Below, piece by piece: positions 1 through 64,000 of a stretch of 64,000 nucleotides of DNA. Both the position numbers and the translations under genes were made by a program. Position 1 is the stretch's first letter. Each line of letters opens with the position of its first letter. A model generated the notes under the pieces. That model was not told the origin of the DNA, did not search any database, and saw nothing but the letters and a program-made list of their open reading frames with translations. Source of the stretch: an uncultured Pseudomonadota bacterium (GTDB lineage: Bacteria; Pseudomonadota; Gammaproteobacteria; Methylococcales; Methylomonadaceae); assembly GCA_903867225.1 (NCBI GenBank), contig CAIPQN010000033.1, forward strand, positions 1-64,000, in the 5' to 3' direction.

Positions 1-129
1 GGAATAAGAGAATGGACTTGTGCCGAGTGTGGCACGACGCATGACAGAGATGTTAATGCGGCTAAGAACATTCTCGCGCTTGGACATAAGCGTCTAGCTG
101 TAGGAATCACCGCCTCTTTAGGGCGGTGA
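1..129 (+). CDS. tnpB: TnpB (IS200/IS605 family) C-terminus, partial
   Basis: Only the last 42 codons are in the window, ending at TGA 127-129. The visible peptide carries the zinc-finger pair CAEC (residues 7-10 of the fragment) and the final RuvC catalytic segment [12 protein letters not shown], which together are typical of the TnpB C-terminus. TnpB proteins are RNA-guided DNA nucleases carried by IS605-type transposons. The stop codon lies inside the right-end hairpin of the element, as is usual in this family. The rest of the gene and any TnpA lie upstream of the window, so completeness cannot be judged. Confidence 0.9.
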
Positions 130-138
130 GGATGTCAA
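1..138 (+). mobile_element. Right end of an IS200/IS605-family element
   Basis: After the tnpB zinc finger comes a perfect 8-bp hairpin, TCACCGCC (107-114) pairing with GGCGGTGA (122-129), followed by GGATGTCAA to 138. A right-end hairpin followed by a TCAA-type terminus is characteristic of IS605-family elements. The left end is outside the window. The sequence straight after 138 continues as a truncated BLUF gene, which marks the insertion point. Confidence 0.8.
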
Positions 139-380
139 ATAAACTCTATGATCGTATTTTTAGCAGTCCTAAACATAAAGATATAATTAAAATTATGGAT
201 AAATCTATTGCCGTTCGTAATTTCCCTGATTGGTTAATGGGTTCAACGATGATTACAAAATCCGAATTATTTAAACTGAAAGCGTTAGACGTAAAAGAAA
301 GATTTAACAATGAAACTGTGATTGCACAATTTTTAAAGACAATTATTGATGTTGAGCGCAGTAATCTTCATTTTTCATAG
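139..380 (+). pseudogene. BLUF photoreceptor gene, 5' part lost to IS insertion
   Basis: The reading frame after the element gives about 80 residues, ending at TAG 378-380. The peptide contains FPDWLMGS, matching FPDWSMGF of the intact BLUF protein at 409-825 on the other strand, with similar spacing from a preceding SPKHKDI/DIRHKKI segment. That is the second half of a BLUF domain plus a short tail. The flavin-binding N-terminal half (Tyr and Gln of the YTS...N region) is missing. A formal GTG start at 126 lies within the IS, so a short fragment could be made, but it could not bind FAD. Confidence 0.75.
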
Positions 381-408
381 CAATCAATATGGGTTCAGAA
401 TGACTTAT

Positions 409-825
409 TTAAAATAAAGTCTCATGTTTAAACATATCAAGTAGTTCTTCAATTTCATCTTTAAAATTTCTTGGACTTTCATGTGAAGGTTGTTTTAGAA
501 ACGCACTAAATCCATCAATCGTTGTAACATCGGCTTTGTTAAATCCCATGCTCCAATCTGGAAATTTTAATTTTTCTAATGGCTGCCTATAAATTAATGT
601 GATTTTTTTATGCCTTATATCTTTGCTAATTTCATGAAAAGATTGGTTAACGATATGTTCTTCACCTTCCAATACTTGAAGAAAATATGGGTCTAAGTAT
701 AGTAATAATCCAGTAACTCCTATAGATTCGTTTTTAAATCTTGATTTATGTAATAGTTTTTTCAAATCATCTTCAGAAAATTTTTGATTTGAAATACTTG
801 TGTAAACTAAACAGTAAAGCGACAT
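409..825 (-). CDS. Short BLUF-domain blue-light sensor
   Basis: 138-residue protein consisting of one BLUF domain (about residues 1-95) and a short C-terminal helical tail with no effector domain. The BLUF hallmarks are the N-terminal LVYTSISNQKF segment holding the Tyr near residue 8, the GVTGLLLY strand, the LEGEE segment and FPDWSMGF. BLUF proteins bind FAD and signal through a hydrogen-bond switch in blue light; short ones act by protein-protein contact. An AAAGGAG site lies about 8 nt before the ATG at 825. It is convergent with a truncated BLUF paralogue. The output partner is unknown. Confidence 0.88.
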   Translation of the reverse strand: MSLYCLVYTSISNQKFSEDDLKKLLHKSRFKNESIGVTGLLLYLDPYFLQVLEGEEHIVNQSFHEISKDIRHKKITLIYRQPLEKLKFPDWSMGFNKADVTTIDGFSAFLKQPSHESPRNFKDEIEELLDMFKHETLF

Positions 826-927
826 TCTGTAATCTCCTTTTGAAAATTCACCATATTTTAGTAATAGCAGTCGGGTTAATTTTTATCTGAACCACTGACT
901 TTAAACTAAAATCTATTCTCGCTGCAT

Positions 928-3900
928 TCAATGTGAGTAGCTATCGCCAAATAATGCGTTAATATCCAATACTAAACCTACGTCACCACTACCAAGTAAA
1001 GTACAACCAATTACACCGCGAATATGTGACAAATAACCTTGTAAAGGTCTCGATAATATATTTTGTTGCCCAATCAATTCATTGACTTTAATTGCGACAC
1101 ATTGTTTTTGCTTATTGATAATAATAACAAATAAATGCTTTTCATCATGAATGAACTCTTCCTCCATTGATGTCGCTCCCTCATGATTCCCTTTTAAAAA
1201 TTGCACTGGAATAATGTCGCCATTTTCAATATTTAGCATATAACGTCCATCTTCGGCTGATAAACGCATTAAGCTATCGCTATCCGTGCGAACAATACTT
1301 TGTATACTATCAATAGGAACAATGTATTGTACTGCACCAACACGAACCACCATGCCATCGAGTAATAACATGGTTAGTGACATCGTTAAAGTCAACCGAA
1401 GACCGCCAGAAGGTAAATTTGCTATTTTTAAATTACCACCAATCGGACTTAAAAACTCTTTAATATCCGAAAAAGACAATCCTCCGTAAGTTGCATCATC
1501 ATTAGTCGTTATGCCATATTCTTTACGAAAGACCATATCAAGTTTAGGTTTTTCATTGAGCCAACCTAACTGCATAGCACGTTGAGAAACACGTTCTAAA
1601 TCAATACCAACACCGTCGTCTTCAATGATAACTTGCACATGATCATCACGTTCAACTAGCATAATACGCAACGAACCACGTCCATCTTTACCCGTTGCCG
1701 CACGACGTTCTGGAGTCTCAATGCTTTGTAAAATACAAAAACCTAACAAAGCGCGTAACGGTGATTTCATATTTTCTAGCATCGTAATATCCAACGAAAT
1801 ATCATCACCTTCCATTGTGAAATCTATAATACGTTGATTTTTCTGTGCGAGACCTTCTACAAATGGGATAAGTGGTTTTAACAATTGGCTAACTGAACGC
1901 ATACGTCCTGAAATAGCTTCTTCTTGTAATTGACTCAATAAACTTCCTGTTTGCACACCAATTTGTACCATTTTTTCAATCTTTTCTTGCCAGACAAGTA
2001 AAGAATTACAAATTTCTTCACGCACGATTGCCAGTTGACCATGCAATCCTTTTGTTTTGGAAGAAACAGTTTTAATTAAATCATCTTTGGCTAATTCGTC
2101 TAATAAATGCTGAACCATTGCCTGATGCGTTACCAATTCACCAATGGATTCCAACATACTACTGGACATTTGCCCATGATTTGAATTTACAGGAACATCA
2201 GTTTCATTTAAAAATACGTTATCGTTCGGCACGTTATCTTTATCTATGCCTGATTTTCGATCTATCAACTCTCTTTCAATAACGATCGATTTTTCACAAG
2301 GATCAAGTGTTATTAACGCTTCGGTAATTTGAATGAAATTTAACGGCGTTGCTAATAAAAAATCGAATAATGTACGATTATCACGGAATACCGTAACATT
2401 ACTAATTGATTTTACGGCACCAGATTCTATCCAATTTAAAAAATTACAGGCGAGATCTTCGTCTTGTTCTAAATCAGCACGAATAATATAAAAATTATTA
2501 CCACTATCCAGTGCAACGGTAGCCACCTTAACACTTTCAGCCGTTAATACTTTATGGAAAGATTTAGGCAAACTGAGCCTTGCTTCTATACTTTGTGATG
2601 ATAGCGTGCCACTTGAAACAAATGTTGCAGTTGAAGTCTCGTCTAACAATTTTTCAATGAGTTTCATATCAGGAATATCACCTGAACCCACACTTGCTAA
2701 AACCAATTCCAAATCCGCAATAAATGATTTTGCGATATGCACCATTACTGCATCAAGTTTCATAACATCGTTTAAAACACGCGCAAATAAATCACTTAAT
2801 GCTGTACACAAATGCGCTGCTGTATCTAATTTATAATGCAAACAAGCGTAATAAACTTCACGCAAAAGTTGAGTAATATGTACACAATTTGCACTTACTT
2901 CGATTTGATTTTTAACAGAATCTAAAATGTTGTTAATCGTGAGTAAATTTTCAAATACACGATTTGCACACACCCCCCCTAAAAAAGATTTTGCATCAAA
3001 TCCCGTATTAATCTGTTGTGATGAAGCTACATTTTCAATAGAAACCAAGCCTTCATACAACTGAAACTCAAAACGATGTACCACTTCATCAATAGCTTCA
3101 CCTGTTTCTACGTCCGCAAGAAAACGCTCAGAAGCATCAACTAAGTGTAAAAATCCAAAACTCTCAGCCAACGCTTTAATTTCGCGTGTTGCGTCGGATA
3201 ATTCTCCAATGCCAACGGTAACATTCACTTCTTTTTCAATTTGCGAATAAATGGAAAAAACACGCAACGGCTTTTGCAATTTGGCAAAAAATTGCACATT
3301 TGAATCGTTGTCATCCACATTACCGTGATTGATAACGCGAAGATTATTAGAGAGCGCGGTTAATTGTTCAATCAACGTTTCAGCTTGTTCAAACGTTGGC
3401 AATTCAAGTGCTAAAAATTGTTCCAATTTAGATTGCCAGTGATGTAAACCAATTTGTTTCGAGTAAAACAATAAACGAGTCGTTTCTTCTAATAAATGCG
3501 TTTGTGACATAGTGGGTGACTCTATAAAATTACTCAATTGATTCTTCATTTCGCGTAATATGTCGTGTGCCATTCCAGCGAAAATCTCTAAATAAACAGG
3601 GTCGTTTGCCAGCGACTCCGTTTTATCAAAAATCATGGATTGTATTGCTTCAAGTTCAATAGGTGTTTCAGCATTCCCAAAATCACGTTCAAATAAAATC
3701 AATAATCGTGTATATAAAGCATTTGCAATTTCTTCTGTTACATTAGAAATCGCAAAAAAATCACCTAAAACTGCTTGCCATTCAGGCAATTTTATTTGTT
3801 CAACAGCAACTAATAACCGTTGACTTGCTTCTAAAAAATTAATTTGTGCTTGTTCTAAAAAATCCGTTTCAAATTCAACAAGTGCATCCTGCATTTCTTT

Positions 3901-4956
3901 AAAGATACTGTCCGCCATTGAAGAAAATAGCTCTCTATAAATCGGATCATTTGCTAAGGTTTCCGAGTTATCAAAGATAATCGCTAGTGGTGCGGATGGT
4001 GTTTCGTCTTCAATAATAGATTCTAATTCGTCATCATTAAGAACTAATTCCGATTCATCTACACCAATAACAAACGCTAATTCGCCCCCATCGTCATCTT
4101 CAACAAGTAATTCTTCAATAAGTGTCTCCGCACTACCAAAATCAGATTCAAACAACGCTAATAAACGAGTATGTAATGTTTTTATTTGTGATTCTTTGGG
4201 TTTGGAAATTGCTAAGAATTTACCTAAAATCGCTTGCCATTCTGGCAATTTTATTTGTTCAGCCGCGACTTGTAGACGTTGACATGCCTCGGAAAAATGA
4301 GTTTGTGCCAATGTTGAATCTGTTGCAAATTCAGCAAGTGCTACATCCATTTCTTGAAAAATATCCTTCGCCATTGACGAAAACAATTCACGAAACATTG
4401 GGTCATTCGCTAAAGATTCTGTGTTATCAAAAATCATCGCTAGCGGAGCAGAATTATCAACTTCAGGTTCTAATTCAGCTTCAACAGTCGATTCTAATAC
4501 AACAGGCGTACTTTTTTCAGCGGGTGATTTTTTTACGGCAGGTACGCCGCTTTTTATTTCACGACAACGTACCAATTTATCTTTCATGCGATCAACAAGA
4601 TCGTTTGATGTGTCTGGTGTCGCATCGAGTTGTGTGCTGCACACTTGCGACAACATCGGGTGTAATATATCAACCATTTCCAATAACAAATCAGTCAATT
4701 CGTCATCTAATGGCACACCTTCATCACGCACTAAACCGATTAAATCTTCTGCAACATGAGCGCGTGACTCAATGACAGACAATCCCATGACGCGCGAATT
4801 ACCCTTGAACGTGTGCATAGCACGAAATAAACTGCCAATCGTGTTTGTGTCTGTGGGTGTGCTTTTTAAAATAAGCAAAGCATCTTCCATCGCTTCTAAA
4901 GATTGCTCACCTTCGTCGGCATAAAGCCCCCAAACCTCATCTAATTCATCAGACAT
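928..4956 (-). CDS. CheA-like Hpt protein with degenerate ATPase domain
   Basis: 1342 residues, last gene of the chemotaxis operon. Order: Hpt domain (1-110) with phosphorylatable His48 in HTFKGNS; three related segments of about 110 residues (about 170-285, 321-433, 438-535) sharing a FDN.E.LANDP opening and LPEWQA near the end; a long helical region; a CheA dimerisation-like segment (about 925-1025); an HATPase-like region (about 1040-1190); and a CheW domain (about 1195-1340). The ATP site is damaged: the N-box Asn position is Phe1073 (LGFCILQS instead of the usual RN..DHG), and the SGRGVGMD box is replaced by TYGGLSFS. The G1 box DDGVGID (1113-1119) remains. It probably cannot phosphorylate itself and receives phosphate from the kinase at 12491-13708. 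Confidence 0.85.
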   Translation of the reverse strand: MSDELDEVWGLYADEGEQSLEAMEDALLILKSTPTDTNTIGSLFRAMHTFKGNSRVMGLSVIESRAHVAEDLIGLVRDEGVPLDDELTDLLLEMVDILHPMLSQVCSTQLDATPDTSNDLVDRMKDKLVRCREIKSGVPAVKKSPAEKSTPVVLESTVEAELEPEVDNSAPLAMIFDNTESLANDPMFRELFSSMAKDIFQEMDVALAEFATDSTLAQTHFSEACQRLQVAAEQIKLPEWQAILGKFLAISKPKESQIKTLHTRLLALFESDFGSAETLIEELLVEDDDGGELAFVIGVDESELVLNDDELESIIEDETPSAPLAIIFDNSETLANDPIYRELFSSMADSIFKEMQDALVEFETDFLEQAQINFLEASQRLLVAVEQIKLPEWQAVLGDFFAISNVTEEIANALYTRLLILFERDFGNAETPIELEAIQSMIFDKTESLANDPVYLEIFAGMAHDILREMKNQLSNFIESPTMSQTHLLEETTRLLFYSKQIGLHHWQSKLEQFLALELPTFEQAETLIEQLTALSNNLRVINHGNVDDNDSNVQFFAKLQKPLRVFSIYSQIEKEVNVTVGIGELSDATREIKALAESFGFLHLVDASERFLADVETGEAIDEVVHRFEFQLYEGLVSIENVASSQQINTGFDAKSFLGGVCANRVFENLLTINNILDSVKNQIEVSANCVHITQLLREVYYACLHYKLDTAAHLCTALSDLFARVLNDVMKLDAVMVHIAKSFIADLELVLASVGSGDIPDMKLIEKLLDETSTATFVSSGTLSSQSIEARLSLPKSFHKVLTAESVKVATVALDSGNNFYIIRADLEQDEDLACNFLNWIESGAVKSISNVTVFRDNRTLFDFLLATPLNFIQITEALITLDPCEKSIVIERELIDRKSGIDKDNVPNDNVFLNETDVPVNSNHGQMSSSMLESIGELVTHQAMVQHLLDELAKDDLIKTVSSKTKGLHGQLAIVREEICNSLLVWQEKIEKMVQIGVQTGSLLSQLQEEAISGRMRSVSQLLKPLIPFVEGLAQKNQRIIDFTMEGDDISLDITMLENMKSPLRALLGFCILQSIETPERRAATGKDGRGSLRIMLVERDDHVQVIIEDDGVGIDLERVSQRAMQLGWLNEKPKLDMVFRKEYGITTNDDATYGGLSFSDIKEFLSPIGGNLKIANLPSGGLRLTLTMSLTMLLLDGMVVRVGAVQYIVPIDSIQSIVRTDSDSLMRLSAEDGRYMLNIENGDIIPVQFLKGNHEGATSMEEEFIHDEKHLFVIIINKQKQCVAIKVNELIGQQNILSRPLQGYLSHIRGVIGCTLLGSGDVGLVLDINALFGDSYSH

Positions 4957-5029
4957 TTTATTTTTCTTCTATGGGTTATCGTTATCAATATGAGTGTTAT
5001 TTATCGGTTAGTGCGTGTTAAATGTGTTT

Positions 5030-5434
5030 TTAACCGCCGAGTATTTTTTTAATGGTTCGTTCCATTTCTGCACCCCGAACAGCGGCTAAATCTAACGATA
5101 CCGCACCTGATGGTTTGGTAATAATGGCATCTGCACCTAATAAACGGGCTTTTGCCGCATACGGTGAGCCTTCCAATGCCACCGATGACAAAATGACAAT
5201 TTTTGCTTTTGTTTTCGGACGTGCTTGACGTAAAAATTCAAGTCCATCCATTTCAGGCATTTCAATATCCAGCATAATTAACGATAAATTAGGAAACTTT
5301 GCTAACTCAAGTAACGCTTTTTTGCCGTTGTCAGCATTCGTTACCACGGTAAAGCCTGCCCATTTACTGATAATTCCGCGAATCACATTTCGCATCATCA
5401 CCGAGTCGTCTACTATCATTACTTCATAAGCCAT
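5030..5434 (-). CDS. CheY-like single-domain response regulator
   Basis: 134-residue receiver domain. Acidic pair at DD9-10, phospho-acceptor Asp56 in IMLDIEMPEMDG, Ser/Thr switch at SSVA, and the conserved Lys in ITKPSG. The sequence is closer to the receiver half of CheB than to classical CheY. It has no output domain, so it would act by binding a target, or as a phosphate sink. It sits between the chemoreceptor and the Hpt protein in the same operon, which suggests it takes phosphate from His48 of that protein. A GGGGGAAAT leader like that of the receptor gene precedes the ATG. Confidence 0.88.
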   Translation of the reverse strand: MAYEVMIVDDSVMMRNVIRGIISKWAGFTVVTNADNGKKALLELAKFPNLSLIMLDIEMPEMDGLEFLRQARPKTKAKIVILSSVALEGSPYAAKARLLGADAIITKPSGAVSLDLAAVRGAEMERTIKKILGG

Positions 5435-5510
5435 TTCTATTTCCCCCTCATTTTTATTATTGAAACAAGGATGAGTAAATTAACACTCACCCCTGTGATT
5501 AATCGTAATT

Positions 5511-8500
5511 TTAAAACTTATCAAACCCACGTTCGTCGCTATCTAACGGCATCACCTGTTTAGGTGATTTTTTCACTGGTGCAGCAGCAACAGTCGCGGG
5601 TTTAGCTGGTGCCGCTTTAGGCGCAGCTGGGGCGACTTTTTGTTGTGCTAACATCGCTTGCAATTGACGTAATACATCTGGCGTAATGCCGTCTAAACTT
5701 AGCAATCCCGATGAACGTTGACGCGACCGCAATTTGAATCTGCTCAATTCTTGTTGCGTACGCGATGCAACTGCAGTGAGTCCTGTAGAAGATAACGCTT
5801 GCTCTTCAGATTGCAAGCTACCTTCACGGGCTGCCGAAGCCACTTGTCCCATCGCAATGTTAATTTGCGACACGCCGCGTGATTGTTCCATACTCGCTGT
5901 TGAAATTTCAGATACTAGATTTTTTACCTTAGTAACATTAGTAACAATTTTATCCAACGCTTGCCCCGTTTCGGCGGCGATATTCACACCATCGCTGACG
6001 CGTTTAGTTGAATCTTCGATTAAATCCGCTGTTTCACGAGCCGCTTTCGCGCTGCGTCCCGCCAAATTACGCACTTCTTGAGCAACAACCGCAAAACCAC
6101 GTCCATGTTGTCCAGCTCTTGCCGCTTCAACCGCCGCATTTAATGCCAACAAATTAGTTTGGAATGCGATTTCGTCAATTACCTTGATGATTTTAGCAAT
6201 ACTTTGTGCCGAATCGTTGATTGAACTCATCGCTACAGACATGGCTTGCATTTTCGCTTGACCTTGATTCGCCGCATCAGAAGTAATCATAACTAACTGA
6301 TTCGCTGAGTTTGCATTTTCGGTGTTGGCTTTAACTTGGCTATCCGTTTCTTCAAGTGCTGACGTAATTTCTTCTACCGCTGAAGATTGCTCTTCAGAAT
6401 TCGCCGCCATATTTTGTGACGATGCACTGAGTTGCGTTGCCGATGATGCGACTTCTTGAATAGCATCGTTAATTTGATAGAACGTATCATTCAAACCAAC
6501 CAACGCGCTTTCAAATGCGTCGATAATTTTACGGTAATCGCCTTGATGTCTGTCTGCATTCACAGTGATGGCTAAGTTACCATCAACAATTGCATTGGAC
6601 ATCATTGACGCATCTTCGATAATGAAGTTCACCGCATCAATACAGGTGTTCAAGTTATTTTTCAACACGTTGAAATCACCGTTGTAGGTATCGGTAATTT
6701 TCGCAGGAATGTTGCCTTGGGAAATGTTATTCACATAATCCGCTGCCACATTCAACGGTCCAATCACTGCGTCTAAGGTGTCGTTCACACCGACCACGAT
6801 TTTACGGAAATCACCTTGGTGTTTAGTGGCATCGGCTCGCGTCGCTAATTTACCTTCCACTGCCGCCACTGACAAAATGTTAGCGTCGGAAACTAAAGCA
6901 TTCACCGCATCAATACAGGTGTTCAAGTTATTTTTCAGGACGTTGAAATCACCATTGTAGGTATCGGTAATTTTCGCAGGAATGTTGCCTTGGGAAATGT
7001 TGTTCACATAATCCGCTGCCACATTCAACGGTCCAATCACCGCGTCTAAGGTGTCGTTCACACCGACCACGATTTTACGGAAATCACCTTGATGTTTCGT
7101 TGCATCAGCACGAGTCGCTAATTTACCTTCCACTGCCGCCACGGACAAAATGTTAGCGTCAGAAACCAAAGCGTTGACCGCATCAATACAGGTGTTCAAG
7201 TTATTTTTCAACACGTTGAAATCACCGTTGTAGGTATCGGTAATTTTCGCAGGAATGTTGCCTTGGGAAATGTTGTTCACATAATCCGCTGCCACATTCA
7301 ACGGTCCAATCACCGCGTCTAATGTGTCGTTCACACCGACTACGATTTTACGGAAATCGCCCTGATGTTTCGTCGCATCCGCACGCGTCGCTAATTTACC
7401 TTCTACCGCCGCGACAGACAAAATGTTGGCATCTGAAACCAAAGCGTTGACCGCATCGATACAGGTGTTCAAGTTATTTTTCAGGACGTTGAAATCACCG
7501 TTGTATGTATCGGTAATTTTTGCAGGAATGTTACCTTGTGAAATTTTATCAACGTAATCCGCTGCCACATTCAATGGTCCAATTACCGCGTCTAATGTGT
7601 CGTTCACGCCTTCCACGATTTTACGGAAATCGCCCTGATGTTTCGTCGCATCCGCACGCGTCGCTAATTTACCTTCCACTGCCGCTACTGACAAAATGTT
7701 GGCATCAGAAACTAAACGTTTAATGCTTTCTCGCATCGAAATCAGATATTCATGAATTTGATCATCATTAGAGGCTTTTGCCATTTCAGCAGTCATGTCG
7801 CCATTCGCAATTTTAGTCACATACGCCACTAAATCAGATAACCAACCATGTACACTGTTGATGGCTTGCTTCATTTTATCGTGGTCGCCTTGGCAAGCCA
7901 CTTCGACTTTTTGACGTAAATCACCACCGCAAATCAATGAAAGAATGCGATTACCTTCGCCGATGGGTAATAAAATTGCGTCCAGCATATTATTTACGCC
8001 GTTCACAACCGCTGCATATTCACCTTGAAATTTTTCAGGTTTTCCGCGTTCTGACAACAAGCCTTCATTCGATGCAACGGTTAATCGTTGCATTTCATCT
8101 TGTAATGATTTTAGAACATTGATTACTTGAACCAAACTTTTTGAAAGCTCATCATTTTCAGAGCGAACATCAATCTTGACACTAAAATCACCTGCTGCAA
8201 TGCCTTTCGCTGCCGCAGCTTGTTGATTGATCGCATCGATACAAGTGTTTAAGTTGTTTTTCAATACGTTAAAATCACCGTTATAAGTATCGGTAATTTT
8301 TGCTGGCGTGTTGCCTTGTGAAATTTTATCCACATAATCGGCGGCAACATTCAATGGTCCAATTACCGCGTCTAACGTACCATTCACGCCTTCCACAATT
8401 TTACGGAAATCACCTTGATGTTTTGTCGCATCGGCACGCGTTGCTAAACGCCCCTCAACCGCTGCAACCGATAAAATGTTGGCATCACTAACCATTCGAG

Positions 8501-9311
8501 CAATGTTCTCTTTTAAAAGACAAACGCTTTCGTGCAATTTTTTAACAGTGCCTTCATCATCGCAAGGCGTTAAATTGTGAGTTAAATCGCCACTTGCAAC
8601 AGAAAATAAAACATCCGTTACCTGTTTAAACGCAGTGACATCATTCCATTCAACGATAGTATTTGTACGCTTACCGTCCTTATCTAACAAAGGTGTTGCC
8701 GATAAAGAAAAAGTACGACCACCGAGGTTTATTTCCGCCATAGATTTACCGCGTAATCCATCCATCATTTTACGTTGATGTGCAGGATTTCTATGGAATA
8801 TATCCATGTTAGAACCCATCAATGTACTTTTATTGAACTGCGGTAAATCTTTACGAATATCGGATTCTGCCTTATTGAACATTTCAATTAACGCAGGATT
8901 CATATAAATGATATTGTAATTTTCATCTGCTAATTGCACACAGGTCGATACGCCTTCAAGCAAATGCGGTAACAAACTGTTCACTTGCATATTGTGAACT
9001 AACTCGTTTATTTTAGAAATTAACGCACTTTGTTCACCAGCAATTTCAGGTATCACAAGTCGATTGCCTTGATTTCCTGCTTTAACTTTTACAATGAGCT
9101 TATCAAGCTCCGCTATAACAGCGTCTTGCCCCTTTAATTCTTCAGTCATTTCATACTTCCCATTTAAAAAATTAGTTTTCGACGCTTCTATCACTGGCGT
9201 TTCTTCCTGTGACGCATCTGTTTTTATATCTGTTGTGCTGCTTGTTTCTTTGTCCACCCACGCCAACGGATCATTCGGTGGTTTCTGTATTCGTCTGCGT
9301 CTTTCTGCCAT
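5511..9311 (-). CDS. Cytoplasmic poly-HAMP chemoreceptor (MCP)
   Basis: 1266 residues with no hydrophobic membrane segment, so a soluble receptor. Order: Arg-rich N-terminus (RRRR at 4-7); PAS domain (about 115-235); a long chain of HAMP-like modules (about 236-960) built on a 91-residue repeat with [12 protein letters not shown] and [18 protein letters not shown] signalling hairpin with its tip around [21 protein letters not shown]; an Ala/Pro/Lys-rich linker; and a final GFDKF. Such receptors form cytoplasmic arrays with CheW and CheA. The next gene upstream encodes a ParA-like ATPase, as in the R. sphaeroides TlpT/PpfA pair, so active positioning of the cluster is likely. The end resembles the xWxxF tether for CheR/CheB, with Phe in place of Trp. 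Confidence 0.9.
6641..7715 (-). repeat. 273-bp tandem repeats inside the MCP gene
   Basis: Four nearly identical 273-bp units start at 6641, 6914, 7187 and 7460, anchored on the shared TACAGGTGTTCAAG. Each encodes 91 residues, that is two HAMP-like modules, so copy number changes keep the frame. A more diverged copy lies near 8241-8490. Spacing was measured directly on the sequence. Low divergence between units suggests recent amplification or gene conversion. Confidence 0.92.
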
Positions 9312-9324
9312 TTATTTCCCCCTC

Positions 9325-10029
9325 TTAAATTTTCGGATTATTTTGTCTTAACCAATAATTTGTTAAGGACAAATAATCATTAGCACCCGAACTATCAGGT
9401 GCGTAATCGAAAATGCTGTAACCATAACCTGGTGATTCAGCAAGCCGCACCGATTTACGAATTACGCCACCAAAAAAATTATCACTAAAACGCTGTGTTA
9501 AACTTTCGCGAGTCTCTCGATGCACAAGCAATCGAGCATCATATCGACACAATAACAAACGCAGTTTTGTGCGTGGAATATTGAATTTCTCCATCGTTTT
9601 AAACAAACGACTTACACCTTGCATACTCAAAAATTCAGGTTCAAGCGGTGTTAAAATCCAATCGGCTTCTACCATCAAACGTGCGACGCTTGAATTCCAA
9701 ACGGGTGGAGCATCAATAACGACAAAACCTTCTGGTTTCATGCGGGAACTCGAAATCTCAGGCTCCGTAGCAGGATTACAATCCCCTGCAATCAATGATA
9801 AATTTTCAGCGATTTCTAACGATTTTCCAGGTTTTCCCGCTAGCCAATCACTAACATTCCAGGCAAAGTCTTCTGCTCTATGACCCAGTGCAGCGGTTAA
9901 ATGAGTTTGTGGATCTAAATCAACTAAGGTCACTGGTGAATTGCCAAAACGCGCCAAACCTGCACCTAAATTCAACGCTGTTGTCGTTTTACCCACACCG
10001 CCTTTTTGATTGAAAATGAGAATATTCAT
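9325..10029 (-). CDS. ParA-like ATPase (chemotaxis cluster positioning)
   Basis: About 234 residues, ParA/MinD fold. It has the deviant Walker A KGGVGKTT near the N-terminus, then VDLDPQ, then VVIDAPP. The ATG at 10029 is chosen over a TTG two codons earlier; neither has a strong ribosome site. It is orphan (no parB next to it) and sits in the operon between cheW and the cytoplasmic receptor gene. In R. sphaeroides the PpfA ATPase from the equivalent position uses the nucleoid to space and segregate cytoplasmic chemoreceptor clusters. The same role is inferred here from gene context, not shown. Confidence 0.88.
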   Translation of the reverse strand: MNILIFNQKGGVGKTTTALNLGAGLARFGNSPVTLVDLDPQTHLTAALGHRAEDFAWNVSDWLAGKPGKSLEIAENLSLIAGDCNPATEPEISSSRMKPEGFVVIDAPPVWNSSVARLMVEADWILTPLEPEFLSMQGVSRLFKTMEKFNIPRTKLRLLLCRYDARLLVHRETRESLTQRFSDNFFGGVIRKSVRLAESPGYGYSIFDYAPDSSGANDYLSLTNYWLRQNNPKI

Positions 10030-10042
10030 GCTCAATTCTCAG

Positions 10043-10588
10043 CTATTCGGATTTAAATGCCGAAAGCGTTTGTTTTAAATCAATAATATGTTCAGAGATT
10101 AAGCATTGTGCATCCAATAAAATGGCAACTTTGCTGCCTTGTTTTCCCAAACCGCGAATCACGCCTTCTCTATTCGTTCCGAATTGTGGCGGTTGATCAA
10201 TTTGGCTTTCAGGAATTTCCATTACTTCGCTCACGTTATCGACAATCAAGCCAATCAGCACACCATTAATATCGAGAACAATAATTACGGTACGTTCGCT
10301 ATACACTTCTTCAGGCATATTGAAGCGTTTACGAACATCCATTACTGGAATAACTTTCCCTCTTAAATTGATGACACCCTTAATAAATGTAGGAACATCG
10401 GGAACTTCCATCACGCGCTGCATTCCAACAATTTCAGTGACGAAATTAATCCCAATGCCATATTCCTCAGCTCCCAAACCAAAAGTGAGATACATGTCGT
10501 TAATATCATTTTCATCGTTAAATACTAAATTAACTTCATCATCGTCAACTTTTCGTTGCGTTGTTTCTTGCTGCGTATCGTTTTGCAT
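10043..10588 (-). CDS. cheW: CheW coupling protein
   Basis: About 181 residues, a CheW/SH3-like domain preceded by a roughly 30-residue acidic tail. Typical segments are YLTFGLGAEEYGI, VIPVMDVRKRF and VILDINGVLIGLIVDNV. CheW bridges receptors and CheA in arrays. The ATG at 10588 is preferred over a GTG two codons upstream because a perfect AGGAGG lies 6 nt before it. It is followed after about 13 nt by the parA-like gene. Confidence 0.93.
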   Translation of the reverse strand: MQNDTQQETTQRKVDDDEVNLVFNDENDINDMYLTFGLGAEEYGIGINFVTEIVGMQRVMEVPDVPTFIKGVINLRGKVIPVMDVRKRFNMPEEVYSERTVIIVLDINGVLIGLIVDNVSEVMEIPESQIDQPPQFGTNREGVIRGLGKQGSKVAILLDAQCLISEHIIDLKQTLSAFKSE

Positions 10589-10624
10589 TTGCACCCTCCT
10601 AAATTTTGTAATGATTCATTTTTA

Positions 10625-11674
10625 TTATCTAAGCGCGTTAATTAACGCTTTAGGGATTTGTTCTAAAGGCAGCAGTTGTTTCACGGCTCCTAAATTTTGT
10701 GCCGCTTTTGGCATACCAAAAACAACGCAAGTCGCTTCATCTTGAGCATAAGTGTGTCCACCAGTTTGACGAATAGCCAACAATCCTTCCGCGCCATCTT
10801 TTCCCATACCTGTTAAAACCGCAGCAGCTACTTTACAAGTTGCTTCACTCGCTATCGAATGAAACAACACATCTACTGCTGGACGACAATAATTAACAAG
10901 CTCGCCTTCTTCTAACTTAATTCGATACTGATTACCCAAACGAATAATTCGCGTATGAAATAAACCACCTGGTGCAATTAAAATTTGTCCTGGAACAACT
11001 AAATCACCGTTTTCAGCTTCCTTTACGCGCATTTGGCATAAATTATTCAGTCGAGTTGCAAATGCCGTCGTAATTCCGCCTGGCATGTGCTGAACAATCA
11101 AAATGGCAGGAGAATCTGCTGCAAAAGTAGGTAAAATCCGACCCAATGCCTCTACGCCGCCTGTTGATGAACCGATAGCAATAATGCCTGTTTTGTCGCA
11201 GGAAGAAGAAACCGATCCCGCTAATCCCCGTGCATTATTACTATGCACTATCTTTTTTACAGTGATGCCCGCCGCCCGCTTAATACGTTGATTGATTTCA
11301 TTTTTTGACATTGCCAAATGGTCAACCGCGTTTAGTGTCGGTTTTGCAATAACATCTACAGCACCTGCTTCTAAAGCATCGAGCGTGATACGCGCTCCTG
11401 CTTGTGTCAGTGAACTGATAATCACTGTTGGAATCGGCATCACTTCCATAAATCGTTTAAGAAACGTAATGCCATCCATACGCGGCATTTCAACATCTAG
11501 CGTAATTACATCTGGATCCAATTCCACCATTAAATCCCGCGCTTTGTAAGGGTCTGCCGCTTCACCAATTACTTCAAGTTCAGGATCTTCTGACATATTA
11601 CGCACGAGCATTTTTCGTACCAAAGCAGAATCATCCACAATTAAAACGCGAATTCGTTTTTTGCTAATAGACAT
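10625..11674 (-). CDS. cheB: CheB protein-glutamate methylesterase
   Basis: 349 residues, the usual CheB length. Receiver domain 1-125 with acceptor Asp60 in ITLDVEMPRMDG; C-terminal methylesterase/deamidase domain with the serine motif IGSSTGGVEAL, the His in VQHMPGG and the Asp in TGMGKDGAEG. It removes methyl groups from chemoreceptors and is activated by phosphorylation. Its start overlaps the end of cheR by 11 nt, so the two opposing enzymes are translationally coupled. Confidence 0.95.
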   Translation of the reverse strand: MSISKKRIRVLIVDDSALVRKMLVRNMSEDPELEVIGEAADPYKARDLMVELDPDVITLDVEMPRMDGITFLKRFMEVMPIPTVIISSLTQAGARITLDALEAGAVDVIAKPTLNAVDHLAMSKNEINQRIKRAAGITVKKIVHSNNARGLAGSVSSSCDKTGIIAIGSSTGGVEALGRILPTFAADSPAILIVQHMPGGITTAFATRLNNLCQMRVKEAENGDLVVPGQILIAPGGLFHTRIIRLGNQYRIKLEEGELVNYCRPAVDVLFHSIASEATCKVAAAVLTGMGKDGAEGLLAIRQTGGHTYAQDEATCVVFGMPKAAQNLGAVKQLLPLEQIPKALINALR

Positions 11675-12491
11675 GATTTATGTCCTTCCGATAAATTCCA
11701 GCCCCAACGTTAATCCAACGCGTTTTGAGATGACGCAATGTCGTGGTTACACTCGTTAAAAGCCAGCCACCGTCTTGGGTTGCGTCGTAGATATTTTCAA
11801 TAATTTCTTGCTGATGCACTTCGTCAAAGTAATAAAGTACGTTTCGACAAAAAACAACGTCAAATAATCGTATAAAAGGGTACGGGGCAGTTTTTAAATT
11901 CATATTTCGGAAAGTACACAAGTTACGAATCTGTTTATTAACACGATACTGTCCGTCACCCACTGATTCAAAATAGCGTTTTACAATATCGTCTGCCGTA
12001 TGTTCAATAGCGGTTCGACGGTAAATTGCGAGTTCAGCGTGAGCAATTACTTGCTTATTAATATCTGTTCCTAAAATACTTAAATTGTTTCGCGCCCATT
12101 CCATACCTTTCGCTTCAGTAGCAATCATTGCGATTGTATAGGCTTCATCGCCCGTCGAAGCCGCCGCACTCCAAATACGCACATCCTCTTTGTTCAACGT
12201 CGGCAAAATGAAATCTCGGAAATAATCAAGCACTTGTGGTTCACGAAAAAAATAAGTGTGATTGGTAGAAGCGGCATCGATAACCTGTGAATGTAATTCA
12301 CGCAAATCAGGATTTTCAAGGGCATTAGCTAATTCAAATAAATTAGAAAATTCTTGAGTTTCACAAACGTGCATTAATCGTTGCAGTAATAATTCTTGTT
12401 TTTTTTCGGGATAGTGCATGCCGCAACGCTTATTTAACCAAGCGCGAATACGATTAAATGCAGAAGCATCTGAAGTCATATAAATTGCCAT
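11664..12491 (-). CDS. cheR: CheR chemoreceptor methyltransferase
   Basis: 275 residues with an N-terminal helical domain and an SAM-binding domain. Visible signatures are IWSAAASTGDEAYTIAM (SAM motif I), LGTDIN, and FDVVFCRNVLYYF. CheR methylates glutamates on MCP signalling domains using S-adenosylmethionine. The start overlaps the upstream cheA stop by one base (TAATG), a coupled arrangement. It is the only CheR seen here, so it presumably serves the cytoplasmic receptor of the operon. Confidence 0.95.
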   Translation of the reverse strand: MAIYMTSDASAFNRIRAWLNKRCGMHYPEKKQELLLQRLMHVCETQEFSNLFELANALENPDLRELHSQVIDAASTNHTYFFREPQVLDYFRDFILPTLNKEDVRIWSAAASTGDEAYTIAMIATEAKGMEWARNNLSILGTDINKQVIAHAELAIYRRTAIEHTADDIVKRYFESVGDGQYRVNKQIRNLCTFRNMNLKTAPYPFIRLFDVVFCRNVLYYFDEVHQQEIIENIYDATQDGGWLLTSVTTTLRHLKTRWINVGAGIYRKDINHVY

Positions 12492-13708
12492 TATGTTTTC
12501 CCTGAAATGAGTTGTTCACAATCTAATACCGTAGCAACTTCGCCTGTTCCCAACAACGCACACCCCATGCTTGCACGAATTTTTCCTAAAGAAGGCGGTA
12601 ACGGTTTCATGACGACTTGTTGTTGATCAAAAATTTCATCAACAGGCAAACCAATTTGACCTTGGCTGGTTGTAAAAATAACGATAATTTGCGAGATGAG
12701 TGGAATTTTCTCTTGGGTCGCCTCACCGTAAAATTCGTCCAACCGACAAATTGGAATAAAACAATCGCGTACTTTGACAACTTCTGAACTGTCATCGGCA
12801 GAAATGTGCGTAATTTGAGAATCGAGCGGTTGAAAGATTTCACTAACTACGTCAATTGGCGTGGCATAAAGACGATTACCGACGCGCATTACTAAACTAT
12901 CAAGAAATGCCAACGTGAGTGGAATCGATAACGTGACGCGTGCGCCCACGCCTGTTTCACTGTGAATCGCAATTCGTCCACGCAATTCTTTGATGGTGTT
13001 ATTTAAAACATCCATGCCCACGCCGCGCCCAGAAAGGTTTGTGACCGCTTCCGCCGTTGAAAATCCTGGTTGAAAAATCACTTTCCAAAGCACATCGTTA
13101 GGCGGTTCTTCGGTTGCACCAAATAATCCACGTTCCCGCGCTCGCGCTAAAATTCGTTCACGATGCAAACCACCGCCATCATCAGCAATGGTGATGTTAA
13201 TGTCGCCACCGACTTGCGTTGCCGATAACGTAATCGTGCCGACTTCAGGTTTTCCGACTGCAATGCGATTGGCGGTAGATTCCAAACCATGATCCGCTGA
13301 ATTACGCACAATATGGACTAAAGGCTCATAAAGTCTATCAACAACGACTTTATCAATTTCAAGATCTTCACCGATAAGTACCAAATTGATTTTTTTGTTA
13401 GTTTGGCGTTCTAATTCGCGAATCATACGGCGCATTCGTCGAAAAACTTCGCCCACTTCAACTTGACGTAATTCTGTCGAAATTTCTTGAATTTCACGCA
13501 CAATCATTTTTAAACGATGAGCGGATTTTTCAAATTCGTCTAATTCCAAACCTTGCAATTCGGAACAGTTGATAGTTTCCGATACACTCAAACCAAGTTC
13601 GCCGACTATGTCCATTAGTCGTGATACTTTTTCAGCTGGCACGCGCAAAAAGGCAGTTTGTTGTGCGCTAGACGTACTGGATGTGTCACTATCGGCTTCA
13701 TTACTCAT
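12491..13708 (-). CDS. CheA-type histidine kinase lacking Hpt (P1) domain
   Basis: 405 residues, first gene of the operon. It holds a dimerisation segment (about 20-105), a full HATPase with N-box VHIVRNSADHGLE, G1 box DDGGG and G2 box SGRGVGMDV, and a C-terminal CheW-like domain. No Hpt or P2 domain precedes it; the protein starts about 20 residues before the dimerisation domain. It therefore has no phosphorylatable His of its own and must act in trans, most simply on His48 of the 1342-residue protein. This resembles CheA4/CheA3 of R. sphaeroides. The ATG at 13708 is preferred to a TTG one codon before. Confidence 0.9.
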   Translation of the reverse strand: MSNEADSDTSSTSSAQQTAFLRVPAEKVSRLMDIVGELGLSVSETINCSELQGLELDEFEKSAHRLKMIVREIQEISTELRQVEVGEVFRRMRRMIRELERQTNKKINLVLIGEDLEIDKVVVDRLYEPLVHIVRNSADHGLESTANRIAVGKPEVGTITLSATQVGGDINITIADDGGGLHRERILARARERGLFGATEEPPNDVLWKVIFQPGFSTAEAVTNLSGRGVGMDVLNNTIKELRGRIAIHSETGVGARVTLSIPLTLAFLDSLVMRVGNRLYATPIDVVSEIFQPLDSQITHISADDSSEVVKVRDCFIPICRLDEFYGEATQEKIPLISQIIVIFTTSQGQIGLPVDEIFDQQQVVMKPLPPSLGKIRASMGCALLGTGEVATVLDCEQLISGKT

Positions 13709-13819
13709 CAATTTATTCTCATTTGTAAAACACAGTTAAATTTTTAAATCCAGTTATTGGCGGAAATATTTTTTAAATAATAAATATACTTATAATTTAT
13801 CAGGTAATAGATAATATTC

Positions 13820-13843
13820 CTACTACTACTACTACTACTACTA
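13820..13843. repeat. (CTA)8 microsatellite upstream of che operon
   Basis: Eight uninterrupted CTA units lie about 110 bp upstream of the first che gene (TAG repeats on the operon strand), in AT-rich non-coding DNA that should contain the operon promoter. Such tracts can change length by slippage and shift promoter spacing. No clear -35/-10 pair was assigned. Confidence 0.9.
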
Positions 13844-13946
13844 GGTATTTTTTGAATTCAATTTCCAATCGTTGAATGGATAAATAAAGCAATTTCATTG
13901 CCATGGTGTCGCAGATTGTTGATTTCATCAATTTCATAAACAAACG

Positions 13947-14128
13947 AACTCCATTGAGCGTTGTGTTTTATTTGTAGACGGTTCATTGCTCTCCAGAGCA
14001 ATAGTTGCAGCACGGCATTGGAACGCGCTGAAAATAATTTGACTGCCGCTGCGCGAGATTTAGGTAACACGCGTGAAACACTGCGTTATCGAGTGAAAAA
14101 ATATCAATTAAAAAGTATTGATGTGTAA
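13947..14128 (+). pseudogene. Relic of a sigma-54 activator C-terminus (AAA end + Fis HTH)
   Basis: One frame from 13947 reads NSIERCVLFVDGSLL, matching the stretch after VREL in NtrC-type AAA+ domains. A second frame from 14015 reads LERAENNLTAAARDLGNTRE and then TLRYRVKKY, a Fis-type helix-turn-helix ending at TAA 14126-14128. The two pieces are in different frames and nothing recognisable precedes them, so this is a decayed fragment of an enhancer-binding regulator. The NtrX-like gene at 39780 is a different protein. The rest of 13709-14205 holds the microsatellite and the iscR promoter. Confidence 0.65.
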
Positions 14129-14136
14129 TTGTTTCG

Positions 14137-14168
14137 ATAGTTGACTATTTTGCTAGGTTAAGTATATT
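14137..14168 (+). promoter_or_regulatory. iscR promoter with IscR-like operator
   Basis: TTGACT (14141-14146) and TATATT (14163-14168) are 16 bp apart, 38 bp before the iscR ATG. The same stretch starts with ATAGTTGACT and ends with TTAAGTAT (14137-14165), resembling the two arms of a type-1 IscR site, but with about four extra bases between the arms. Autorepression by the [2Fe-2S] form is known for IscR; here it is inferred from the partial match. Confidence 0.6.
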
Positions 14169-14205
14169 AAACGTAATTCTCCATATTTTTACTAAGGATT
14201 TTATT

Positions 14206-14676
14206 ATGCGTTTAACTACAAAAGGTCGTTATGCTGTAACTGCGATGCTCGATTTAGCACTTCACAGTCAAGAAAAACCCGTGACACTCACTGAAATTGC
14301 GGCACGACAAACTATTTCGTTATCCTATTTAGAGCAACTTTTTGCACGGTTGCGAAAAGCCGATATTGTACGAGGTGTTCGGGGACCTGGCGGTGGTTAT
14401 CAACTCAGTCAAAACCCACAAAAAGTTACTGTCGCGGCGGTTATTGAAGCAGTAAATGATTCGATTGATTCTCGCAAATGTGGCGGTGAAGCGAATTGCC
14501 AACAAGAAAGCATGTGTTTAACGCATGATTTGTGGACAGGGTTAAGCGAACATATTTATGGTTATTTATCGAACGTTACGCTGGCAGATTTGATTCAAAA
14601 AGGTAATGAACGTCGTAACACAGAGCAAAATGATGAGAGCATTGTGACTATTAAAAAAATGCAAAATTTGGGATAG
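14206..14676 (+). CDS. iscR: IscR, Rrf2-family iron-sulfur transcription regulator
   Basis: 156 residues. Winged helix-turn-helix at the N-terminus ([18 protein letters not shown], then [12 protein letters not shown]), followed by the cluster ligands Cys92, Cys98, Cys104 and His107, at the positions known for E. coli IscR. IscR senses Fe-S status through a [2Fe-2S] cluster and controls Fe-S biogenesis genes. Unlike the common iscR-iscS-iscU order, no isc gene follows; the next genes are on the other strand. Either the isc operon is elsewhere or this is a related Rrf2 regulator. Confidence 0.9.
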
Positions 14677-14719
14677 TTTTTTTTCGCCTGTTCATAAAAA
14701 TCAACGTTTTATCACAAAC

Positions 14720-14756
14720 AAAAAAACCGCCCTTCGCGTTTCTACAAAGGGCGGTT
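14720..14756 (-). terminator. Rho-independent terminator, minus strand
   Basis: AACCGCCCTT (14725-14734) pairs perfectly with AAGGGCGGTT (14747-14756) across a 12-nt loop. On the minus strand the stem is followed by seven T (A-run 14720-14726), so it would stop transcription coming from vapC and the RTX genes. Confidence 0.75.
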
Positions 14757-14891
14757 AAAGCAAATCCCCCAGCCTTTCAGGCTGCCCCCTTTAAAAAGGG
14801 GGCGAAAGATTAAAAAACGTGCTTTTGATTTTAATGGTTTTCTCCCTTTTTGAAGGGAGAGGCACGAAGTGCAGAGTGGGATTTGCTTTAA
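14755..14891. mobile_element. 137-bp MITE-like inverted-repeat element
   Basis: A perfect 14-bp terminal inverted repeat (TTAAAGCAAATCCC at 14755-14768 and its complement at 14878-14891) bounds 137 bp. The interior contains further short inverted repeats (CCCCCTTT...AAAGGGGG, and CTCCCTTTTTGAAGGGAG). It encodes nothing. The structure fits a non-autonomous element or folded intergenic repeat; no target duplication was recognised. It separates the minus-strand terminator from vapC. Confidence 0.65.
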
Positions 14892-14905
14892 ACCCTCACC
14901 ACCGA

Positions 14906-14926
14906 CAACACAAAATCATCCGCCGT
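14906..14926. repeat. 21-bp direct repeat, copy distal to vapC
   Basis: Identical to 15566-15586. On the minus strand it encodes TADDFVL, the same peptide as the C-terminus of the RTX protein, so it is a remnant of a second RTX 3' end. TTAAAGCC also recurs a few bases beyond both copies. The two copies flank the vapBC pair. Confidence 0.85.
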
Positions 14927-14932
14927 CACAAC

Positions 14933-15325
14933 TTAAAGCCCATAAATTTTCACCGACGTATAAAGTTTGATTTTGCTGTCCACTGTGACGATAGGCATAT
15001 TTTCTACCATCGCCTGAGCAATCAACAATCGGTCAAATGGGTCATTGTGATGATGTTCCAATTTTTCCAACGCATAAATGTGAGCTAACTCAATCGGCAG
15101 CAACTTCAAATCATTGTCGCGCTGTTGAGTTTCAATCATTTTGTGCAACGGCACATTCATATCCAACTTTCCCAAATTCGTTTTTATCTGAATTTCCCAC
15201 GGCGAAACATGACTTAAAAACAACGTATTCGCCGAATCCTTGCAAAGCTCGAGTAAATCAAACGGCAATTTTTCGGGCGATTGATTCAACCACAGAAAAA
15301 TATGCGTATCGAGCAACAAATTCAC
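14933..15325 (-). CDS. vapC: VapC-type PIN-domain toxin
   Basis: 130 residues, one PIN domain. The acidic catalytic set is visible: Asp6 in LLLDTHIFLW, Glu44 in PWEIQIK, Asp95/Asp98 in NDPFDRLLIAQA, and Asp116 in VTVDSK. PIN toxins are Mg-dependent RNases, usually neutralised by a small antitoxin from the gene just upstream. Here the upstream gene overlaps by 4 bp. Its RNA target cannot be told. The pair lies directly behind an RTX gene and between direct repeats. Confidence 0.9.
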   Translation of the reverse strand: MNLLLDTHIFLWLNQSPEKLPFDLLELCKDSANTLFLSHVSPWEIQIKTNLGKLDMNVPLHKMIETQQRDNDLKLLPIELAHIYALEKLEHHHNDPFDRLLIAQAMVENMPIVTVDSKIKLYTSVKIYGL

Positions 15326-15549
15326 GCTGATTCACCCAGCCAAAAATCTAACGGCAATTCATCATCAAAATCATCTGCAATTTGCATTTGTCCACGATAT
15401 TGCCCAAACACCCGTTTTTTCACGGCATTCGGTTTATGTAAATTTTGTGTTAATTGTGCCATCAATGTCATTTGTGATTCGACGTTGTGAATGTATTGCT
15501 GAACAATCGCAGGCGGCAAATTGTCAGGTACGTTAATGGTTATTTGCAT
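15322..15549 (-). CDS. vapB: VapB-type antitoxin partner of VapC
   Basis: 75-residue small protein: MQITINVPDNLPP start, a helical middle, then an acidic tail with ADDFDDELPLDFW. The short beta-strand opening followed by an acidic, hydrophobic tail resembles DUF2281-like antitoxins that cap PIN toxins. AAAGGAG lies 6 nt before the ATG, inside the end of the RTX gene whose stop is 1 nt upstream. Called antitoxin mainly from its 4-bp overlap with vapC; family membership is moderately certain. Confidence 0.78.
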   Translation of the reverse strand: MQITINVPDNLPPAIVQQYIHNVESQMTLMAQLTQNLHKPNAVKKRVFGQYRGQMQIADDFDDELPLDFWLGESA

Positions 15550-15550
15550 T

Positions 15551-16114
15551 TCAAACTCCTTTCACCAACACAAAATCATCCGCCGTTAAATTCTTAAAGC
15601 CAGTCAATTCGATCTCCATTTCGGTGGTTTTCGGGTCGTTGTCGAGGTTCAATTTTACAATCGTGGTCGAATTCACAAAATCCATTTCATAACGCACTTG
15701 ATTGATTGCACTAAACGCTTTCGTGCCAACAAAACTCAACGTGCCACCCGCAATCGCGCTTAAATCCATGACTTCGCCAACGACAGAAACATCAAAATCG
15801 GTAATGATGTCGCGGTTGCCAATGCCTACGCTTGAATCAATCACGGTGAAAATAAATGTGTCTGCACCACTGCCACCATTCAAATTATCAACGCCCATTC
15901 CTCCATTTAATATATCGTTTCCTATGTGACCAGACAAAGTGTCATTTCCCGCGCCGCCAATTAGCGGGATTTGACCTACCGTCGCGCCTGTAGACACTTG
16001 AACAGGATTTGAACCAATAGGTAAACCGTTAGAACCTTTTAGCTGGTAGGCTGCGGTAGGCTCAGTTTTTATAGTATCAGGGTTAGTTAGTGTCGAAGCT
16101 CTTGGCGTTGTCAC
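15551..16114 (-). CDS. RTX protein C-terminal part (frameshifted from the gene upstream)
   Basis: 187 residues from a weak GTG start. It contains RTX nonapeptides (GGAGNDTLSG, GNDILNGG, GSGADTFIF) followed by a C-terminal type I secretion region with ITDFD and LTADDFVLVKG. The frame is open well upstream of the GTG, giving KKTPDTGIAALAKTINDE, and runs beside the tail of the preceding gene. Adding one A to the A5 run near 16170 would join the two into one protein of about 735 residues. It is best read as the secretion-signal half of a split RTX protein, secreted by a type I system not present here. Confidence 0.75.
   Translation of the reverse strand: MTTPRASTLTNPDTIKTEPTAAYQLKGSNGLPIGSNPVQVSTGATVGQIPLIGGAGNDTLSGHIGNDILNGGMGVDNLNGGSGADTFIFTVIDSSVGIGNRDIITDFDVSVVGEVMDLSAIAGGTLSFVGTKAFSAINQVRYEMDFVNSTTIVKLNLDNDPKTTEMEIELTGFKNLTADDFVLVKGV
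15566..15586. repeat. 21-bp direct repeat, copy in RTX 3' end
   Basis: Second copy of the repeat at 14906-14926, lying in the last codons of the RTX gene. The copies are 660 bp apart with vapB and vapC between them. Confidence 0.85.
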
Positions 16115-17754
16115 TTCGTCGTTGATGGTTTTAGCCAGCGCAGCGATACCTGTATCAGGTGTCTTTTTCGCTGTGCTGCGTCTGCTTGCTCCATAGCGTC
16201 CAATGCTAAATTACCTGAGCTGTTCGTAGTATCGTACCTACCGCCTGAAAAAGGGTTATGTAGGCTTTGTGCATATATGTCAGTAGAATACTTATTCGCA
16301 GCGTTGTCTTTAGCTATGTTTTCGGCTGACCATGGGTTATCTTGCTTAGTTACAGGCGTTGTGTCAGCTACCATTAGTGTCTTGCCAGTCCTGCCTGCAT
16401 TGGGGTCGAAGGCTAATGACTTAGCTAATCTATCCTCACGAAAAGCTGACAGTTTGTCATCTAAAGCTTTCTGGTTATCTGCTGCAATTTTTGCATCTGC
16501 AAGAGCTTTCGCATCAGCTGCAATTTTTGCATCTGCAACGGCTTTCGCATCGGCTGCTATTTTTGCATCTGCAACAGCTTTCGCATCAGCTGCTATTTTT
16601 GCATCTGCAACGGCTTTTGCGTCCACAAGAGCTTTGGCATCTGTGATAGCTTTTGCATCGGCGGCGATTTTTGCATCTGCAACAGCTTTCGCATCAGCTG
16701 CAATTTTTGCATCTGCAACGGCTTTCGCATCAGCTGCAATTTTTGCATCTGCAACGGCTTTTGCGTCCACAAGAGCTTTGGCATCTGTGATAGCTTTTGC
16801 ATCGGCGGCGATTTTTGCATCTGCAACAGCTTTCGCATCAGCTGCAATTTTTGCATCTGCAACGGCTTTCGCATCGGCTACGGCTTTGTTTTCAGCCTCG
16901 GCAAGTTGTTTATCTTCAAGAGCTTGAGCATCAAGAATCGCTTGTTCAGCTGCGGCTTTTTCGTCGAGAAAAGTTTGAAGTGTTTTAGGTTTTGAATTTG
17001 AGAATTGCAGATATTCGATATTAAACAACGTGTCTGTGCCGTCGTTTATGTCGTCATTACCGATATATTCAACCATAACAGTATCTGCTTCAATTGTGAT
17101 GTTGTAATCATCTTGAACGCCGACAAAAATGGCTGTATCTTTGCCAGCACCGCCGTCTAACGTGTCGTCGCCTGTCCCACCTTTCAAACTATCATTATTT
17201 TTACTGCCTAAAAGTGTGTCGTAACCATCTGCACCATCTAGGAAAACTTTGATACTGCTACCTTCAACTGCACGAATGAAATTATTTAATTCATTACCTT
17301 TACCGCTAGTTGCTTTTGAACCTGATAATGTTAAATTTTCGACATTAGTAGCTTGTGTTAAATCATAGCTAACGGTTGAAATAATTAAATCTTCGCCAGC
17401 ATCGGTATCTTCAATAATTTTGTCTTCAAGATTACTTAACAAATACACATCAAAGCCATTTCCTCCGATTAAAGTATCTTTGCCTACTCCTCCATTTAGC
17501 GTGTCGTCACCATCGCCGCCAAGTAATGTGTCACTGCCTGAACTGCCCAACAATTTATCGTCACCCGCACCACCCGATAAACTATCGTTATCGTTGCCAC
17601 CATCAATCGTATCGTTTCCTGAATTACCCATTAAGGTATCGTTACCACCTCCACCTAAAATGTTGTCGGCAATGCTTGAACCAATAACGCTATCTGCATT
17701 TGAGCTAACGCCTTTGAAATTAGTATTTTTTGCGGTTAATGTTTTTACAGCCAT
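16111..17754 (-). CDS. RTX calcium-binding protein with ADAK-repeat stalk (N-terminal part)
   Basis: 547 residues. After a short N-terminus come RTX nonapeptides (about 30-100: GGNDTLMGNSG, GGAGDDKLLG and relatives), which bind Ca2+ as beta-rolls once outside the cell. A second RTX patch follows near 190-205. Then about 150 residues of six-residue repeats of type AVADAK/IAADAK predict a long Ala-rich helix like TolA domain II, and after that an unassigned region. The last 17 or so residues (HLIQVSLRW...) look out of frame, while the frame used by 15551-16114 continues plausibly. No N-terminal signal peptide, as expected for type I secretion. Function is probably surface or extracellular binding. 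Confidence 0.78.
   Translation of the reverse strand: MAVKTLTAKNTNFKGVSSNADSVIGSSIADNILGGGGNDTLMGNSGNDTIDGGNDNDSLSGGAGDDKLLGSSGSDTLLGGDGDDTLNGGVGKDTLIGGNGFDVYLLSNLEDKIIEDTDAGEDLIISTVSYDLTQATNVENLTLSGSKATSGKGNELNNFIRAVEGSSIKVFLDGADGYDTLLGSKNNDSLKGGTGDDTLDGGAGKDTAIFVGVQDDYNITIEADTVMVEYIGNDDINDGTDTLFNIEYLQFSNSKPKTLQTFLDEKAAAEQAILDAQALEDKQLAEAENKAVADAKAVADAKIAADAKAVADAKIAADAKAITDAKALVDAKAVADAKIAADAKAVADAKIAADAKAVADAKIAADAKAITDAKALVDAKAVADAKIAADAKAVADAKIAADAKAVADAKIAADAKALADAKIAADNQKALDDKLSAFREDRLAKSLAFDPNAGRTGKTLMVADTTPVTKQDNPWSAENIAKDNAANKYSTDIYAQSLHNPFSGGRYDTTNSSGNLALDAMEQADAAQRKRHLIQVSLRWLKPSTTK
16485..16885 (-). repeat. Tandem ADAK-coding repeats
   Basis: Eighteen-base units coding for xxADAK are arranged in longer, almost identical blocks (for example the TTTTGCATCTGCAAC and GCGTCCACAAGAGC blocks recur). 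The low complexity leaves other frames open too, so overlapping open frames on both strands here are by-products. Confidence 0.9.
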
Positions 17755-17942
17755 GTTGAAATCCTTTTTTGGTTAAAAAAATTTTGTTACCTCGTCAATA
17801 TGTAGATTGTAACCTGAACGGTTTTTACATTTTGTGTGAATTAAGCAAAATTTGTTCAACTGTATTTATTCGTGCCACAGAACAAAAAAATAGCAATTAC
17901 CTGTACAATTATTACCATTCTCAATTTTTATTTAATTTCACT

Positions 17943-19166
17943 ATGTCTAAACGCCTCAGAAAAATCACTCAACAAGTTTTAGTCGGCAATGTAAAGGTTG
18001 GCGGCGGCGCACCGATTGTGGTGCAATCCATGACAAACACTGACACCGTCAACATCAAAGCCACCGTGAATCAAATCATGGAATTGGCGAAAGCGGGTTC
18101 AGAAATGGTGCGAATTACGGTTAATTCTGAAGAAGCAGCAGCGGCTGTAGCATCAATTAAAGAGCAATTAATTGCTAAAAATTGTTTCGTGCCGATTGTT
18201 GGAGATTTTCATTTTAACGGGCATAAATTGCTCGAAAAATATCCTGATTGTGCGGCGGCGTTAGATAAATACCGCATCAATCCAGGTAATGTCGGACGCG
18301 GAAAATCGCGTGATCCACAATTTCAGCAAATGATTGAATTTGCGTGCCAATACAATAAACCCGTGCGAATTGGTGTGAATGGCGGCAGTTTAGATCAATC
18401 GGTTTTAACACGTTTACTGGATGAAAATCGTCAACTTACACAACCCGAACCGCTTGGGGCTGTAGCACGAAAAGCGATTGTTTTATCTGCGTTAGAAAGT
18501 GCCGCGAAAGCGGAAGAAATTGGACTTGGTAAAGATAAAATTATTCTGTCGTGCAAAATCAGCAACGTCCAAGAGTTGATTTCGATTTATGAAGATTTGT
18601 CGTCGCGTTGTGATTACGCGCTGCATTTAGGATTGACCGAAGCGGGAATGGGTTCAAAAGGTATTGTGTCATCGGCAGCGGCGTTATCTGTGCTAATGCA
18701 ACAAGGTATTGGCGATACGATTCGGATTTCACTTACGCCAGAACCTGGAACTTCACGCACGCAAGAAGTGATTGTCGGACAAGAAATTTTACAAACTATG
18801 GGCTTTCGAGCATTTACACCGATGGTGATTTCTTGCCCAGGTTGTGGACGTACCACCAGCGATTATTTTCAAAAACTCGCGCTCAACATTCAAACTTTTT
18901 TGCGTGATCAAATGCCTGTTTGGCGTGAAAAATATGCGGGCGTTGAATCAATGGAAGTTGCAGTGATGGGTTGCGTTGTGAATGGACCTGGTGAAAGTAA
19001 AAATGCCAACATCGGAATAAGTTTACCTGGAACGGGTGAATCACCTGTTGCGCCTGTTTATGAAGACGGTGAAAAAACCGTCACATTAAAAGGCGATTTT
19101 ATTGCCGAAGAATTCCAAGCGATTGTTGAACGCTACATCGAAACACATTATGGGAAATCTGAATAA
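17943..19166 (+). CDS. ispG: 4-hydroxy-3-methylbut-2-enyl diphosphate synthase
   Basis: 407 residues. IspG (GcpE) converts MEcPP to HMBPP in the MEP isoprenoid pathway using a [4Fe-4S] cluster. Visible: [10 protein letters not shown] at the N-terminus, RINPGNVG, cluster cysteines in [13 protein letters not shown] and [10 protein letters not shown]. The ATG at 17943 gives the normal family N-terminus; the 58 codons upstream in frame do not look like IspG. First gene of a coupled run with pdxA (TAATG), a Uma2 gene and rsmA. Confidence 0.96.
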
Positions 19167-20146
19167 TGTTGCCACGCATTGCTTTAACCGCTGGTGAACC
19201 TGCGGGTATTGGTGCAGATTTGTGTGTTCGACTCGTTCAAAATCTTTTGCCCGCGTGCGAATTAATTGTTCTAGCAGATGCCGAATTACTTCAACAACGT
19301 GCCAAAAAATTGAATTTACCTCTCACGCTGCATCATTTCGACCCTAGCAAACCAAAAACAATTTTGCCGTGTGGACACTTGACGATTTTGCCTGTTTCGT
19401 TGAAAGTACCTGTAGAAGCTGGCGTGTTGAATCATGAAAATAGTAAATATGTTCTTGAACTTTTAGATCGTGCCACACAAGGCTGTTTAAATAAAACATT
19501 CACTGCAATGGTTACTGCGCCCGTTCACAAAGGCGTAATTAACGATGCGGGTTTTGTGTTCACAGGTCACACGGAATATATTGCCGAACAAACGGGCGGA
19601 CACCCTGTAATGATGTTGGCGACAGAAGGTTTGCGTGTGGCATTAGCCACAACACATTTGCCACTATCAAAAGTTAGCGCAGCGATTACGCCTGAACTTA
19701 TCGAAAAAACGTTACGAATTTTACATCGTGATTTAAAAACACGTTTTCATATCGAACAACCGAAAATTTTGGTGTGCGGCTTGAATCCACACGCGGGTGA
19801 AAACGGTCATTTAGGGCGTGAGGAAATCGACATTATCAATCCAATTTTAGAAAAACTTCGTGCCGAAGGTATGGATTTAGATGGTGCGTTACCTGCTGAT
19901 ACGTTATTCACGAATAAATATCTACAAACCGCCGACGCAGTTTTGGCAATGTATCACGATCAAGGATTACCCGTTTTGAAATACAAAGGTTTCGGTAAAG
20001 CGGTTAACGTTACACTTGGACTGCCGATTATTCGTACATCTGTTGATCACGGAACAGCACTAGATTTAGCAGGGACAAATAAAGCGGATTTGGGCAGCTT
20101 GCAATTTGCACTAAAAACAGCAATCACAATGTGTTCCACAAACTAA
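19166..20146 (+). CDS. pdxA: 4-hydroxythreonine-4-phosphate dehydrogenase
   Basis: 326 residues. PdxA oxidises 4-phosphohydroxy-L-threonine in pyridoxal phosphate synthesis. Opening [11 protein letters not shown], metal-ligand histidines in [21 protein letters not shown] and [10 protein letters not shown]. The ATG overlaps the ispG stop by one base. In many gammaproteobacteria pdxA is followed directly by rsmA; here a Uma2-family gene is wedged in between. Confidence 0.95.
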
Positions 20147-20159
20147 CTTGGAGCAAAAA

Positions 20160-20768
20160 ATGGGCTTACCCAATTACAAAAACGATTACATCACCGAGCA
20201 AGACTATCTCGACGATGAAAAGGACAGCGAAATTAAACACGAATACGTTGATGGTGAAATTTTTGTGATGACTGGCGCGAAAAAAAATCATCAACGCCTA
20301 ATTATGACGCTTGCGAGCGCGTGGCATTTACACTTAAAAGACACACCTTGCGAAGTTTTTAGTTCAGACGTAAAAGTGCGTGCGGACAACGGTAAAAAAT
20401 ACTTTTACCCCGACATTTTGGTGGCGTGTGAAAACGATGATAAAGACGATTATTACGCCGAATTCCCGCGCATTATTGTCGAAGTTTTATCGGATTCTAC
20501 CCGTAAATATGACAAAACCTTTAAACGTCAGGTTTATCAAACCATTCCAACGTTAGAAGAATACGTTTTGATTGAACAAGACCGCGTTGAAATTGAAGTT
20601 TGTCGCCGTGCGAACGCGTGGCAATCTATGTTTTATTTTATTGACGACGAAATTACGTTCACGTCGATAGATTTAACGTTATCGGTTTTAGATATTTATC
20701 AGCGCGTTGAAAATAATGAAATGCGTACTTTTCTTGCAACTCTTTCTTCTGAAAAAAGTGATTCTTAA
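20160..20768 (+). CDS. Uma2-family (DUF820) putative endonuclease
   Basis: 202 residues. PD-(D/E)XK-like Uma2 features: EYVDGEIFVM, KVRADNGKKYFYPDILVAC (catalytic Asp after YP), and IIVEVLSDSTRKYD with the Glu and Lys-containing stretch. The ATG at 20160 has GGAG 7 nt upstream; an in-frame TTG at 20148 is less likely. It ends in TAATG shared with rsmA. These genes are widespread and often multicopy in cyanobacteria and some filamentous gammaproteobacteria; the substrate is unknown. It looks like an insertion into the conserved pdxA-rsmA pair that kept coupling. Confidence 0.88.
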   Translation: MGLPNYKNDYITEQDYLDDEKDSEIKHEYVDGEIFVMTGAKKNHQRLIMTLASAWHLHLKDTPCEVFSSDVKVRADNGKKYFYPDILVACENDDKDDYYAEFPRIIVEVLSDSTRKYDKTFKRQVYQTIPTLEEYVLIEQDRVEIEVCRRANAWQSMFYFIDDEITFTSIDLTLSVLDIYQRVENNEMRTFLATLSSEKSDS

Positions 20769-21565
20769 TGGCGCATCAAGCACGCAAACGATTCGGTCAG
20801 AATTTTCTGACTGATCAAAATATCATCAACAACATTGTTGGCAACGCGATGATTCGCAACGGTCAACGTTGGGTTGAAATCGGCGCAGGGCAGGGCGCAT
20901 TAACTGAACCGTTGCTTAAAAAAGTGACGCATTTAGACGTAGTTGAACTCGATCGCGATTTGGTGAAATGGTTGGAATATAAATTCGCGGCACAAACGAA
21001 CTTAAACATTCATAGCGCGGACGCATTACGATTTGATTTCGCGGCACTCGCGCCTGAAGGTGAAAAACTGCATATCATTGGTAATTTACCGTACAACATT
21101 TCAACGCCGTTGATGTTTCATTTGCTCGAAACGACAGATTGCATTGCGGACATGATTTTTATGTTACAAAAAGAAGTCGTGAATCGTATTTGCGCTAAAC
21201 CAAATGGCAATTCTTACGGGCGTTTGAGTGTGATGATGCAGTATTATTGCGCGACGGAATGGTTGTTCGATGTGCCGCCAGAAAGTTTTAATCCTATTCC
21301 GAAAGTGATGTCGGCAATGGTTCGATTAGTACCACACACACAACCGCCCGTTGAAGTTGATGACGTAAAAATGCTTGGTAAAATCGTCACAGAAGCATTT
21401 TCACAACGTCGTAAAACGTTGCGAAATTCATTAAAAAATTCATTATCAGAAGCTGAAATTACCGCACTGGGAATTGATGCGAGTTTACGCGCTGAAAATA
21501 TCAGTTTAAGAGATTTTGCATTGATGGCAAATGTCGTTAGTCGAAAAGTTGTTGAAGCCTTGTAA
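20768..21565 (+). CDS. rsmA: 16S rRNA adenine dimethyltransferase
   Basis: 265 residues. RsmA/KsgA dimethylates A1518 and A1519 of 16S rRNA in late 30S assembly. FGQNFLTD at the N-terminus, SAM motif VEIGAGQGALTEPL, catalytic NLPYNISTPL, and FSQRRKTLRNSL near the C-terminus. Coupled to the preceding Uma2 gene by a one-base overlap. Followed by a perfect palindromic hairpin. Confidence 0.95.
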   Translation: MAHQARKRFGQNFLTDQNIINNIVGNAMIRNGQRWVEIGAGQGALTEPLLKKVTHLDVVELDRDLVKWLEYKFAAQTNLNIHSADALRFDFAALAPEGEKLHIIGNLPYNISTPLMFHLLETTDCIADMIFMLQKEVVNRICAKPNGNSYGRLSVMMQYYCATEWLFDVPPESFNPIPKVMSAMVRLVPHTQPPVEVDDVKMLGKIVTEAFSQRRKTLRNSLKNSLSEAEITALGIDASLRAENISLRDFALMANVVSRKVVEAL

Positions 21566-21577
21566 TTCAAGTTCTGC

Positions 21578-21603
21578 GACAAATTGTCACGCGACAATTT
21601 GTC
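21578..21603 (+). terminator. Palindromic hairpin after rsmA
   Basis: GACAAATTGTC (21578-21588) and GACAATTTGTC (21593-21603) form a perfect 11-bp stem with a 4-nt loop, 12 nt after the rsmA stop. It has only a weak T tail (CACATTTTC), so it may protect the 3' end of the mRNA or be a weak terminator. Confidence 0.5.
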
Positions 21604-21641
21604 ACATTTTCAATGTTAAAATTTGCGACTAAAATACGCCC

Positions 21642-21729
21642 ACTCTTTAAATGCTCCTCTAGGCGAAAGAGTCTTAACATCCTTCTTTTCTTAATGCCGT
21701 ATCATAATTTTCGATGCGGTATTTTTTTT
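21642..21729 (+). ncRNA. Candidate small RNA ahead of mtdB
   Basis: About 88 nt between rsmA and mtdB. A 7-bp stem, ACTCTTT (21642-21648) with AAAGAGT (21666-21672), encloses a loop containing CTCCT. Then comes a pyrimidine-rich linker and a terminator: GCCGTATC (21696-21703) pairing with GATGCGGT (21713-21720), then eight T (21722-21729). A possible promoter is TTTTCA (21607-21612) and TAAAAT (21630-21635), 17 bp apart. The CTCCT loop is complementary to ribosome binding sites, as in many regulatory RNAs. It could instead be an mtdB leader attenuator. Confidence 0.4.
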
Positions 21730-21811
21730 GCCCGCCATCCCACGTCACAATCGGTTTTAATCATTTGCCTTTTCTTTTATACTGTTTAGCTCATTTAACA
21801 CAGGAGTTTTC

Positions 21812-22729
21812 ATGGAAAAGCCATTCATTTTACACATGCTCACCACCGCTAAAAATCTTAGTCCATTTGATGTCAATATGGCGATGGATGCAGGTTGGAT
21901 TTCTGCCATTCCGTACACCAATATTGAAGCCAGTGAAATTCAAGGTTTGGTTCAAGATGTAATTTTCTCGCGCAGTGCCAAAAACTTAAAACGCACCAGT
22001 ATTTTTATCGGTGGACGTGACACGAAACAAGCGATGGATATGTTGAAAATCGCGAAACGCTCAATGATTCCGCCTTTTGAAGTGTCTGTTTTTGCTGATC
22101 CAAGTGGTGCATTTACCACTGCTGCTGCAATGGTGGCTATCATCGAACGCGAATTAAAAACTAAATTTAATACGACGCTTGAAGGCAAAAATATTTTGGC
22201 GTTAGGTGGCACGGGTCCTGTCGGTCAAGCTGCTGCTGTTATTGCAGCAAAAGCAGGCGCAAACGTTCGCATTGTTGGTCGTCAATTAGAAAAGGCGCAA
22301 CACATTGCCGATTTGTGCAACAGTGAGTTTGGTGAAGGTCAAACTAACATTCTTGCAGGCGCAGATGCTGATAAAGGCGAATATATCAAAACAGCAGATG
22401 TGGTTTTTGCAACGGGTGCAGCAGGTATTGAATTATTGAGCGCAGAATTAATTGCTTCTGCATCACAGTTGAAAGTCGCTGCAGATGTAAATGCTGTACC
22501 TCCCGCAGGTATTTCAGGAGTTGATGCGTTTCATGATGGTGCGGCTATTGAAAGCTCAACGAGTGGCGCGGTGGGTATTGGTGCATTAGCGATTGGTAAT
22601 GTGAAATATCAAACCCAAAATTTGTTATTAAAACGCATGATTGTAAGTGTTAAACCCATTTATTTACATTTTGAACACGCTTTTGAAGTTGCGCGTGAAT
22701 ACATTAAATCTACTCAAGCATCGTCTTAA
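21812..22729 (+). CDS. mtdB: Methylene-tetrahydromethanopterin dehydrogenase, copy 1
   Basis: 305 residues of the MtdA/MtdB family, which oxidises methylene-H4MPT to methenyl-H4MPT with NAD(P)+ in the formaldehyde oxidation pathway of methylotrophs. FILHMLTT and SPFDVNMAMDAG opening; nucleotide-binding GTGPVG at 133-138; DVNAVPPAGI and GIGALAIGNVKYQ near the C-terminus. The second beta strand ends VGR (Arg157), which usually favours NADP+. A paralogue follows 11 bp downstream, so the two are surely cotranscribed. Confidence 0.88.
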   Translation: MEKPFILHMLTTAKNLSPFDVNMAMDAGWISAIPYTNIEASEIQGLVQDVIFSRSAKNLKRTSIFIGGRDTKQAMDMLKIAKRSMIPPFEVSVFADPSGAFTTAAAMVAIIERELKTKFNTTLEGKNILALGGTGPVGQAAAVIAAKAGANVRIVGRQLEKAQHIADLCNSEFGEGQTNILAGADADKGEYIKTADVVFATGAAGIELLSAELIASASQLKVAADVNAVPPAGISGVDAFHDGAAIESSTSGAVGIGALAIGNVKYQTQNLLLKRMIVSVKPIYLHFEHAFEVAREYIKSTQASS

Positions 22730-22740
22730 TCGGGAATTTT

Positions 22741-23643
22741 ATGAAACGTAGTATTCTGCACATGCTTGATCCAATGCCAAATAATAGTCCTTTCGATATT
22801 AACATGGCGGTTGATGCAGGCTTTGATCTTTTGATGCCGTATAACAATGTGAAATTAGAAAACGTTCACGGTTTGACGCAAGATGCCATTTTTTCACGCA
22901 GTCCTGCGGGATTGAAACGCACTGCACTATTTATTGGTGGACGACATTTAGGTTTAGCGATTGATATGTTCAATGAAGCTAAACAAGCGATGATGTCACC
23001 GTTTGCAATTTCAGTATTTGCCGATCCAAGCGGAGCATTTACAACGTCTGCGGCATTGGTGGCGTGTGTTGAAAGAGAATTGCGAGAAAAACACGGTAAA
23101 GAATTAGCTGGTTGTAAAGCGGTTGTTTTTGGGGGGACAGGTCCTGTTGGGATTGCAACGGGAATTATTGCATCACTTGCGGGCGCAGACACCACCATTG
23201 TTGATCATTTATATTTGGACACAGCTGCTGATATAGCCACGCTTTATAACCGTCGTTTTGGTTGTAATTTAAAAGCGGCAGTAGCAAGTTTTGATAAAGA
23301 GAAAATCGAATTATTAAAAGATGTAGACGTGATTTTTTGTACTGCAAAAGCAGGCGTTCAAGTATTAAATGCGACGATTTTAAAAGAAGTCACGCAGCTA
23401 AAAGTAGCAGGTGATGTCAATGCCGTACCGCCTGCGGGTATTGAAGGTGTTGATCGTGGTGATGTTGGCGCACCGTTAATTCATGCGACACATTGTAATG
23501 CAGTCGGAGTCGGTGCATTAGCAATTGGTGATGTGAAATATCAAATTCAACACGCGCTTTTAGCTTCAATGTTGGAAACAGAAAAACCAGTATATTTAGA
23601 TTTCCGTGATGCGTTTGTTAAAGCGCGTGAAATGTTGAAGTAA
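22741..23643 (+). CDS. mtdB: Methylene-tetrahydromethanopterin dehydrogenase, copy 2
   Basis: 300 residues, a clear paralogue of the preceding protein: SILHMLDP, SPFDINMAVDAG, GTGPVG at 132-137, DVNAVPPAGIEGVD, GVGALAIGDVKYQ. At the end of the second nucleotide-binding strand it has Asp155-His156 where copy 1 has Gly-Arg, a pattern that usually favours NAD+. The two may therefore feed different reductant pools from the same C1 intermediate. Copy 2 looks closer to MtdB as I remember it; which copy is the main enzyme cannot be decided from sequence. Confidence 0.88.
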   Translation: MKRSILHMLDPMPNNSPFDINMAVDAGFDLLMPYNNVKLENVHGLTQDAIFSRSPAGLKRTALFIGGRHLGLAIDMFNEAKQAMMSPFAISVFADPSGAFTTSAALVACVERELREKHGKELAGCKAVVFGGTGPVGIATGIIASLAGADTTIVDHLYLDTAADIATLYNRRFGCNLKAAVASFDKEKIELLKDVDVIFCTAKAGVQVLNATILKEVTQLKVAGDVNAVPPAGIEGVDRGDVGAPLIHATHCNAVGVGALAIGDVKYQIQHALLASMLETEKPVYLDFRDAFVKAREMLK

Positions 23644-23660
23644 AATCAAATTCGAGATGC

Positions 23661-23683
23661 GGATTGCGTTTTTTACGCAATCC
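23661..23683. other. Intergenic hairpin between convergent genes
   Basis: GGATTGCGT (23661-23669) and ACGCAATCC (23675-23683) form a perfect 9-bp stem with a T5 loop between mtdB copy 2 and the convergent EAL/GGDEF gene. No T-run follows on either strand, so terminator activity is uncertain. Confidence 0.5.
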
Positions 23684-23700
23684 AAAGTTCACTGCCTTTT

Positions 23701-25536
23701 TCATCGTACTGAGTGCAATTTCATCACAACATTACGCTGTTGAAAATCATCGTTATCATCATTGATGACGTTGATGACTTCTAACGTTTTTGGGCTTTGA
23801 CGGTGATTGACGAAATAACTATTTCCATCAATTTTTTTTGCCATTTTTTTAGATTCCGACGCTAAATCAGCAATATCGACATGTGATTGGCAATGCGCCG
23901 TGGTTGCAGGTGAAACTAAACCAACGGACAAACTGGTCAATGGAAAAAAGCATTTTTCACCTTTACGATTTTCTGCTTGAATGCCGCCAGCTTTGACATC
24001 AGTTGGCGTGTAATAATTTGGCACCATTGCTTCAAACGTGGCGAGAACTTTTTGAGAGCGTTCTAACCAATCATCACCTGTAAAAATAACAATAAAATCA
24101 TCGCCACCAATATGCCCAATGCGCCCGCTTTCTGGCGGAACACATTTTGTCAAAGCTGTTGCAACCGCTTTGATAATGTCATCGCCCGCACTGTAGCTGT
24201 AAATATCATTAAATGGTTTGAAATTATCTAAATCAAAATAACCAAATGCAAACGGTGTTTTACTCGCGAGCAATTGATTTATCTGTTCATTTATCGGCAC
24301 GCTGCCAGGTAATAATGTCAGTGGATTCGCGTGTTTTGCGTTGTCAATTTGTTGCGTGGTGATTTTTTCTAACAGCGATAAAATCGTCGCTACGCCTATA
24401 TATTTATTTTCACGAGTAATAAGAAACGCCTGTTCATGGCGCATCGTCGAGGTTAATTGCTGACTTACTAATTCAATCGGGGTATCACAATCAATACTCA
24501 GTGGTACTTGTTCGATAAACGTTTTAATCGGTTTCCGCCCATGTAATTCCATGCCGTAACGACTTGAAAATAATTTCGACAGAAAAGTATCTCGAAAAAT
24601 GATACCCGAACCTATATCGTAATCGACCAATGGAAGAATCGACAATTCGCTGTTTTGTTGAAATAGATTCATCACGTCACTAATCGGCATTTCGGCTGAA
24701 ATTGGCGTAATAAATTGACCAATACTTTCGACAGATGTTGAGTTTGACCAGTGTGATTTTGTTTCTTCGGAAAATTTATTTTGAAAGAAAATTTCGGCAT
24801 CGAGTTCAACCAACGGGATAGCCGATGGACGTGCAAAATAATAACCCTGACCGTAACTAATTCCGAGTTGTTTAATCACGTTAAATTCGGCTTCAGTTTC
24901 AACGCCTTCCGCAATGACATGGCAATTCAGTGAACTGGCAATGCCTTGAATCGAACGTACAAAATTAAGTTTAATCGAATCATTTTGTAATTCTTGAATA
25001 AAATGCTGATCGATTTTGACGTATTCGGGGAGCAATTCTGACCACAATCGTAAACTTGAATAACCAGCACCTAAATCATCTAACGCAATTTCAAAGCCCA
25101 TGCCTCGATAGTGCATAACGGCTTCACGCATCAATTCATAATCATCTGTTGGTTTATGTTCGGTGAGTTCAATGACAACATTATGGGGATTTAACCCAAA
25201 TTTTTCTAAATAACGCAGCGTTTCTCCTGTTTTAAATTCAGGTTGTAATAAAACGTGTGGGCTAACATTAAGAAATAATTTTGCATCTAAGTTAAATTCT
25301 GTGAAATGCTGAATGCTTAATTCACGGCAAACAAATTCTAACTGTGAACTTAAACCATAGCGATCGGCAATATCAAACAAATTCAGTGGGCTATGTAAAG
25401 GACTGTTTGAGGGTCCACGAATCAGAGCTTCATACGCAATAATTTTTTTTTGCGTCAATGAAATAATCGGTTGAAAGTGGGGAGTTAGTTTTTTATGTTC
25501 AAGAATTGAAATAAGTTCTTGTTGCAGAGCGGACAT
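23701..25536 (-). CDS. EAL-CBS-GGDEF cyclic-di-GMP protein
   Basis: About 611 residues. The EAL phosphodiesterase domain (first about 245) keeps the catalytic set: YEALIRG, LNVSP, IELTEH, ALDDLGAGYSS, VKIDQ, AEGVETE, YGQGYYFARP. Next is a pair of CBS-like modules (about 275-400) that may bind adenine nucleotides, then a GGDEF domain with GGDDF. No RxxD inhibitory site is visible five residues before GGDDF. It probably degrades c-di-GMP, with the GGDEF half active or regulatory. The ATG at 25536 has AGGA 9 nt upstream; an in-frame ATG at 25587 lacks one. No membrane segments. Confidence 0.9.
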   Translation of the reverse strand: MSALQQELISILEHKKLTPHFQPIISLTQKKIIAYEALIRGPSNSPLHSPLNLFDIADRYGLSSQLEFVCRELSIQHFTEFNLDAKLFLNVSPHVLLQPEFKTGETLRYLEKFGLNPHNVVIELTEHKPTDDYELMREAVMHYRGMGFEIALDDLGAGYSSLRLWSELLPEYVKIDQHFIQELQNDSIKLNFVRSIQGIASSLNCHVIAEGVETEAEFNVIKQLGISYGQGYYFARPSAIPLVELDAEIFFQNKFSEETKSHWSNSTSVESIGQFITPISAEMPISDVMNLFQQNSELSILPLVDYDIGSGIIFRDTFLSKLFSSRYGMELHGRKPIKTFIEQVPLSIDCDTPIELVSQQLTSTMRHEQAFLITRENKYIGVATILSLLEKITTQQIDNAKHANPLTLLPGSVPINEQINQLLASKTPFAFGYFDLDNFKPFNDIYSYSAGDDIIKAVATALTKCVPPESGRIGHIGGDDFIVIFTGDDWLERSQKVLATFEAMVPNYYTPTDVKAGGIQAENRKGEKCFFPLTSLSVGLVSPATTAHCQSHVDIADLASESKKMAKKIDGNSYFVNHRQSPKTLEVINVINDDNDDFQQRNVVMKLHSVR

Positions 25537-25620
25537 GAAAAATTTTCCTATGCGGATAATAACGGAATCAGCATAGGTTATTTCCATGACGACGTTGTGA
25601 CATTTAATTCTGTCGGATTA

Positions 25621-26559
25621 TCATTTTAGTGCCTCTGTTGCGCTGACTAAGGCATCAATCATTTCTTCGCCTTGCGCGATATGTCCCGAATTCGGCAATA
25701 CAACGTAATTTGCTTGCGGTAAAACACGATGTAATTGCCATCCTGCTTCTATTGGGCAAACCAAATCTTGTTGTCCGTGAATAATCGTCACAGGCAAATG
25801 CCGTAATTTTTCGCAATGTGTGAGCAATTCATTTTCAGCTAAAAAATAATGATTTCTAGCGTAATGAAGCTCCATTTTTACCTGTTTAATATCATGTTCA
25901 GTGAGGTGAGAGTCGTAAGGCTGATAAGCATTGCCCAACGCCACTTGTCCGCCCCACGCTTGCCACGCTTTCGTTACGCGCCGACTGGCTAATTCATCGT
26001 TGCCCCATAAAATCGTATTTAAATCGGCAATTAAATCGTCTGTGCGGTGTTCAGCGGGAATGCTATCAATCAAATGTTGCCATGCTTCAGGGTAAATCAG
26101 CGAAACGCCATGATTGCTCAAAAACCATTTCATATCTTGTAATCGCGCTAAAAAACTGCCGCGCAAAATCATTGCTCGTACCTGTTTGACGTGCTTTTGT
26201 GCGTAAGCTAATGCCAGCGTAACACCCCATGAACCACCAAATAAAACCCAATTTTCTAACGCCAAATGCTGCCGAATGCGCTCCATATCGGCGATTAAGT
26301 CGGGTAACGTATTGTGCGCCAATTCACCAAATGGCAATGAGCGTCCACAGCCGCGTTGATCAAATAAAATAATGTGATAATACGCAGGATCAAAAAAACG
26401 ACGATGATCAGGTTTACAGCCTGAACAAGGACCACCGTGTAAAAAAACAATCGGTACGCCTTCTGGATTGCCACATTGTTCGACGTAAATCGAGTGTCCA
26501 TGGTTGGCGTTTAAAAAGAAATGATTGAACGGTTCAAGAGGCGGAAAAAGTGTTTTCAT
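25621..26559 (-). CDS. pip: Proline iminopeptidase
   Basis: 312 residues, alpha/beta hydrolase of peptidase family S33, which removes N-terminal proline from peptides. Oxyanion motif HGGPCSGCKPDHRRFFDP, nucleophile in GGSWGVTLALAYAQ, Asp in HGQQDLVCP and His in NSGHIAQG. Length matches the family. No signal peptide, so cytoplasmic. It stands alone, divergent from the rplU operon. Confidence 0.93.
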   Translation of the reverse strand: MKTLFPPLEPFNHFFLNANHGHSIYVEQCGNPEGVPIVFLHGGPCSGCKPDHRRFFDPAYYHIILFDQRGCGRSLPFGELAHNTLPDLIADMERIRQHLALENWVLFGGSWGVTLALAYAQKHVKQVRAMILRGSFLARLQDMKWFLSNHGVSLIYPEAWQHLIDSIPAEHRTDDLIADLNTILWGNDELASRRVTKAWQAWGGQVALGNAYQPYDSHLTEHDIKQVKMELHYARNHYFLAENELLTHCEKLRHLPVTIIHGQQDLVCPIEAGWQLHRVLPQANYVVLPNSGHIAQGEEMIDALVSATEALK

Positions 26560-26665
26560 GGTTAGGGTTACAAAGAAGAAAATATAAAAGAGAACACTTT
26601 AAGTCATAGATTTAAATAAGACAATTCACATTTTATCTTCAAAGTAACGCCAACTAATCTAAACA

Positions 26666-26694
26666 TTGACGCAACTGCGTTATAAAAATATAAT
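26666..26694 (+). promoter_or_regulatory. Sigma-70 promoter of rplU-rpmA
   Basis: TTGACG (26666-26671) and a perfect TATAAT (26689-26694) with a 17-bp spacer, 50 bp before the rplU start codon. Strong consensus fits a ribosomal protein operon. Confidence 0.85.
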
Positions 26695-26744
26695 CGCACG
26701 CTTACTATATTTTATAGATTAAATGCTTAATGGAGCTTACGCCG

Positions 26745-27056
26745 ATGTATGCGGTAATTGAAACAGGCGGTAAACAGTACCGCGTAGAGAATGGTACCTA
26801 CTTAAAAGTAGAAAAATTAGAACTTGGCGAAGGCGATAGCATCGAATTTGACAAAGTTTTAATGATTGAAGAAAACGGCGATGTGAAAGTGGGTTTGCCT
26901 TTCATTGTAGGCGGAAAAGTAACGGCCACCGTTTTGTCTCAAGGTAGACACAAAAAAATCAAAATTGTTAAATTTAGAAGACGTAAACACCACATGAAAA
27001 CTGCTGGTCATCGTCAATACTATACCGAAATCCAAATTACTGGCATTTCTGCTTAA
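26745..27056 (+). CDS. rplU: 50S ribosomal protein L21
   Basis: 103 residues, usual L21 length. [15 protein letters not shown] at the N-terminus and [13 protein letters not shown] at the end are family signatures. The ATG at 26745 gives the canonical N-terminus; an in-frame ATG 15 nt earlier is less likely and overlaps the GGAG ribosome site. First gene of the conserved rplU-rpmA-obgE order. Confidence 0.96.
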
Positions 27057-27072
27057 AAAATAGGAGTTTAAA

Positions 27073-27333
27073 ATGGCTCATAAGAAAGCTGGCGGTAGTA
27101 CCCGCAATGGACGCGATTCCCAATCAAAAAGATTAGGCGTTAAACGTTATGGCAGCGAAACAGTTACCGCAGGTAGTATCATCGTTCGTCAACGTGGCAC
27201 ACATTTCCACGCTGGCACAAACGTTGGCATCGGCAAAGATCACACATTATTTGCGAAAGCGGACGGTGTAGTTCTTTTCAAAGTACAAGGTCCTAAAAAC
27301 CGCAAGTTTGTTAGCATCGTAACAGCGGCATAA
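27073..27333 (+). CDS. rpmA: 50S ribosomal protein L27
   Basis: 86 residues. [16 protein letters not shown] start, [15 protein letters not shown] and VKRYG are L27 signatures. L27 reaches the peptidyl-transferase centre of the 50S subunit. It begins directly with AHKKAGG, so no Firmicutes-type cleaved extension. Preceded by AGGAG; 16 nt after rplU and followed by a terminator. Confidence 0.97.
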
Positions 27334-27372
27334 ATAATCGCTCGCCTTCGTGGCAAGCGGCAACGACTGAGA

Positions 27373-27402
27373 AAGCTCCGCCGAATGGTTGGGGCTTTTT
27401 TT
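27373..27402 (+). terminator. Terminator after rpmA
   Basis: AAGCTCC (27373-27379) pairs with GGGGCTT (27391-27397, one G-T wobble), followed by a T-run to 27402. It separates the ribosomal proteins from obgE, which may be expressed by read-through or its own promoter. Confidence 0.75.
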
Positions 27403-27427
27403 GTTTATATCAGTTTTATTTGAGTAA

Positions 27428-29579
<2,152 letters not shown>

Positions 29580-29593
29580 ATGTACGCGAATAC

Positions 29594-29631
29594 AAAAACC
29601 GCTCTACTTTTTAAAGTAGCGCGGTTTTTTT
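29594..29631. terminator. Bidirectional terminator proB / HD-GYP gene
   Basis: AAAAACCGC (29594-29602) pairs with GCGGTTTTT (29621-29629), with an inner CTACTTT/AAAGTAG stem. A- and T-runs on opposite sides let it work for both convergent genes. The last bases overlap the 3' end of the minus-strand gene. Confidence 0.85.
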
Positions 29632-30619
29632 ACGCCGATAATTTAATGCGTTCTAATGTCCCATCGAGATGGAGCATTTTGAATTTTTCTACGATGCTCG
29701 GATCAAACATACTGCCTGAAAAAGACTCGATATAATCCACGGCATCTGTCATTGTCCAAGCATCTTTATAAGGGCGTGTCGTTGTTAATGCGTCGAATAC
29801 ATCTGCTAATTTTACAATTCGCGCCGAAAGAGGCGTTTCTTCACCACATAAATTATTGGGATAACCTGTACCGTCAAAATTTTCATGATGTCCTGCTGAA
29901 ACTTCCCGCGCCACTTCATAAAATGGATTTGAACTTAAAATCCGCACACCAGCCATTGGGTGTTCTCGCATAACATCCCATTCTTCATCGGTTAATTTTC
30001 CAGGTTTTTTCAAAATTTCATCTGGAACAGCAAGTTTGCCAATATCATGCAACATACTCATTAGTCCCATGTGTTCAGCTTCTTTTTTGCCAATTCCCAT
30101 CGCAATAGCCAATGCTTCGGTGTAATTTTGTACGCGTTGTAAATGACTTGCCGTATCTTGATCTTTACCTTCGGCAGCTAAACACAACATAACAACCGCA
30201 TCTTTACATGCTGATTCAAATAAATCGCGGGCTTCGCGTAAATCACGTTTCAAATCGAGTGATTCTAACGCACGCGCCACACTTAATTTTAAATCAGCCT
30301 GACTCCATGGTTTTTTGAAGTATTTATAAATATTAATTTCATTGATGTACTTTAATAAGTCGTCCACATGGATATAACCGCCTGTTAATAAAATACGAAT
30401 AGCATCTGGTTGAACTTTCAACGCATAACTTAATATTTCCATGCCATTAATATCAGGAATTTCTTGGTCGCAAATAATTAAATCGATAGGCTGTTCATTT
30501 AGAATCGCAATCGCTTCTGCGCCATTTGATGCGGATAATATGTTATAGCTTTTGCGAAAACTACACGTTAATAAAGACACAATAGCAGGGTCATTATCAA
30601 CAATAAGGAGCGTGTACAT
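29630..30619 (-). CDS. Response regulator with HD-GYP phosphodiesterase domain
   Basis: 329 residues, RpfG-like. Receiver domain (1-120) with Asp51 in LIICDQEIPDINGM and the switch Lys in YFKKPW, then a linker helix, then HD-GYP (about 150-325) with HDIGK, and HHENFDGTGYP carrying the GYP motif. HD-GYP domains hydrolyse c-di-GMP to GMP. No cognate kinase is adjacent; the nearest sensor kinases are 15 kb away. Confidence 0.92.
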   Translation of the reverse strand: MYTLLIVDNDPAIVSLLTCSFRKSYNILSASNGAEAIAILNEQPIDLIICDQEIPDINGMEILSYALKVQPDAIRILLTGGYIHVDDLLKYINEINIYKYFKKPWSQADLKLSVARALESLDLKRDLREARDLFESACKDAVVMLCLAAEGKDQDTASHLQRVQNYTEALAIAMGIGKKEAEHMGLMSMLHDIGKLAVPDEILKKPGKLTDEEWDVMREHPMAGVRILSSNPFYEVAREVSAGHHENFDGTGYPNNLCGEETPLSARIVKLADVFDALTTTRPYKDAWTMTDAVDYIESFSGSMFDPSIVEKFKMLHLDGTLERIKLSA

Positions 30620-30662
30620 TCTTTATCTGTCCAGTGATTTTTAAAATAGAGGATTTAACTTT

Positions 30663-30965
30663 TTAGTTTGGATAGCGTAATAAATTCACTAACCACGTTA
30701 TTTCGCTTGTTGTTACAAATGGTTTCCACGGTGGCATCGCGGTACCTTTTCGCCCATTTTCAATAGTTTCAATTAAAAATGCGTCAGATTTCCCCACTAA
30801 ATCTTTTGGTTGTAAAGGCGAACCTAAACCGCCTTGCAATAATAAACCATGACACGCGCCACAATCGTTTTTTAATAACAAACGTAATTCCGATTGTCGT
30901 TCAAGTGAGGGTTCGACAGCAAAGCAAGTGCTACTAACGAGCAATAAAACTAATAATTTTTTCAT
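30663..30965 (-). CDS. Small periplasmic class I cytochrome c
   Basis: 100 residues with a signal peptide (MKKLLVLLLVSSTCFA) and a single haem c site CGACH; the distal ligand is probably the Met in GTAMPPW. The closing EITWLVNLLR helix is typical of NirC-like and cytochrome c551-like electron carriers. A link to nirJ (36921-38063) is possible but they are not adjacent. Redox partner unknown. Confidence 0.85.
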   Translation of the reverse strand: MKKLLVLLLVSSTCFAVEPSLERQSELRLLLKNDCGACHGLLLQGGLGSPLQPKDLVGKSDAFLIETIENGRKGTAMPPWKPFVTTSEITWLVNLLRYPN

Positions 30966-31052
30966 AAAGTGATTGTGATTACTTAATGTGTTTGGCTATT
31001 GTAACGATTGCTGATAAATTTATCGCCATTCAACTTTTAGGAATTTAAAAAA

Positions 31053-32726
31053 ATGTCAGACATAGAAATCGCGCAACGCGCTACCATGAAACCGATTATT
31101 GAACTTGCTGGGCAAAATTACGGCATTGCGCCTGAACATTTAGACCCGATTGGGCATTTCAAAGCAAAACTTTCACTCGAATATGTGAACAGTTTAGAAG
31201 GCAAAAAAGATGGCAAATTGATTCTCGTCACGGCGATTAGTCCAACCCCAGCAGGTGAGGGCAAAACCACAACAACGGTTGGTTTAGGTGATGCAATGAA
31301 TCGTTTAAATAAAAAAACGATTATGTGTTTGCGTGAACCATCTCTTGGACCTTGTTTTGGTGTGAAAGGTGGCGCGGCGGGTGGCGGTTACGCGCAAGTT
31401 GTACCGATGGAAGACATCAATTTACATTTCACGGGCGATTTTCACGCAATCGGTGTCGCACACAATTTGTTATCGGCGTTAATCGATAACCACATCAATC
31501 ACGGCAACGAACTCGATATTGACCCACGCAGAATTCAATGGAAGCGCGTTGTCGATATGAACGACCGTGCATTACGAAATATCGTTGTTGGTATGGGTGG
31601 CGCGGCAAACGGTTATTTGCGCGAAGATGGTTACGATATTGTGGTCGCTTCCGAAGTCATGGCAATTTTATGTTTAGCAACGGGACGCGCAGATTTAAAA
31701 GAGCGTTTAGGTCGCATCGTTATTGGCTACAAATTCGACAAAGTGACACCTGTTTATGCACGCGATTTAAAAGCTCATGGCGCAATGGCGGCACTTTTGA
31801 AAGACGCGATTAAACCGAATTTAGTGCAAACATTGGAAAACAACATTGCGATTATTCACGGTGGACCTTTTGCGAATATCGCGCACGGTTGCAACACTGT
31901 GACCGCTACGAAAACTGCGTTAAAACTGGCGGATTACGTTGTCACCGAAGCGGGTTTTGGTGCTGATTTAGGCGCAGAAAAATTCATCGACATCAAATGC
32001 AGAATGGCAGGCTTAAAACCGTCAGCAGTCGTTTTAGTTGCCACGATTCGCGCCTTGAAATTTCATGGCGGTGTTGCAAAAGACGATTTGAATCAAGAAA
32101 ATTTAGCCGCTGTTGAAAAAGGTTTTGAAAACCTCGAACGCCATTACAAAAATATCACTGAGCATTACGGCTTGCCATGTGTCGTTTGCGTGAATCATTT
32201 TACGTTTGATACCGAAGCAGAAATTGCCTTATTACAAAAAAAATGTGCGGATTTAGGCGCAAAATGCGTCGTTTCAAAACATTGGGCAAATGGCGGTGCA
32301 GGAGCAGAAGATTTAGCAAATGCTGTTACTGAAATCGTTGACAATCGTGAACCTGAATTTAAATTTGTGTACGACGAAAATTTAAGTTTGTGGGGAAAAA
32401 TTGAAACGATTGCGACCAAACTTTATGGTGCTGGCAGCGTTACAGCTAGCGCGAAAGTGAAATCACAACTCGCTGCGTGGAATGCCGATTACGGCACATT
32501 CCCGATTTGTATGGCAAAAACACAAATGTCATTTTCAACTAATCCTGCCTTGAAAGGCGCACCATCTGGACACACAATTGAAATTCGTGATGTGCGTTTA
32601 GCAAATGGCGCAGGATTTATCGTTGCGATTGCAGGCGATATGATGACAATGCCAGGTTTACCAAAAGTGCCAGCCGCTGAACGAATCGATATTGATGATA
32701 ATGGTAAAATTACTGGTTTGTTTTAA
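31053..32726 (+). CDS. fhs: Formate-tetrahydrofolate ligase
   Basis: 557 residues, the normal length. ATP-binding [28 protein letters not shown], and [15 protein letters not shown] are family signatures. Fhs (FTL) makes 10-formyl-THF from formate, ATP and THF. In methylotrophs it moves formate carbon into the serine cycle or purine synthesis. With the mtdB pair it supports a C1-using lifestyle. Single gene with its own ribosome site. Confidence 0.96.
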
Positions 32727-32791
32727 ATGCTACAATAAATAATCCGTGACGTTTACGGAGAACGTTTTTTTATATTTTTAAGGTGAAAATC

Positions 32792-33721
32792 ATGACAGAA
32801 AAAAAATTTAGATTAGTGACTCGTAGCGATTTCGACGGGTTAATTTGTGCGGTACTTTTGAAAGAAATGAATTTAATTGAAGAAATTAAATTCGTTCATC
32901 CAAAAGATATGCAAGATGAAATTATCGACATCACCGACAACGACATCACTACCAATTTACCGTATGTAAAAGGCGTGCATTTGGCATTTGATCATCATTT
33001 GAGCGAAACCATTCGTAACGAAAAACAAGATAATCACATCATTTCACCTGACGCACCTTCTGCTGCGCGTGTGGTTTATGATTATTACGGTGGCGCATCA
33101 CGTTTTCCAGCAAGCTGGAATGAAATGATGGAAGCGGTTGATAAAGGTGATGCGGCACAGTTCAACAAAGACGAAATTTTGAATCCAGATGGTTGGGTGT
33201 TGATGAATTTCTTGATGGATGCGCGTACTGGTTTGGGTCGCTTTAGAGATTTCACCGTTTCAAATTATCAATTGATGATGGACTTGATTGCGTATTGTAA
33301 AGACCATTCAATTGACGATATTTTGAAATTGTCAGACGTTCAAGAACGTGTGAAATTATTTAAAGAACACGAAGCGGCCGCGAAAGAACAAATTCAACGT
33401 TGTTCAACGGTTCACGGCAACTTGGTTGTTTTGGATTTACGCAACGAAGAAACTATTTATGCGGTAAATCGTTTCATGATTTACGCGCTTTATCCTGATT
33501 GCAACATTTCAATCCACGTTATGTGGGGTATGAAACAACAAAATACGGTCTTCGCAATTGGTAAATCAATTTTGAATCGTACTTCAAACACCAATGTGGG
33601 CGAATTATGTTTGAGTTACAACGGCGGCGGACATTTGAATGCTGGAACGTGCCAAGTGGCTAACGAAGGTTGTGAACAAGATTTGAAAAATATTATTGCT
33701 AAAATCAACGCAGACGGCTAA
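32792..33721 (+). CDS. DHH-family phosphoesterase
   Basis: 309 residues. DHH-type metal-site motifs: RSDFDGLICAVLL, FDHHLSE, and a C-terminal GGGHLNAGTC like the DHHA1 glycine motif. Relatives include exopolyphosphatases, RecJ and nanoRNases; the precise substrate (pyrophosphate, c-di-NMP linear products or short RNA) cannot be told. The ATG at 32792 has AAGG about 8 nt upstream; an in-frame GTG nine bases earlier is possible. Confidence 0.85.
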   Translation: MTEKKFRLVTRSDFDGLICAVLLKEMNLIEEIKFVHPKDMQDEIIDITDNDITTNLPYVKGVHLAFDHHLSETIRNEKQDNHIISPDAPSAARVVYDYYGGASRFPASWNEMMEAVDKGDAAQFNKDEILNPDGWVLMNFLMDARTGLGRFRDFTVSNYQLMMDLIAYCKDHSIDDILKLSDVQERVKLFKEHEAAAKEQIQRCSTVHGNLVVLDLRNEETIYAVNRFMIYALYPDCNISIHVMWGMKQQNTVFAIGKSILNRTSNTNVGELCLSYNGGGHLNAGTCQVANEGCEQDLKNIIAKINADG

Positions 33722-33750
33722 TAGTCGCGTTTTTAATTTGTTCAACACGG

Positions 33751-33781
33751 CGGCGTATTGTTTTGGCAATGCGCCGTTTTT
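33751..33781 (+). terminator. Terminator after the DHH gene
   Basis: CGGCGTATTG (33751-33760) pairs with CAATGCGCCG (33767-33776, one wobble), followed by TTTTTATT. It isolates the DHH gene from the accessory patch that follows. Confidence 0.85.
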
Positions 33782-33799
33782 ATTAAAGGGATTTTCATC

Positions 33800-34798
33800 A
33801 TGCGAGAAATAGGTCAAATAATGAATTATCTGAAAGCAGTAATACCACTTGCGTTTTTAGTTGTGAACATAGCGCAAGCTACAGAAATCACGAAAACAAG
33901 CGCAACAGGAACGACGTTTAAATTTACGGCGACGTTAGATGCGCCTTTAATGACTGGTTATAAAGTCAAAATCGACTTTGGCAAAGGCGGTTTAAAAGCA
34001 ATGACTTGTTTTGCTAAAACTTGTACGTTGTCATCGAACGTTTTGCCGAGTGGTGTTAGCACAGCGACTTATAAAATTGGAATTTATAATAATAATGTTT
34101 TACAAGGTTCAACGTCTGATGGAACTTATGTTATTTCGCCTACCACTGCAACAACAACTTCAACTTCAATAAAACCAACCGAAGGCTACACAAAAATCGC
34201 CAACAACGGTTCTGTACTTTCAGATTCTGCAAAACTCGGTACAGCTCCAACCGATTGGGCTTGCACCAAAGACAACAAAACAGGCTTGATTTGGGAAGTG
34301 AAAACAACGGATGGCGGCTTGCGGGATATGAATAATTCTTACACCAATTACACGCCCGATTATCCGAAATGTGATGATGCCATTTACGGTGCTGGAAACT
34401 GTAAGGAATTTGGTTTTACTGGCAAATACGGCGACAACACAAACACGGATGGTTTTGTCAATGCAGTAAATAATCAATCTTTATGCGGCACAACAGATTG
34501 GCGATTGCCGACCAATGAAGAACTTAAAGGTTTGGTTTATTGCTCTGATGGTAAATACAAAAATCTGAGCAAAGATGAAACTGGTTATATTTGTTCAAGT
34601 AATGGTGCGCCCAATTACACTTTAACGACGACTTCGCCAACGATTAACACAACGTATTTCCCAAATACACAAAGCAATTGGTTTTGGTCTTCTTCGCCTC
34701 TTGCTGGAAGTAGTGGTGCGTGGTTTGTCTTCTTCAACAACGGCGGTTCGTACTACCTCGATATGGTCAATAACTATTTTGTTCGGTTGGTTAGGTAG
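33800..34798 (+). CDS. Exported DUF1566 (Lcl-type, C-type-lectin-fold) protein
   Basis: 332 residues. Signal peptide near the start (MNYLKAVIPLAFLVVNIAQA; the ATG could be 33800 or 33821), a beta-rich domain (about 30-125), a Thr-rich linker, then DUF1566 (about 150-332) with GLIWEVK, WRLPTNEELKGLVYC, FWSSSP and a final NYFVRLVR. DUF1566 ends at a hallmark Val-Arg-Leu-Val-Arg and is a known scaffold for variable regions of diversity-generating retroelements. The last 120 bases have NNC-type codons unlike the rest of the gene. The terminator at 33751 excludes the earlier in-frame start at 33758. Confidence 0.85.
   Translation: MREIGQIMNYLKAVIPLAFLVVNIAQATEITKTSATGTTFKFTATLDAPLMTGYKVKIDFGKGGLKAMTCFAKTCTLSSNVLPSGVSTATYKIGIYNNNVLQGSTSDGTYVISPTTATTTSTSIKPTEGYTKIANNGSVLSDSAKLGTAPTDWACTKDNKTGLIWEVKTTDGGLRDMNNSYTNYTPDYPKCDDAIYGAGNCKEFGFTGKYGDNTNTDGFVNAVNNQSLCGTTDWRLPTNEELKGLVYCSDGKYKNLSKDETGYICSSNGAPNYTLTTTSPTINTTYFPNTQSNWFWSSSPLAGSSGAWFVFFNNGGSYYLDMVNNYFVRLVR
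34676..34798 (+). other. Candidate DGR variable region (VR)
   Basis: The 3' end of the DUF1566 gene. Codons from about 34729 read GTC TTC TTC AAC AAC GGC, then TAC TAC CTC GAT ATG GTC, ending in C far more than neighbouring genes, which prefer T or A. This is what adenine-specific mutagenesis of AAC codons leaves: bases 1-2 vary while the final C is kept. The region ends in GTTCGGTTGGTTAGG just before the stop, a plausible initiation-of-homing tail. No reverse transcriptase or template repeat is in the window, so it would be a remote or orphan target. Confidence 0.5.
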
Positions 34799-34861
34799 CG
34801 ACAGTGTTTTTTCCTTTTGTTTTGTTGTGGGGCGGGATTTGGTGGATGGGCGTTTTGATGT

Positions 34862-34954
34862 AGGGGCAGACCTGTGTGTCTGCCCTGCAACGAACAAAAC
34901 TTCCATTCTGGACGTTGCGTGAATTGGAGGGCGCACACGCAGGTGCGCCCGTAC
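34862..34954 (+). repeat. REP pair upstream of RAYT gene
   Basis: Two hairpins: GGGCAGAC (34864-34871) with GTCTGCCC (34878-34885), and GGGCGCAC (34929-34936) with GTGCGCCC (34943-34950), each an 8-bp stem with a 6-nt loop. The same pair, in the same order and spacing, recurs at 35243-35341. The arrangement is a BIME-like unit next to its probable transposase. Confidence 0.85.
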
Positions 34955-34977
34955 AAATAAAATTTTTTGGATTTTTT

Positions 34978-35544
34978 ATGAAATACAATCCTGATATTCA
35001 TCATCGGCGTTCGATTCGGTTGAAAAATTATGATTATTCACAGGCGGGATTATATTTTGTGACGATTTGCGTGAATAATCGGTTGTCGTTGTTTGGACAA
35101 ATTGTGAATGGTGAAATGTTGTTAAATGATGCGGGAAAAATGATTGAAAAATGGTGGTTTGAAATGGCGTGTAAATTTGGGCAATTGGCGTTGCATGAAT
35201 TTGTGGTGATGCCGAATCATTTTCACGGAATAATCGAAATCGTAGGGGCAGACCTGCGTGTCTGCCCTGCAATGAACGAGACACCCATTGTGGAAGTGGA
35301 AGTTGTGCGAATGGAGGGCGCACACGCAGGTGCGCCCCTACATGAAATCGTGCAATGGTTTAAAACCATGACAACAAACGAGTATATCCGAAATGTCAGA
35401 CAAAACCATTGGCAACCATTTGAAAACAAATTATGGCAACGCAATTACCATGAACACATCATTCGCAACGAAACAGCCTATGTAAAAATTGCCGAGTATG
35501 TTCAAACAAATCCACAAAAATGGCACGATGACTGTTATTTTTAA
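34978..35544 (+). CDS. REP-associated tyrosine transposase (RAYT, Y1 family)
   Basis: 188 residues from the ATG at 34978. Y1_Tnp/RAYT features: RRSIRLKNYDYSQAGLYFVT at the N-terminus, the HUH-type metal site MPNHFHGI, and a C-terminal NYHEHIIRN segment with the catalytic Tyr region. RAYTs cut and move REP palindromes. Between IIEIV and HEIVQWFKT there is an extra stretch of about 33 residues encoded by a REP pair; it keeps the frame, so the protein may still be active. The region lies between the DUF1566 gene and an M16 protease gene. Confidence 0.88.
   Translation: MKYNPDIHHRRSIRLKNYDYSQAGLYFVTICVNNRLSLFGQIVNGEMLLNDAGKMIEKWWFEMACKFGQLALHEFVVMPNHFHGIIEIVGADLRVCPAMNETPIVEVEVVRMEGAHAGAPLHEIVQWFKTMTTNEYIRNVRQNHWQPFENKLWQRNYHEHIIRNETAYVKIAEYVQTNPQKWHDDCYF
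35243..35341 (+). repeat. REP pair inserted in frame inside the RAYT gene
   Basis: Hairpins GGGCAGAC (35246-35253) with GTCTGCCC (35260-35267), and GGGCGCAC (35316-35323) with GTGCGCCC (35330-35337). The sequence between hairpins resembles that of the upstream pair. It codes for ADLRVCP... and EGAHAGAP in the transposase frame without a stop. Confidence 0.85.
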
Positions 35545-35587
35545 AATGCCATCAGGCATTAACTTTATTTTTTGATATGGAATTTTT

Positions 35588-36916
35588 ATGAAAAAATTTT
35601 TATCTTTGTTGTTACTTTTACCCGCGACCAGTTTTGCCATGCCACAAATTTCTGAACACGTTTTGTCAAACGGCTTAAAGGTTCTTGTTCAAGAAGACCA
35701 TCGTTCGCCTGTTGTCGTGTCGCAAGTTTGGTATAAAGTCGGCTCAAGTTATGAACCAAATGGCATCACGGGCATTTCGCACATGCTTGAACACACGATG
35801 TTTAAAGGCACAGACAAACATCCAGCGGGTGAATTTTCACGCATCATTGCGGAAAATGGTGGCGAAGAAAATGCTTTTACAGGACAAGATTACACCGCGT
35901 ATTTTCAAACCATGTCCGCTTCAAAATTAGCGGTAAGTTTTGAACTTGAAGCTGACAGAATGCGTTATTTACACATTTTGCCCGAAGAATTAAAGAAAGA
36001 ATTGGAAGTTGTCACCGAAGAACGCCGAATGCGTACCGAAGATAATCCGCAAGCGAAAATGGCAGAACAATTTGCCGCGATGGCTTACACGAGTAGCCCG
36101 TATAAACACCCGATTATTGGTTGGCAAACAGATATTGCGGCTTATACTGCGCCAGATTTACAAGCGTGGTATCAACGTTGGTATGCGCCGAATAATGCCA
36201 CGTTGGTGGTGGTTGGTGATGTGAAAACCGCTGACGTTTTTGCCTTAGCTCAACAGTATTTTGGTGATTTGAAAACCAGCGAAATTTTGCCACTCAAACC
36301 TCAAACTGAAGCACCTCAAATCGGCGTGCGAAAAATGACGGTGAAAGTTCCCGCGAAATTGCCATCGGTTTTATTGGGTTATCACGTTCCAACATTGAAA
36401 ACCGTGAAAGATGAATCGGAAGCCTACGCGCTGGAAGTGTTAGCAGGTGTGTTAGATGGTGGCAGCAGTGCGCGTTTGAGTAGCTCATTAATTCGCGGCA
36501 AACAAATCGCCGTCGAAGCTAATGCAGGTTATAACTTAACCTCGCGTTTAGACGATTTATTTGAACTGGAAGGCACACCAGCAGAAGGCAAAACCGTTTG
36601 GGATATTGAAGCCGCTTTGAAAGAAGAAATTGCAAAGCTACAAACCAAACTCGTTGAACCCGCTGAGTTACAACGCATCAAAGCGCAAGTGTTAGCCAGC
36701 GAAGTTTATCAACGCGATTCAAATTTTTATCAAGCCATGCAACTTGGAATGCTTGAAACTGTTGGTTTGGGTTGGAAAAAAGAAGGTGAATATGTAGCAA
36801 AAATCAATCAAGTCACAGCGGAACAAGTTCGGAATGTGGCGCGAAAATATCTGATTGATGACCATTTGAATGTTGCTTATTTAGAACCACAAAAAATTAA
36901 CGTTGCGAAAAAATAA
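35588..36916 (+). CDS. Periplasmic M16 zinc protease
   Basis: 442 residues. Signal peptide MKKFLSLLLLLPATSFA; inverted zinc motif HMLEH in SHMLEHTMFKGT with the downstream Glu in VVTEERRMR; GGEENAFTGQDYTAYF is typical of the active M16 half. A second, inactive M16 domain follows (about 215-430). Relatives include insulinase and processing-peptidase-like proteins. Many bacteria encode a non-catalytic M16 partner next to the active one; none follows here, as the next gene is convergent. Confidence 0.92.
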   Translation: MKKFLSLLLLLPATSFAMPQISEHVLSNGLKVLVQEDHRSPVVVSQVWYKVGSSYEPNGITGISHMLEHTMFKGTDKHPAGEFSRIIAENGGEENAFTGQDYTAYFQTMSASKLAVSFELEADRMRYLHILPEELKKELEVVTEERRMRTEDNPQAKMAEQFAAMAYTSSPYKHPIIGWQTDIAAYTAPDLQAWYQRWYAPNNATLVVVGDVKTADVFALAQQYFGDLKTSEILPLKPQTEAPQIGVRKMTVKVPAKLPSVLLGYHVPTLKTVKDESEAYALEVLAGVLDGGSSARLSSSLIRGKQIAVEANAGYNLTSRLDDLFELEGTPAEGKTVWDIEAALKEEIAKLQTKLVEPAELQRIKAQVLASEVYQRDSNFYQAMQLGMLETVGLGWKKEGEYVAKINQVTAEQVRNVARKYLIDDHLNVAYLEPQKINVAKK

Positions 36917-36920
36917 ACGG

Positions 36921-38063
36921 TTAATTAGGCGTTATTTCATCATCATTCAAATAACAACCTGAATCTTCTGCCCAATAATTTCCAGTTGTTTGTGCCGCAC
37001 GGACGCGAGTATTGCCATTACAAATCGGTTGATAATGGCAAGTTTTACAACGTCCTTCGAGTGGACGCGGTGAACTTTTCAAACCCGCCATTAACGGGTC
37101 GCGGGTATCTTGCCAAATTTCAAAGAAGGGGCGGTCTTTCACATTGCCCAAATTGTAATGCCACCAAAATGTGTCGGGATGAACATTGCCAAGATTATCG
37201 ATATTCGCCACATTCACCCCCGACGAATTACCACCCCATTGTTCTAATTTAGCTTGAATATGCGCGACTTTTTCAGGAGAGCGAGCGCGTACCCAATGCA
37301 AAAAATAAACAGCATCAGCGTCATTGTTGCCCGTGACAAATTCGCGCTCTTTGCCTTCCAACTCCCAGCGATAACAAGTTTCAAACAATAAATCCATTGC
37401 GTCGCGTGTCATCGTGAAATGCGCGTCATTACCTCGATTTTTATTACCGCGTCCGCCATAATTCAAATGTGACAAATAAAATTTATCGATATTGTAATCA
37501 TCCATCAATTGCAACATCGCGGGAAAATCATGTGCGTTCGATTGCGTTAAAGTGTAGCGAATGCCAACTTTAATGCCTTTTTCTAAACACAATTCGATAC
37601 CGCGCAATGCTTGATTAAACGAACCTTTCGAGCGTCGAAAAGCGTCGTGTGTGTCTTGAATGCCATCCAAACTCACACCGATATACGAATAATTTATTGC
37701 TGCAATTTGGTTGATATTTTCGTGTGAAATCTTCGTGCCGTTACTCGATAACGCAACATAAAATCCCATGTCTTTGGCGCGTTGTGAAATGGCAAAAATA
37801 TCAGGATGCAACAAGGGTTCTCCACCCGATAAAATTAACACGGGAACTTTAAACGCTTTTAAATCGTCCATCGCCGTGTAAATTTCAGGCGTAGTTAGTT
37901 CGTTTGGAAAATCTTTGTCTGCTGATGTGGTGTAACAATGTTGGCAGGTTAAATTGCAACGCCGAATTAAATTCCAAATCACCACAGGCGCAACGGGTTT
38001 TCGCGTGGGTTTTAACGGTGTTGGCGCAATCACTTCGCGCATATACTGGCTAAGTCTAAACAT
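36921..38063 (-). CDS. nirJ: Heme d1 biosynthesis radical SAM protein NirJ
   Basis: 380 residues. Radical SAM site Cys36-x3-Cys40-x2-Cys43 (CNLTCQHC), LILSGGEPLLHPDIF, and a C-terminal SPASM-like cluster (CKTCHYQPICNGN...CYL). The opening FRLSQYMRE...VVIWNLIRRCNLTC matches NirJ, which removes propionate chains in heme d1 synthesis for cytochrome cd1 nitrite reductase. No nirS or other nir genes are in the window, so either they are elsewhere or the protein serves a related tetrapyrrole or peptide modification. Followed after 4 nt (upstream on the minus strand) by a glycosyltransferase gene. Confidence 0.82.
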   Translation of the reverse strand: MFRLSQYMREVIAPTPLKPTRKPVAPVVIWNLIRRCNLTCQHCYTTSADKDFPNELTTPEIYTAMDDLKAFKVPVLILSGGEPLLHPDIFAISQRAKDMGFYVALSSNGTKISHENINQIAAINYSYIGVSLDGIQDTHDAFRRSKGSFNQALRGIELCLEKGIKVGIRYTLTQSNAHDFPAMLQLMDDYNIDKFYLSHLNYGGRGNKNRGNDAHFTMTRDAMDLLFETCYRWELEGKEREFVTGNNDADAVYFLHWVRARSPEKVAHIQAKLEQWGGNSSGVNVANIDNLGNVHPDTFWWHYNLGNVKDRPFFEIWQDTRDPLMAGLKSSPRPLEGRCKTCHYQPICNGNTRVRAAQTTGNYWAEDSGCYLNDDEITPN

Positions 38064-38067
38064 AATT

Positions 38068-39696
38068 TTAAGGCTGCAAAGTGTGAATTAAATCGGGATA
38101 TTTTTTCAAAGTTTCAGTTTGAACAAATCCTAATTGTCCCGCTCGATAAGCGTGCGAATAAACCAAGACATCTTTTGGCAATTTTTCGGAATCGACCAAA
38201 ACAAATCCATCCGAATGTTCTTGTACCCAAGTTTGTAAAGTTTCTGGCGAATTCAAAAGCGTCAGCGGCTGTATTAATCGTCCGTGAAATTGAAATTGAT
38301 CGTGATATTTACCCGTATAAAATGCCACAGGTTTATTTTCAACGCGAAGTTGAGCAATTTTTTCAGCAATCGGTTTTGTGTCAAAACGTTCGGCATACAC
38401 ATTCAGATAACTCGCTGCTATCAATGTCGGCGCAGCAATCGAAAGGATACAAGTGTAAAAAATGATTTGGCGTATATTTGTTCGATTGGAGAAAATTACA
38501 AAAAATAGCATGATTTCGAGCATTGCGCCCCAAATTGGATTGAACCCATTTAACGCTTTATTCCAATGATAGACGGTATTCAACGCGGGAAATAAACCTA
38601 AAATCACAGCGATAAAAGCAAAAATAAACCAAACGTAGAAATACGACTTTTGCCATTGTTTAATATCTTTAATTTCGTCTGCTGCTCTCGCCAACAATAA
38701 TGCTAACGCTGGAATCAAAGGCAACAAATAATGAATTCGTTTGCCACTCACCAATGAAAACATCACAAAAACGGGTAATGCCCACGCGATACAAAATCGC
38801 ACGCCAGTATCGTTTAATGTCAGTTGTTTCGCACCTTGCCACAGCGGTTTGAAAAACAACCACGGCAATAGTAACAACGGCAAACGCTCTAAATACCAAT
38901 ACCACGGTAATTGATGTGCGAAAGATTTCACTAATCGTCCGCTGGTTTGTCCGAGAAAAATTGCATTTCGATAATCTTCACCGCCCGAAATTCCCGCTGG
39001 AATTGCCCATGCTAACGCCAAACTTGCGCCAATGAAAATTGCAGCAAGCAATTTTAAATACCAATCGCGCCACCGAAAATCAGTGGTTTTATGCTGCAAC
39101 CACCACGGCGCAAGCAATGCCACAGGTAAAATTTGCAACAACACAACAGGGCCTTTACTTAATACGCCGCCGCCGATAGCTAAACCTAGTAAAAACACGT
39201 CACGCCACGAATTTGAACGTGAAAGTTTCAACACACTATAAATCGCTAACAACACAAAAAATGTTAACAACATATCGAACATCGTCAGTGTGCTAAAAAT
39301 TAACCAAAACGACGTGCCGAGTAAAACGAACGGCGTAATTTCTGCGACTTGCGGACGCTCACGCCATAATTCACGCGCCACAGAACCAGATAAAAGTGTC
39401 GAACCCAACGCAAATAATGGCGAAATTAAACGTGGTGTCCACTCATTCACACCAAAAATCCACCAACTTAGTTGCATCAACCAAAACAACAAAGGCGGTT
39501 TGTGACTGTAGGTTTCACCGTTGAGATACGGCACTAAGAAATCACCACGCGCCCACATTTCCCACGCCACACTAACGTAACGGGTTTCGTCAATCGGCAT
39601 TAACGGACGAATCACTAAATTGGTGGTAATTAGTACCACCCATAAAATTACAATTTGAATCATAACGAGGTTTCTTTTAATTTTCATCTCGTTCAA
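38068..39696 (-). CDS. ArnT/PMT-like membrane glycosyltransferase
   Basis: 542 residues with about a dozen hydrophobic segments. GT-C fold: DETRYVSVAWEMWARGDFLVPYLNG in the first periplasmic loop (acidic Asp-Glu pair) and SHKPPLLFWLMQLSW are typical of the ArnT/PMT family, which moves sugars from polyprenyl phosphate to lipid A or proteins. The start may be TTG 39696 (AAGGG about 5 nt before) or ATG 39687. It probably works with a polyprenyl-phosphate sugar synthase like the GT2 at 42208. It is in line with nirJ and may be cotranscribed. Confidence 0.85.
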   Translation of the reverse strand: MNEMKIKRNLVMIQIVILWVVLITTNLVIRPLMPIDETRYVSVAWEMWARGDFLVPYLNGETYSHKPPLLFWLMQLSWWIFGVNEWTPRLISPLFALGSTLLSGSVARELWRERPQVAEITPFVLLGTSFWLIFSTLTMFDMLLTFFVLLAIYSVLKLSRSNSWRDVFLLGLAIGGGVLSKGPVVLLQILPVALLAPWWLQHKTTDFRWRDWYLKLLAAIFIGASLALAWAIPAGISGGEDYRNAIFLGQTSGRLVKSFAHQLPWYWYLERLPLLLLPWLFFKPLWQGAKQLTLNDTGVRFCIAWALPVFVMFSLVSGKRIHYLLPLIPALALLLARAADEIKDIKQWQKSYFYVWFIFAFIAVILGLFPALNTVYHWNKALNGFNPIWGAMLEIMLFFVIFSNRTNIRQIIFYTCILSIAAPTLIAASYLNVYAERFDTKPIAEKIAQLRVENKPVAFYTGKYHDQFQFHGRLIQPLTLLNSPETLQTWVQEHSDGFVLVDSEKLPKDVLVYSHAYRAGQLGFVQTETLKKYPDLIHTLQP

Positions 39697-39779
39697 TTTT
39701 ACCCTTCAAAATCGCGATTGCATCTAAAACTATAGAATGCCATGATTTGCGCCATTTTAAATCAATCAATAAAAACCTT

Positions 39780-41132
39780 ATGAGCAATCAATCCCCGCGT
39801 ATTTTAGTTGTAGATGATGAACCCGATATTCGCCATTTATTAGGTGAAATTTTAGAAGACGAAGGCTATCAAGTCAGCATGGCTGAAAATGCTAGCGTCG
39901 CAAAAATGTTAAAAGTTTCCATGTCACCTGATTTAATTTTGCTTGATATTTGGATGCCTGACACAGACGGTATTACCTTGTTAAAGGAATGGCTTGCCGA
40001 AGAAAAAACGTTATGTCCTGTCATTATGATGTCAGGACACGGTTCTGTTGAAGCGGCTGTTGAAGCTACACGTTTAGGCGCATTCGACTTTTTAGAAAAA
40101 CCATTGTCGCTGGCAAAGCTGTTGTTGCTTGTCGAAAAAGCCTTAGAAGCAGGTCAACAAAATGCGGGTTTGCGTCCGACGATTCACATTGATATTGAGC
40201 CTACAGGAAAAAGTGTAACGGTTGCGCGAACCAAAGAACAATTGAAACGTCTCGCGCAGCATGACACGCGTGTTTTATTTGTTGGTGAGGCGGGCGTTGG
40301 TAAAGAACTTTATGCACGATATTTGCACAATCACAGCGCACACAAAAATGGCGCGTTTATCAACGTTGCGGTCGGCAGCATTTCACCTGAAAATTCAGCG
40401 GTTGAGTTTTTTGGGAAAGAAGACGGACATCGAATTTATCAAGGATTGCTCGAACGCGCGAATAATGGCACGTTATTTTTGGGTGAAATTGGCGACATGG
40501 ATAAAGAAACCCAATTACGTTTATTGAGCGCGTTGGAATCGAGTTCATTTTTACGAGTAGGTGGCAGTGAAGCAGTGAATGTAAATGTTCATGTGATGGC
40601 TTCAACACGCATGGCGTTAGATGAAGAAGTGCGTTTGGGACGATTTCGACATGAGCTTTATTATTTGCTCAATGAAGTAACGTTAACAATTGCGCCATTG
40701 CGTGAACATAGCGAAGACGTACCTGCATTATTGAATTCTTATGTGGATTATTTTGTAACGCATGAAAAATTACCGTTTAGACGTTTTTCGATGGCTGCAC
40801 AAAATTATTTACGCAATTACAGCTGGCGTGGCAATGTCCGTGAACTCAAAAATGTGGTGCAACGCTTGATGATTTTGGGCGTAGGTGAAGCAATTGAGTT
40901 AGATGAGGTAAAAAATACAGTGGGGAGAATTAGTGGTGATTCGATGATGATGTCATCTGTCCCAGAATTTTTTAATTTGCCACTAAAAGAAGCGCGTGAT
41001 CATTTTGAAAAAGCCTATTTGGAATATCATTTTGAAAAAACAGGTGGCAGCGTGGCGAAATTATCGGCTGCTGTTGGCATGGAGCGAACACATTTATATC
41101 GAAAATTGCATTCGCTTAATATCAAACTATGA
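39780..41132 (+). CDS. ntrX: NtrX-like response regulator
   Basis: 450 residues: receiver domain (acceptor Asp in LILLDIWMPDTDGI), AAA+ domain with Walker A GEAGVGKE, and a Fis-type HTH (LSAAVGMERTHLYRKL). The sigma-54-contacting GAFTGA loop is absent (FFGKEDGHRIYQG instead), a trait I recall for NtrX proteins, and the Walker B Asp is Gly (LFLGEIGDM), which should impair ATP hydrolysis. It probably regulates without classic sigma-54 activation. The partner NtrY kinase is not adjacent. The ATG at 39780 gives the normal receiver start. Confidence 0.82.
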   Translation: MSNQSPRILVVDDEPDIRHLLGEILEDEGYQVSMAENASVAKMLKVSMSPDLILLDIWMPDTDGITLLKEWLAEEKTLCPVIMMSGHGSVEAAVEATRLGAFDFLEKPLSLAKLLLLVEKALEAGQQNAGLRPTIHIDIEPTGKSVTVARTKEQLKRLAQHDTRVLFVGEAGVGKELYARYLHNHSAHKNGAFINVAVGSISPENSAVEFFGKEDGHRIYQGLLERANNGTLFLGEIGDMDKETQLRLLSALESSSFLRVGGSEAVNVNVHVMASTRMALDEEVRLGRFRHELYYLLNEVTLTIAPLREHSEDVPALLNSYVDYFVTHEKLPFRRFSMAAQNYLRNYSWRGNVRELKNVVQRLMILGVGEAIELDEVKNTVGRISGDSMMMSSVPEFFNLPLKEARDHFEKAYLEYHFEKTGGSVAKLSAAVGMERTHLYRKLHSLNIKL

Positions 41133-41143
41133 ACGATGCGCGG

Positions 41144-41173
41144 TTGTTATATAAGTGTTTACTGGTCTATAAT
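41144..41173 (+). promoter_or_regulatory. Probable rplM-rpsI promoter
   Basis: TTGTTA (41144-41149) and TATAAT (41168-41173), spacer 18 bp, about 85 bp before rplM. The leader between may hold regulatory structure, but none was recognised with confidence. Confidence 0.65.
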
Positions 41174-41258
41174 AGCCGCCATAAGAACCAGCTGTAAAAG
41201 TTGGTGATTTACTTAATTTTCGCTCTCAATTATTGAGATTTTTGGTAGAAATAAAAAA

Positions 41259-41699
41259 ATGAAAACATTTAGCGCAAAACCCGCAGAAGTAAAACGCGAT
41301 TGGTATGTGGTTGATGCGGAAGGTAAAACGTTAGGTCGTTTAGCTTCTGAAATCGCACTTCGCCTTCGCGGTAAACACAAACCTGAATACACCCCGCACG
41401 TTGACACTGGTGATTACATCATCGTTGTGAATGCCGAAAAAATTGGCGTAACAGGTAATAAAGAAAAAAACAAACTTTACCAACATCACACAGGTTATAT
41501 CGGTAACTTGAAAACAACGACGTTAGGTAAATTAAGAAAAACCTTCCCAGATCGTATTCTAACGACAGCTGTAAAAGGTATGTTACCGAACAATCCATTG
41601 GGTCGTGCGATGTTTAAAAAGTTGAAAGTGTATGCTGGTGCAGAACATGAGCATCAAGCACAACAACCTAAAGTTTTAGAATTATTTGTGAGTAAATAA
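41259..41699 (+). CDS. rplM: 50S ribosomal protein L13
   Basis: 146 residues (family about 142). [37 protein letters not shown] and [20 protein letters not shown] are L13 signatures. Early-binding 50S protein. Two nt separate it from rpsI, the universal partner. Confidence 0.97.
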
Positions 41700-41701
41700 A
41701 C

Positions 41702-42094
41702 ATGGCTGCAACTCAATACTATGGTACAGGTCGTCGTAAAAGTGCGACTGCTCGCGTTTATGCAGTGGCGGGAACAGGCAAATTTACTGTCAACAACAAA
41801 GAATTAGACGTTTATTTTGGTCGTAAAACGGATCAAATGGTTTCAACTCAACCGCTTGAATTGCTTGAGATGATGGGCAAATTCGATGTCAACGTTTTCG
41901 TAAAAGGCAGTGGTCCTTCTGGTCAAGCTGGCGCGATTCGTCACGGTTTAACTCGTGCGTTGATGGTTTATGATGAAACATTGCGTCCTGAATTAAGAAA
42001 AGCAGGTTTTGTAACGCGTGATTCGCGTGAAGTCGAACGTAAAAAAATCGGCTTACACAAAGCGAGAAAACGTCCACAATACTCAAAACGTTAA
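41702..42094 (+). CDS. rpsI: 30S ribosomal protein S9
   Basis: 130 residues. [36 protein letters not shown] and the basic C-terminus [11 protein letters not shown], which reaches the P-site tRNA, are all present. Cotranscribed with rplM and followed by a strong terminator. Confidence 0.97.
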
Positions 42095-42143
42095 TCGTTT
42101 TGGCTTGTTGTGTTGGGTTTTTACTCAACACAGTGGCACGAAT

Positions 42144-42177
42144 AAAGGGCTGCATTTTAAAATGTAGCCCTTTTTTT
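42144..42177 (+). terminator. Terminator after rpsI
   Basis: AAAGGGCTGCATTTT pairs with AAAATGTAGCCCTTT (one G-T wobble), ending in a seven-T run. A clear rho-independent terminator. Confidence 0.9.
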
Positions 42178-42207
42178 ATGGTTCAATTCTAAAATCACGA
42201 GGTTTTT

Positions 42208-42936
42208 ATGACGATTTCAATCGTTGTTCCTGTTCATAATGAAGCTGAAAATATCACTCCGCTATTAAACGAAATCATTGCGACTTTACAAAATTTTGCT
42301 GACTATGAAATTATTTATATCAATGACGGCAGTAGCGATAACACGTTAGAAATTTTAAAAATAGCTCAACAAACGATTCCAAATCTGCGCGTTTTTCATC
42401 ATGAAAAAAGCTGTGGACAAAGTGCAGCAATTTATACGGGTATCAAAGCCGCTAAATTTCCTGTAATTGCAACACTTGACGGTGATGGACAAAATAATCC
42501 AGTTGATATTCCGAATTTATACGCGCAATTACAATCGCAACGCGAAACTAATTTAAAACTTGCTATGATTGCAGGTTGGAGAAATCAGCGTCACGATTCC
42601 GCATGGCGATTATTTTCGTCGAAATTTGCTAACGGTATTCGCTCACGATTATTAGGTGATGCTACGCCAGACACGGGTTGTGGCTTGAAAGTTTTTTTGC
42701 GTGATGCCGCTTTGCAATTACCATTTTTTGATCATTACCATCGTTTCTTACCTGCGTTAATGCTTCGTTCGGGCTATCAAGTTGTTTCTATTCCTGTTAC
42801 GCATCGCGCCAGAGAACGCGGCGTTTCTAATTACGGCACACTTGACCGTCTATGGGTTGGAATTAGCGATATTGCGGGCGTAATTTGGTTAAAAACAAGA
42901 ATGAAACTTACCGAGGTTAGCGAAATTGAACGTTAA
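42208..42936 (+). CDS. GT2 glycosyltransferase (polyprenyl-phosphate sugar synthase-like)
   Basis: 242 residues, GT-A fold: ISIVVPVHNEAENI, YINDGSSDNT, and the metal site TLDGDGQNNP. Close to dolichol-phosphate mannose synthases, which load a sugar onto polyprenyl phosphate at the inner membrane. No C-terminal membrane segments. Overlaps the following LAB_N gene by 11 bp; GT2, LAB_N and an ArnT-like enzyme (38068-39696) commonly form one lipid-sugar module, here split by ntrX and rplM-rpsI. Confidence 0.9.
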   Translation: MTISIVVPVHNEAENITPLLNEIIATLQNFADYEIIYINDGSSDNTLEILKIAQQTIPNLRVFHHEKSCGQSAAIYTGIKAAKFPVIATLDGDGQNNPVDIPNLYAQLQSQRETNLKLAMIAGWRNQRHDSAWRLFSSKFANGIRSRLLGDATPDTGCGLKVFLRDAALQLPFFDHYHRFLPALMLRSGYQVVSIPVTHRARERGVSNYGTLDRLWVGISDIAGVIWLKTRMKLTEVSEIER

Positions 42937-43225
42937 TATCAGTCAAGAAACTATTTGGTTGGGGATTGGATTTTTAGGGCAGGCATTATTTTCAGCGCGC
43001 TTTATTATTCAGTGGCTTAAAAGTGAAAAAGCAAAAAAAAGTGTTTTTCCTGTCGCATTTTGGTATTTCAGTATTGGCGGTGGACTAACTTTATTGGCAT
43101 ACGCAATTTATCGCCAAGACCCTGTTTTTATTTTAGGACAAGCGAGCGGCTTATTTATTTATGCTCGCAATTTGTATTTTGTATTTAACGAAAAAAACAC
43201 TGACGAAAAGACTGAATCAAGTTAA
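42926..43225 (+). CDS. LAB_N-domain membrane protein
   Basis: 99 residues with three hydrophobic segments (WLGIGFLGQALFSARFIIQW; VAFWYFSIGGGLTLLAYAIY; PVFILGQASGLFIYARNL). This matches the small lipid A biosynthesis N-terminal domain family, usually beside polyprenyl-phosphate GT2 genes. Start is TTG 42926, with GAGG about 9 nt upstream. The stop overlaps the convergent hypF by 4 bp. Confidence 0.88.
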   Translation: MNVNISQETIWLGIGFLGQALFSARFIIQWLKSEKAKKSVFPVAFWYFSIGGGLTLLAYAIYRQDPVFILGQASGLFIYARNLYFVFNEKNTDEKTESS

Positions 43226-45450
43226 AAAGACGCTGCGAATAATTGCCCCAATGCCAAACCTCCGTCATTGGGCGGCACGTTTTGATGTGTATGAACGGTA
43301 AAATTCGCGGCCGTTAATTCGACAAAAATCTTTGTGGTGAGTTGTGCATTTTGAAAACAACCGCCACTTAAAACGATATTTTTTTGATTCGCTCGTTGAG
43401 CAATTTCAAGGCTAATTTTTGCCAACGTATTATGAAATTTTGCTGCACAATAATTGGTCAATTGCGATTTTTTATCTGTTAAAAGTTGCTCAATCATCGG
43501 CTTCCAATCAATTATTTTTTCTTTTATTTCAAACGCATAAAAATCATTCGTTTTAGATTTTGCAGCGCATGATTCCAGCAACATTGCCGCGTGACCTTCG
43601 TATTGATTAACGTGGCAAATCTCCAATAAACTCGCCACTGCATCAAATAAACGTCCAACACTGCTAGTCTTTGGGCAATTCAAATTTTTAGTCAAAGCGA
43701 TTTTTAATATAGTTTTTTCAGTTTGTGAAAAATCAAAATCCATCTTTTCAAAAGCCACTTCGCCATAACAACAAAACAACAAACCTAACGCCGCACGTCG
43801 TGGTTCTTGAATCGCTTTTGAGCCGCCAACTAATGGAAATGGGTGAAAATAGGCGAAACGCTCAAAACCTTTTTCATCAATTAGCAAAAACTCTCCACCC
43901 CAAATCGTGCCGTCCAAACCAAAACCCGAACCATCAAAAACAATTCCCAACGCGGGTGGCAACACATTATTTTCAGCCATACACGAAAGCGCGTGGGCGT
44001 AATGATGTTGAACCGCGTGTTTTTCGATATTTAAATTTGCTGCAAATTGACTGCTCACATAATCGGGATGCAAATCGTGCATCACTCGCAACGGTTCAAA
44101 AGCATAAGATTTTTGTAAATCGGTGAGTATTTTTTCAAATTGCTGGCGCGTCGCTTCGGAATCCAAATCGCCTAAATGCTGACTTAAAATCGTTTGATTA
44201 TTATGACTAATCGCAATGGTGTTTTTCATTTGTCCACCGACAGCAAGCGTGTTTGGCATAATTGCATTTATTTTTATTGGCAATGGCGCAAAACCTCGCG
44301 CACGTCGCAAAACCGTTATTTTGCCATTGATTTCCCGCACAATCGAATCATCGAGCGGGCGTAAAATCGCACGATTGTGAACCAAAAAATAATCGGCAAT
44401 ATCGGCTAATTTTTCCAACGCTTGCGTGTTATCAATACAAATTGGTTCGTTGGAACGATTCCCACTCGTCGCAACAATCGGCGAACCGAAATCGTACAAT
44501 AACAAATGATGTAATGGCGAATATGCCAACATCACGCCGAGCAACGATTGTTGCGGAGCGACAGATTTGGCAATATCAGCGAATTCACGACGTTTTAATA
44601 AAACGATTGGCGCAGCAGATGAGGTGAGGGCGGATTGTTCGAGTTCTCTGATGTCGCATAACAAATGCGCGGCGGCTAAATTTTTAACCATTAACGCAAA
44701 CGGTTTCATCGGACGTTTTTTTCGTTCGCGCAAACGCTGAACTGCTGTTTCATTTGTCGCATCGACAACTAATTGATAACCACCAATACCTTTTAACGCA
44801 ATGATTTTTCCTGCTTTTAATGCTTTAACCGCCGATTCCAAAGCGTCTTCTTTTTCAGCGATAAAATTTCCAAAATTATCCAAAAAAGAAAGTTGAACAC
44901 CACACGTTCGACAGGCAATGGTTTGTGCGTGAAAACGGCGATTGTCCATTGTTCGATATTCGCTTTCACAATCAGAACACAAAATAAATTCTGCCATGCT
45001 GGTATTTTCGCGGTCATAAGGTTGGCGCGTCGCGATGCTGTAACGTGCGCCACAACTGCAACAACTGGTGAACGGATAACGAAAATAACGACTTTTTGGA
45101 TTAAAAATATTTTCAACGCATTCGTGACACGTCGCAATATCAGGCAATGAAAAAGCAAAAGTTTGAGAATTAGAAACGCTGGGGACAATTTCAAATTGGC
45201 TAAAATTTTGTAACGGCTCAGAAGTAATTTTTAAATCGTGAATTTCCGCAAATGGCGGTAATTCATTTTGAAGTGCATCGAGAAATTCTTGCTGTTGAAT
45301 TTGTAAACCTTCAACTGAAATTAAAACGCCTGTTGATGTGTTTTTAATCCACCCATTTTGTAAAAATCGCGTCGCTAAACGTGCCACAAATGGACGAAAT
45401 CCAACGCCTTGTACGATGCCTTGGATTTCAATTTGTGAATGAACGAACAT
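43222..45450 (-). CDS. hypF: Carbamoyltransferase HypF
   Basis: 742 residues, full length. Acylphosphatase domain (IEIQGIVQGVGFRPFVARLA), zinc-finger cysteine pairs (CHEC, CCSCGA, CSDC, CRTCG), YrdC-like domain (about 190-370) and Kae1-like domain with HHYAHALSCMAENN and GGCFQNAQL. HypF makes the carbamoyl group that becomes the cyanide ligand of [NiFe] hydrogenase. No other hyp or hydrogenase genes are in the window, so the rest of the maturation set must be elsewhere if it is functional. Confidence 0.95.
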   Translation of the reverse strand: MFVHSQIEIQGIVQGVGFRPFVARLATRFLQNGWIKNTSTGVLISVEGLQIQQQEFLDALQNELPPFAEIHDLKITSEPLQNFSQFEIVPSVSNSQTFAFSLPDIATCHECVENIFNPKSRYFRYPFTSCCSCGARYSIATRQPYDRENTSMAEFILCSDCESEYRTMDNRRFHAQTIACRTCGVQLSFLDNFGNFIAEKEDALESAVKALKAGKIIALKGIGGYQLVVDATNETAVQRLRERKKRPMKPFALMVKNLAAAHLLCDIRELEQSALTSSAAPIVLLKRREFADIAKSVAPQQSLLGVMLAYSPLHHLLLYDFGSPIVATSGNRSNEPICIDNTQALEKLADIADYFLVHNRAILRPLDDSIVREINGKITVLRRARGFAPLPIKINAIMPNTLAVGGQMKNTIAISHNNQTILSQHLGDLDSEATRQQFEKILTDLQKSYAFEPLRVMHDLHPDYVSSQFAANLNIEKHAVQHHYAHALSCMAENNVLPPALGIVFDGSGFGLDGTIWGGEFLLIDEKGFERFAYFHPFPLVGGSKAIQEPRRAALGLLFCCYGEVAFEKMDFDFSQTEKTILKIALTKNLNCPKTSSVGRLFDAVASLLEICHVNQYEGHAAMLLESCAAKSKTNDFYAFEIKEKIIDWKPMIEQLLTDKKSQLTNYCAAKFHNTLAKISLEIAQRANQKNIVLSGGCFQNAQLTTKIFVELTAANFTVHTHQNVPPNDGGLALGQLFAASF

Positions 45451-45465
45451 GAAAATTTACAATAC

Positions 45466-46650
45466 TCAAATGGGGAAAAATAATTTAAATATCGTGCCTT
45501 CACCTAATGTTGAATCAACAATAATATGACCATTCGATTGATGCACTATGCCGCTAACCACCGAAAGTCCTAAGCCGACACCATCGCCAACAGGTTTTGT
45601 GGTGAAAAATGGATCAAATACTTTCGCGGCTGTTTCGCAATCCATTCCACTGCCATTATCCGATACTCTTAATTTGATAAATGAGCCGCTTATTTCATTG
45701 CCGCAAGCTGCACAATGCAATTCATCTAATTGAGTCATTTGTAATGAAATTTCCACCCGTCCACTTGGAATATCTTTGATGGTGTAATGTGCATTGCTCA
45801 CTAAATTGGTCACGATTTGATTTAATGCGGTCGAATCTATTTCGATATTTTTTGCACACGATGACAGCGTTAAGGTCGTTTTCGCTTTATCCGTCGCATC
45901 TAGCGTTGATAAAACATCATTGATAATGTCCGCTGTCGATTTAACATCCATTTTTTTTCTTTCATTCAAATCATGCTGATTGCAATAAACAAGCATTTTT
46001 TGAATTAAATTAGTCGCTTTTTTGACCCCTTTTTCAACCGCAGATAAATTTTGCCCTAAATCGTCTTTGCAATTGTCATCTTGAATATCTTCAAGAATCA
46101 TTTTGCTTATTTCAGTATAGCCACTGATAACACCTAAAATGTTATTAAATTCGTGTGCAACGCCTGCCGTTAATTGCCCCATGCTGCTCACTTTTTGCAG
46201 ATGTAGTAATTGATTACGCAGTTTTTCGGCGGTGGCGCGTTGTTTATCTTGTGCCATTTTAATCGTCAAATGCCGTTTGATTCTGGCTAATGTGACTTCG
46301 GCTTGAATTGGTTTTGTAATGTAATCGACTGCGCCCAGTGTAAAACCTGAAATTTCGTCATCAACTTCGTTTTTAGCTGTCAGAAAAATAATCGGAATAT
46401 CTGCGGTTTTTGGGTCGGCTTTTAAACGTTCACACACTTCATAACCATCCATTTCAGGCATCATAATATCTAATAAAATCAAATCAGGCGGTGAATCTGA
46501 ACGCGCGATTTTTAAGCCTTTTTCACCTCGATTTGCTACTTTAACGATATATTTATCTTCGAGCAAATTACTCATAATAATAAGATTGTCGGGTGTATCA
46601 TCAACGACAAGAATCGTTGCTTTGTCAGTAGGTTCGTTAGTTGAAGACAT
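45466..46650 (-). CDS. Receiver-histidine kinase hybrid
   Basis: 394 residues: N-terminal receiver domain (1-125; Asp in LILLDIMMPEMDGYEV), short coiled coil, NtrB/HisKA-like phosphorylation site GVAHEFNNILGVISGYTE, and an HATPase with DNGSGMD and GVGLGLSVV. No membrane segment, so a soluble kinase controlled through its receiver. It lies 36 bp behind the large hybrid kinase at 46687-50445, likely in one operon, so that kinase's phosphorelay may feed its receiver. Confidence 0.9.
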   Translation of the reverse strand: MSSTNEPTDKATILVVDDTPDNLIIMSNLLEDKYIVKVANRGEKGLKIARSDSPPDLILLDIMMPEMDGYEVCERLKADPKTADIPIIFLTAKNEVDDEISGFTLGAVDYITKPIQAEVTLARIKRHLTIKMAQDKQRATAEKLRNQLLHLQKVSSMGQLTAGVAHEFNNILGVISGYTEISKMILEDIQDDNCKDDLGQNLSAVEKGVKKATNLIQKMLVYCNQHDLNERKKMDVKSTADIINDVLSTLDATDKAKTTLTLSSCAKNIEIDSTALNQIVTNLVSNAHYTIKDIPSGRVEISLQMTQLDELHCAACGNEISGSFIKLRVSDNGSGMDCETAAKVFDPFFTTKPVGDGVGLGLSVVSGIVHQSNGHIIVDSTLGEGTIFKLFFPI

Positions 46651-46686
46651 TGTTTTCCTCTAAATAATTTTATTATTTTTTTGCAG

Positions 46687-49600
46687 TTAAATTTCAAGTT
46701 CTGTAATACGTTCTTCGAGAAACTCTAGGGCTTCATCTAAATCAAATTGTTTTACAGCACGATCTATTTTTGAAAATGCTTTCGCACCCAAAATAAAATG
46801 CAATAAATCAAGATTATCATCAATTAGCGCACCCGATTTACTGCTATCAGCCGCGAGTAATTCTTTTAATTGTCTAATAACTTCAGGAGCTTTGCTTACA
46901 TCAATGGTTTTTACAATATGCACTTCTTCAGCGGGCAATCCCTTTTTTATTTTAGCAACCATTGCATCAAGCATTTCTGAAAATACGGTAAGTTTAACGT
47001 CAATGTTGTTAATCTCACCACTGCGAATCATATTTTCTAATTCTTCCGCCGTACTTTGTAAAAGTGTTGCCCCTATATTTCCGCTCATGCCTTTAAGTGT
47101 ATGGACAAGACGCTCTGCCGTCGAATAATCACCCGCACTCAAAGCCGTTCTAATTTCTTCTACTGCGGTATCTTGATTGCCGATGTATTTGCGTAATATA
47201 TTCAAATAAAGCGTTCTATTACCTAATACACGCTGCAAGCCAAGTTCCACATCAAGATGATCAATGACCAATAAATCATTCAAATTGATTTCTGGCGAGG
47301 ATTTTTCAGGGTTGGTTTGTTGTTCAGATTCAATTATTTCACCAACACCATCACGCGGTTTAATCCATGTAAGCAACGCATTGAATAATTCTTCGGGATC
47401 AATCGGTTTTGAAATATGGTCTTGCATTCCCGCACTTAAACATTTTTCTTTGTCTTCTGATCTTGCATTTGCGGTCATGGCAATAATCGGTAACGCATCT
47501 AAATCTGTATTTTTACGAATTTCGATAGTCGCCGCTACGCCGTCCATGACAGGCATTTGCATATCCATTAATACGATGTCGTAATGCTTGATACCAACCA
47601 TATCAACAGCTTCTTGACCATTGTTTGCAATATCTAAATCAAAATTACCAAACTCTAATAAACCACACGCGACTTCTTGATTGAGTTCATTATCTTCGGT
47701 AAGTAGAATTGCTGCTCCTTTGATAGCCGTTAAACTTTCTATCAAATTTGATGTATTTCGTTTTGTATTTGGTTGTTTAACTTCTTCGCCTTTGAAAGCT
47801 CGCATAATCGAATTCAGCAATGTGGAAGAATTGACTGGTTTTGTCAAAATACATTCCACGCCAACTTTTGCCGCATCATCGACAACATCATCACGCCCAT
47901 AAGCCGTTACCATAACGATTTTTGGAATTTGCTCTAGTTCAAGTAAATGGATATTACGCGCCGTTTCCAAGCCGTTCATTTTTGGCATTTTCCAATCAAT
48001 AAAAACAATATCGAAAGGTTTGTGATTTTTTGCAGCGAGTTCAATTGCTTTTATAGCTTCATTACCTGATTCTGCTTGCGTCACAAGAAAAGACAGATGA
48101 TTCAGTTGGTCAGACAATACTTGACGAGCCGTGAAATTATCATCGACAACCAACGCTTTATAACCCCGCAAATCCATTGTGGATTGTTGGACAATTTCAC
48201 CCTCTTTAATGCGATTTAATTTTGCGGTGAACCAAAAAGTGCTGCCTTTTCCTAGCTCGCTTTCAACACCAACTTCACCGCCCATTAACTGCGCGAGCTG
48301 TTTAGAAATCGCAAGTCCCAAACCTGTTCCGCCATATTTACGGCTGGTTGATGTATCGGCTTGTTGGAAAGATTGAAATAAACGTCCTTTTTGTTCTTCT
48401 GTTAAACCAATACCAGTATCGCGTACACCGAAATGTACCAAAACATCATCTGTATTATTTTCTTCAAGGCGAACTTCAATGACAATTTCACCTTTTTCGG
48501 TAAATTTCACCGCATTGTTGGCGTAATTAATCAGAATTTGCCCCAAACGCAATGGATCGCCCATTAAATGGCGTGGCACATCAGGCGATATATCGAAAAT
48601 GAGTTCCAACTCTTTGTCATTTACTTTTTCGGCAATTAAATTAGTGACATTAGTAAGGACTTTATCCATAAAGAAATCAGTCGATTCAATCGTCAATTTT
48701 CCTGCGTCAATCTTAGAAAAATCCAAAATATCGTTAATAATGCCAAGTAAATGTTGGCTTGAGCTGTTTATTTTTTTGATGTAATTGAGCTGGCGCGGCG
48801 TTAAATCGGTTTTCATCATTAAATATGACATACCAATAACGGCATTCATCGGTGTGCGAATTTCATGACTCATATTCGCTAGAAAATCTGTTTTAGCTTG
48901 TCCCGCTTCTTCGGCGAGTTCTTTGGCAAGTTGTAGTTTTTTTTCAGCATTTTTTGATTCAGTTATATCCTGAATCACGCCGCACACTTCAACGAAATTA
49001 TTATCGTCATCGCGTATTACGTTACCAATCGCGTGAACCCAAATCACTCTACCGTCAATGGGGCGCATGTAAGGATAAATACAGTCATAAGAAGACCCTA
49101 CGCCTGAAAATGCGTCATCGAAATTCTTTTTGACATGGCGAGCAATATCTTCGTCAACAATGCTAATCGGCGATAACCAATCATCGTCATTAAGATTATC
49201 TGGATCTGCGCCCAAAATAGAGGAGGCGCGTTCAGAAGAAACATAAAAAAAGCCTTTTTCAGTTAACGTCGCGTGCCAATAACCTGAGTGAGTTAAATCC
49301 AATGCCGTTTCAGAAAGGAATTGGTCGCGTTTGATTTTTTGTTCAATCGCTTTTCGTTCTGTAATGTCGCGCACTGATACGCAAATGCAAACGCCTTTTC
49401 CATCAAGCGCGGGCAATTTCGACAATCCTAAATCAACAGGAAATTCTGAGCCATCTTTACGAACGCCGTGTAATGTCATGTAACCAACACCCATTTGACG
49501 ACTTTCGCCATTTTTTGTTGCCGCGCCCGATTGAACATAACCGTCACGATGTTTGTGATGTCCGCCACGCACATTTTGCGGCACTAAAATTTCAACAGGT

Positions 49601-50445
49601 TGACCCACCAATTCATCGGCTTGATAACCAAAAATATCTACGATTTTTGGATTGGTTAACACAATCAAACCATTTTCATCGGTAATTAACAAACCATCTG
49701 GCGATGAATCCACAATGCTGCGATACCATCGTTCCGTCGCTTTAAGTTGGATTTGTTTTTCCGCCATTTCAATAGACTGCTGCTTCATAATCGCAGCTTG
49801 TTTTTGGGTTTCTTCTAACAATCGTTGCGTGTGCAGTGTGCGCTCCATCATTTCCAAATTCATTGCAAGCAATGGAATAATGGCATCTAAAAGCGCAATT
49901 TCTCGCTCGTTAAATGTATTGAATGACGCTAATTCAATAACGCCCAAAAGACAATCCATGTGCATGATTGGCGTGATGAGCAAACATCGCGGTAACGCAT
50001 TTCCCAACGCAGAATTGATTTTGACGTAATCGGAAGGCAAATTTTCAATCTTGATTTGGCGTTTTTCTTTCGCACATTGCCCAACTAATCCTTCACCAAT
50101 TTCGAGTTGATAACTTGAATGTTTCTTATTGGCTCGTAGACCATAACCACCGATTAAAGTCAGCTGCTCATTCTCACCCAATATATAAAACGCCCCTTGC
50201 CCGATATTCAAAGGTGCAGCGATTTCGGAGAGAAGCGTTTGTGCTAAGTCAGCAAAGTTTTTTGTTTGATAAATCGAAGATGTAATTTGCGTTACTTGCG
50301 ACTTAATCCAATTTTGTTCTTCAAGACGAGCAAGTGTGCTTTCAAATTCACCTTGTAATTGCTCAAAAAGTTTTGAAAGCATTTTAGAAACATTTTTTTC
50401 GTCAGTAGATTGAGTCGATTTCATGATTAAAGTCTGTCTATCCAT
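46687..50445 (-). CDS. Hybrid sensor kinase GAF-PAS-PAS-HK-REC-REC-Hpt
   Basis: 1252 residues. GAF (about 50-205), a coiled coil, PAS (about 235-360, [20 protein letters not shown]), second PAS with PAC (about 375-505), HisKA with [14 protein letters not shown], HATPase ([15 protein letters not shown]), two receivers (Asp in [13 protein letters not shown] and [13 protein letters not shown]), and Hpt with His in VHTLKGMSG. No transmembrane region, so a cytoplasmic sensor, unlike BarA/ArcB. Complete multistep relay in one chain; the final target is likely the receiver of the next gene or an unlinked regulator. Two start ATGs (50445 or 50424) are possible. Confidence 0.92.
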
Positions 50446-50476
50446 AATCGGTTAAATTAGTGGAGCTATTATATAC

Positions 50477-51829
50477 TCAACGTCGCCAGCGCGTTGAACC
50501 ATCAGGTGAATCTTCTAAAATGATATTTTGAGCTTTTAATTCATCACGGATTTGATCTGCTAATGCCCAATTTTTAGCTTTTTTTGCGTCAACTCGCGCT
50601 TGAATTTGAGCATCAATTTCAGCATCGTCATTATTTCCCGATTTTAAAAAGACTTCCGAATCACTTTGTAATAAGCCTAAAACATTTGCCAATGATTTCA
50701 ACGTTGCCGCTAAAACGGGCGATTTAGTTTTATTCAATTCACGCGCTACATCGAACAAAACAGCTAACGCAACAGGCGTATTAAAATCATCATTCATCGC
50801 TTGTTCAAAACGATTTTTAAATTCCAAATCTATGTCAGCTTCAATAATTTCAACATCACGCAATGCGGTATAAAGTCGCGTCAAACCTGCTGCTGCATCG
50901 TTTAATGATTCATCAGAATAATTTAATGGACTACGATAATGACTAGTTAAAATAAAAAAACGGATAATTTCAGGACGATATTGCTTTAATACTTCGCGAA
51001 CGGTGAAAAAGTTGCCGAGTGATTTCGACATTTTTTCTTCGTTGATTCGCACAAAACCGTTGTGCATCCACAAATTCACAAATTTTTCACCCGTCGCGCC
51101 TTCAGATTGAGCGATTTCATTTTCATGATGCGGAAATTGCAAATCCATGCCGCCACCGTGAATATCAAATGAGTTTCCCAAACAGCACGTTGACATCGCG
51201 GAGCATTCAATATGCCAACCAGGACGACCATTTCCCCACGGTGATTCCCAAAATGGTTCGCCTTCTTTTGCCATTTTCCACAACACAAAATCCATCGGAT
51301 TACGTTTTGCTAAATCGACATCAACTCGTTCGCCCGCTTGTAAATCGTCTAAATTTTTACCCGATAATTGCCCGTAATTTTTAAATTTTTCGACTGCATA
51401 AAACACATCGCCATTCGTGCCAACATACGCAAATTCATTGGCAATCAATTTTTCAATCATCGAAATAATGTCAGGAATTGAAGTCGTTGCTCGTGGTTCA
51501 ATATCAACGGGTAAAACCGATAATGCCCGTTCATCTTCGTGCATGGCATCAATAAATCGTTCAGTTAATGCGTGAAAATCTTCGCCATTTTCATTGGCGC
51601 GGTGAATAATTTTGTCGTCAATGTCGGTGATATTTCGCACATAAGTCACGTCGTAATTTGAATAACGTAAATAGCGCACAACGGTATCGAAAACCACCAT
51701 CACACGAGCGTGACCAACGTGGCAATAATCATAAACGGTCATGCCGCAAACATATAAACCGACTTTTCCAGCAATACGCGGTGTGAAAATTTCTTTTGAA
51801 CGGGTCAGGGTGTTGTAGATTTTCAGCAT
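50477..51829 (-). CDS. cysS: Cysteinyl-tRNA synthetase
   Basis: 450 residues. Class I signatures: HVGH in [13 protein letters not shown] (HIGH motif) and KMSKSLGNF; zinc ligands in [13 protein letters not shown] and HHENE. Charges tRNA-Cys. The ATG at 51829 gives the standard [10 protein letters not shown] start; the 15 codons before it are not part of the family. Divergent from the ppiB gene. Confidence 0.97.
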
Positions 51830-51942
51830 TCTGTTTAAACCAAGTAAATGTATAAAGATAAAGCAATTTAACAAGTCGATACTTCTATTTCAAGTTAAAA
51901 ACGCCTAAAATTCACGCTCTTAAAACATTCTCAAGGAAACAA

Positions 51943-52518
51943 ATGCGTAACTTATTACTCTCGATGTTGTTTCTTTTCACGACAACAACGGCTTTTGCCA
52001 CGGAAAATAAAATGACTCACCAAAAAGTTAAACTCACCACATCAATGGGCGACATCACGATTCAACTCAATTCAGAAAAAGCTCCGATTAGTTCTGCAAA
52101 TTTTTTAACGTATGTAAAAGAAGGCTTTTATAACGGCACCATTTTTCATCGTGTGATTAAAGGATTTATGGCGCAAGGTGGTGGTTTTGATACTAGTTTT
52201 CATCAAAAAGAAGTTCACGCGCCGATTGAAAATGAAGCAGATAACGGTTTGAAAAATACACGCGGTTCGATTGCAATGGCGCGTACCAATGTTCCAAACT
52301 CTGCAACCGCGCAATTTTTTATCAATTACAAAGACAACGATTTTTTAAATCACACAGGTAAAAATGCCAGCGGTTGGGGTTATGCGGTATTTGCAGAAGT
52401 CATTGAAGGCATGGACATTGTAGATAAAATGGCAGCTGAACCGACTGGAACCCGTGCAGGACATCAAGATGTTCCAAAAACTGACATCGTGATTGAAAAA
52501 GCTGAAATCATCGAATAA
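51943..52518 (+). CDS. ppiB: Exported peptidyl-prolyl cis-trans isomerase (cyclophilin)
   Basis: 191 residues. Signal peptide (MRNLLLSMLFLFTTTTAFA), then a cyclophilin domain: FHRVIKGFMAQGGGFD, NTRGSIAMART and TAQFFINYKDNDFL carry the active-site residues. Cyclophilins speed X-Pro isomerisation; this one should fold exported proteins in the periplasm (PpiA-like location, PpiB-like sequence). Coupled to lpxH by a one-base overlap (TAATG). Confidence 0.92.
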   Translation: MRNLLLSMLFLFTTTTAFATENKMTHQKVKLTTSMGDITIQLNSEKAPISSANFLTYVKEGFYNGTIFHRVIKGFMAQGGGFDTSFHQKEVHAPIENEADNGLKNTRGSIAMARTNVPNSATAQFFINYKDNDFLNHTGKNASGWGYAVFAEVIEGMDIVDKMAAEPTGTRAGHQDVPKTDIVIEKAEIIE

Positions 52519-53216
52519 TGATTTTATTCATTTCTGACCTACATTTATCGTTTGATAAACCTAAAATCACGCGCCATTTCGTCCATTTTTTAAGAACAAA
52601 AGCACGCGAAGCCCGCACGGTTTATATTTTGGGTGATTTATTTGATGCGTGGGTCGGCGATGATGATTTTACGGCACCGAACGCTAGAATTCGTCGAGAA
52701 TTAAAACGATTAACTGATTCAGGTGTGATGGTTTATTTACAACGCGGCAATCGTGATTTTCTAATTGGTGAACGTTTTGCGCGAGGAACAGGCGTGATTT
52801 TGTTGGATGATTACGCCGTGATTGATTTAGAAGGCGAGCGCACATTATTAACGCACGGTGATTTATTGTGCAGCGATGATGTTCCGTATCAAACTTTTCG
52901 TATCAAATCGCGCACATCGGAATGGCAACAAAATGTGCTTTCAAAACCATTATGGTTGCGCTTGTGCGTTGCGCGTTGGTATCGAATTCGTAGTTTTTGG
53001 CATAAACAACAAAAATCGGATTACATGATGGACGTGAATCAAACGACCATCGAAAACATCATGCAGCAACATCAATGCACCCGTTTAATTCACGGTCATA
53101 TCCACCGACCAGCTAAACATGAATTCATGTTAAATGGTCAAAAAGCACAGCGTTTTGTGTTGTCAGATTGGACTAATGATGGCGGTGCAGTGTTAAGTTT
53201 TGGAGGTGAAAAGTGA
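52518..53216 (+). CDS. lpxH: UDP-2,3-diacylglucosamine diphosphatase
   Basis: 232 residues. Calcineurin-like metal motifs ISDLHLS, GDLFDAWVGDDD, RGNRDF, THGD and HGHIHRP. LpxH makes lipid X in lipid A synthesis, so the organism has LPS. The cyclophilin-lpxH order is common in gammaproteobacteria. Its TGA overlaps the truB GTG by 4 bp. Confidence 0.95.
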   Translation: MILFISDLHLSFDKPKITRHFVHFLRTKAREARTVYILGDLFDAWVGDDDFTAPNARIRRELKRLTDSGVMVYLQRGNRDFLIGERFARGTGVILLDDYAVIDLEGERTLLTHGDLLCSDDVPYQTFRIKSRTSEWQQNVLSKPLWLRLCVARWYRIRSFWHKQQKSDYMMDVNQTTIENIMQQHQCTRLIHGHIHRPAKHEFMLNGQKAQRFVLSDWTNDGGAVLSFGGEK

Positions 53217-54118
53217 GTAAGCGCAAATCGGGGTTAAATGTTCATGGCATTATCTTACTGGATAAACGTTTAGGCATTTCATCAAATAAAGCATTGCAAG
53301 AAGTTCGACGTTTATTTAATGCCAATAAAGCAGGACACACGGGCAGTTTAGATCCTCTCGCAACGGGTTTATTACCGCTGTGTTTTGGCGAAGCGACCAA
53401 AGTTTCAGCCTTGATGCTCGATGATGACAAGCGTTATCAAGTCACAATCAAACTTGGCATCATGACTGATACAGGTGATGCGGAAGGGCAAGTTATCGAA
53501 ACTAAACCTGTGCCGACGTTGTCAAGTGAGCAAATTCAAACCTGTTTGTCGAAATTCACTGGCGCACAAGCGCAAGTGCCACCGATGTATTCGGCATTAA
53601 AACATAACGGCAAAAAACTATACGAATTGGCGCGAGAAGGCATCACGATTGAACGCGAACCGCGAAACATCACAATTTATGAAATAAACTTGCTCGAATT
53701 CACACCTGAAACGTTGACCCTAGACGTTGCCTGTTCAAAAGGGACTTATATTCGCTCACTCGCCGAAGATATTGGACATGATTTGGGTTGCGGCGGAACA
53801 GTAACGGCGTTACGAAGAACGCAAGCGGGACAGTTTCATTTGCATGAAGCGAAAACGATTGAACAACTCGCTACGATGACTTCGGACGAGTTACACACGA
53901 GTTTGATGGCGGTTGATAAACCGTTAGAAAACTTATTAGCGATTCATTTATCACCTGAACAAAAACTAGCTATTTGTCACGGTCAAGCGATTGATTTTAA
54001 AACTAATGAAAGTAAACAGAATGTCCGTTTATATGCAGAAAACTTGTTTTTAGGTTTGGGTGAAATTGGATTAAATGATAAGATAACAGTCGTTAGATTG
54101 TTCAATTTGAACGAGTAA
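53213..54118 (+). CDS. truB: tRNA pseudouridine-55 synthase
   Basis: 301 residues from a GTG start. GHTGSLDPLATGLLPLC contains the catalytic Asp; CSKGTYIRSLAEDIG and a C-terminal PUA-like region follow. TruB modifies U55 of the T loop in tRNAs and also acts as tRNA chaperone. It is followed by rpsO and pnp, the widely conserved truB-rpsO-pnp order. Confidence 0.96.
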   Translation: MSKRKSGLNVHGIILLDKRLGISSNKALQEVRRLFNANKAGHTGSLDPLATGLLPLCFGEATKVSALMLDDDKRYQVTIKLGIMTDTGDAEGQVIETKPVPTLSSEQIQTCLSKFTGAQAQVPPMYSALKHNGKKLYELAREGITIEREPRNITIYEINLLEFTPETLTLDVACSKGTYIRSLAEDIGHDLGCGGTVTALRRTQAGQFHLHEAKTIEQLATMTSDELHTSLMAVDKPLENLLAIHLSPEQKLAICHGQAIDFKTNESKQNVRLYAENLFLGLGEIGLNDKITVVRLFNLNE

Positions 54119-54124
54119 CATTTC

Positions 54125-54153
54125 AAGTTTCTACACCCTAAACGTGGAAACTT
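54125..54153 (+). other. Hairpin between truB and rpsO
   Basis: AAGTTTCTAC (54125-54134) pairs with GTGGAAACTT (54144-54153, with wobbles), followed by TCATTTTATT. It may be a weak terminator or part of the rpsO leader, where S15 autoregulates in other bacteria. Confidence 0.5.
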
Positions 54154-54184
54154 TCATTTTATTAATTTTAGGGATTTATCCGAA

Positions 54185-54454
54185 ATGCCATTTACAGCAG
54201 AACAAAAAAAAGCCGTCGTTGAAGCCTATCGTCAATCAGAAACCGATACAGGTTCACCTGAAGTTCAAGTTGCCTTATTGACGGCTCACATTCAACATTT
54301 AGCTCCACATTTTGCAACGCACAAAAAAGATAACCATTCACGTCGTGGTTTATTACGCATGGTTAATCAACGTCGCAAATTGTTGGATTATTTGAAGAAT
54401 AAAGATGGCGAACGTTACCGCACGTTAATCGGACGCTTAGGGTTGCGTAAATAA
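54185..54454 (+). CDS. rpsO: 30S ribosomal protein S15
   Basis: 89 residues, exact family length. [36 protein letters not shown] and [10 protein letters not shown] are signature segments. Binds the central domain of 16S rRNA. A clear terminator follows. Confidence 0.97.
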
Positions 54455-54467
54455 AAAAACCACTTAG

Positions 54468-54493
54468 AAAACGGCACATTCTGTGCCGTTTTT
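54468..54493 (+). terminator. Terminator between rpsO and pnp
   Basis: AAAACGGCACA and TGTGCCGTTTT form an 11-bp stem with a 3-nt loop, then T-rich. In related bacteria a similar rpsO terminator is partly read through into pnp. Confidence 0.88.
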
Positions 54494-54551
54494 GCTTTAG
54501 CTAAAAACAAACTTATTTTTAAAACACCCTTCAAACAAAGGAACCCTCATA

Positions 54552-56648
54552 GTGAATCCTATTAGGAAAGAATTTCAGTACGGCAATCAAAAAGTTATCC
54601 TCGAAACTGGCGAAATTGCTCGTCAAGCTGACGGCGCAGTAATGATTGATATTGACGGTACGTCTATTTTAGTCACAGTAGTAGGCAAAAAATCGGCGGC
54701 GGGCGGTGACTTTTTCCCGTTAACCGTAAATTATCAAGAAAAAGCCTACGCGGCTGGCAAAATTCCAGGTGGATTTTTCAAACGTGAAGGTCGTCCGTCT
54801 GAACAAGAAACTTTAATTTCTCGCTTAATCGATCGCCCGATTCGCCCTTTATTTCCAGAAGGCTATACCAACGAAGTGCAAATTATTGCCACGGTGGTAT
54901 CGTTAAATCCCGAAGTAGACACAGAAGTTGTTGCGTTATTGGGTGCATCAGCCGCTTTATCCATTTCAGGGTTGCCGTTCAATGGTCCCATCGGTGCAGC
55001 TCGAATCGGTTACAAAGACGGTCAGTATTTACTGAACGTATCGCCTGAAATTTTAAAAGAATCCGATTTAACATTAGTGGTTGCGGGTACAGCACACGCA
55101 GTTTTAATGGTGGAATCCGAAGCAAAATCATTGTCTGAAGAAATCATGCTGGGCGCGGTGTTATTTGGTCATGAACAAATGCAAACCGCGATTAACGCAA
55201 TTAACGAATTTGCTGAAATGGCAGGTTGTGGAACGGTTGAATGGGTTGCACCTGAAGCGAATCACGAATTAAATCGTTTAGTTGGCGCGATTGAAGCTGA
55301 CGTTAAAGCGGCTTATTTAATTCCTGAAAAATTAGTTCGCCAAGAAAAACTTAAAGAAGTTCGCACCGCGTTAATTGAAAAATTAACCGCTGATGAAGCT
55401 TACGAGGAACGTGAAATTAAAGGCGTAATCGAACAATTAGAATATGACGTTGTTCGTGGCGCGATTTTAAATGAAGGTCAACGTATCGATGGTCGTCCAC
55501 TTGATAAAGTTCGTAAAATCAGCATTCGCACGGGTGTTTTGCCTCGCACACATGGTTCCGCGTTATTTACACGCGGCGAAACGCAAGCCTTGGTTGTGGC
55601 AACGTTAGGCACGGCACGCGATGCACAAATCATCGACGCATTGGCTGGCGAATACAAAGAACCGTTTATGCTGCATTACAATTTCCCTCCGTACAGCGTG
55701 GGCGAAACAGGTTTTGTCGGTTCGCCAAAACGTCGTGAGATTGGTCACGGTCGTTTGGCAAAACGTGGCATTTTAGCTGTATTGCCAAACATGGAAGAAT
55801 TTCCATATTCGATTCGCGTGGTGTCTGAAATCACCGAATCAAATGGTTCAAGTTCAATGGCTTCGGTTTGCGGCAGCAGTTTAGCATTGATGGATGCAGG
55901 TGTTCCGTTATCTGCGCCAGTGGCTGGCATTGCAATGGGCTTGATTAAAGAAGGCGACCGTTTTGCGGTAATTTCTGATATTTTGGGCGACGAAGATCAT
56001 TTGGGCGACATGGATTTCAAAGTTGCAGGTTCTGCCGAAGGCATTACCGCGTTGCAAATGGACATTAAAATCCAAGGCATTACCGCTGAAATTATGAAAA
56101 CCGCGCTCGCGCAAGCGAAAGCAGGACGGTTACATATTTTAGACGAAATGAATAAAGCATTAGCGGTTTCACGTTCTGAAATGTCCGATTTCGCGCCACG
56201 CATTATTACGTTCAAAATTGACCCAAGCAAAATCCGCGAAGTTATTGGTAAAGGTGGCGCGACGATTCGTAGTATCGTTGAACAAACTGGCGCGGCAGTC
56301 GATTTGACTGACGATGGCGTTGTGAAAGTTGCATCAGTAGATAAAGCGGCTGGCGAAGAAGCACGTCGTTTGATTGAAGAAATTACCGCAGAAGTTGAAG
56401 TCGGTAAAATCTACGAAGGCAAAGTCATTCGCTTAATGGATTTCGGTGCATTTGTTGCAATCATGCCTGGCAAAGACGGCTTAGTTCACATTTCACAAAT
56501 TTCAGATGAACGTGTGGAAAAAGTCAGTGATCGTTTGAATGAAGGCGATGTTGTTAAAGTCAAAGTATTAGAAATTGATAAACAAGGTCGTGTGCGTTTG
56601 AGTATCAAAGAAGCGATTAAAGATGCAGCAGAACAAGCTGCAGCTTAA
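54552..56648 (+). CDS. pnp: Polyribonucleotide nucleotidyltransferase (PNPase)
   Basis: 698 residues. Two RNase PH domains ([49 protein letters not shown]), KH domain ([15 protein letters not shown]) and C-terminal S1 domain ([15 protein letters not shown]). Phosphorolytic 3'-5' exoribonuclease of the degradosome. Start is GTG 54552 with AAGGA about 9 nt upstream. Full length for the family. Confidence 0.97.
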
Positions 56649-56662
56649 TTTGATTCGCATAT

Positions 56663-56702
56663 AAAAAAAGGGTTGCGAGCTTTTTAGTTCGCAACCTTTT
56701 TT
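56663..56702. terminator. Bidirectional terminator pnp / ycgN
   Basis: GGTTGCGA (56671-56678) pairs with TCGCAACC (56689-56696), with A-run before and T-run after, so it can serve both pnp and the convergent minus-strand gene. Confidence 0.88.
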
Positions 56703-56707
56703 GCATT

Positions 56708-57148
56708 TTAAGATTGCAATTCCAAAACGTAATCTTCCAAATCATTCACATCTTTTACTGTTGTTTCTGAAATCGCGTAACGGCTCACCGTAATTCCTGC
56801 TTTTTTCACGCTATTTTCACGTTTTGAAATCAACGGATGCCATGTTGGTAATTTTTTACCGTCATTTAATAAACGATACGCACACGTTTTTGGCAACCAT
56901 TGATATTGCTCGAAACCAACCGAATAAAGCTCTAAACAATCGGGTACAAGTCGCGTACGTTCTGTGTAATTTGTACAACGACAGGTTTTTAAATCCAACA
57001 ATTGACACGCTACGCTGGTGATATAGATTTCACCTGTGTCTTCATCTTCTAGTTTGTGTAAACAACAACGTCCGCAACCATCACACAACGATTCCCATTC
57101 GGCACGACTCATTTCCGCTAATGTTTTTGTTTCCCAAAAATTGCTCAT
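56708..57148 (-). CDS. UPF0260/YcgN-family cysteine-cluster protein
   Basis: 146 residues. FWETKTLAEMSRAEWESLC opening and a cysteine cluster (CDGCGRCC, CRCTNY, CLELY, CAYRL) define the YcgN family; the cysteines probably hold zinc or an Fe-S cluster. The biochemical role is unknown. The ATG at 57148 gives the family N-terminus and overlaps the preceding gene by 4 bp (ATGA). Confidence 0.88.
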   Translation of the reverse strand: MSNFWETKTLAEMSRAEWESLCDGCGRCCLHKLEDEDTGEIYITSVACQLLDLKTCRCTNYTERTRLVPDCLELYSVGFEQYQWLPKTCAYRLLNDGKKLPTWHPLISKRENSVKKAGITVSRYAISETTVKDVNDLEDYVLELQS

Positions 57149-57978
57149 TGCCACAACTCCCAAACGGGTTTGACATTATTTGGCAACGGTGCAACGCGCC
57201 CAAGTTCAATCCATACATTTTCGGGACTATGAAAGTCAGAACCCACCGAAGCTGCCAATTCAAATTGATTCGCGTAATTCGATAAAATTCGCATTTCGTC
57301 GGGATTGTAACGCCCCGTCACGACTTCAATCGCTAACCCGCCCGCATTTTTAAATGCGCCCAGCAATTTTTTCATGCGCGTTGCTGTCAATTTATAACGT
57401 AACGGATGCGCGACAATCGGAATGCCTCCCGCATCACGAATCGCTTGAATTGCATTTTCTAACGGTGTCCACGTTGTCGAAACATAGGCTGATTTTCCAT
57501 CACCCAAATAACGGTCAAACGCTTCTGAAATTGTTGAAACGTATGCTTGTGACACCAGAAAATTGGCAAAATGAACACGCGTAATCGTTTCGTTGGTAAC
57601 TGTTTTTTGAACAAATGCGAGTGCGTCAGGAATGCCTTTTTTAGCGAGTTTTTGAGCAATTTTTTCGGCGCGTTCGATTCGCATAATATGAAGTTCAGCG
57701 ATTACTTTTTGTAATGCGTCGTGTTGTGGCTCTATATTCAAACCCACAATATGTACGCCGATTTTTTCCCATTGTGCTGACAATTCAATGCCGTTGATGA
57801 AGTTAATGTTTAATTCATCGGCGCGATTTTTAGCTTCGGCAAGTCCAGCCGTGGTGTCGTGATCAGTAAGGGCAAAGGTTGTGACGGCATTTTCGGCAGC
57901 CCGATTTAGCAATTCTGTCGGGGATAATGCACCATCGGACGCAGTGGAATGGCAATGTAAATCATAAATTTGAGTCAT
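57145..57978 (-). CDS. rnm: PHP-domain 5'-3' exoribonuclease (RNase AM / YciV)
   Basis: 277 residues. PHP metal-site motifs YDLHCHSTASDGAL, ALTDHDTTAG, GIELSAQ, IPIVAHPLRY and GSDFHSP. The E. coli homologue (YciV, RNase AM) matures rRNA 5' ends and breaks down short RNAs and pAp-like substrates. The ATG at 57978 starts with MTQIYDLHCHS; 18 codons upstream are not part of the family. Confidence 0.9.
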   Translation of the reverse strand: MTQIYDLHCHSTASDGALSPTELLNRAAENAVTTFALTDHDTTAGLAEAKNRADELNINFINGIELSAQWEKIGVHIVGLNIEPQHDALQKVIAELHIMRIERAEKIAQKLAKKGIPDALAFVQKTVTNETITRVHFANFLVSQAYVSTISEAFDRYLGDGKSAYVSTTWTPLENAIQAIRDAGGIPIVAHPLRYKLTATRMKKLLGAFKNAGGLAIEVVTGRYNPDEMRILSNYANQFELAASVGSDFHSPENVWIELGRVAPLPNNVKPVWELWQ

Positions 57979-58136
57979 TTGTTTGTTCTTTAAAAAATGG
58001 CAGACGTTAGATAACGCGCTTATAATAATCACGCTATTATATAAGTTTTGTGGGATTAGCGGCGTGGATGTTTAAGTTACGTCGATTAAATAAAAAATCA
58101 GCCGTTTTAAATTTAAGTCGTAAAAAGGTGAATCAA

Positions 58137-61100
58137 ATGAACATCAAAAAGAATTTCGTATTTCTCATCATCAGTTTGTTGATGACCTTTTTATTGCCGA
58201 ATTATGCTAATGCGGCATTGGTTTTTACTTTTGAAGCTGCTGGCGTGCAAAACACCACTGTGCCTGCTGACCAGGTAAATGTAGAAACGTTTAACCTTCT
58301 TACAACTGGAAGCAAAAGTGGAAGTACAGCAATATATTCATCTGCAATTGGTTCGTTTTCTGGCTCATACAAAATCAATCCTGCCGATAAGTACGGAGGA
58401 GCTGCCAATCAGTCCGGAGTAGCTACAAACTACATCACCAACAATTCACTTTTCACGTTATCTTTCCCTAGTTCAATTGGTTATTTCGGCTTATGGTGGA
58501 GTGCAGGGGATTCTGGCAACATACTCGACATCACCACAGTTGACAATGTAGTTCACACCTATACTACCAAAACTCTTATAGATACTGGACTATTAGGGAG
58601 TGCTACCTCAAACCCAAAGTCTGCTTATTTTGGTAATCCAACTACAACTTTCTCGGGTCAAAATGGTGGCGAACCTTATGCGTTTTTGAATTTCTTTGCT
58701 ACTGATGAAGCTTCAAAAATTAAGTCGATAACTTTGAGGGGGACTAATTTTGAATCTGACAATTACACTACCGCTGTAAACCTACAAACGATAACAGGTA
58801 CAACCGTACCAATGGCTTGCCCCTCTACTCAAGTTTCAAATGCGACTGGAACAGAGTGTATAACACCTGTTGCACCCACAGTCACTAGCACAAACAGCAC
58901 CGATTTAATTGCAGTGCCAATTAGCGGCGGCGCGACAACGAGCAACACCATTTTAAGTGTCACTTTAAAGAAAATAAAAGATGGATTAGGCGCGACGGTT
59001 ACGGGGGCAACTTCTTCAACCATTGGCACAAATCTCACCGTCACAAACAACGCTTGGACAGTGACTTCGGGAGCGGTTGCAGTTGGAACGTACACTATCA
59101 CGGCAAAAGACGGGAATAATTTATCAGGCACAGGTACTTTTAAGGTTGAATGTTTAACAGGTAAAGTTGCGACGGCAACGGCGTGTATAACTCCTCCAAC
59201 CGTTGATGTCAAAAGTACGACCGAAGGCACGCCTGTTCCTTTAACGGGTCAACCTGGTAGTAGCTTAACTATTTCGAGCGTAACGTTAACCAAATTTGAA
59301 GATGGTTTAGGTGCTGCGGTAATCGATTTACCCGTATCAGTTGGCAGTAATATAACCAGTGGGCAAACCATTTGGACGACACCAACACCATCAACAATGA
59401 AAGAAGCGGTGGGAAAATACACCATCACAGCAACAGATGGCAATAATAAAACGGGAACAAACACGCTTATTGTCACTTGCGCGACAGGAAAAATGGCAAC
59501 CGCTTCTTCTTGTATCACAGTCACAAACCCTACAGTTAACGATAAAAGCACACCAGATTCTGTACCTGTGACACTCGACGGTAACATTGGAACGAGTACC
59601 ACCATTTCAAGTGTAACGCTAACCAAAACAAAAGATGGTTTAGGCGCGGCAGTATCAGGCGTACCAGCGACTCCAGTTGCTGGCACACCGTTGAGTATTT
59701 CTAGCGGTACCACATGGTCAATAAGTTCAGGTGCGGTTTCAGTAGGTACATACACGATTACCGTGACAGATAATTATTCTAAAACAGCAACGGGAACTTT
59801 GACGGTTACTTGCGCGACGGGAAAAATAGCAACGTCAACGGCGTGTAATGCTCCACAACCCACCGTTGAACCACAAACAACCTTTGATACCACACCTATT
59901 ATCAAAGGCACAGTAGGTACTTCGGCACTAGAAACAAATGAAGCCTTCACCGTTGCAGTCAATGGTAAAACTTATACCAACGGTGTTGATGCAAATTTAG
60001 TGGTTTCAACACTCGCATGGACATTAACCATTCAAACAGGTAGTGAAATTCAAGGCAGTGCAACGCCATATTCTGTCGTTGCAACAAGAGGCACAGCACC
60101 AAATGCCACAACAGGCACGGGAAATTTAACCATTACGCCTTGCACTTTGCCAAATGTGGTGAATGATTCAGTCACTCCCGCTACCTGTTCACTTCCTGTA
60201 CCAACGGTTTCATCTGCGGCTTGGAATTCAAATGTTACCGCACGCGTTATTCATGGAACGATCGGTGAAGTGGCATTAGGTTCAACAGAAACATTTTCAG
60301 TAACTATTAAAAGCACGCCACCGCACATTTATACCCATGCCAAGCCTGAAACTGATTTGAAAATAACTGGCATGAATTGGACGTTAACCATTCCAGCGAC
60401 AGATGCAATTCTTGCTGGTACTTATGATGTTGAAGTCGCCCGCAATGCGACAGCAAAAGATACGACGCTCAATGAATTAACGATCACCTTGGTTTGTGAT
60501 TTGCCACAAGTCAAAGTAAGTAATGCTTGTGTAACGCCTGTTTCACCGACTGTGAATACGGCGACCACAACAGATAAAGTTGCTCCAACGCTAACGGGTA
60601 CAGTTGGATCGAGTTCGTCATTAACCATTAAAATCCAAGATTCAACAGGCGTGAAAGCAACAGGTCCAGCAACGATTACAGCTGGAAATTGGACATTTAC
60701 ACCTTCAGCCCCAATTGCAAAAGGAACATACGATGTTGTTGCGGAAGGAGAAACTGGACTAAAAAATTCCCCATCAGGTGAATTAACCGTCACAATGGAA
60801 TGTACTTTGCCACAAGTAGCAAATACTGCTGGAACAGCTTGCATAAATTCCGTGCCTACGGTTACAACGTTGAATACGCCCGATACAAAGCCAACGATAA
60901 GGGGAACTGTCGGTACAACTCAGTTAATTTCTAGCGAAACGTTTAGCGTCGCGGTTAACGGAACAACTTACACTAATGGCGATGGGTATTTAAGTGTTTC
61001 AGGTACAGATTGGACATTGTTAATTACGACAGAACTAAAACCTGAGACGTATGATGTTGATGCGGTGAGACAAGGCACGCATGATGAAACAAGTGGTGAA

Positions 61101-62099
61101 TTGGTTATTAACGACGACATTGAAGTTTGTATACGACCTACCACAACGGGTTTTATTTCACGCAGTGCCTTTGATTCGGCTAAACATGATTTAGGTAAAT
61201 GTGTTGCGTCAGAATGTACAGACCCAGAAAATACAACACCGACTGGTTGCACGCCACCCAAACCGAAAAGCCCAGTGGAATTAAAGCAAAATTTACCCGA
61301 TCAACCTTTGCCGAAAACCAATCAATATGTAGATATTATTCCACCACAAATAATATATTGTGATGATGGTGGTGTTAAAAGCAGCATTCCAGCCACAAGT
61401 CCAGCAACAGGTGTTACGATTAAAAGAGCAAAAATTGTGAATGCGTCAACTCAGGATGGGACTATTGATTTAAGTAACGCAACTATAAAATACGGCGAGA
61501 AAGAAGCTGGACAAGGAACTATGGATATTAGCAACGCATTAATTGATAGGGGGCAAGCCACTGGTGTAACACTTACTAACGTAACGTTAAAAAACGTTTT
61601 TATTGACACTGCCTCAGATTATGTTGATTCAAATGGCAATCTTATAAATGACGGTACGTCTTTCATTCCAGTAACAGGTGGAACAACACTGCCAACGACA
61701 ACGAAAGAAGATGGTAGCATCACAAGAGCAACTATTTTCAGTGGAATGATTACGTCAGGAACAGACAGTAATGGTAATGCTATTCGAGGTAGTGCGACGA
61801 GTGGAGGTTATGAGACAGAAATTCTCAATTCCTCATCTGTAATTACTCAAGGCAGAAGAACACGAGGCACATTGAAAAATGCAACCATTACTAATGCAAG
61901 AACCACGACGGTTAATGGCGAGACAAGAGTTGATGCAGGGACAATAACCAGCGGCATAATGGATTCAGGAGCGTTAACGTTCGGTACGGTAATCAATGCA
62001 ACGCTTACCAATGCAACAATCTCAACTTCAAACACTTGCTTCTCAAGTGGCACAGTTGGTTCGCGCGGACAGTTAAACTGGAAAGAGGTGGTTAAATAG
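58137..62099 (+). CDS. Large exported Ig-repeat protein coupled to pilVWX
   Basis: 1320 residues from the ATG at 58137 (AAGGTG 6 nt upstream). Signal peptide MNIKKNFVFLIISLLMTFLL...ANA; then a beta-rich domain of about 220 residues like those of PEP-CTERM exoproteins (no sorting tail seen); then about seven Ig-like modules of 80-100 residues, each ended by a small two-cysteine loop (C-TGK-AT---C); a Pro-rich linker; and a C-terminal region of short repeats (ATI-N-, GTMDISNALID, LTNATIS) suggesting a beta-solenoid. Its stop overlaps the pilV GTG. It probably is a pilus-associated or secreted adhesin, a role inferred from context; PilY1 homology is not evident. Confidence 0.75.
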   Translation: MNIKKNFVFLIISLLMTFLLPNYANAALVFTFEAAGVQNTTVPADQVNVETFNLLTTGSKSGSTAIYSSAIGSFSGSYKINPADKYGGAANQSGVATNYITNNSLFTLSFPSSIGYFGLWWSAGDSGNILDITTVDNVVHTYTTKTLIDTGLLGSATSNPKSAYFGNPTTTFSGQNGGEPYAFLNFFATDEASKIKSITLRGTNFESDNYTTAVNLQTITGTTVPMACPSTQVSNATGTECITPVAPTVTSTNSTDLIAVPISGGATTSNTILSVTLKKIKDGLGATVTGATSSTIGTNLTVTNNAWTVTSGAVAVGTYTITAKDGNNLSGTGTFKVECLTGKVATATACITPPTVDVKSTTEGTPVPLTGQPGSSLTISSVTLTKFEDGLGAAVIDLPVSVGSNITSGQTIWTTPTPSTMKEAVGKYTITATDGNNKTGTNTLIVTCATGKMATASSCITVTNPTVNDKSTPDSVPVTLDGNIGTSTTISSVTLTKTKDGLGAAVSGVPATPVAGTPLSISSGTTWSISSGAVSVGTYTITVTDNYSKTATGTLTVTCATGKIATSTACNAPQPTVEPQTTFDTTPIIKGTVGTSALETNEAFTVAVNGKTYTNGVDANLVVSTLAWTLTIQTGSEIQGSATPYSVVATRGTAPNATTGTGNLTITPCTLPNVVNDSVTPATCSLPVPTVSSAAWNSNVTARVIHGTIGEVALGSTETFSVTIKSTPPHIYTHAKPETDLKITGMNWTLTIPATDAILAGTYDVEVARNATAKDTTLNELTITLVCDLPQVKVSNACVTPVSPTVNTATTTDKVAPTLTGTVGSSSSLTIKIQDSTGVKATGPATITAGNWTFTPSAPIAKGTYDVVAEGETGLKNSPSGELTVTMECTLPQVANTAGTACINSVPTVTTLNTPDTKPTIRGTVGTTQLISSETFSVAVNGTTYTNGDGYLSVSGTDWTLLITTELKPETYDVDAVRQGTHDETSGELVINDDIEVCIRPTTTGFISRSAFDSAKHDLGKCVASECTDPENTTPTGCTPPKPKSPVELKQNLPDQPLPKTNQYVDIIPPQIIYCDDGGVKSSIPATSPATGVTIKRAKIVNASTQDGTIDLSNATIKYGEKEAGQGTMDISNALIDRGQATGVTLTNVTLKNVFIDTASDYVDSNGNLINDGTSFIPVTGGTTLPTTTKEDGSITRATIFSGMITSGTDSNGNAIRGSATSGGYETEILNSSSVITQGRRTRGTLKNATITNARTTTVNGETRVDAGTITSGIMDSGALTFGTVINATLTNATISTSNTCFSSGTVGSRGQLNWKEVVK

Positions 62100-62581
62100 T
62101 GATTTTGCAACGCGGTTTTACGCTGATTGAAGTGTTAATTTCGATGGTGATTTTGGCGATTGGATTGTTAGGATTAGCAGGAATACAGGCAATTTCATTG
62201 CGTGATAATCAAGATGCCTATTATTACCAGCAAGCGACGTTGTTGGCTTATGAAATGCAGGATCGGATTCGGGGAAACAACGTAGCAAATTGGACAAATG
62301 TAACAATTGGCACAGGTGATTGCACAAAAGACGCACCTTGTGACGGACAAACGATGGCAAATAATGATTACGGTTATTGGAAGAAAAGTGCAGAAGCTAT
62401 ATTTCCAAAACCTAAAACAGGCGCAACGGTTGAAATCAGTCGCACCGCTCAAGCTAATACACCGTGTGAAAATATTACGGGAACCGCATTATGTTTAATT
62501 ACTCGTTGGGGACGAACGAATAGTAAAGACGTGGGAGTTTTATCAAAAGATTCCACGTTTTATTTGAAGGTCACGCCATGA
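62099..62581 (+). CDS. pilV: Type IV pilus minor pilin PilV
   Basis: 160 residues. Prepilin site RGFTLIEVLISMV (cleavage after Gly, Glu5) and LAIGLLGLAGIQA, a standard PilV N-terminus, then MQDRIRGN. Minor pilins PilVWX prime pilus assembly and help present PilY1. GTG start coupled to the big gene upstream (TAGTG); 4-bp overlap with pilW. Confidence 0.93.
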   Translation: MILQRGFTLIEVLISMVILAIGLLGLAGIQAISLRDNQDAYYYQQATLLAYEMQDRIRGNNVANWTNVTIGTGDCTKDAPCDGQTMANNDYGYWKKSAEAIFPKPKTGATVEISRTAQANTPCENITGTALCLITRWGRTNSKDVGVLSKDSTFYLKVTP

Positions 62582-63264
62582 TTAAAAAACAACGCGGTGT
62601 AACGCTGATTGAATTAATGGTTAGCATGATGCTTGGTTTGGCTTTGGTTGCAGGTATTAGTCAGCTATTTATTCAATCGCAAAAAAGTTTCACTATGCAA
62701 CGAAATTTAAGTGATATGACAGACGATGGTACGTTTATTTTAGAAGATTTAGCGAAAGGGCTTTTGTTAGCTGGATATTCTGAAGATGGTTCTGCTGTTA
62801 GCGGCTATATTGGTACCAACAGCACAGATAACGAATTATATTACAGTTTTAAATTAGGTAGCTTGAGCCAACTAAATAATTCAATATGTATTGCAAACTC
62901 TTATGCGATTGGTGATTTAGTCACTGTTCATATTTATAACAATGCAACGAATGCGCTGACTTGCGTATCTAAATCAGCATCTCAACCCTTAATTTCGGAT
63001 GTGCAGCAATTAGTTTTTAAATATGGCATTCACGACAAAACAACGAGCCAATTTTATTATGCAAAAACCGCTGATGTATCGGATTGGACAAAAGTATTTT
63101 CGGTTAAAGTTTTTCTTGTTATGCGAAGTGCGGATAAAAATTTAACACGTTTTAAAACAGGGTGGTCGATAGAAGGTGGCGCAACGGAATATCCTGCAAT
63201 AGATGAAAAACGACTTTATAAAGTTTTTTCAAAAACGATTTATTTGCGTGCTGCTGACCATTGA
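62578..63264 (+). CDS. pilW: Type IV pilus minor pilin PilW
   Basis: 228 residues. Prepilin site RGVTLIELMVSMMLGLALVA and ISQLFIQSQKSF follow the PilW pattern. Located between pilV and pilX with ATGA-type overlap upstream and 6 nt downstream. Works with FimU/FimT, PilV, PilX and PilE in the pilus-tip priming complex; fimT/fimU is not seen before pilV here, its place being taken by the Ig-repeat gene. Confidence 0.9.
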   Translation: MIKKQRGVTLIELMVSMMLGLALVAGISQLFIQSQKSFTMQRNLSDMTDDGTFILEDLAKGLLLAGYSEDGSAVSGYIGTNSTDNELYYSFKLGSLSQLNNSICIANSYAIGDLVTVHIYNNATNALTCVSKSASQPLISDVQQLVFKYGIHDKTTSQFYYAKTADVSDWTKVFSVKVFLVMRSADKNLTRFKTGWSIEGGATEYPAIDEKRLYKVFSKTIYLRAADH

Positions 63265-63270
63265 GAAAAT

Positions 63271-63999
63271 ATGATGAAATTCTCTAGTTTAAAACAACAA
63301 CGTGGCGCGATATTAGCGTTTAGTTTGGTAATGTTGTTGTTACTAACATTGGCAGGAACACGCATGATTCAACAAAATAAACAGCAATTACAAATGGCGG
63401 GGAACGCTAGGCTTTTAACACAAGCATTTGCAGACACGGAAGCGGTATTGGCGAATGCTAAAAATATTATCAATACTTATCCAAGCCATGATAATAACAA
63501 CACAACCATTTTTGTCCCATTAAATGACGTTTATTTTCCAATTGATTCCAGACTTTCCATTTACGATAATGCCCATCAATGCACACCAACGGCATCTTAT
63601 AAACAACAAATAGGTTTGGCTGGGGTTATTGATAGCGGCATCATTTCATCAGTCTCTTGCCTTTCACCTTATCAGCAATGTACTTCTTATGATAAAACGA
63701 CTGCGACATTAACGTGTCACCCTAAAAGTGGTGATGTAAATTGCACTGGTAAAACGATTGAAGAAGTAGCCGCTCTTTTTTCTAATCCGACCGATATTTG
63801 CTATCAACCTTACGATCCGTTATGTGTAAATCCAGATGCAAGTAATAGTAATCCAAATCCAAGGTGTAGAAGCGAACCACCTGCTATTTTGCCTTCTCCA
63901 GCTTGCCCTAAAGAAGTTTATAAAATTGATGTGATTTCAACTGCAAATGGTACAAGCCGAGAAATTATCAGTGACCATGTGATAGGTTGTGGGACTTAA
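63271..63999 (+). CDS. pilX: Type IV pilus assembly protein PilX
   Basis: 242 residues, complete, ending at TAA 63997-63999. RGAILAFSLVMLLLLTLAGT followed by QNKQQLQMAGN and QAFADTEAVLA is the PilX N-terminal pattern, in which the prepilin-like helix lacks Glu5. The C-terminal half is Cys-rich and could form disulfides. pilY1 and pilE would be expected beyond the window edge. Confidence 0.9.
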   Translation: MMKFSSLKQQRGAILAFSLVMLLLLTLAGTRMIQQNKQQLQMAGNARLLTQAFADTEAVLANAKNIINTYPSHDNNNTTIFVPLNDVYFPIDSRLSIYDNAHQCTPTASYKQQIGLAGVIDSGIISSVSCLSPYQQCTSYDKTTATLTCHPKSGDVNCTGKTIEEVAALFSNPTDICYQPYDPLCVNPDASNSNPNPRCRSEPPAILPSPACPKEVYKIDVISTANGTSREIISDHVIGCGT

Positions 64000-64000
64000 T

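Follow-up and report, generated by a model that had tools for sequence, protein, structure and literature searches.

A Lcl_C (DUF1566) gene of an uncultured Methylomonadaceae bacterium is a probable orphan target of a diversity-generating retroelement

Can a gene be recognised as the target of a diversity-generating retroelement (DGR) when no DGR reverse transcriptase (RT) is found in its genome, and if so, where did its variable end come from? The question is raised by a gene for a Lcl_C-domain protein in the window analysed here, that is, the whole 64,000-nucleotide stretch at the start of contig CAIPQN010000033.1 (assembly GCA_903867225.1), from an uncultured bacterium of the Methylomonadaceae. 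DGR targets have an established role as binding proteins with randomised codons. The evidence set out below makes it very probable that this gene carries a genuine DGR variable repeat (VR) at its 3' end, which was last overwritten by mutagenic retrohoming, and that the gene is an orphan target in this assembly.

A Lcl_C gene with a signal-peptide-like N-terminus

The gene lies within an ORF at 33758-34798 on the forward strand, in which the first ATG is at 33800:

33800..34798, + strand: gene of a probable DGR target (variable protein) of 332 aa, counted from the first ATG

A profile search identified a Lcl_C (DUF1566, PF07603) domain (E 5e-25) in the C-terminal part of the protein, preceded by an N-terminal domain that is common to other targets in the genus and is related to the corresponding region of a target in the G014 cassette described below. 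Judged by eye, the N-terminus is hydrophobic and signal-peptide-like; the protein carries no conflict domain. With the VR at the 3' end of the gene, the PF07603 domain is of the C-type-lectin type of ligand-binding domain by which DGR targets are recognised. The structure model of this domain was of moderate quality (mean pLDDT 69, pTM 0.70), which is too coarse for mapping the variable residues, and its top match in the PDB, 8Q4E (Lcl-CTD), was weak (probability 0.90, E 0.094, 16% identity); a sequence search of the PDB with the target returned no match. By analogy with known DGR targets, the protein would most likely be an exported binder with a randomised recognition surface.

Directly downstream of the target we noted a Y1-type (IS200-like, RAYT-like) transposase gene (34860-35544, with its stop codon at 35542-35544 and a probable ATG at 34978). 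Paired REP-like palindromes (GGGCAGACCTG.GTGTCTGCCC and GGGCGCACACGCAGGTGCGCCC) are found upstream of this transposase gene and inside it.

Changes at the 3' end fall mainly on template adenines

The last 40 codons of the target ORF and its stop codon (34676-34798), which end in GTTCGGTTGGTTAGG, hold the repeat, and a constant block overlaps its end:

34679..34795, + strand: variable repeat (VR), with about 18 codons that are AAC/AAT in the template, their first and second bases free and the third kept
34763..34765, + strand: ATG codon, corresponding to AAG in the template and so changed at an adenine
34781..34824, + strand: constant 3' block (GTTCGGTTGGTTAGGTAGCGACAGTGTTTTTTCCTTTTGTTTTG), IMH-like, extending past the stop codon

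The initial annotation had taken the richness of this gene end in NNC codons as the footprint of a DGR. The sequence is as it described, with 11 NNC codons among the last 41 (67 of 347 over the whole gene), but 82 windows of 41 codons within the target gene equal the 3' end in this respect. The richness is thus not above chance within the gene, and we dropped it as stand-alone evidence.

A codon alignment of the C-termini of its Lcl_C (DUF1566) relatives in the genus showed about 18 codons with free first and second bases and a mostly fixed third base, which is C or T depending on the column. The variable columns sit between the invariant motifs WSSSP.A and AW.V.F..G.S....K.....VRLVR, and the window VR is one codon shorter than most copies, owing to a deletion in the first loop. 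The columns differ in which third base is fixed, and the codons in them specify a wide range of amino acids, a pattern that selection at the protein level does not readily produce. The initial annotation had named two findings that together would speak against a DGR, namely a genome without an RT or an adenine-differing repeat, and orthologues with conserved residues at the NNC positions. The first was what we observed in the target's own assembly (see below), but the second was not, the NNC positions being the most variable positions of the homologues.

Compared with the G014 template, the window VR is changed at 24 of 39 adenine sites and at 9 of 78 other sites (Fisher p=3.6e-8). The differences lie mainly at template adenines, the chief mark of a DGR VR, the template in this comparison being that of a congener and not of the target's own genome. 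The third base agrees with the same template in 14 of the 18 variable codons, which are AAC or AAT in that template with one ATC, where 7.0 would be expected from codon usage (P=2.7e-4). Upstream of the repeat, in a comparison of the same gene with nine homologues, the bias is reversed, with 13-25% of A sites and 25-35% of other sites changed. As a control, we examined six further Lcl_C places of this genome, of which two yielded an identical alignment, and saw no comparable bias (non-A changes 26-38%, p 0.005-0.6).

A predicted template lies beside an RT and Avd in a congener

We inferred a template by setting each variable codon to AAC or AAT and used it as the query against 41 genomes. Its closest counterpart, well ahead of the rest, was G014:C196:3210-3327 (96%), which lies about 270 bp from the only RT match in that genome, the congener MAG LJ-3-4m_bin-0427 (G014). 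The 6.5-kb contig concerned (CAIQZX010000196.1) carries, in order, a 784-aa target, a 123-aa Avd, the template, a 489-aa RT and a 173-aa second Lcl_C target. The RT contains IGNLTSQ and YVDD motifs (by reading) and matches RVT_1 (7.5e-17) and phrog_1423, and the Avd matches phrog_3206 (1.7e-18) and PF22296. Counted over a 120-nt core, the two targets on this contig have changes at 16-17 of the 41 template adenines and at 1-2 of the 79 remaining bases. This contig is a complete DGR in a congener, with RT, Avd, template and targets together. The earlier proposal, in which a template with AAC codons gave rise to the VR by A-to-N mutagenesis, is thus supported, in that an AAC/AAT template predicted from third bases exists beside the RT and Avd of a congener.

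The 784-aa main target of this contig (L147, G014:C196, 3869-6223) has N-terminal caspase (Peptidase_C14) and PKD domains, followed by the variable Lcl_C domain, which suggests a conflict or defence-type sensor. A relative of this caspase target (676-679 aa) occurs in another species, G010, beside metabolic genes and without an RT; we considered it as the site of a lost cassette, and dropped this idea given the metabolic neighbours and the lack of an RT.

The reading in which no DGR was involved, and an ordinary Lcl_C domain has variable surface loops and a C-rich codon choice, can draw on the NNC richness, which alone is not significant within the gene, and on the lack of an RT or template in the target's own genome. 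It is contradicted by the A-site specificity and third-base fixation in the window VR, by the ordinary Lcl_C domains of the same genome, which show no A-site bias, and by the discovery of the predicted template next to an RT and Avd. We consider it very improbable.

The constant block resembles an IMH

The constant 3' tail pointed out in the initial annotation, GTTCGGTTGGTTAGG, recurs unchanged in several related targets. Likeness to other targets runs about 28 nt beyond the stop codon (TAGCGACAGTGTTTTTTCCTTTTGTTTTG) and then ends abruptly, with identity at 29 of the first 31 nt in the G010 and G011 copies. Most targets read GACAGTG within this block, as does the window gene at 34800-34806, whereas the templates of G014 and of G019, a member of another genus, read GAGAGTG. 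The target form of the IMH-like block is therefore unlike the form in these two templates. An IMH/IMH* asymmetry between target and template is established for DGRs, and the GACAGTG/GAGAGTG contrast resembles it, so that the block may be presumed to act as an IMH. The target's own genome contains exactly two GACAGTG-type blocks, in the window and on contig C32, and no block of the GAGAGTG template form.

Mutagenic retrohoming is established DGR biology, from which we infer how the window VR would have been written. An AAC/AAT-rich template RNA would have been copied by an error-prone DGR RT, with random bases placed opposite adenines. The resulting cDNA, with the constant GTTCGGTTGGT...GACAGTG block as its anchor, would have taken the place of the last part of the Lcl_C domain. 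The window gene would then belong to a family of trans targets dispersed within this genus of freshwater Methylococcales.

The template used was not exactly that of G014, because the window VR has 9 of 78 non-A differences from it and one codon fewer. Compared with a template inferred for its own sub-lineage, the VR has 5 of 78 non-A changes, in what is a partly circular comparison. On reading of the alignment, three of these five sit in a GTTAGG tail, which leaves about two in the body, plus the one-codon deletion. The GTTAGG/TAGCGACAGTG tail is common to targets of several species, and the tail and the missing codon together point to a template that was a sister form of the G014 template.

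The DGR core is missing from the target's own assembly

No RT had been seen near the gene in the initial annotation, and this holds for the whole of its genome as searched. In this assembly (2.64 Mb, 110 contigs, 94.9% complete) we found no RT, whether with the PF00078 profile or as a relative of the G014 RT, and no match to Avd. An adenine-tolerant 57-nt pattern, searched for in the window and the own genome, identified only the locus itself, and a search of the own genome with the inferred template identified only three targets. Since RT, Avd and template are absent from the assembly, the window gene is an orphan target. Beyond cellular genomes, we found no relative of the cassette RT in IMG/VR, only distant relatives (under 60%) and no close one in phage and plasmid records, and no template-like pattern in IMG/VR.

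The genome encodes nine Lcl_C domains. We additionally identified DGR-type VRs in two other Lcl_C genes of this genome (L154, G000:C32:60227-60343, - strand; L155, G000:C85:14058-14174, + strand), which have 13 of 79 and 15 of 79 non-A changes relative to the inferred template. With only five such changes in the window VR, the window target was probably rewritten more recently than these two, to judge from the sequences.

On this evidence, a cassette that was lost or is patchy, and left the gene behind, is somewhat more likely than a core that still serves it from an unassembled stretch or an unbinned mobile element. Had the lineage lost its cassette, the VR would be a fossil, no longer edited and drifting under ordinary protein selection, and to this we give about an even chance. 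It agrees with the lack of any core part in a genome that is 94.9% complete, with the finding that, of the 18 genomes of the genus, G014 alone has both a detected DGR RT and an Avd, and with the erosion of the two other own targets (13 and 15 of 79 non-A changes). An exact precedent is provided by strains of Treponema denticola with targets but no RT or TR (PMC4891356). Against a fossil stand the few non-A changes of the window VR (5 of 78 relative to the inferred template, about two of them outside the shared tail) and the state of the targets in G010. In that assembly (98% complete, 40 contigs) we found no RT, Avd or template, and its freshest targets (L073, L075, L152) are nearly perfect, with 0-1 of 79 non-A changes relative to the inferred template. 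These targets suggest that the absence of an RT from an assembly need not mean a long-standing loss.

The fresh targets of G010, where no RT was found, would fit another reading, in which the cassette is present in the cell and still edits the window gene in trans. It would then have gone missing from the assembly because it broke at the repeats, sits on a small contig left out of the bin, or is carried by a plasmid or phage. The contig of the G014 cassette is itself 6.5 kb long and has the RT flanked by two repeats, and such contigs are easily dropped in binning; several VRs of another species, G009, are located at contig ends; and the editing of remote targets in trans has been documented (PMC10907252). 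However, 17 of the 18 genomes lack the RT, which is a lot for chance gaps at the stated completeness, and no close relative of the RT was found in the phage, plasmid or viral collections. We therefore regard a live target as plausible, while leaning against it.

Finally, a diversified target gene may have been acquired ready-made, by horizontal transfer from a cassette-bearing lineage into a species that never had the cassette. This would fit the presence of GTTAGG/TAGCGACAGTG-tailed targets in several species, the RAYT transposase gene with its REP-like repeats just downstream, and the outcome of a same-site comparison, in which no target among the loci examined from relatives had the window's neighbours next to it. 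However, the genome has three targets with unequal erosion, pointing to repeated or older exposure to a DGR, and we think such an origin unlikely.

Targets outnumber detected cassettes in the genus

Species of the genus have up to 19 Lcl_C matches each. Repeats of the template type number 11 in G014 (the template included), 11 in G010, 13 in G009 and 3 in the genome of the window. Tentatively, the genus may keep a dispersed repertoire of targets (at most about a dozen per genome) and a core that moves and is held by few strains at a time, with episodic diversification in trans; we consider this picture possible, with more doubt than confidence.

We additionally identified an RT on contig C494 of G006, a genome in which no Avd was detected; this RT shares only about 32% identity with that of G014. 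Related DGR RTs (38-66% identical) occur in other genera of the same family (L149 in G024, L150 in G019, L151 in G018 and L200 in G077), with template-like AAC/AAT-rich repeats close by.

Discussion

The case shows that a genome need not contain an RT for its DGR targets to be recognised, nor for the template behind them to be predicted base by base. Surveys for DGRs that begin with the RT miss such genes, and in this genus targets far outnumber the detected cassettes. Two aspects place the case above the routine: the targets by themselves sufficed to predict the template, which was then located, and the surplus of targets is genus-wide. It also becomes a testable question whether the DGR cores of freshwater Methylococcales are lost, unassembled, or shared between lineages.

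The closest system is the G014 DGR, which has the same target domain, variable codons and 3' block, and from whose template the window VR differs mainly at adenines. It differs in possessing an RT, Avd and template, none of which was found in the window's genome, and the window VR has the GTTAGG tail.

In T. denticola, some strains have targets but no RT or TR, and the core is distributed patchily among close strains (9 of 17; PMC4891356). There, too, targets in genomes without RT and TR differ from a relative's template mostly at adenines; that case falls within one species, whereas ours extends across species of a genus, and the target family described there is not the same (PMC4891356). Thiohalocapsa PB-PSB1 has multi-locus DGRs with remote trans targets that match the template at non-A sites, and the conflict-type domains on its targets recall the caspase domain of the G014 target (PMC10907252). 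That organism, in contrast, has its RT, and sequencing reads showed variation (PMC10907252); the window protein has no conflict domain.

The C-terminal domain of Legionella pneumophila Lcl (8Q4E) has a C-type-lectin-like fold and binds glycosaminoglycans (PMC11162425). Lcl shares its Pfam domain with the window target and provides the weak top match to our model, but that work does not present it as a DGR target (PMC11162425). Among the Pfam domains of DGR targets, DUF1566 is reportedly the most frequent (PMC6642488). The window VR thus adds to known phenomena, as stranded and remote DGR targets, and DUF1566 targets, have already been documented (PMC4891356, PMC10907252, PMC6642488).
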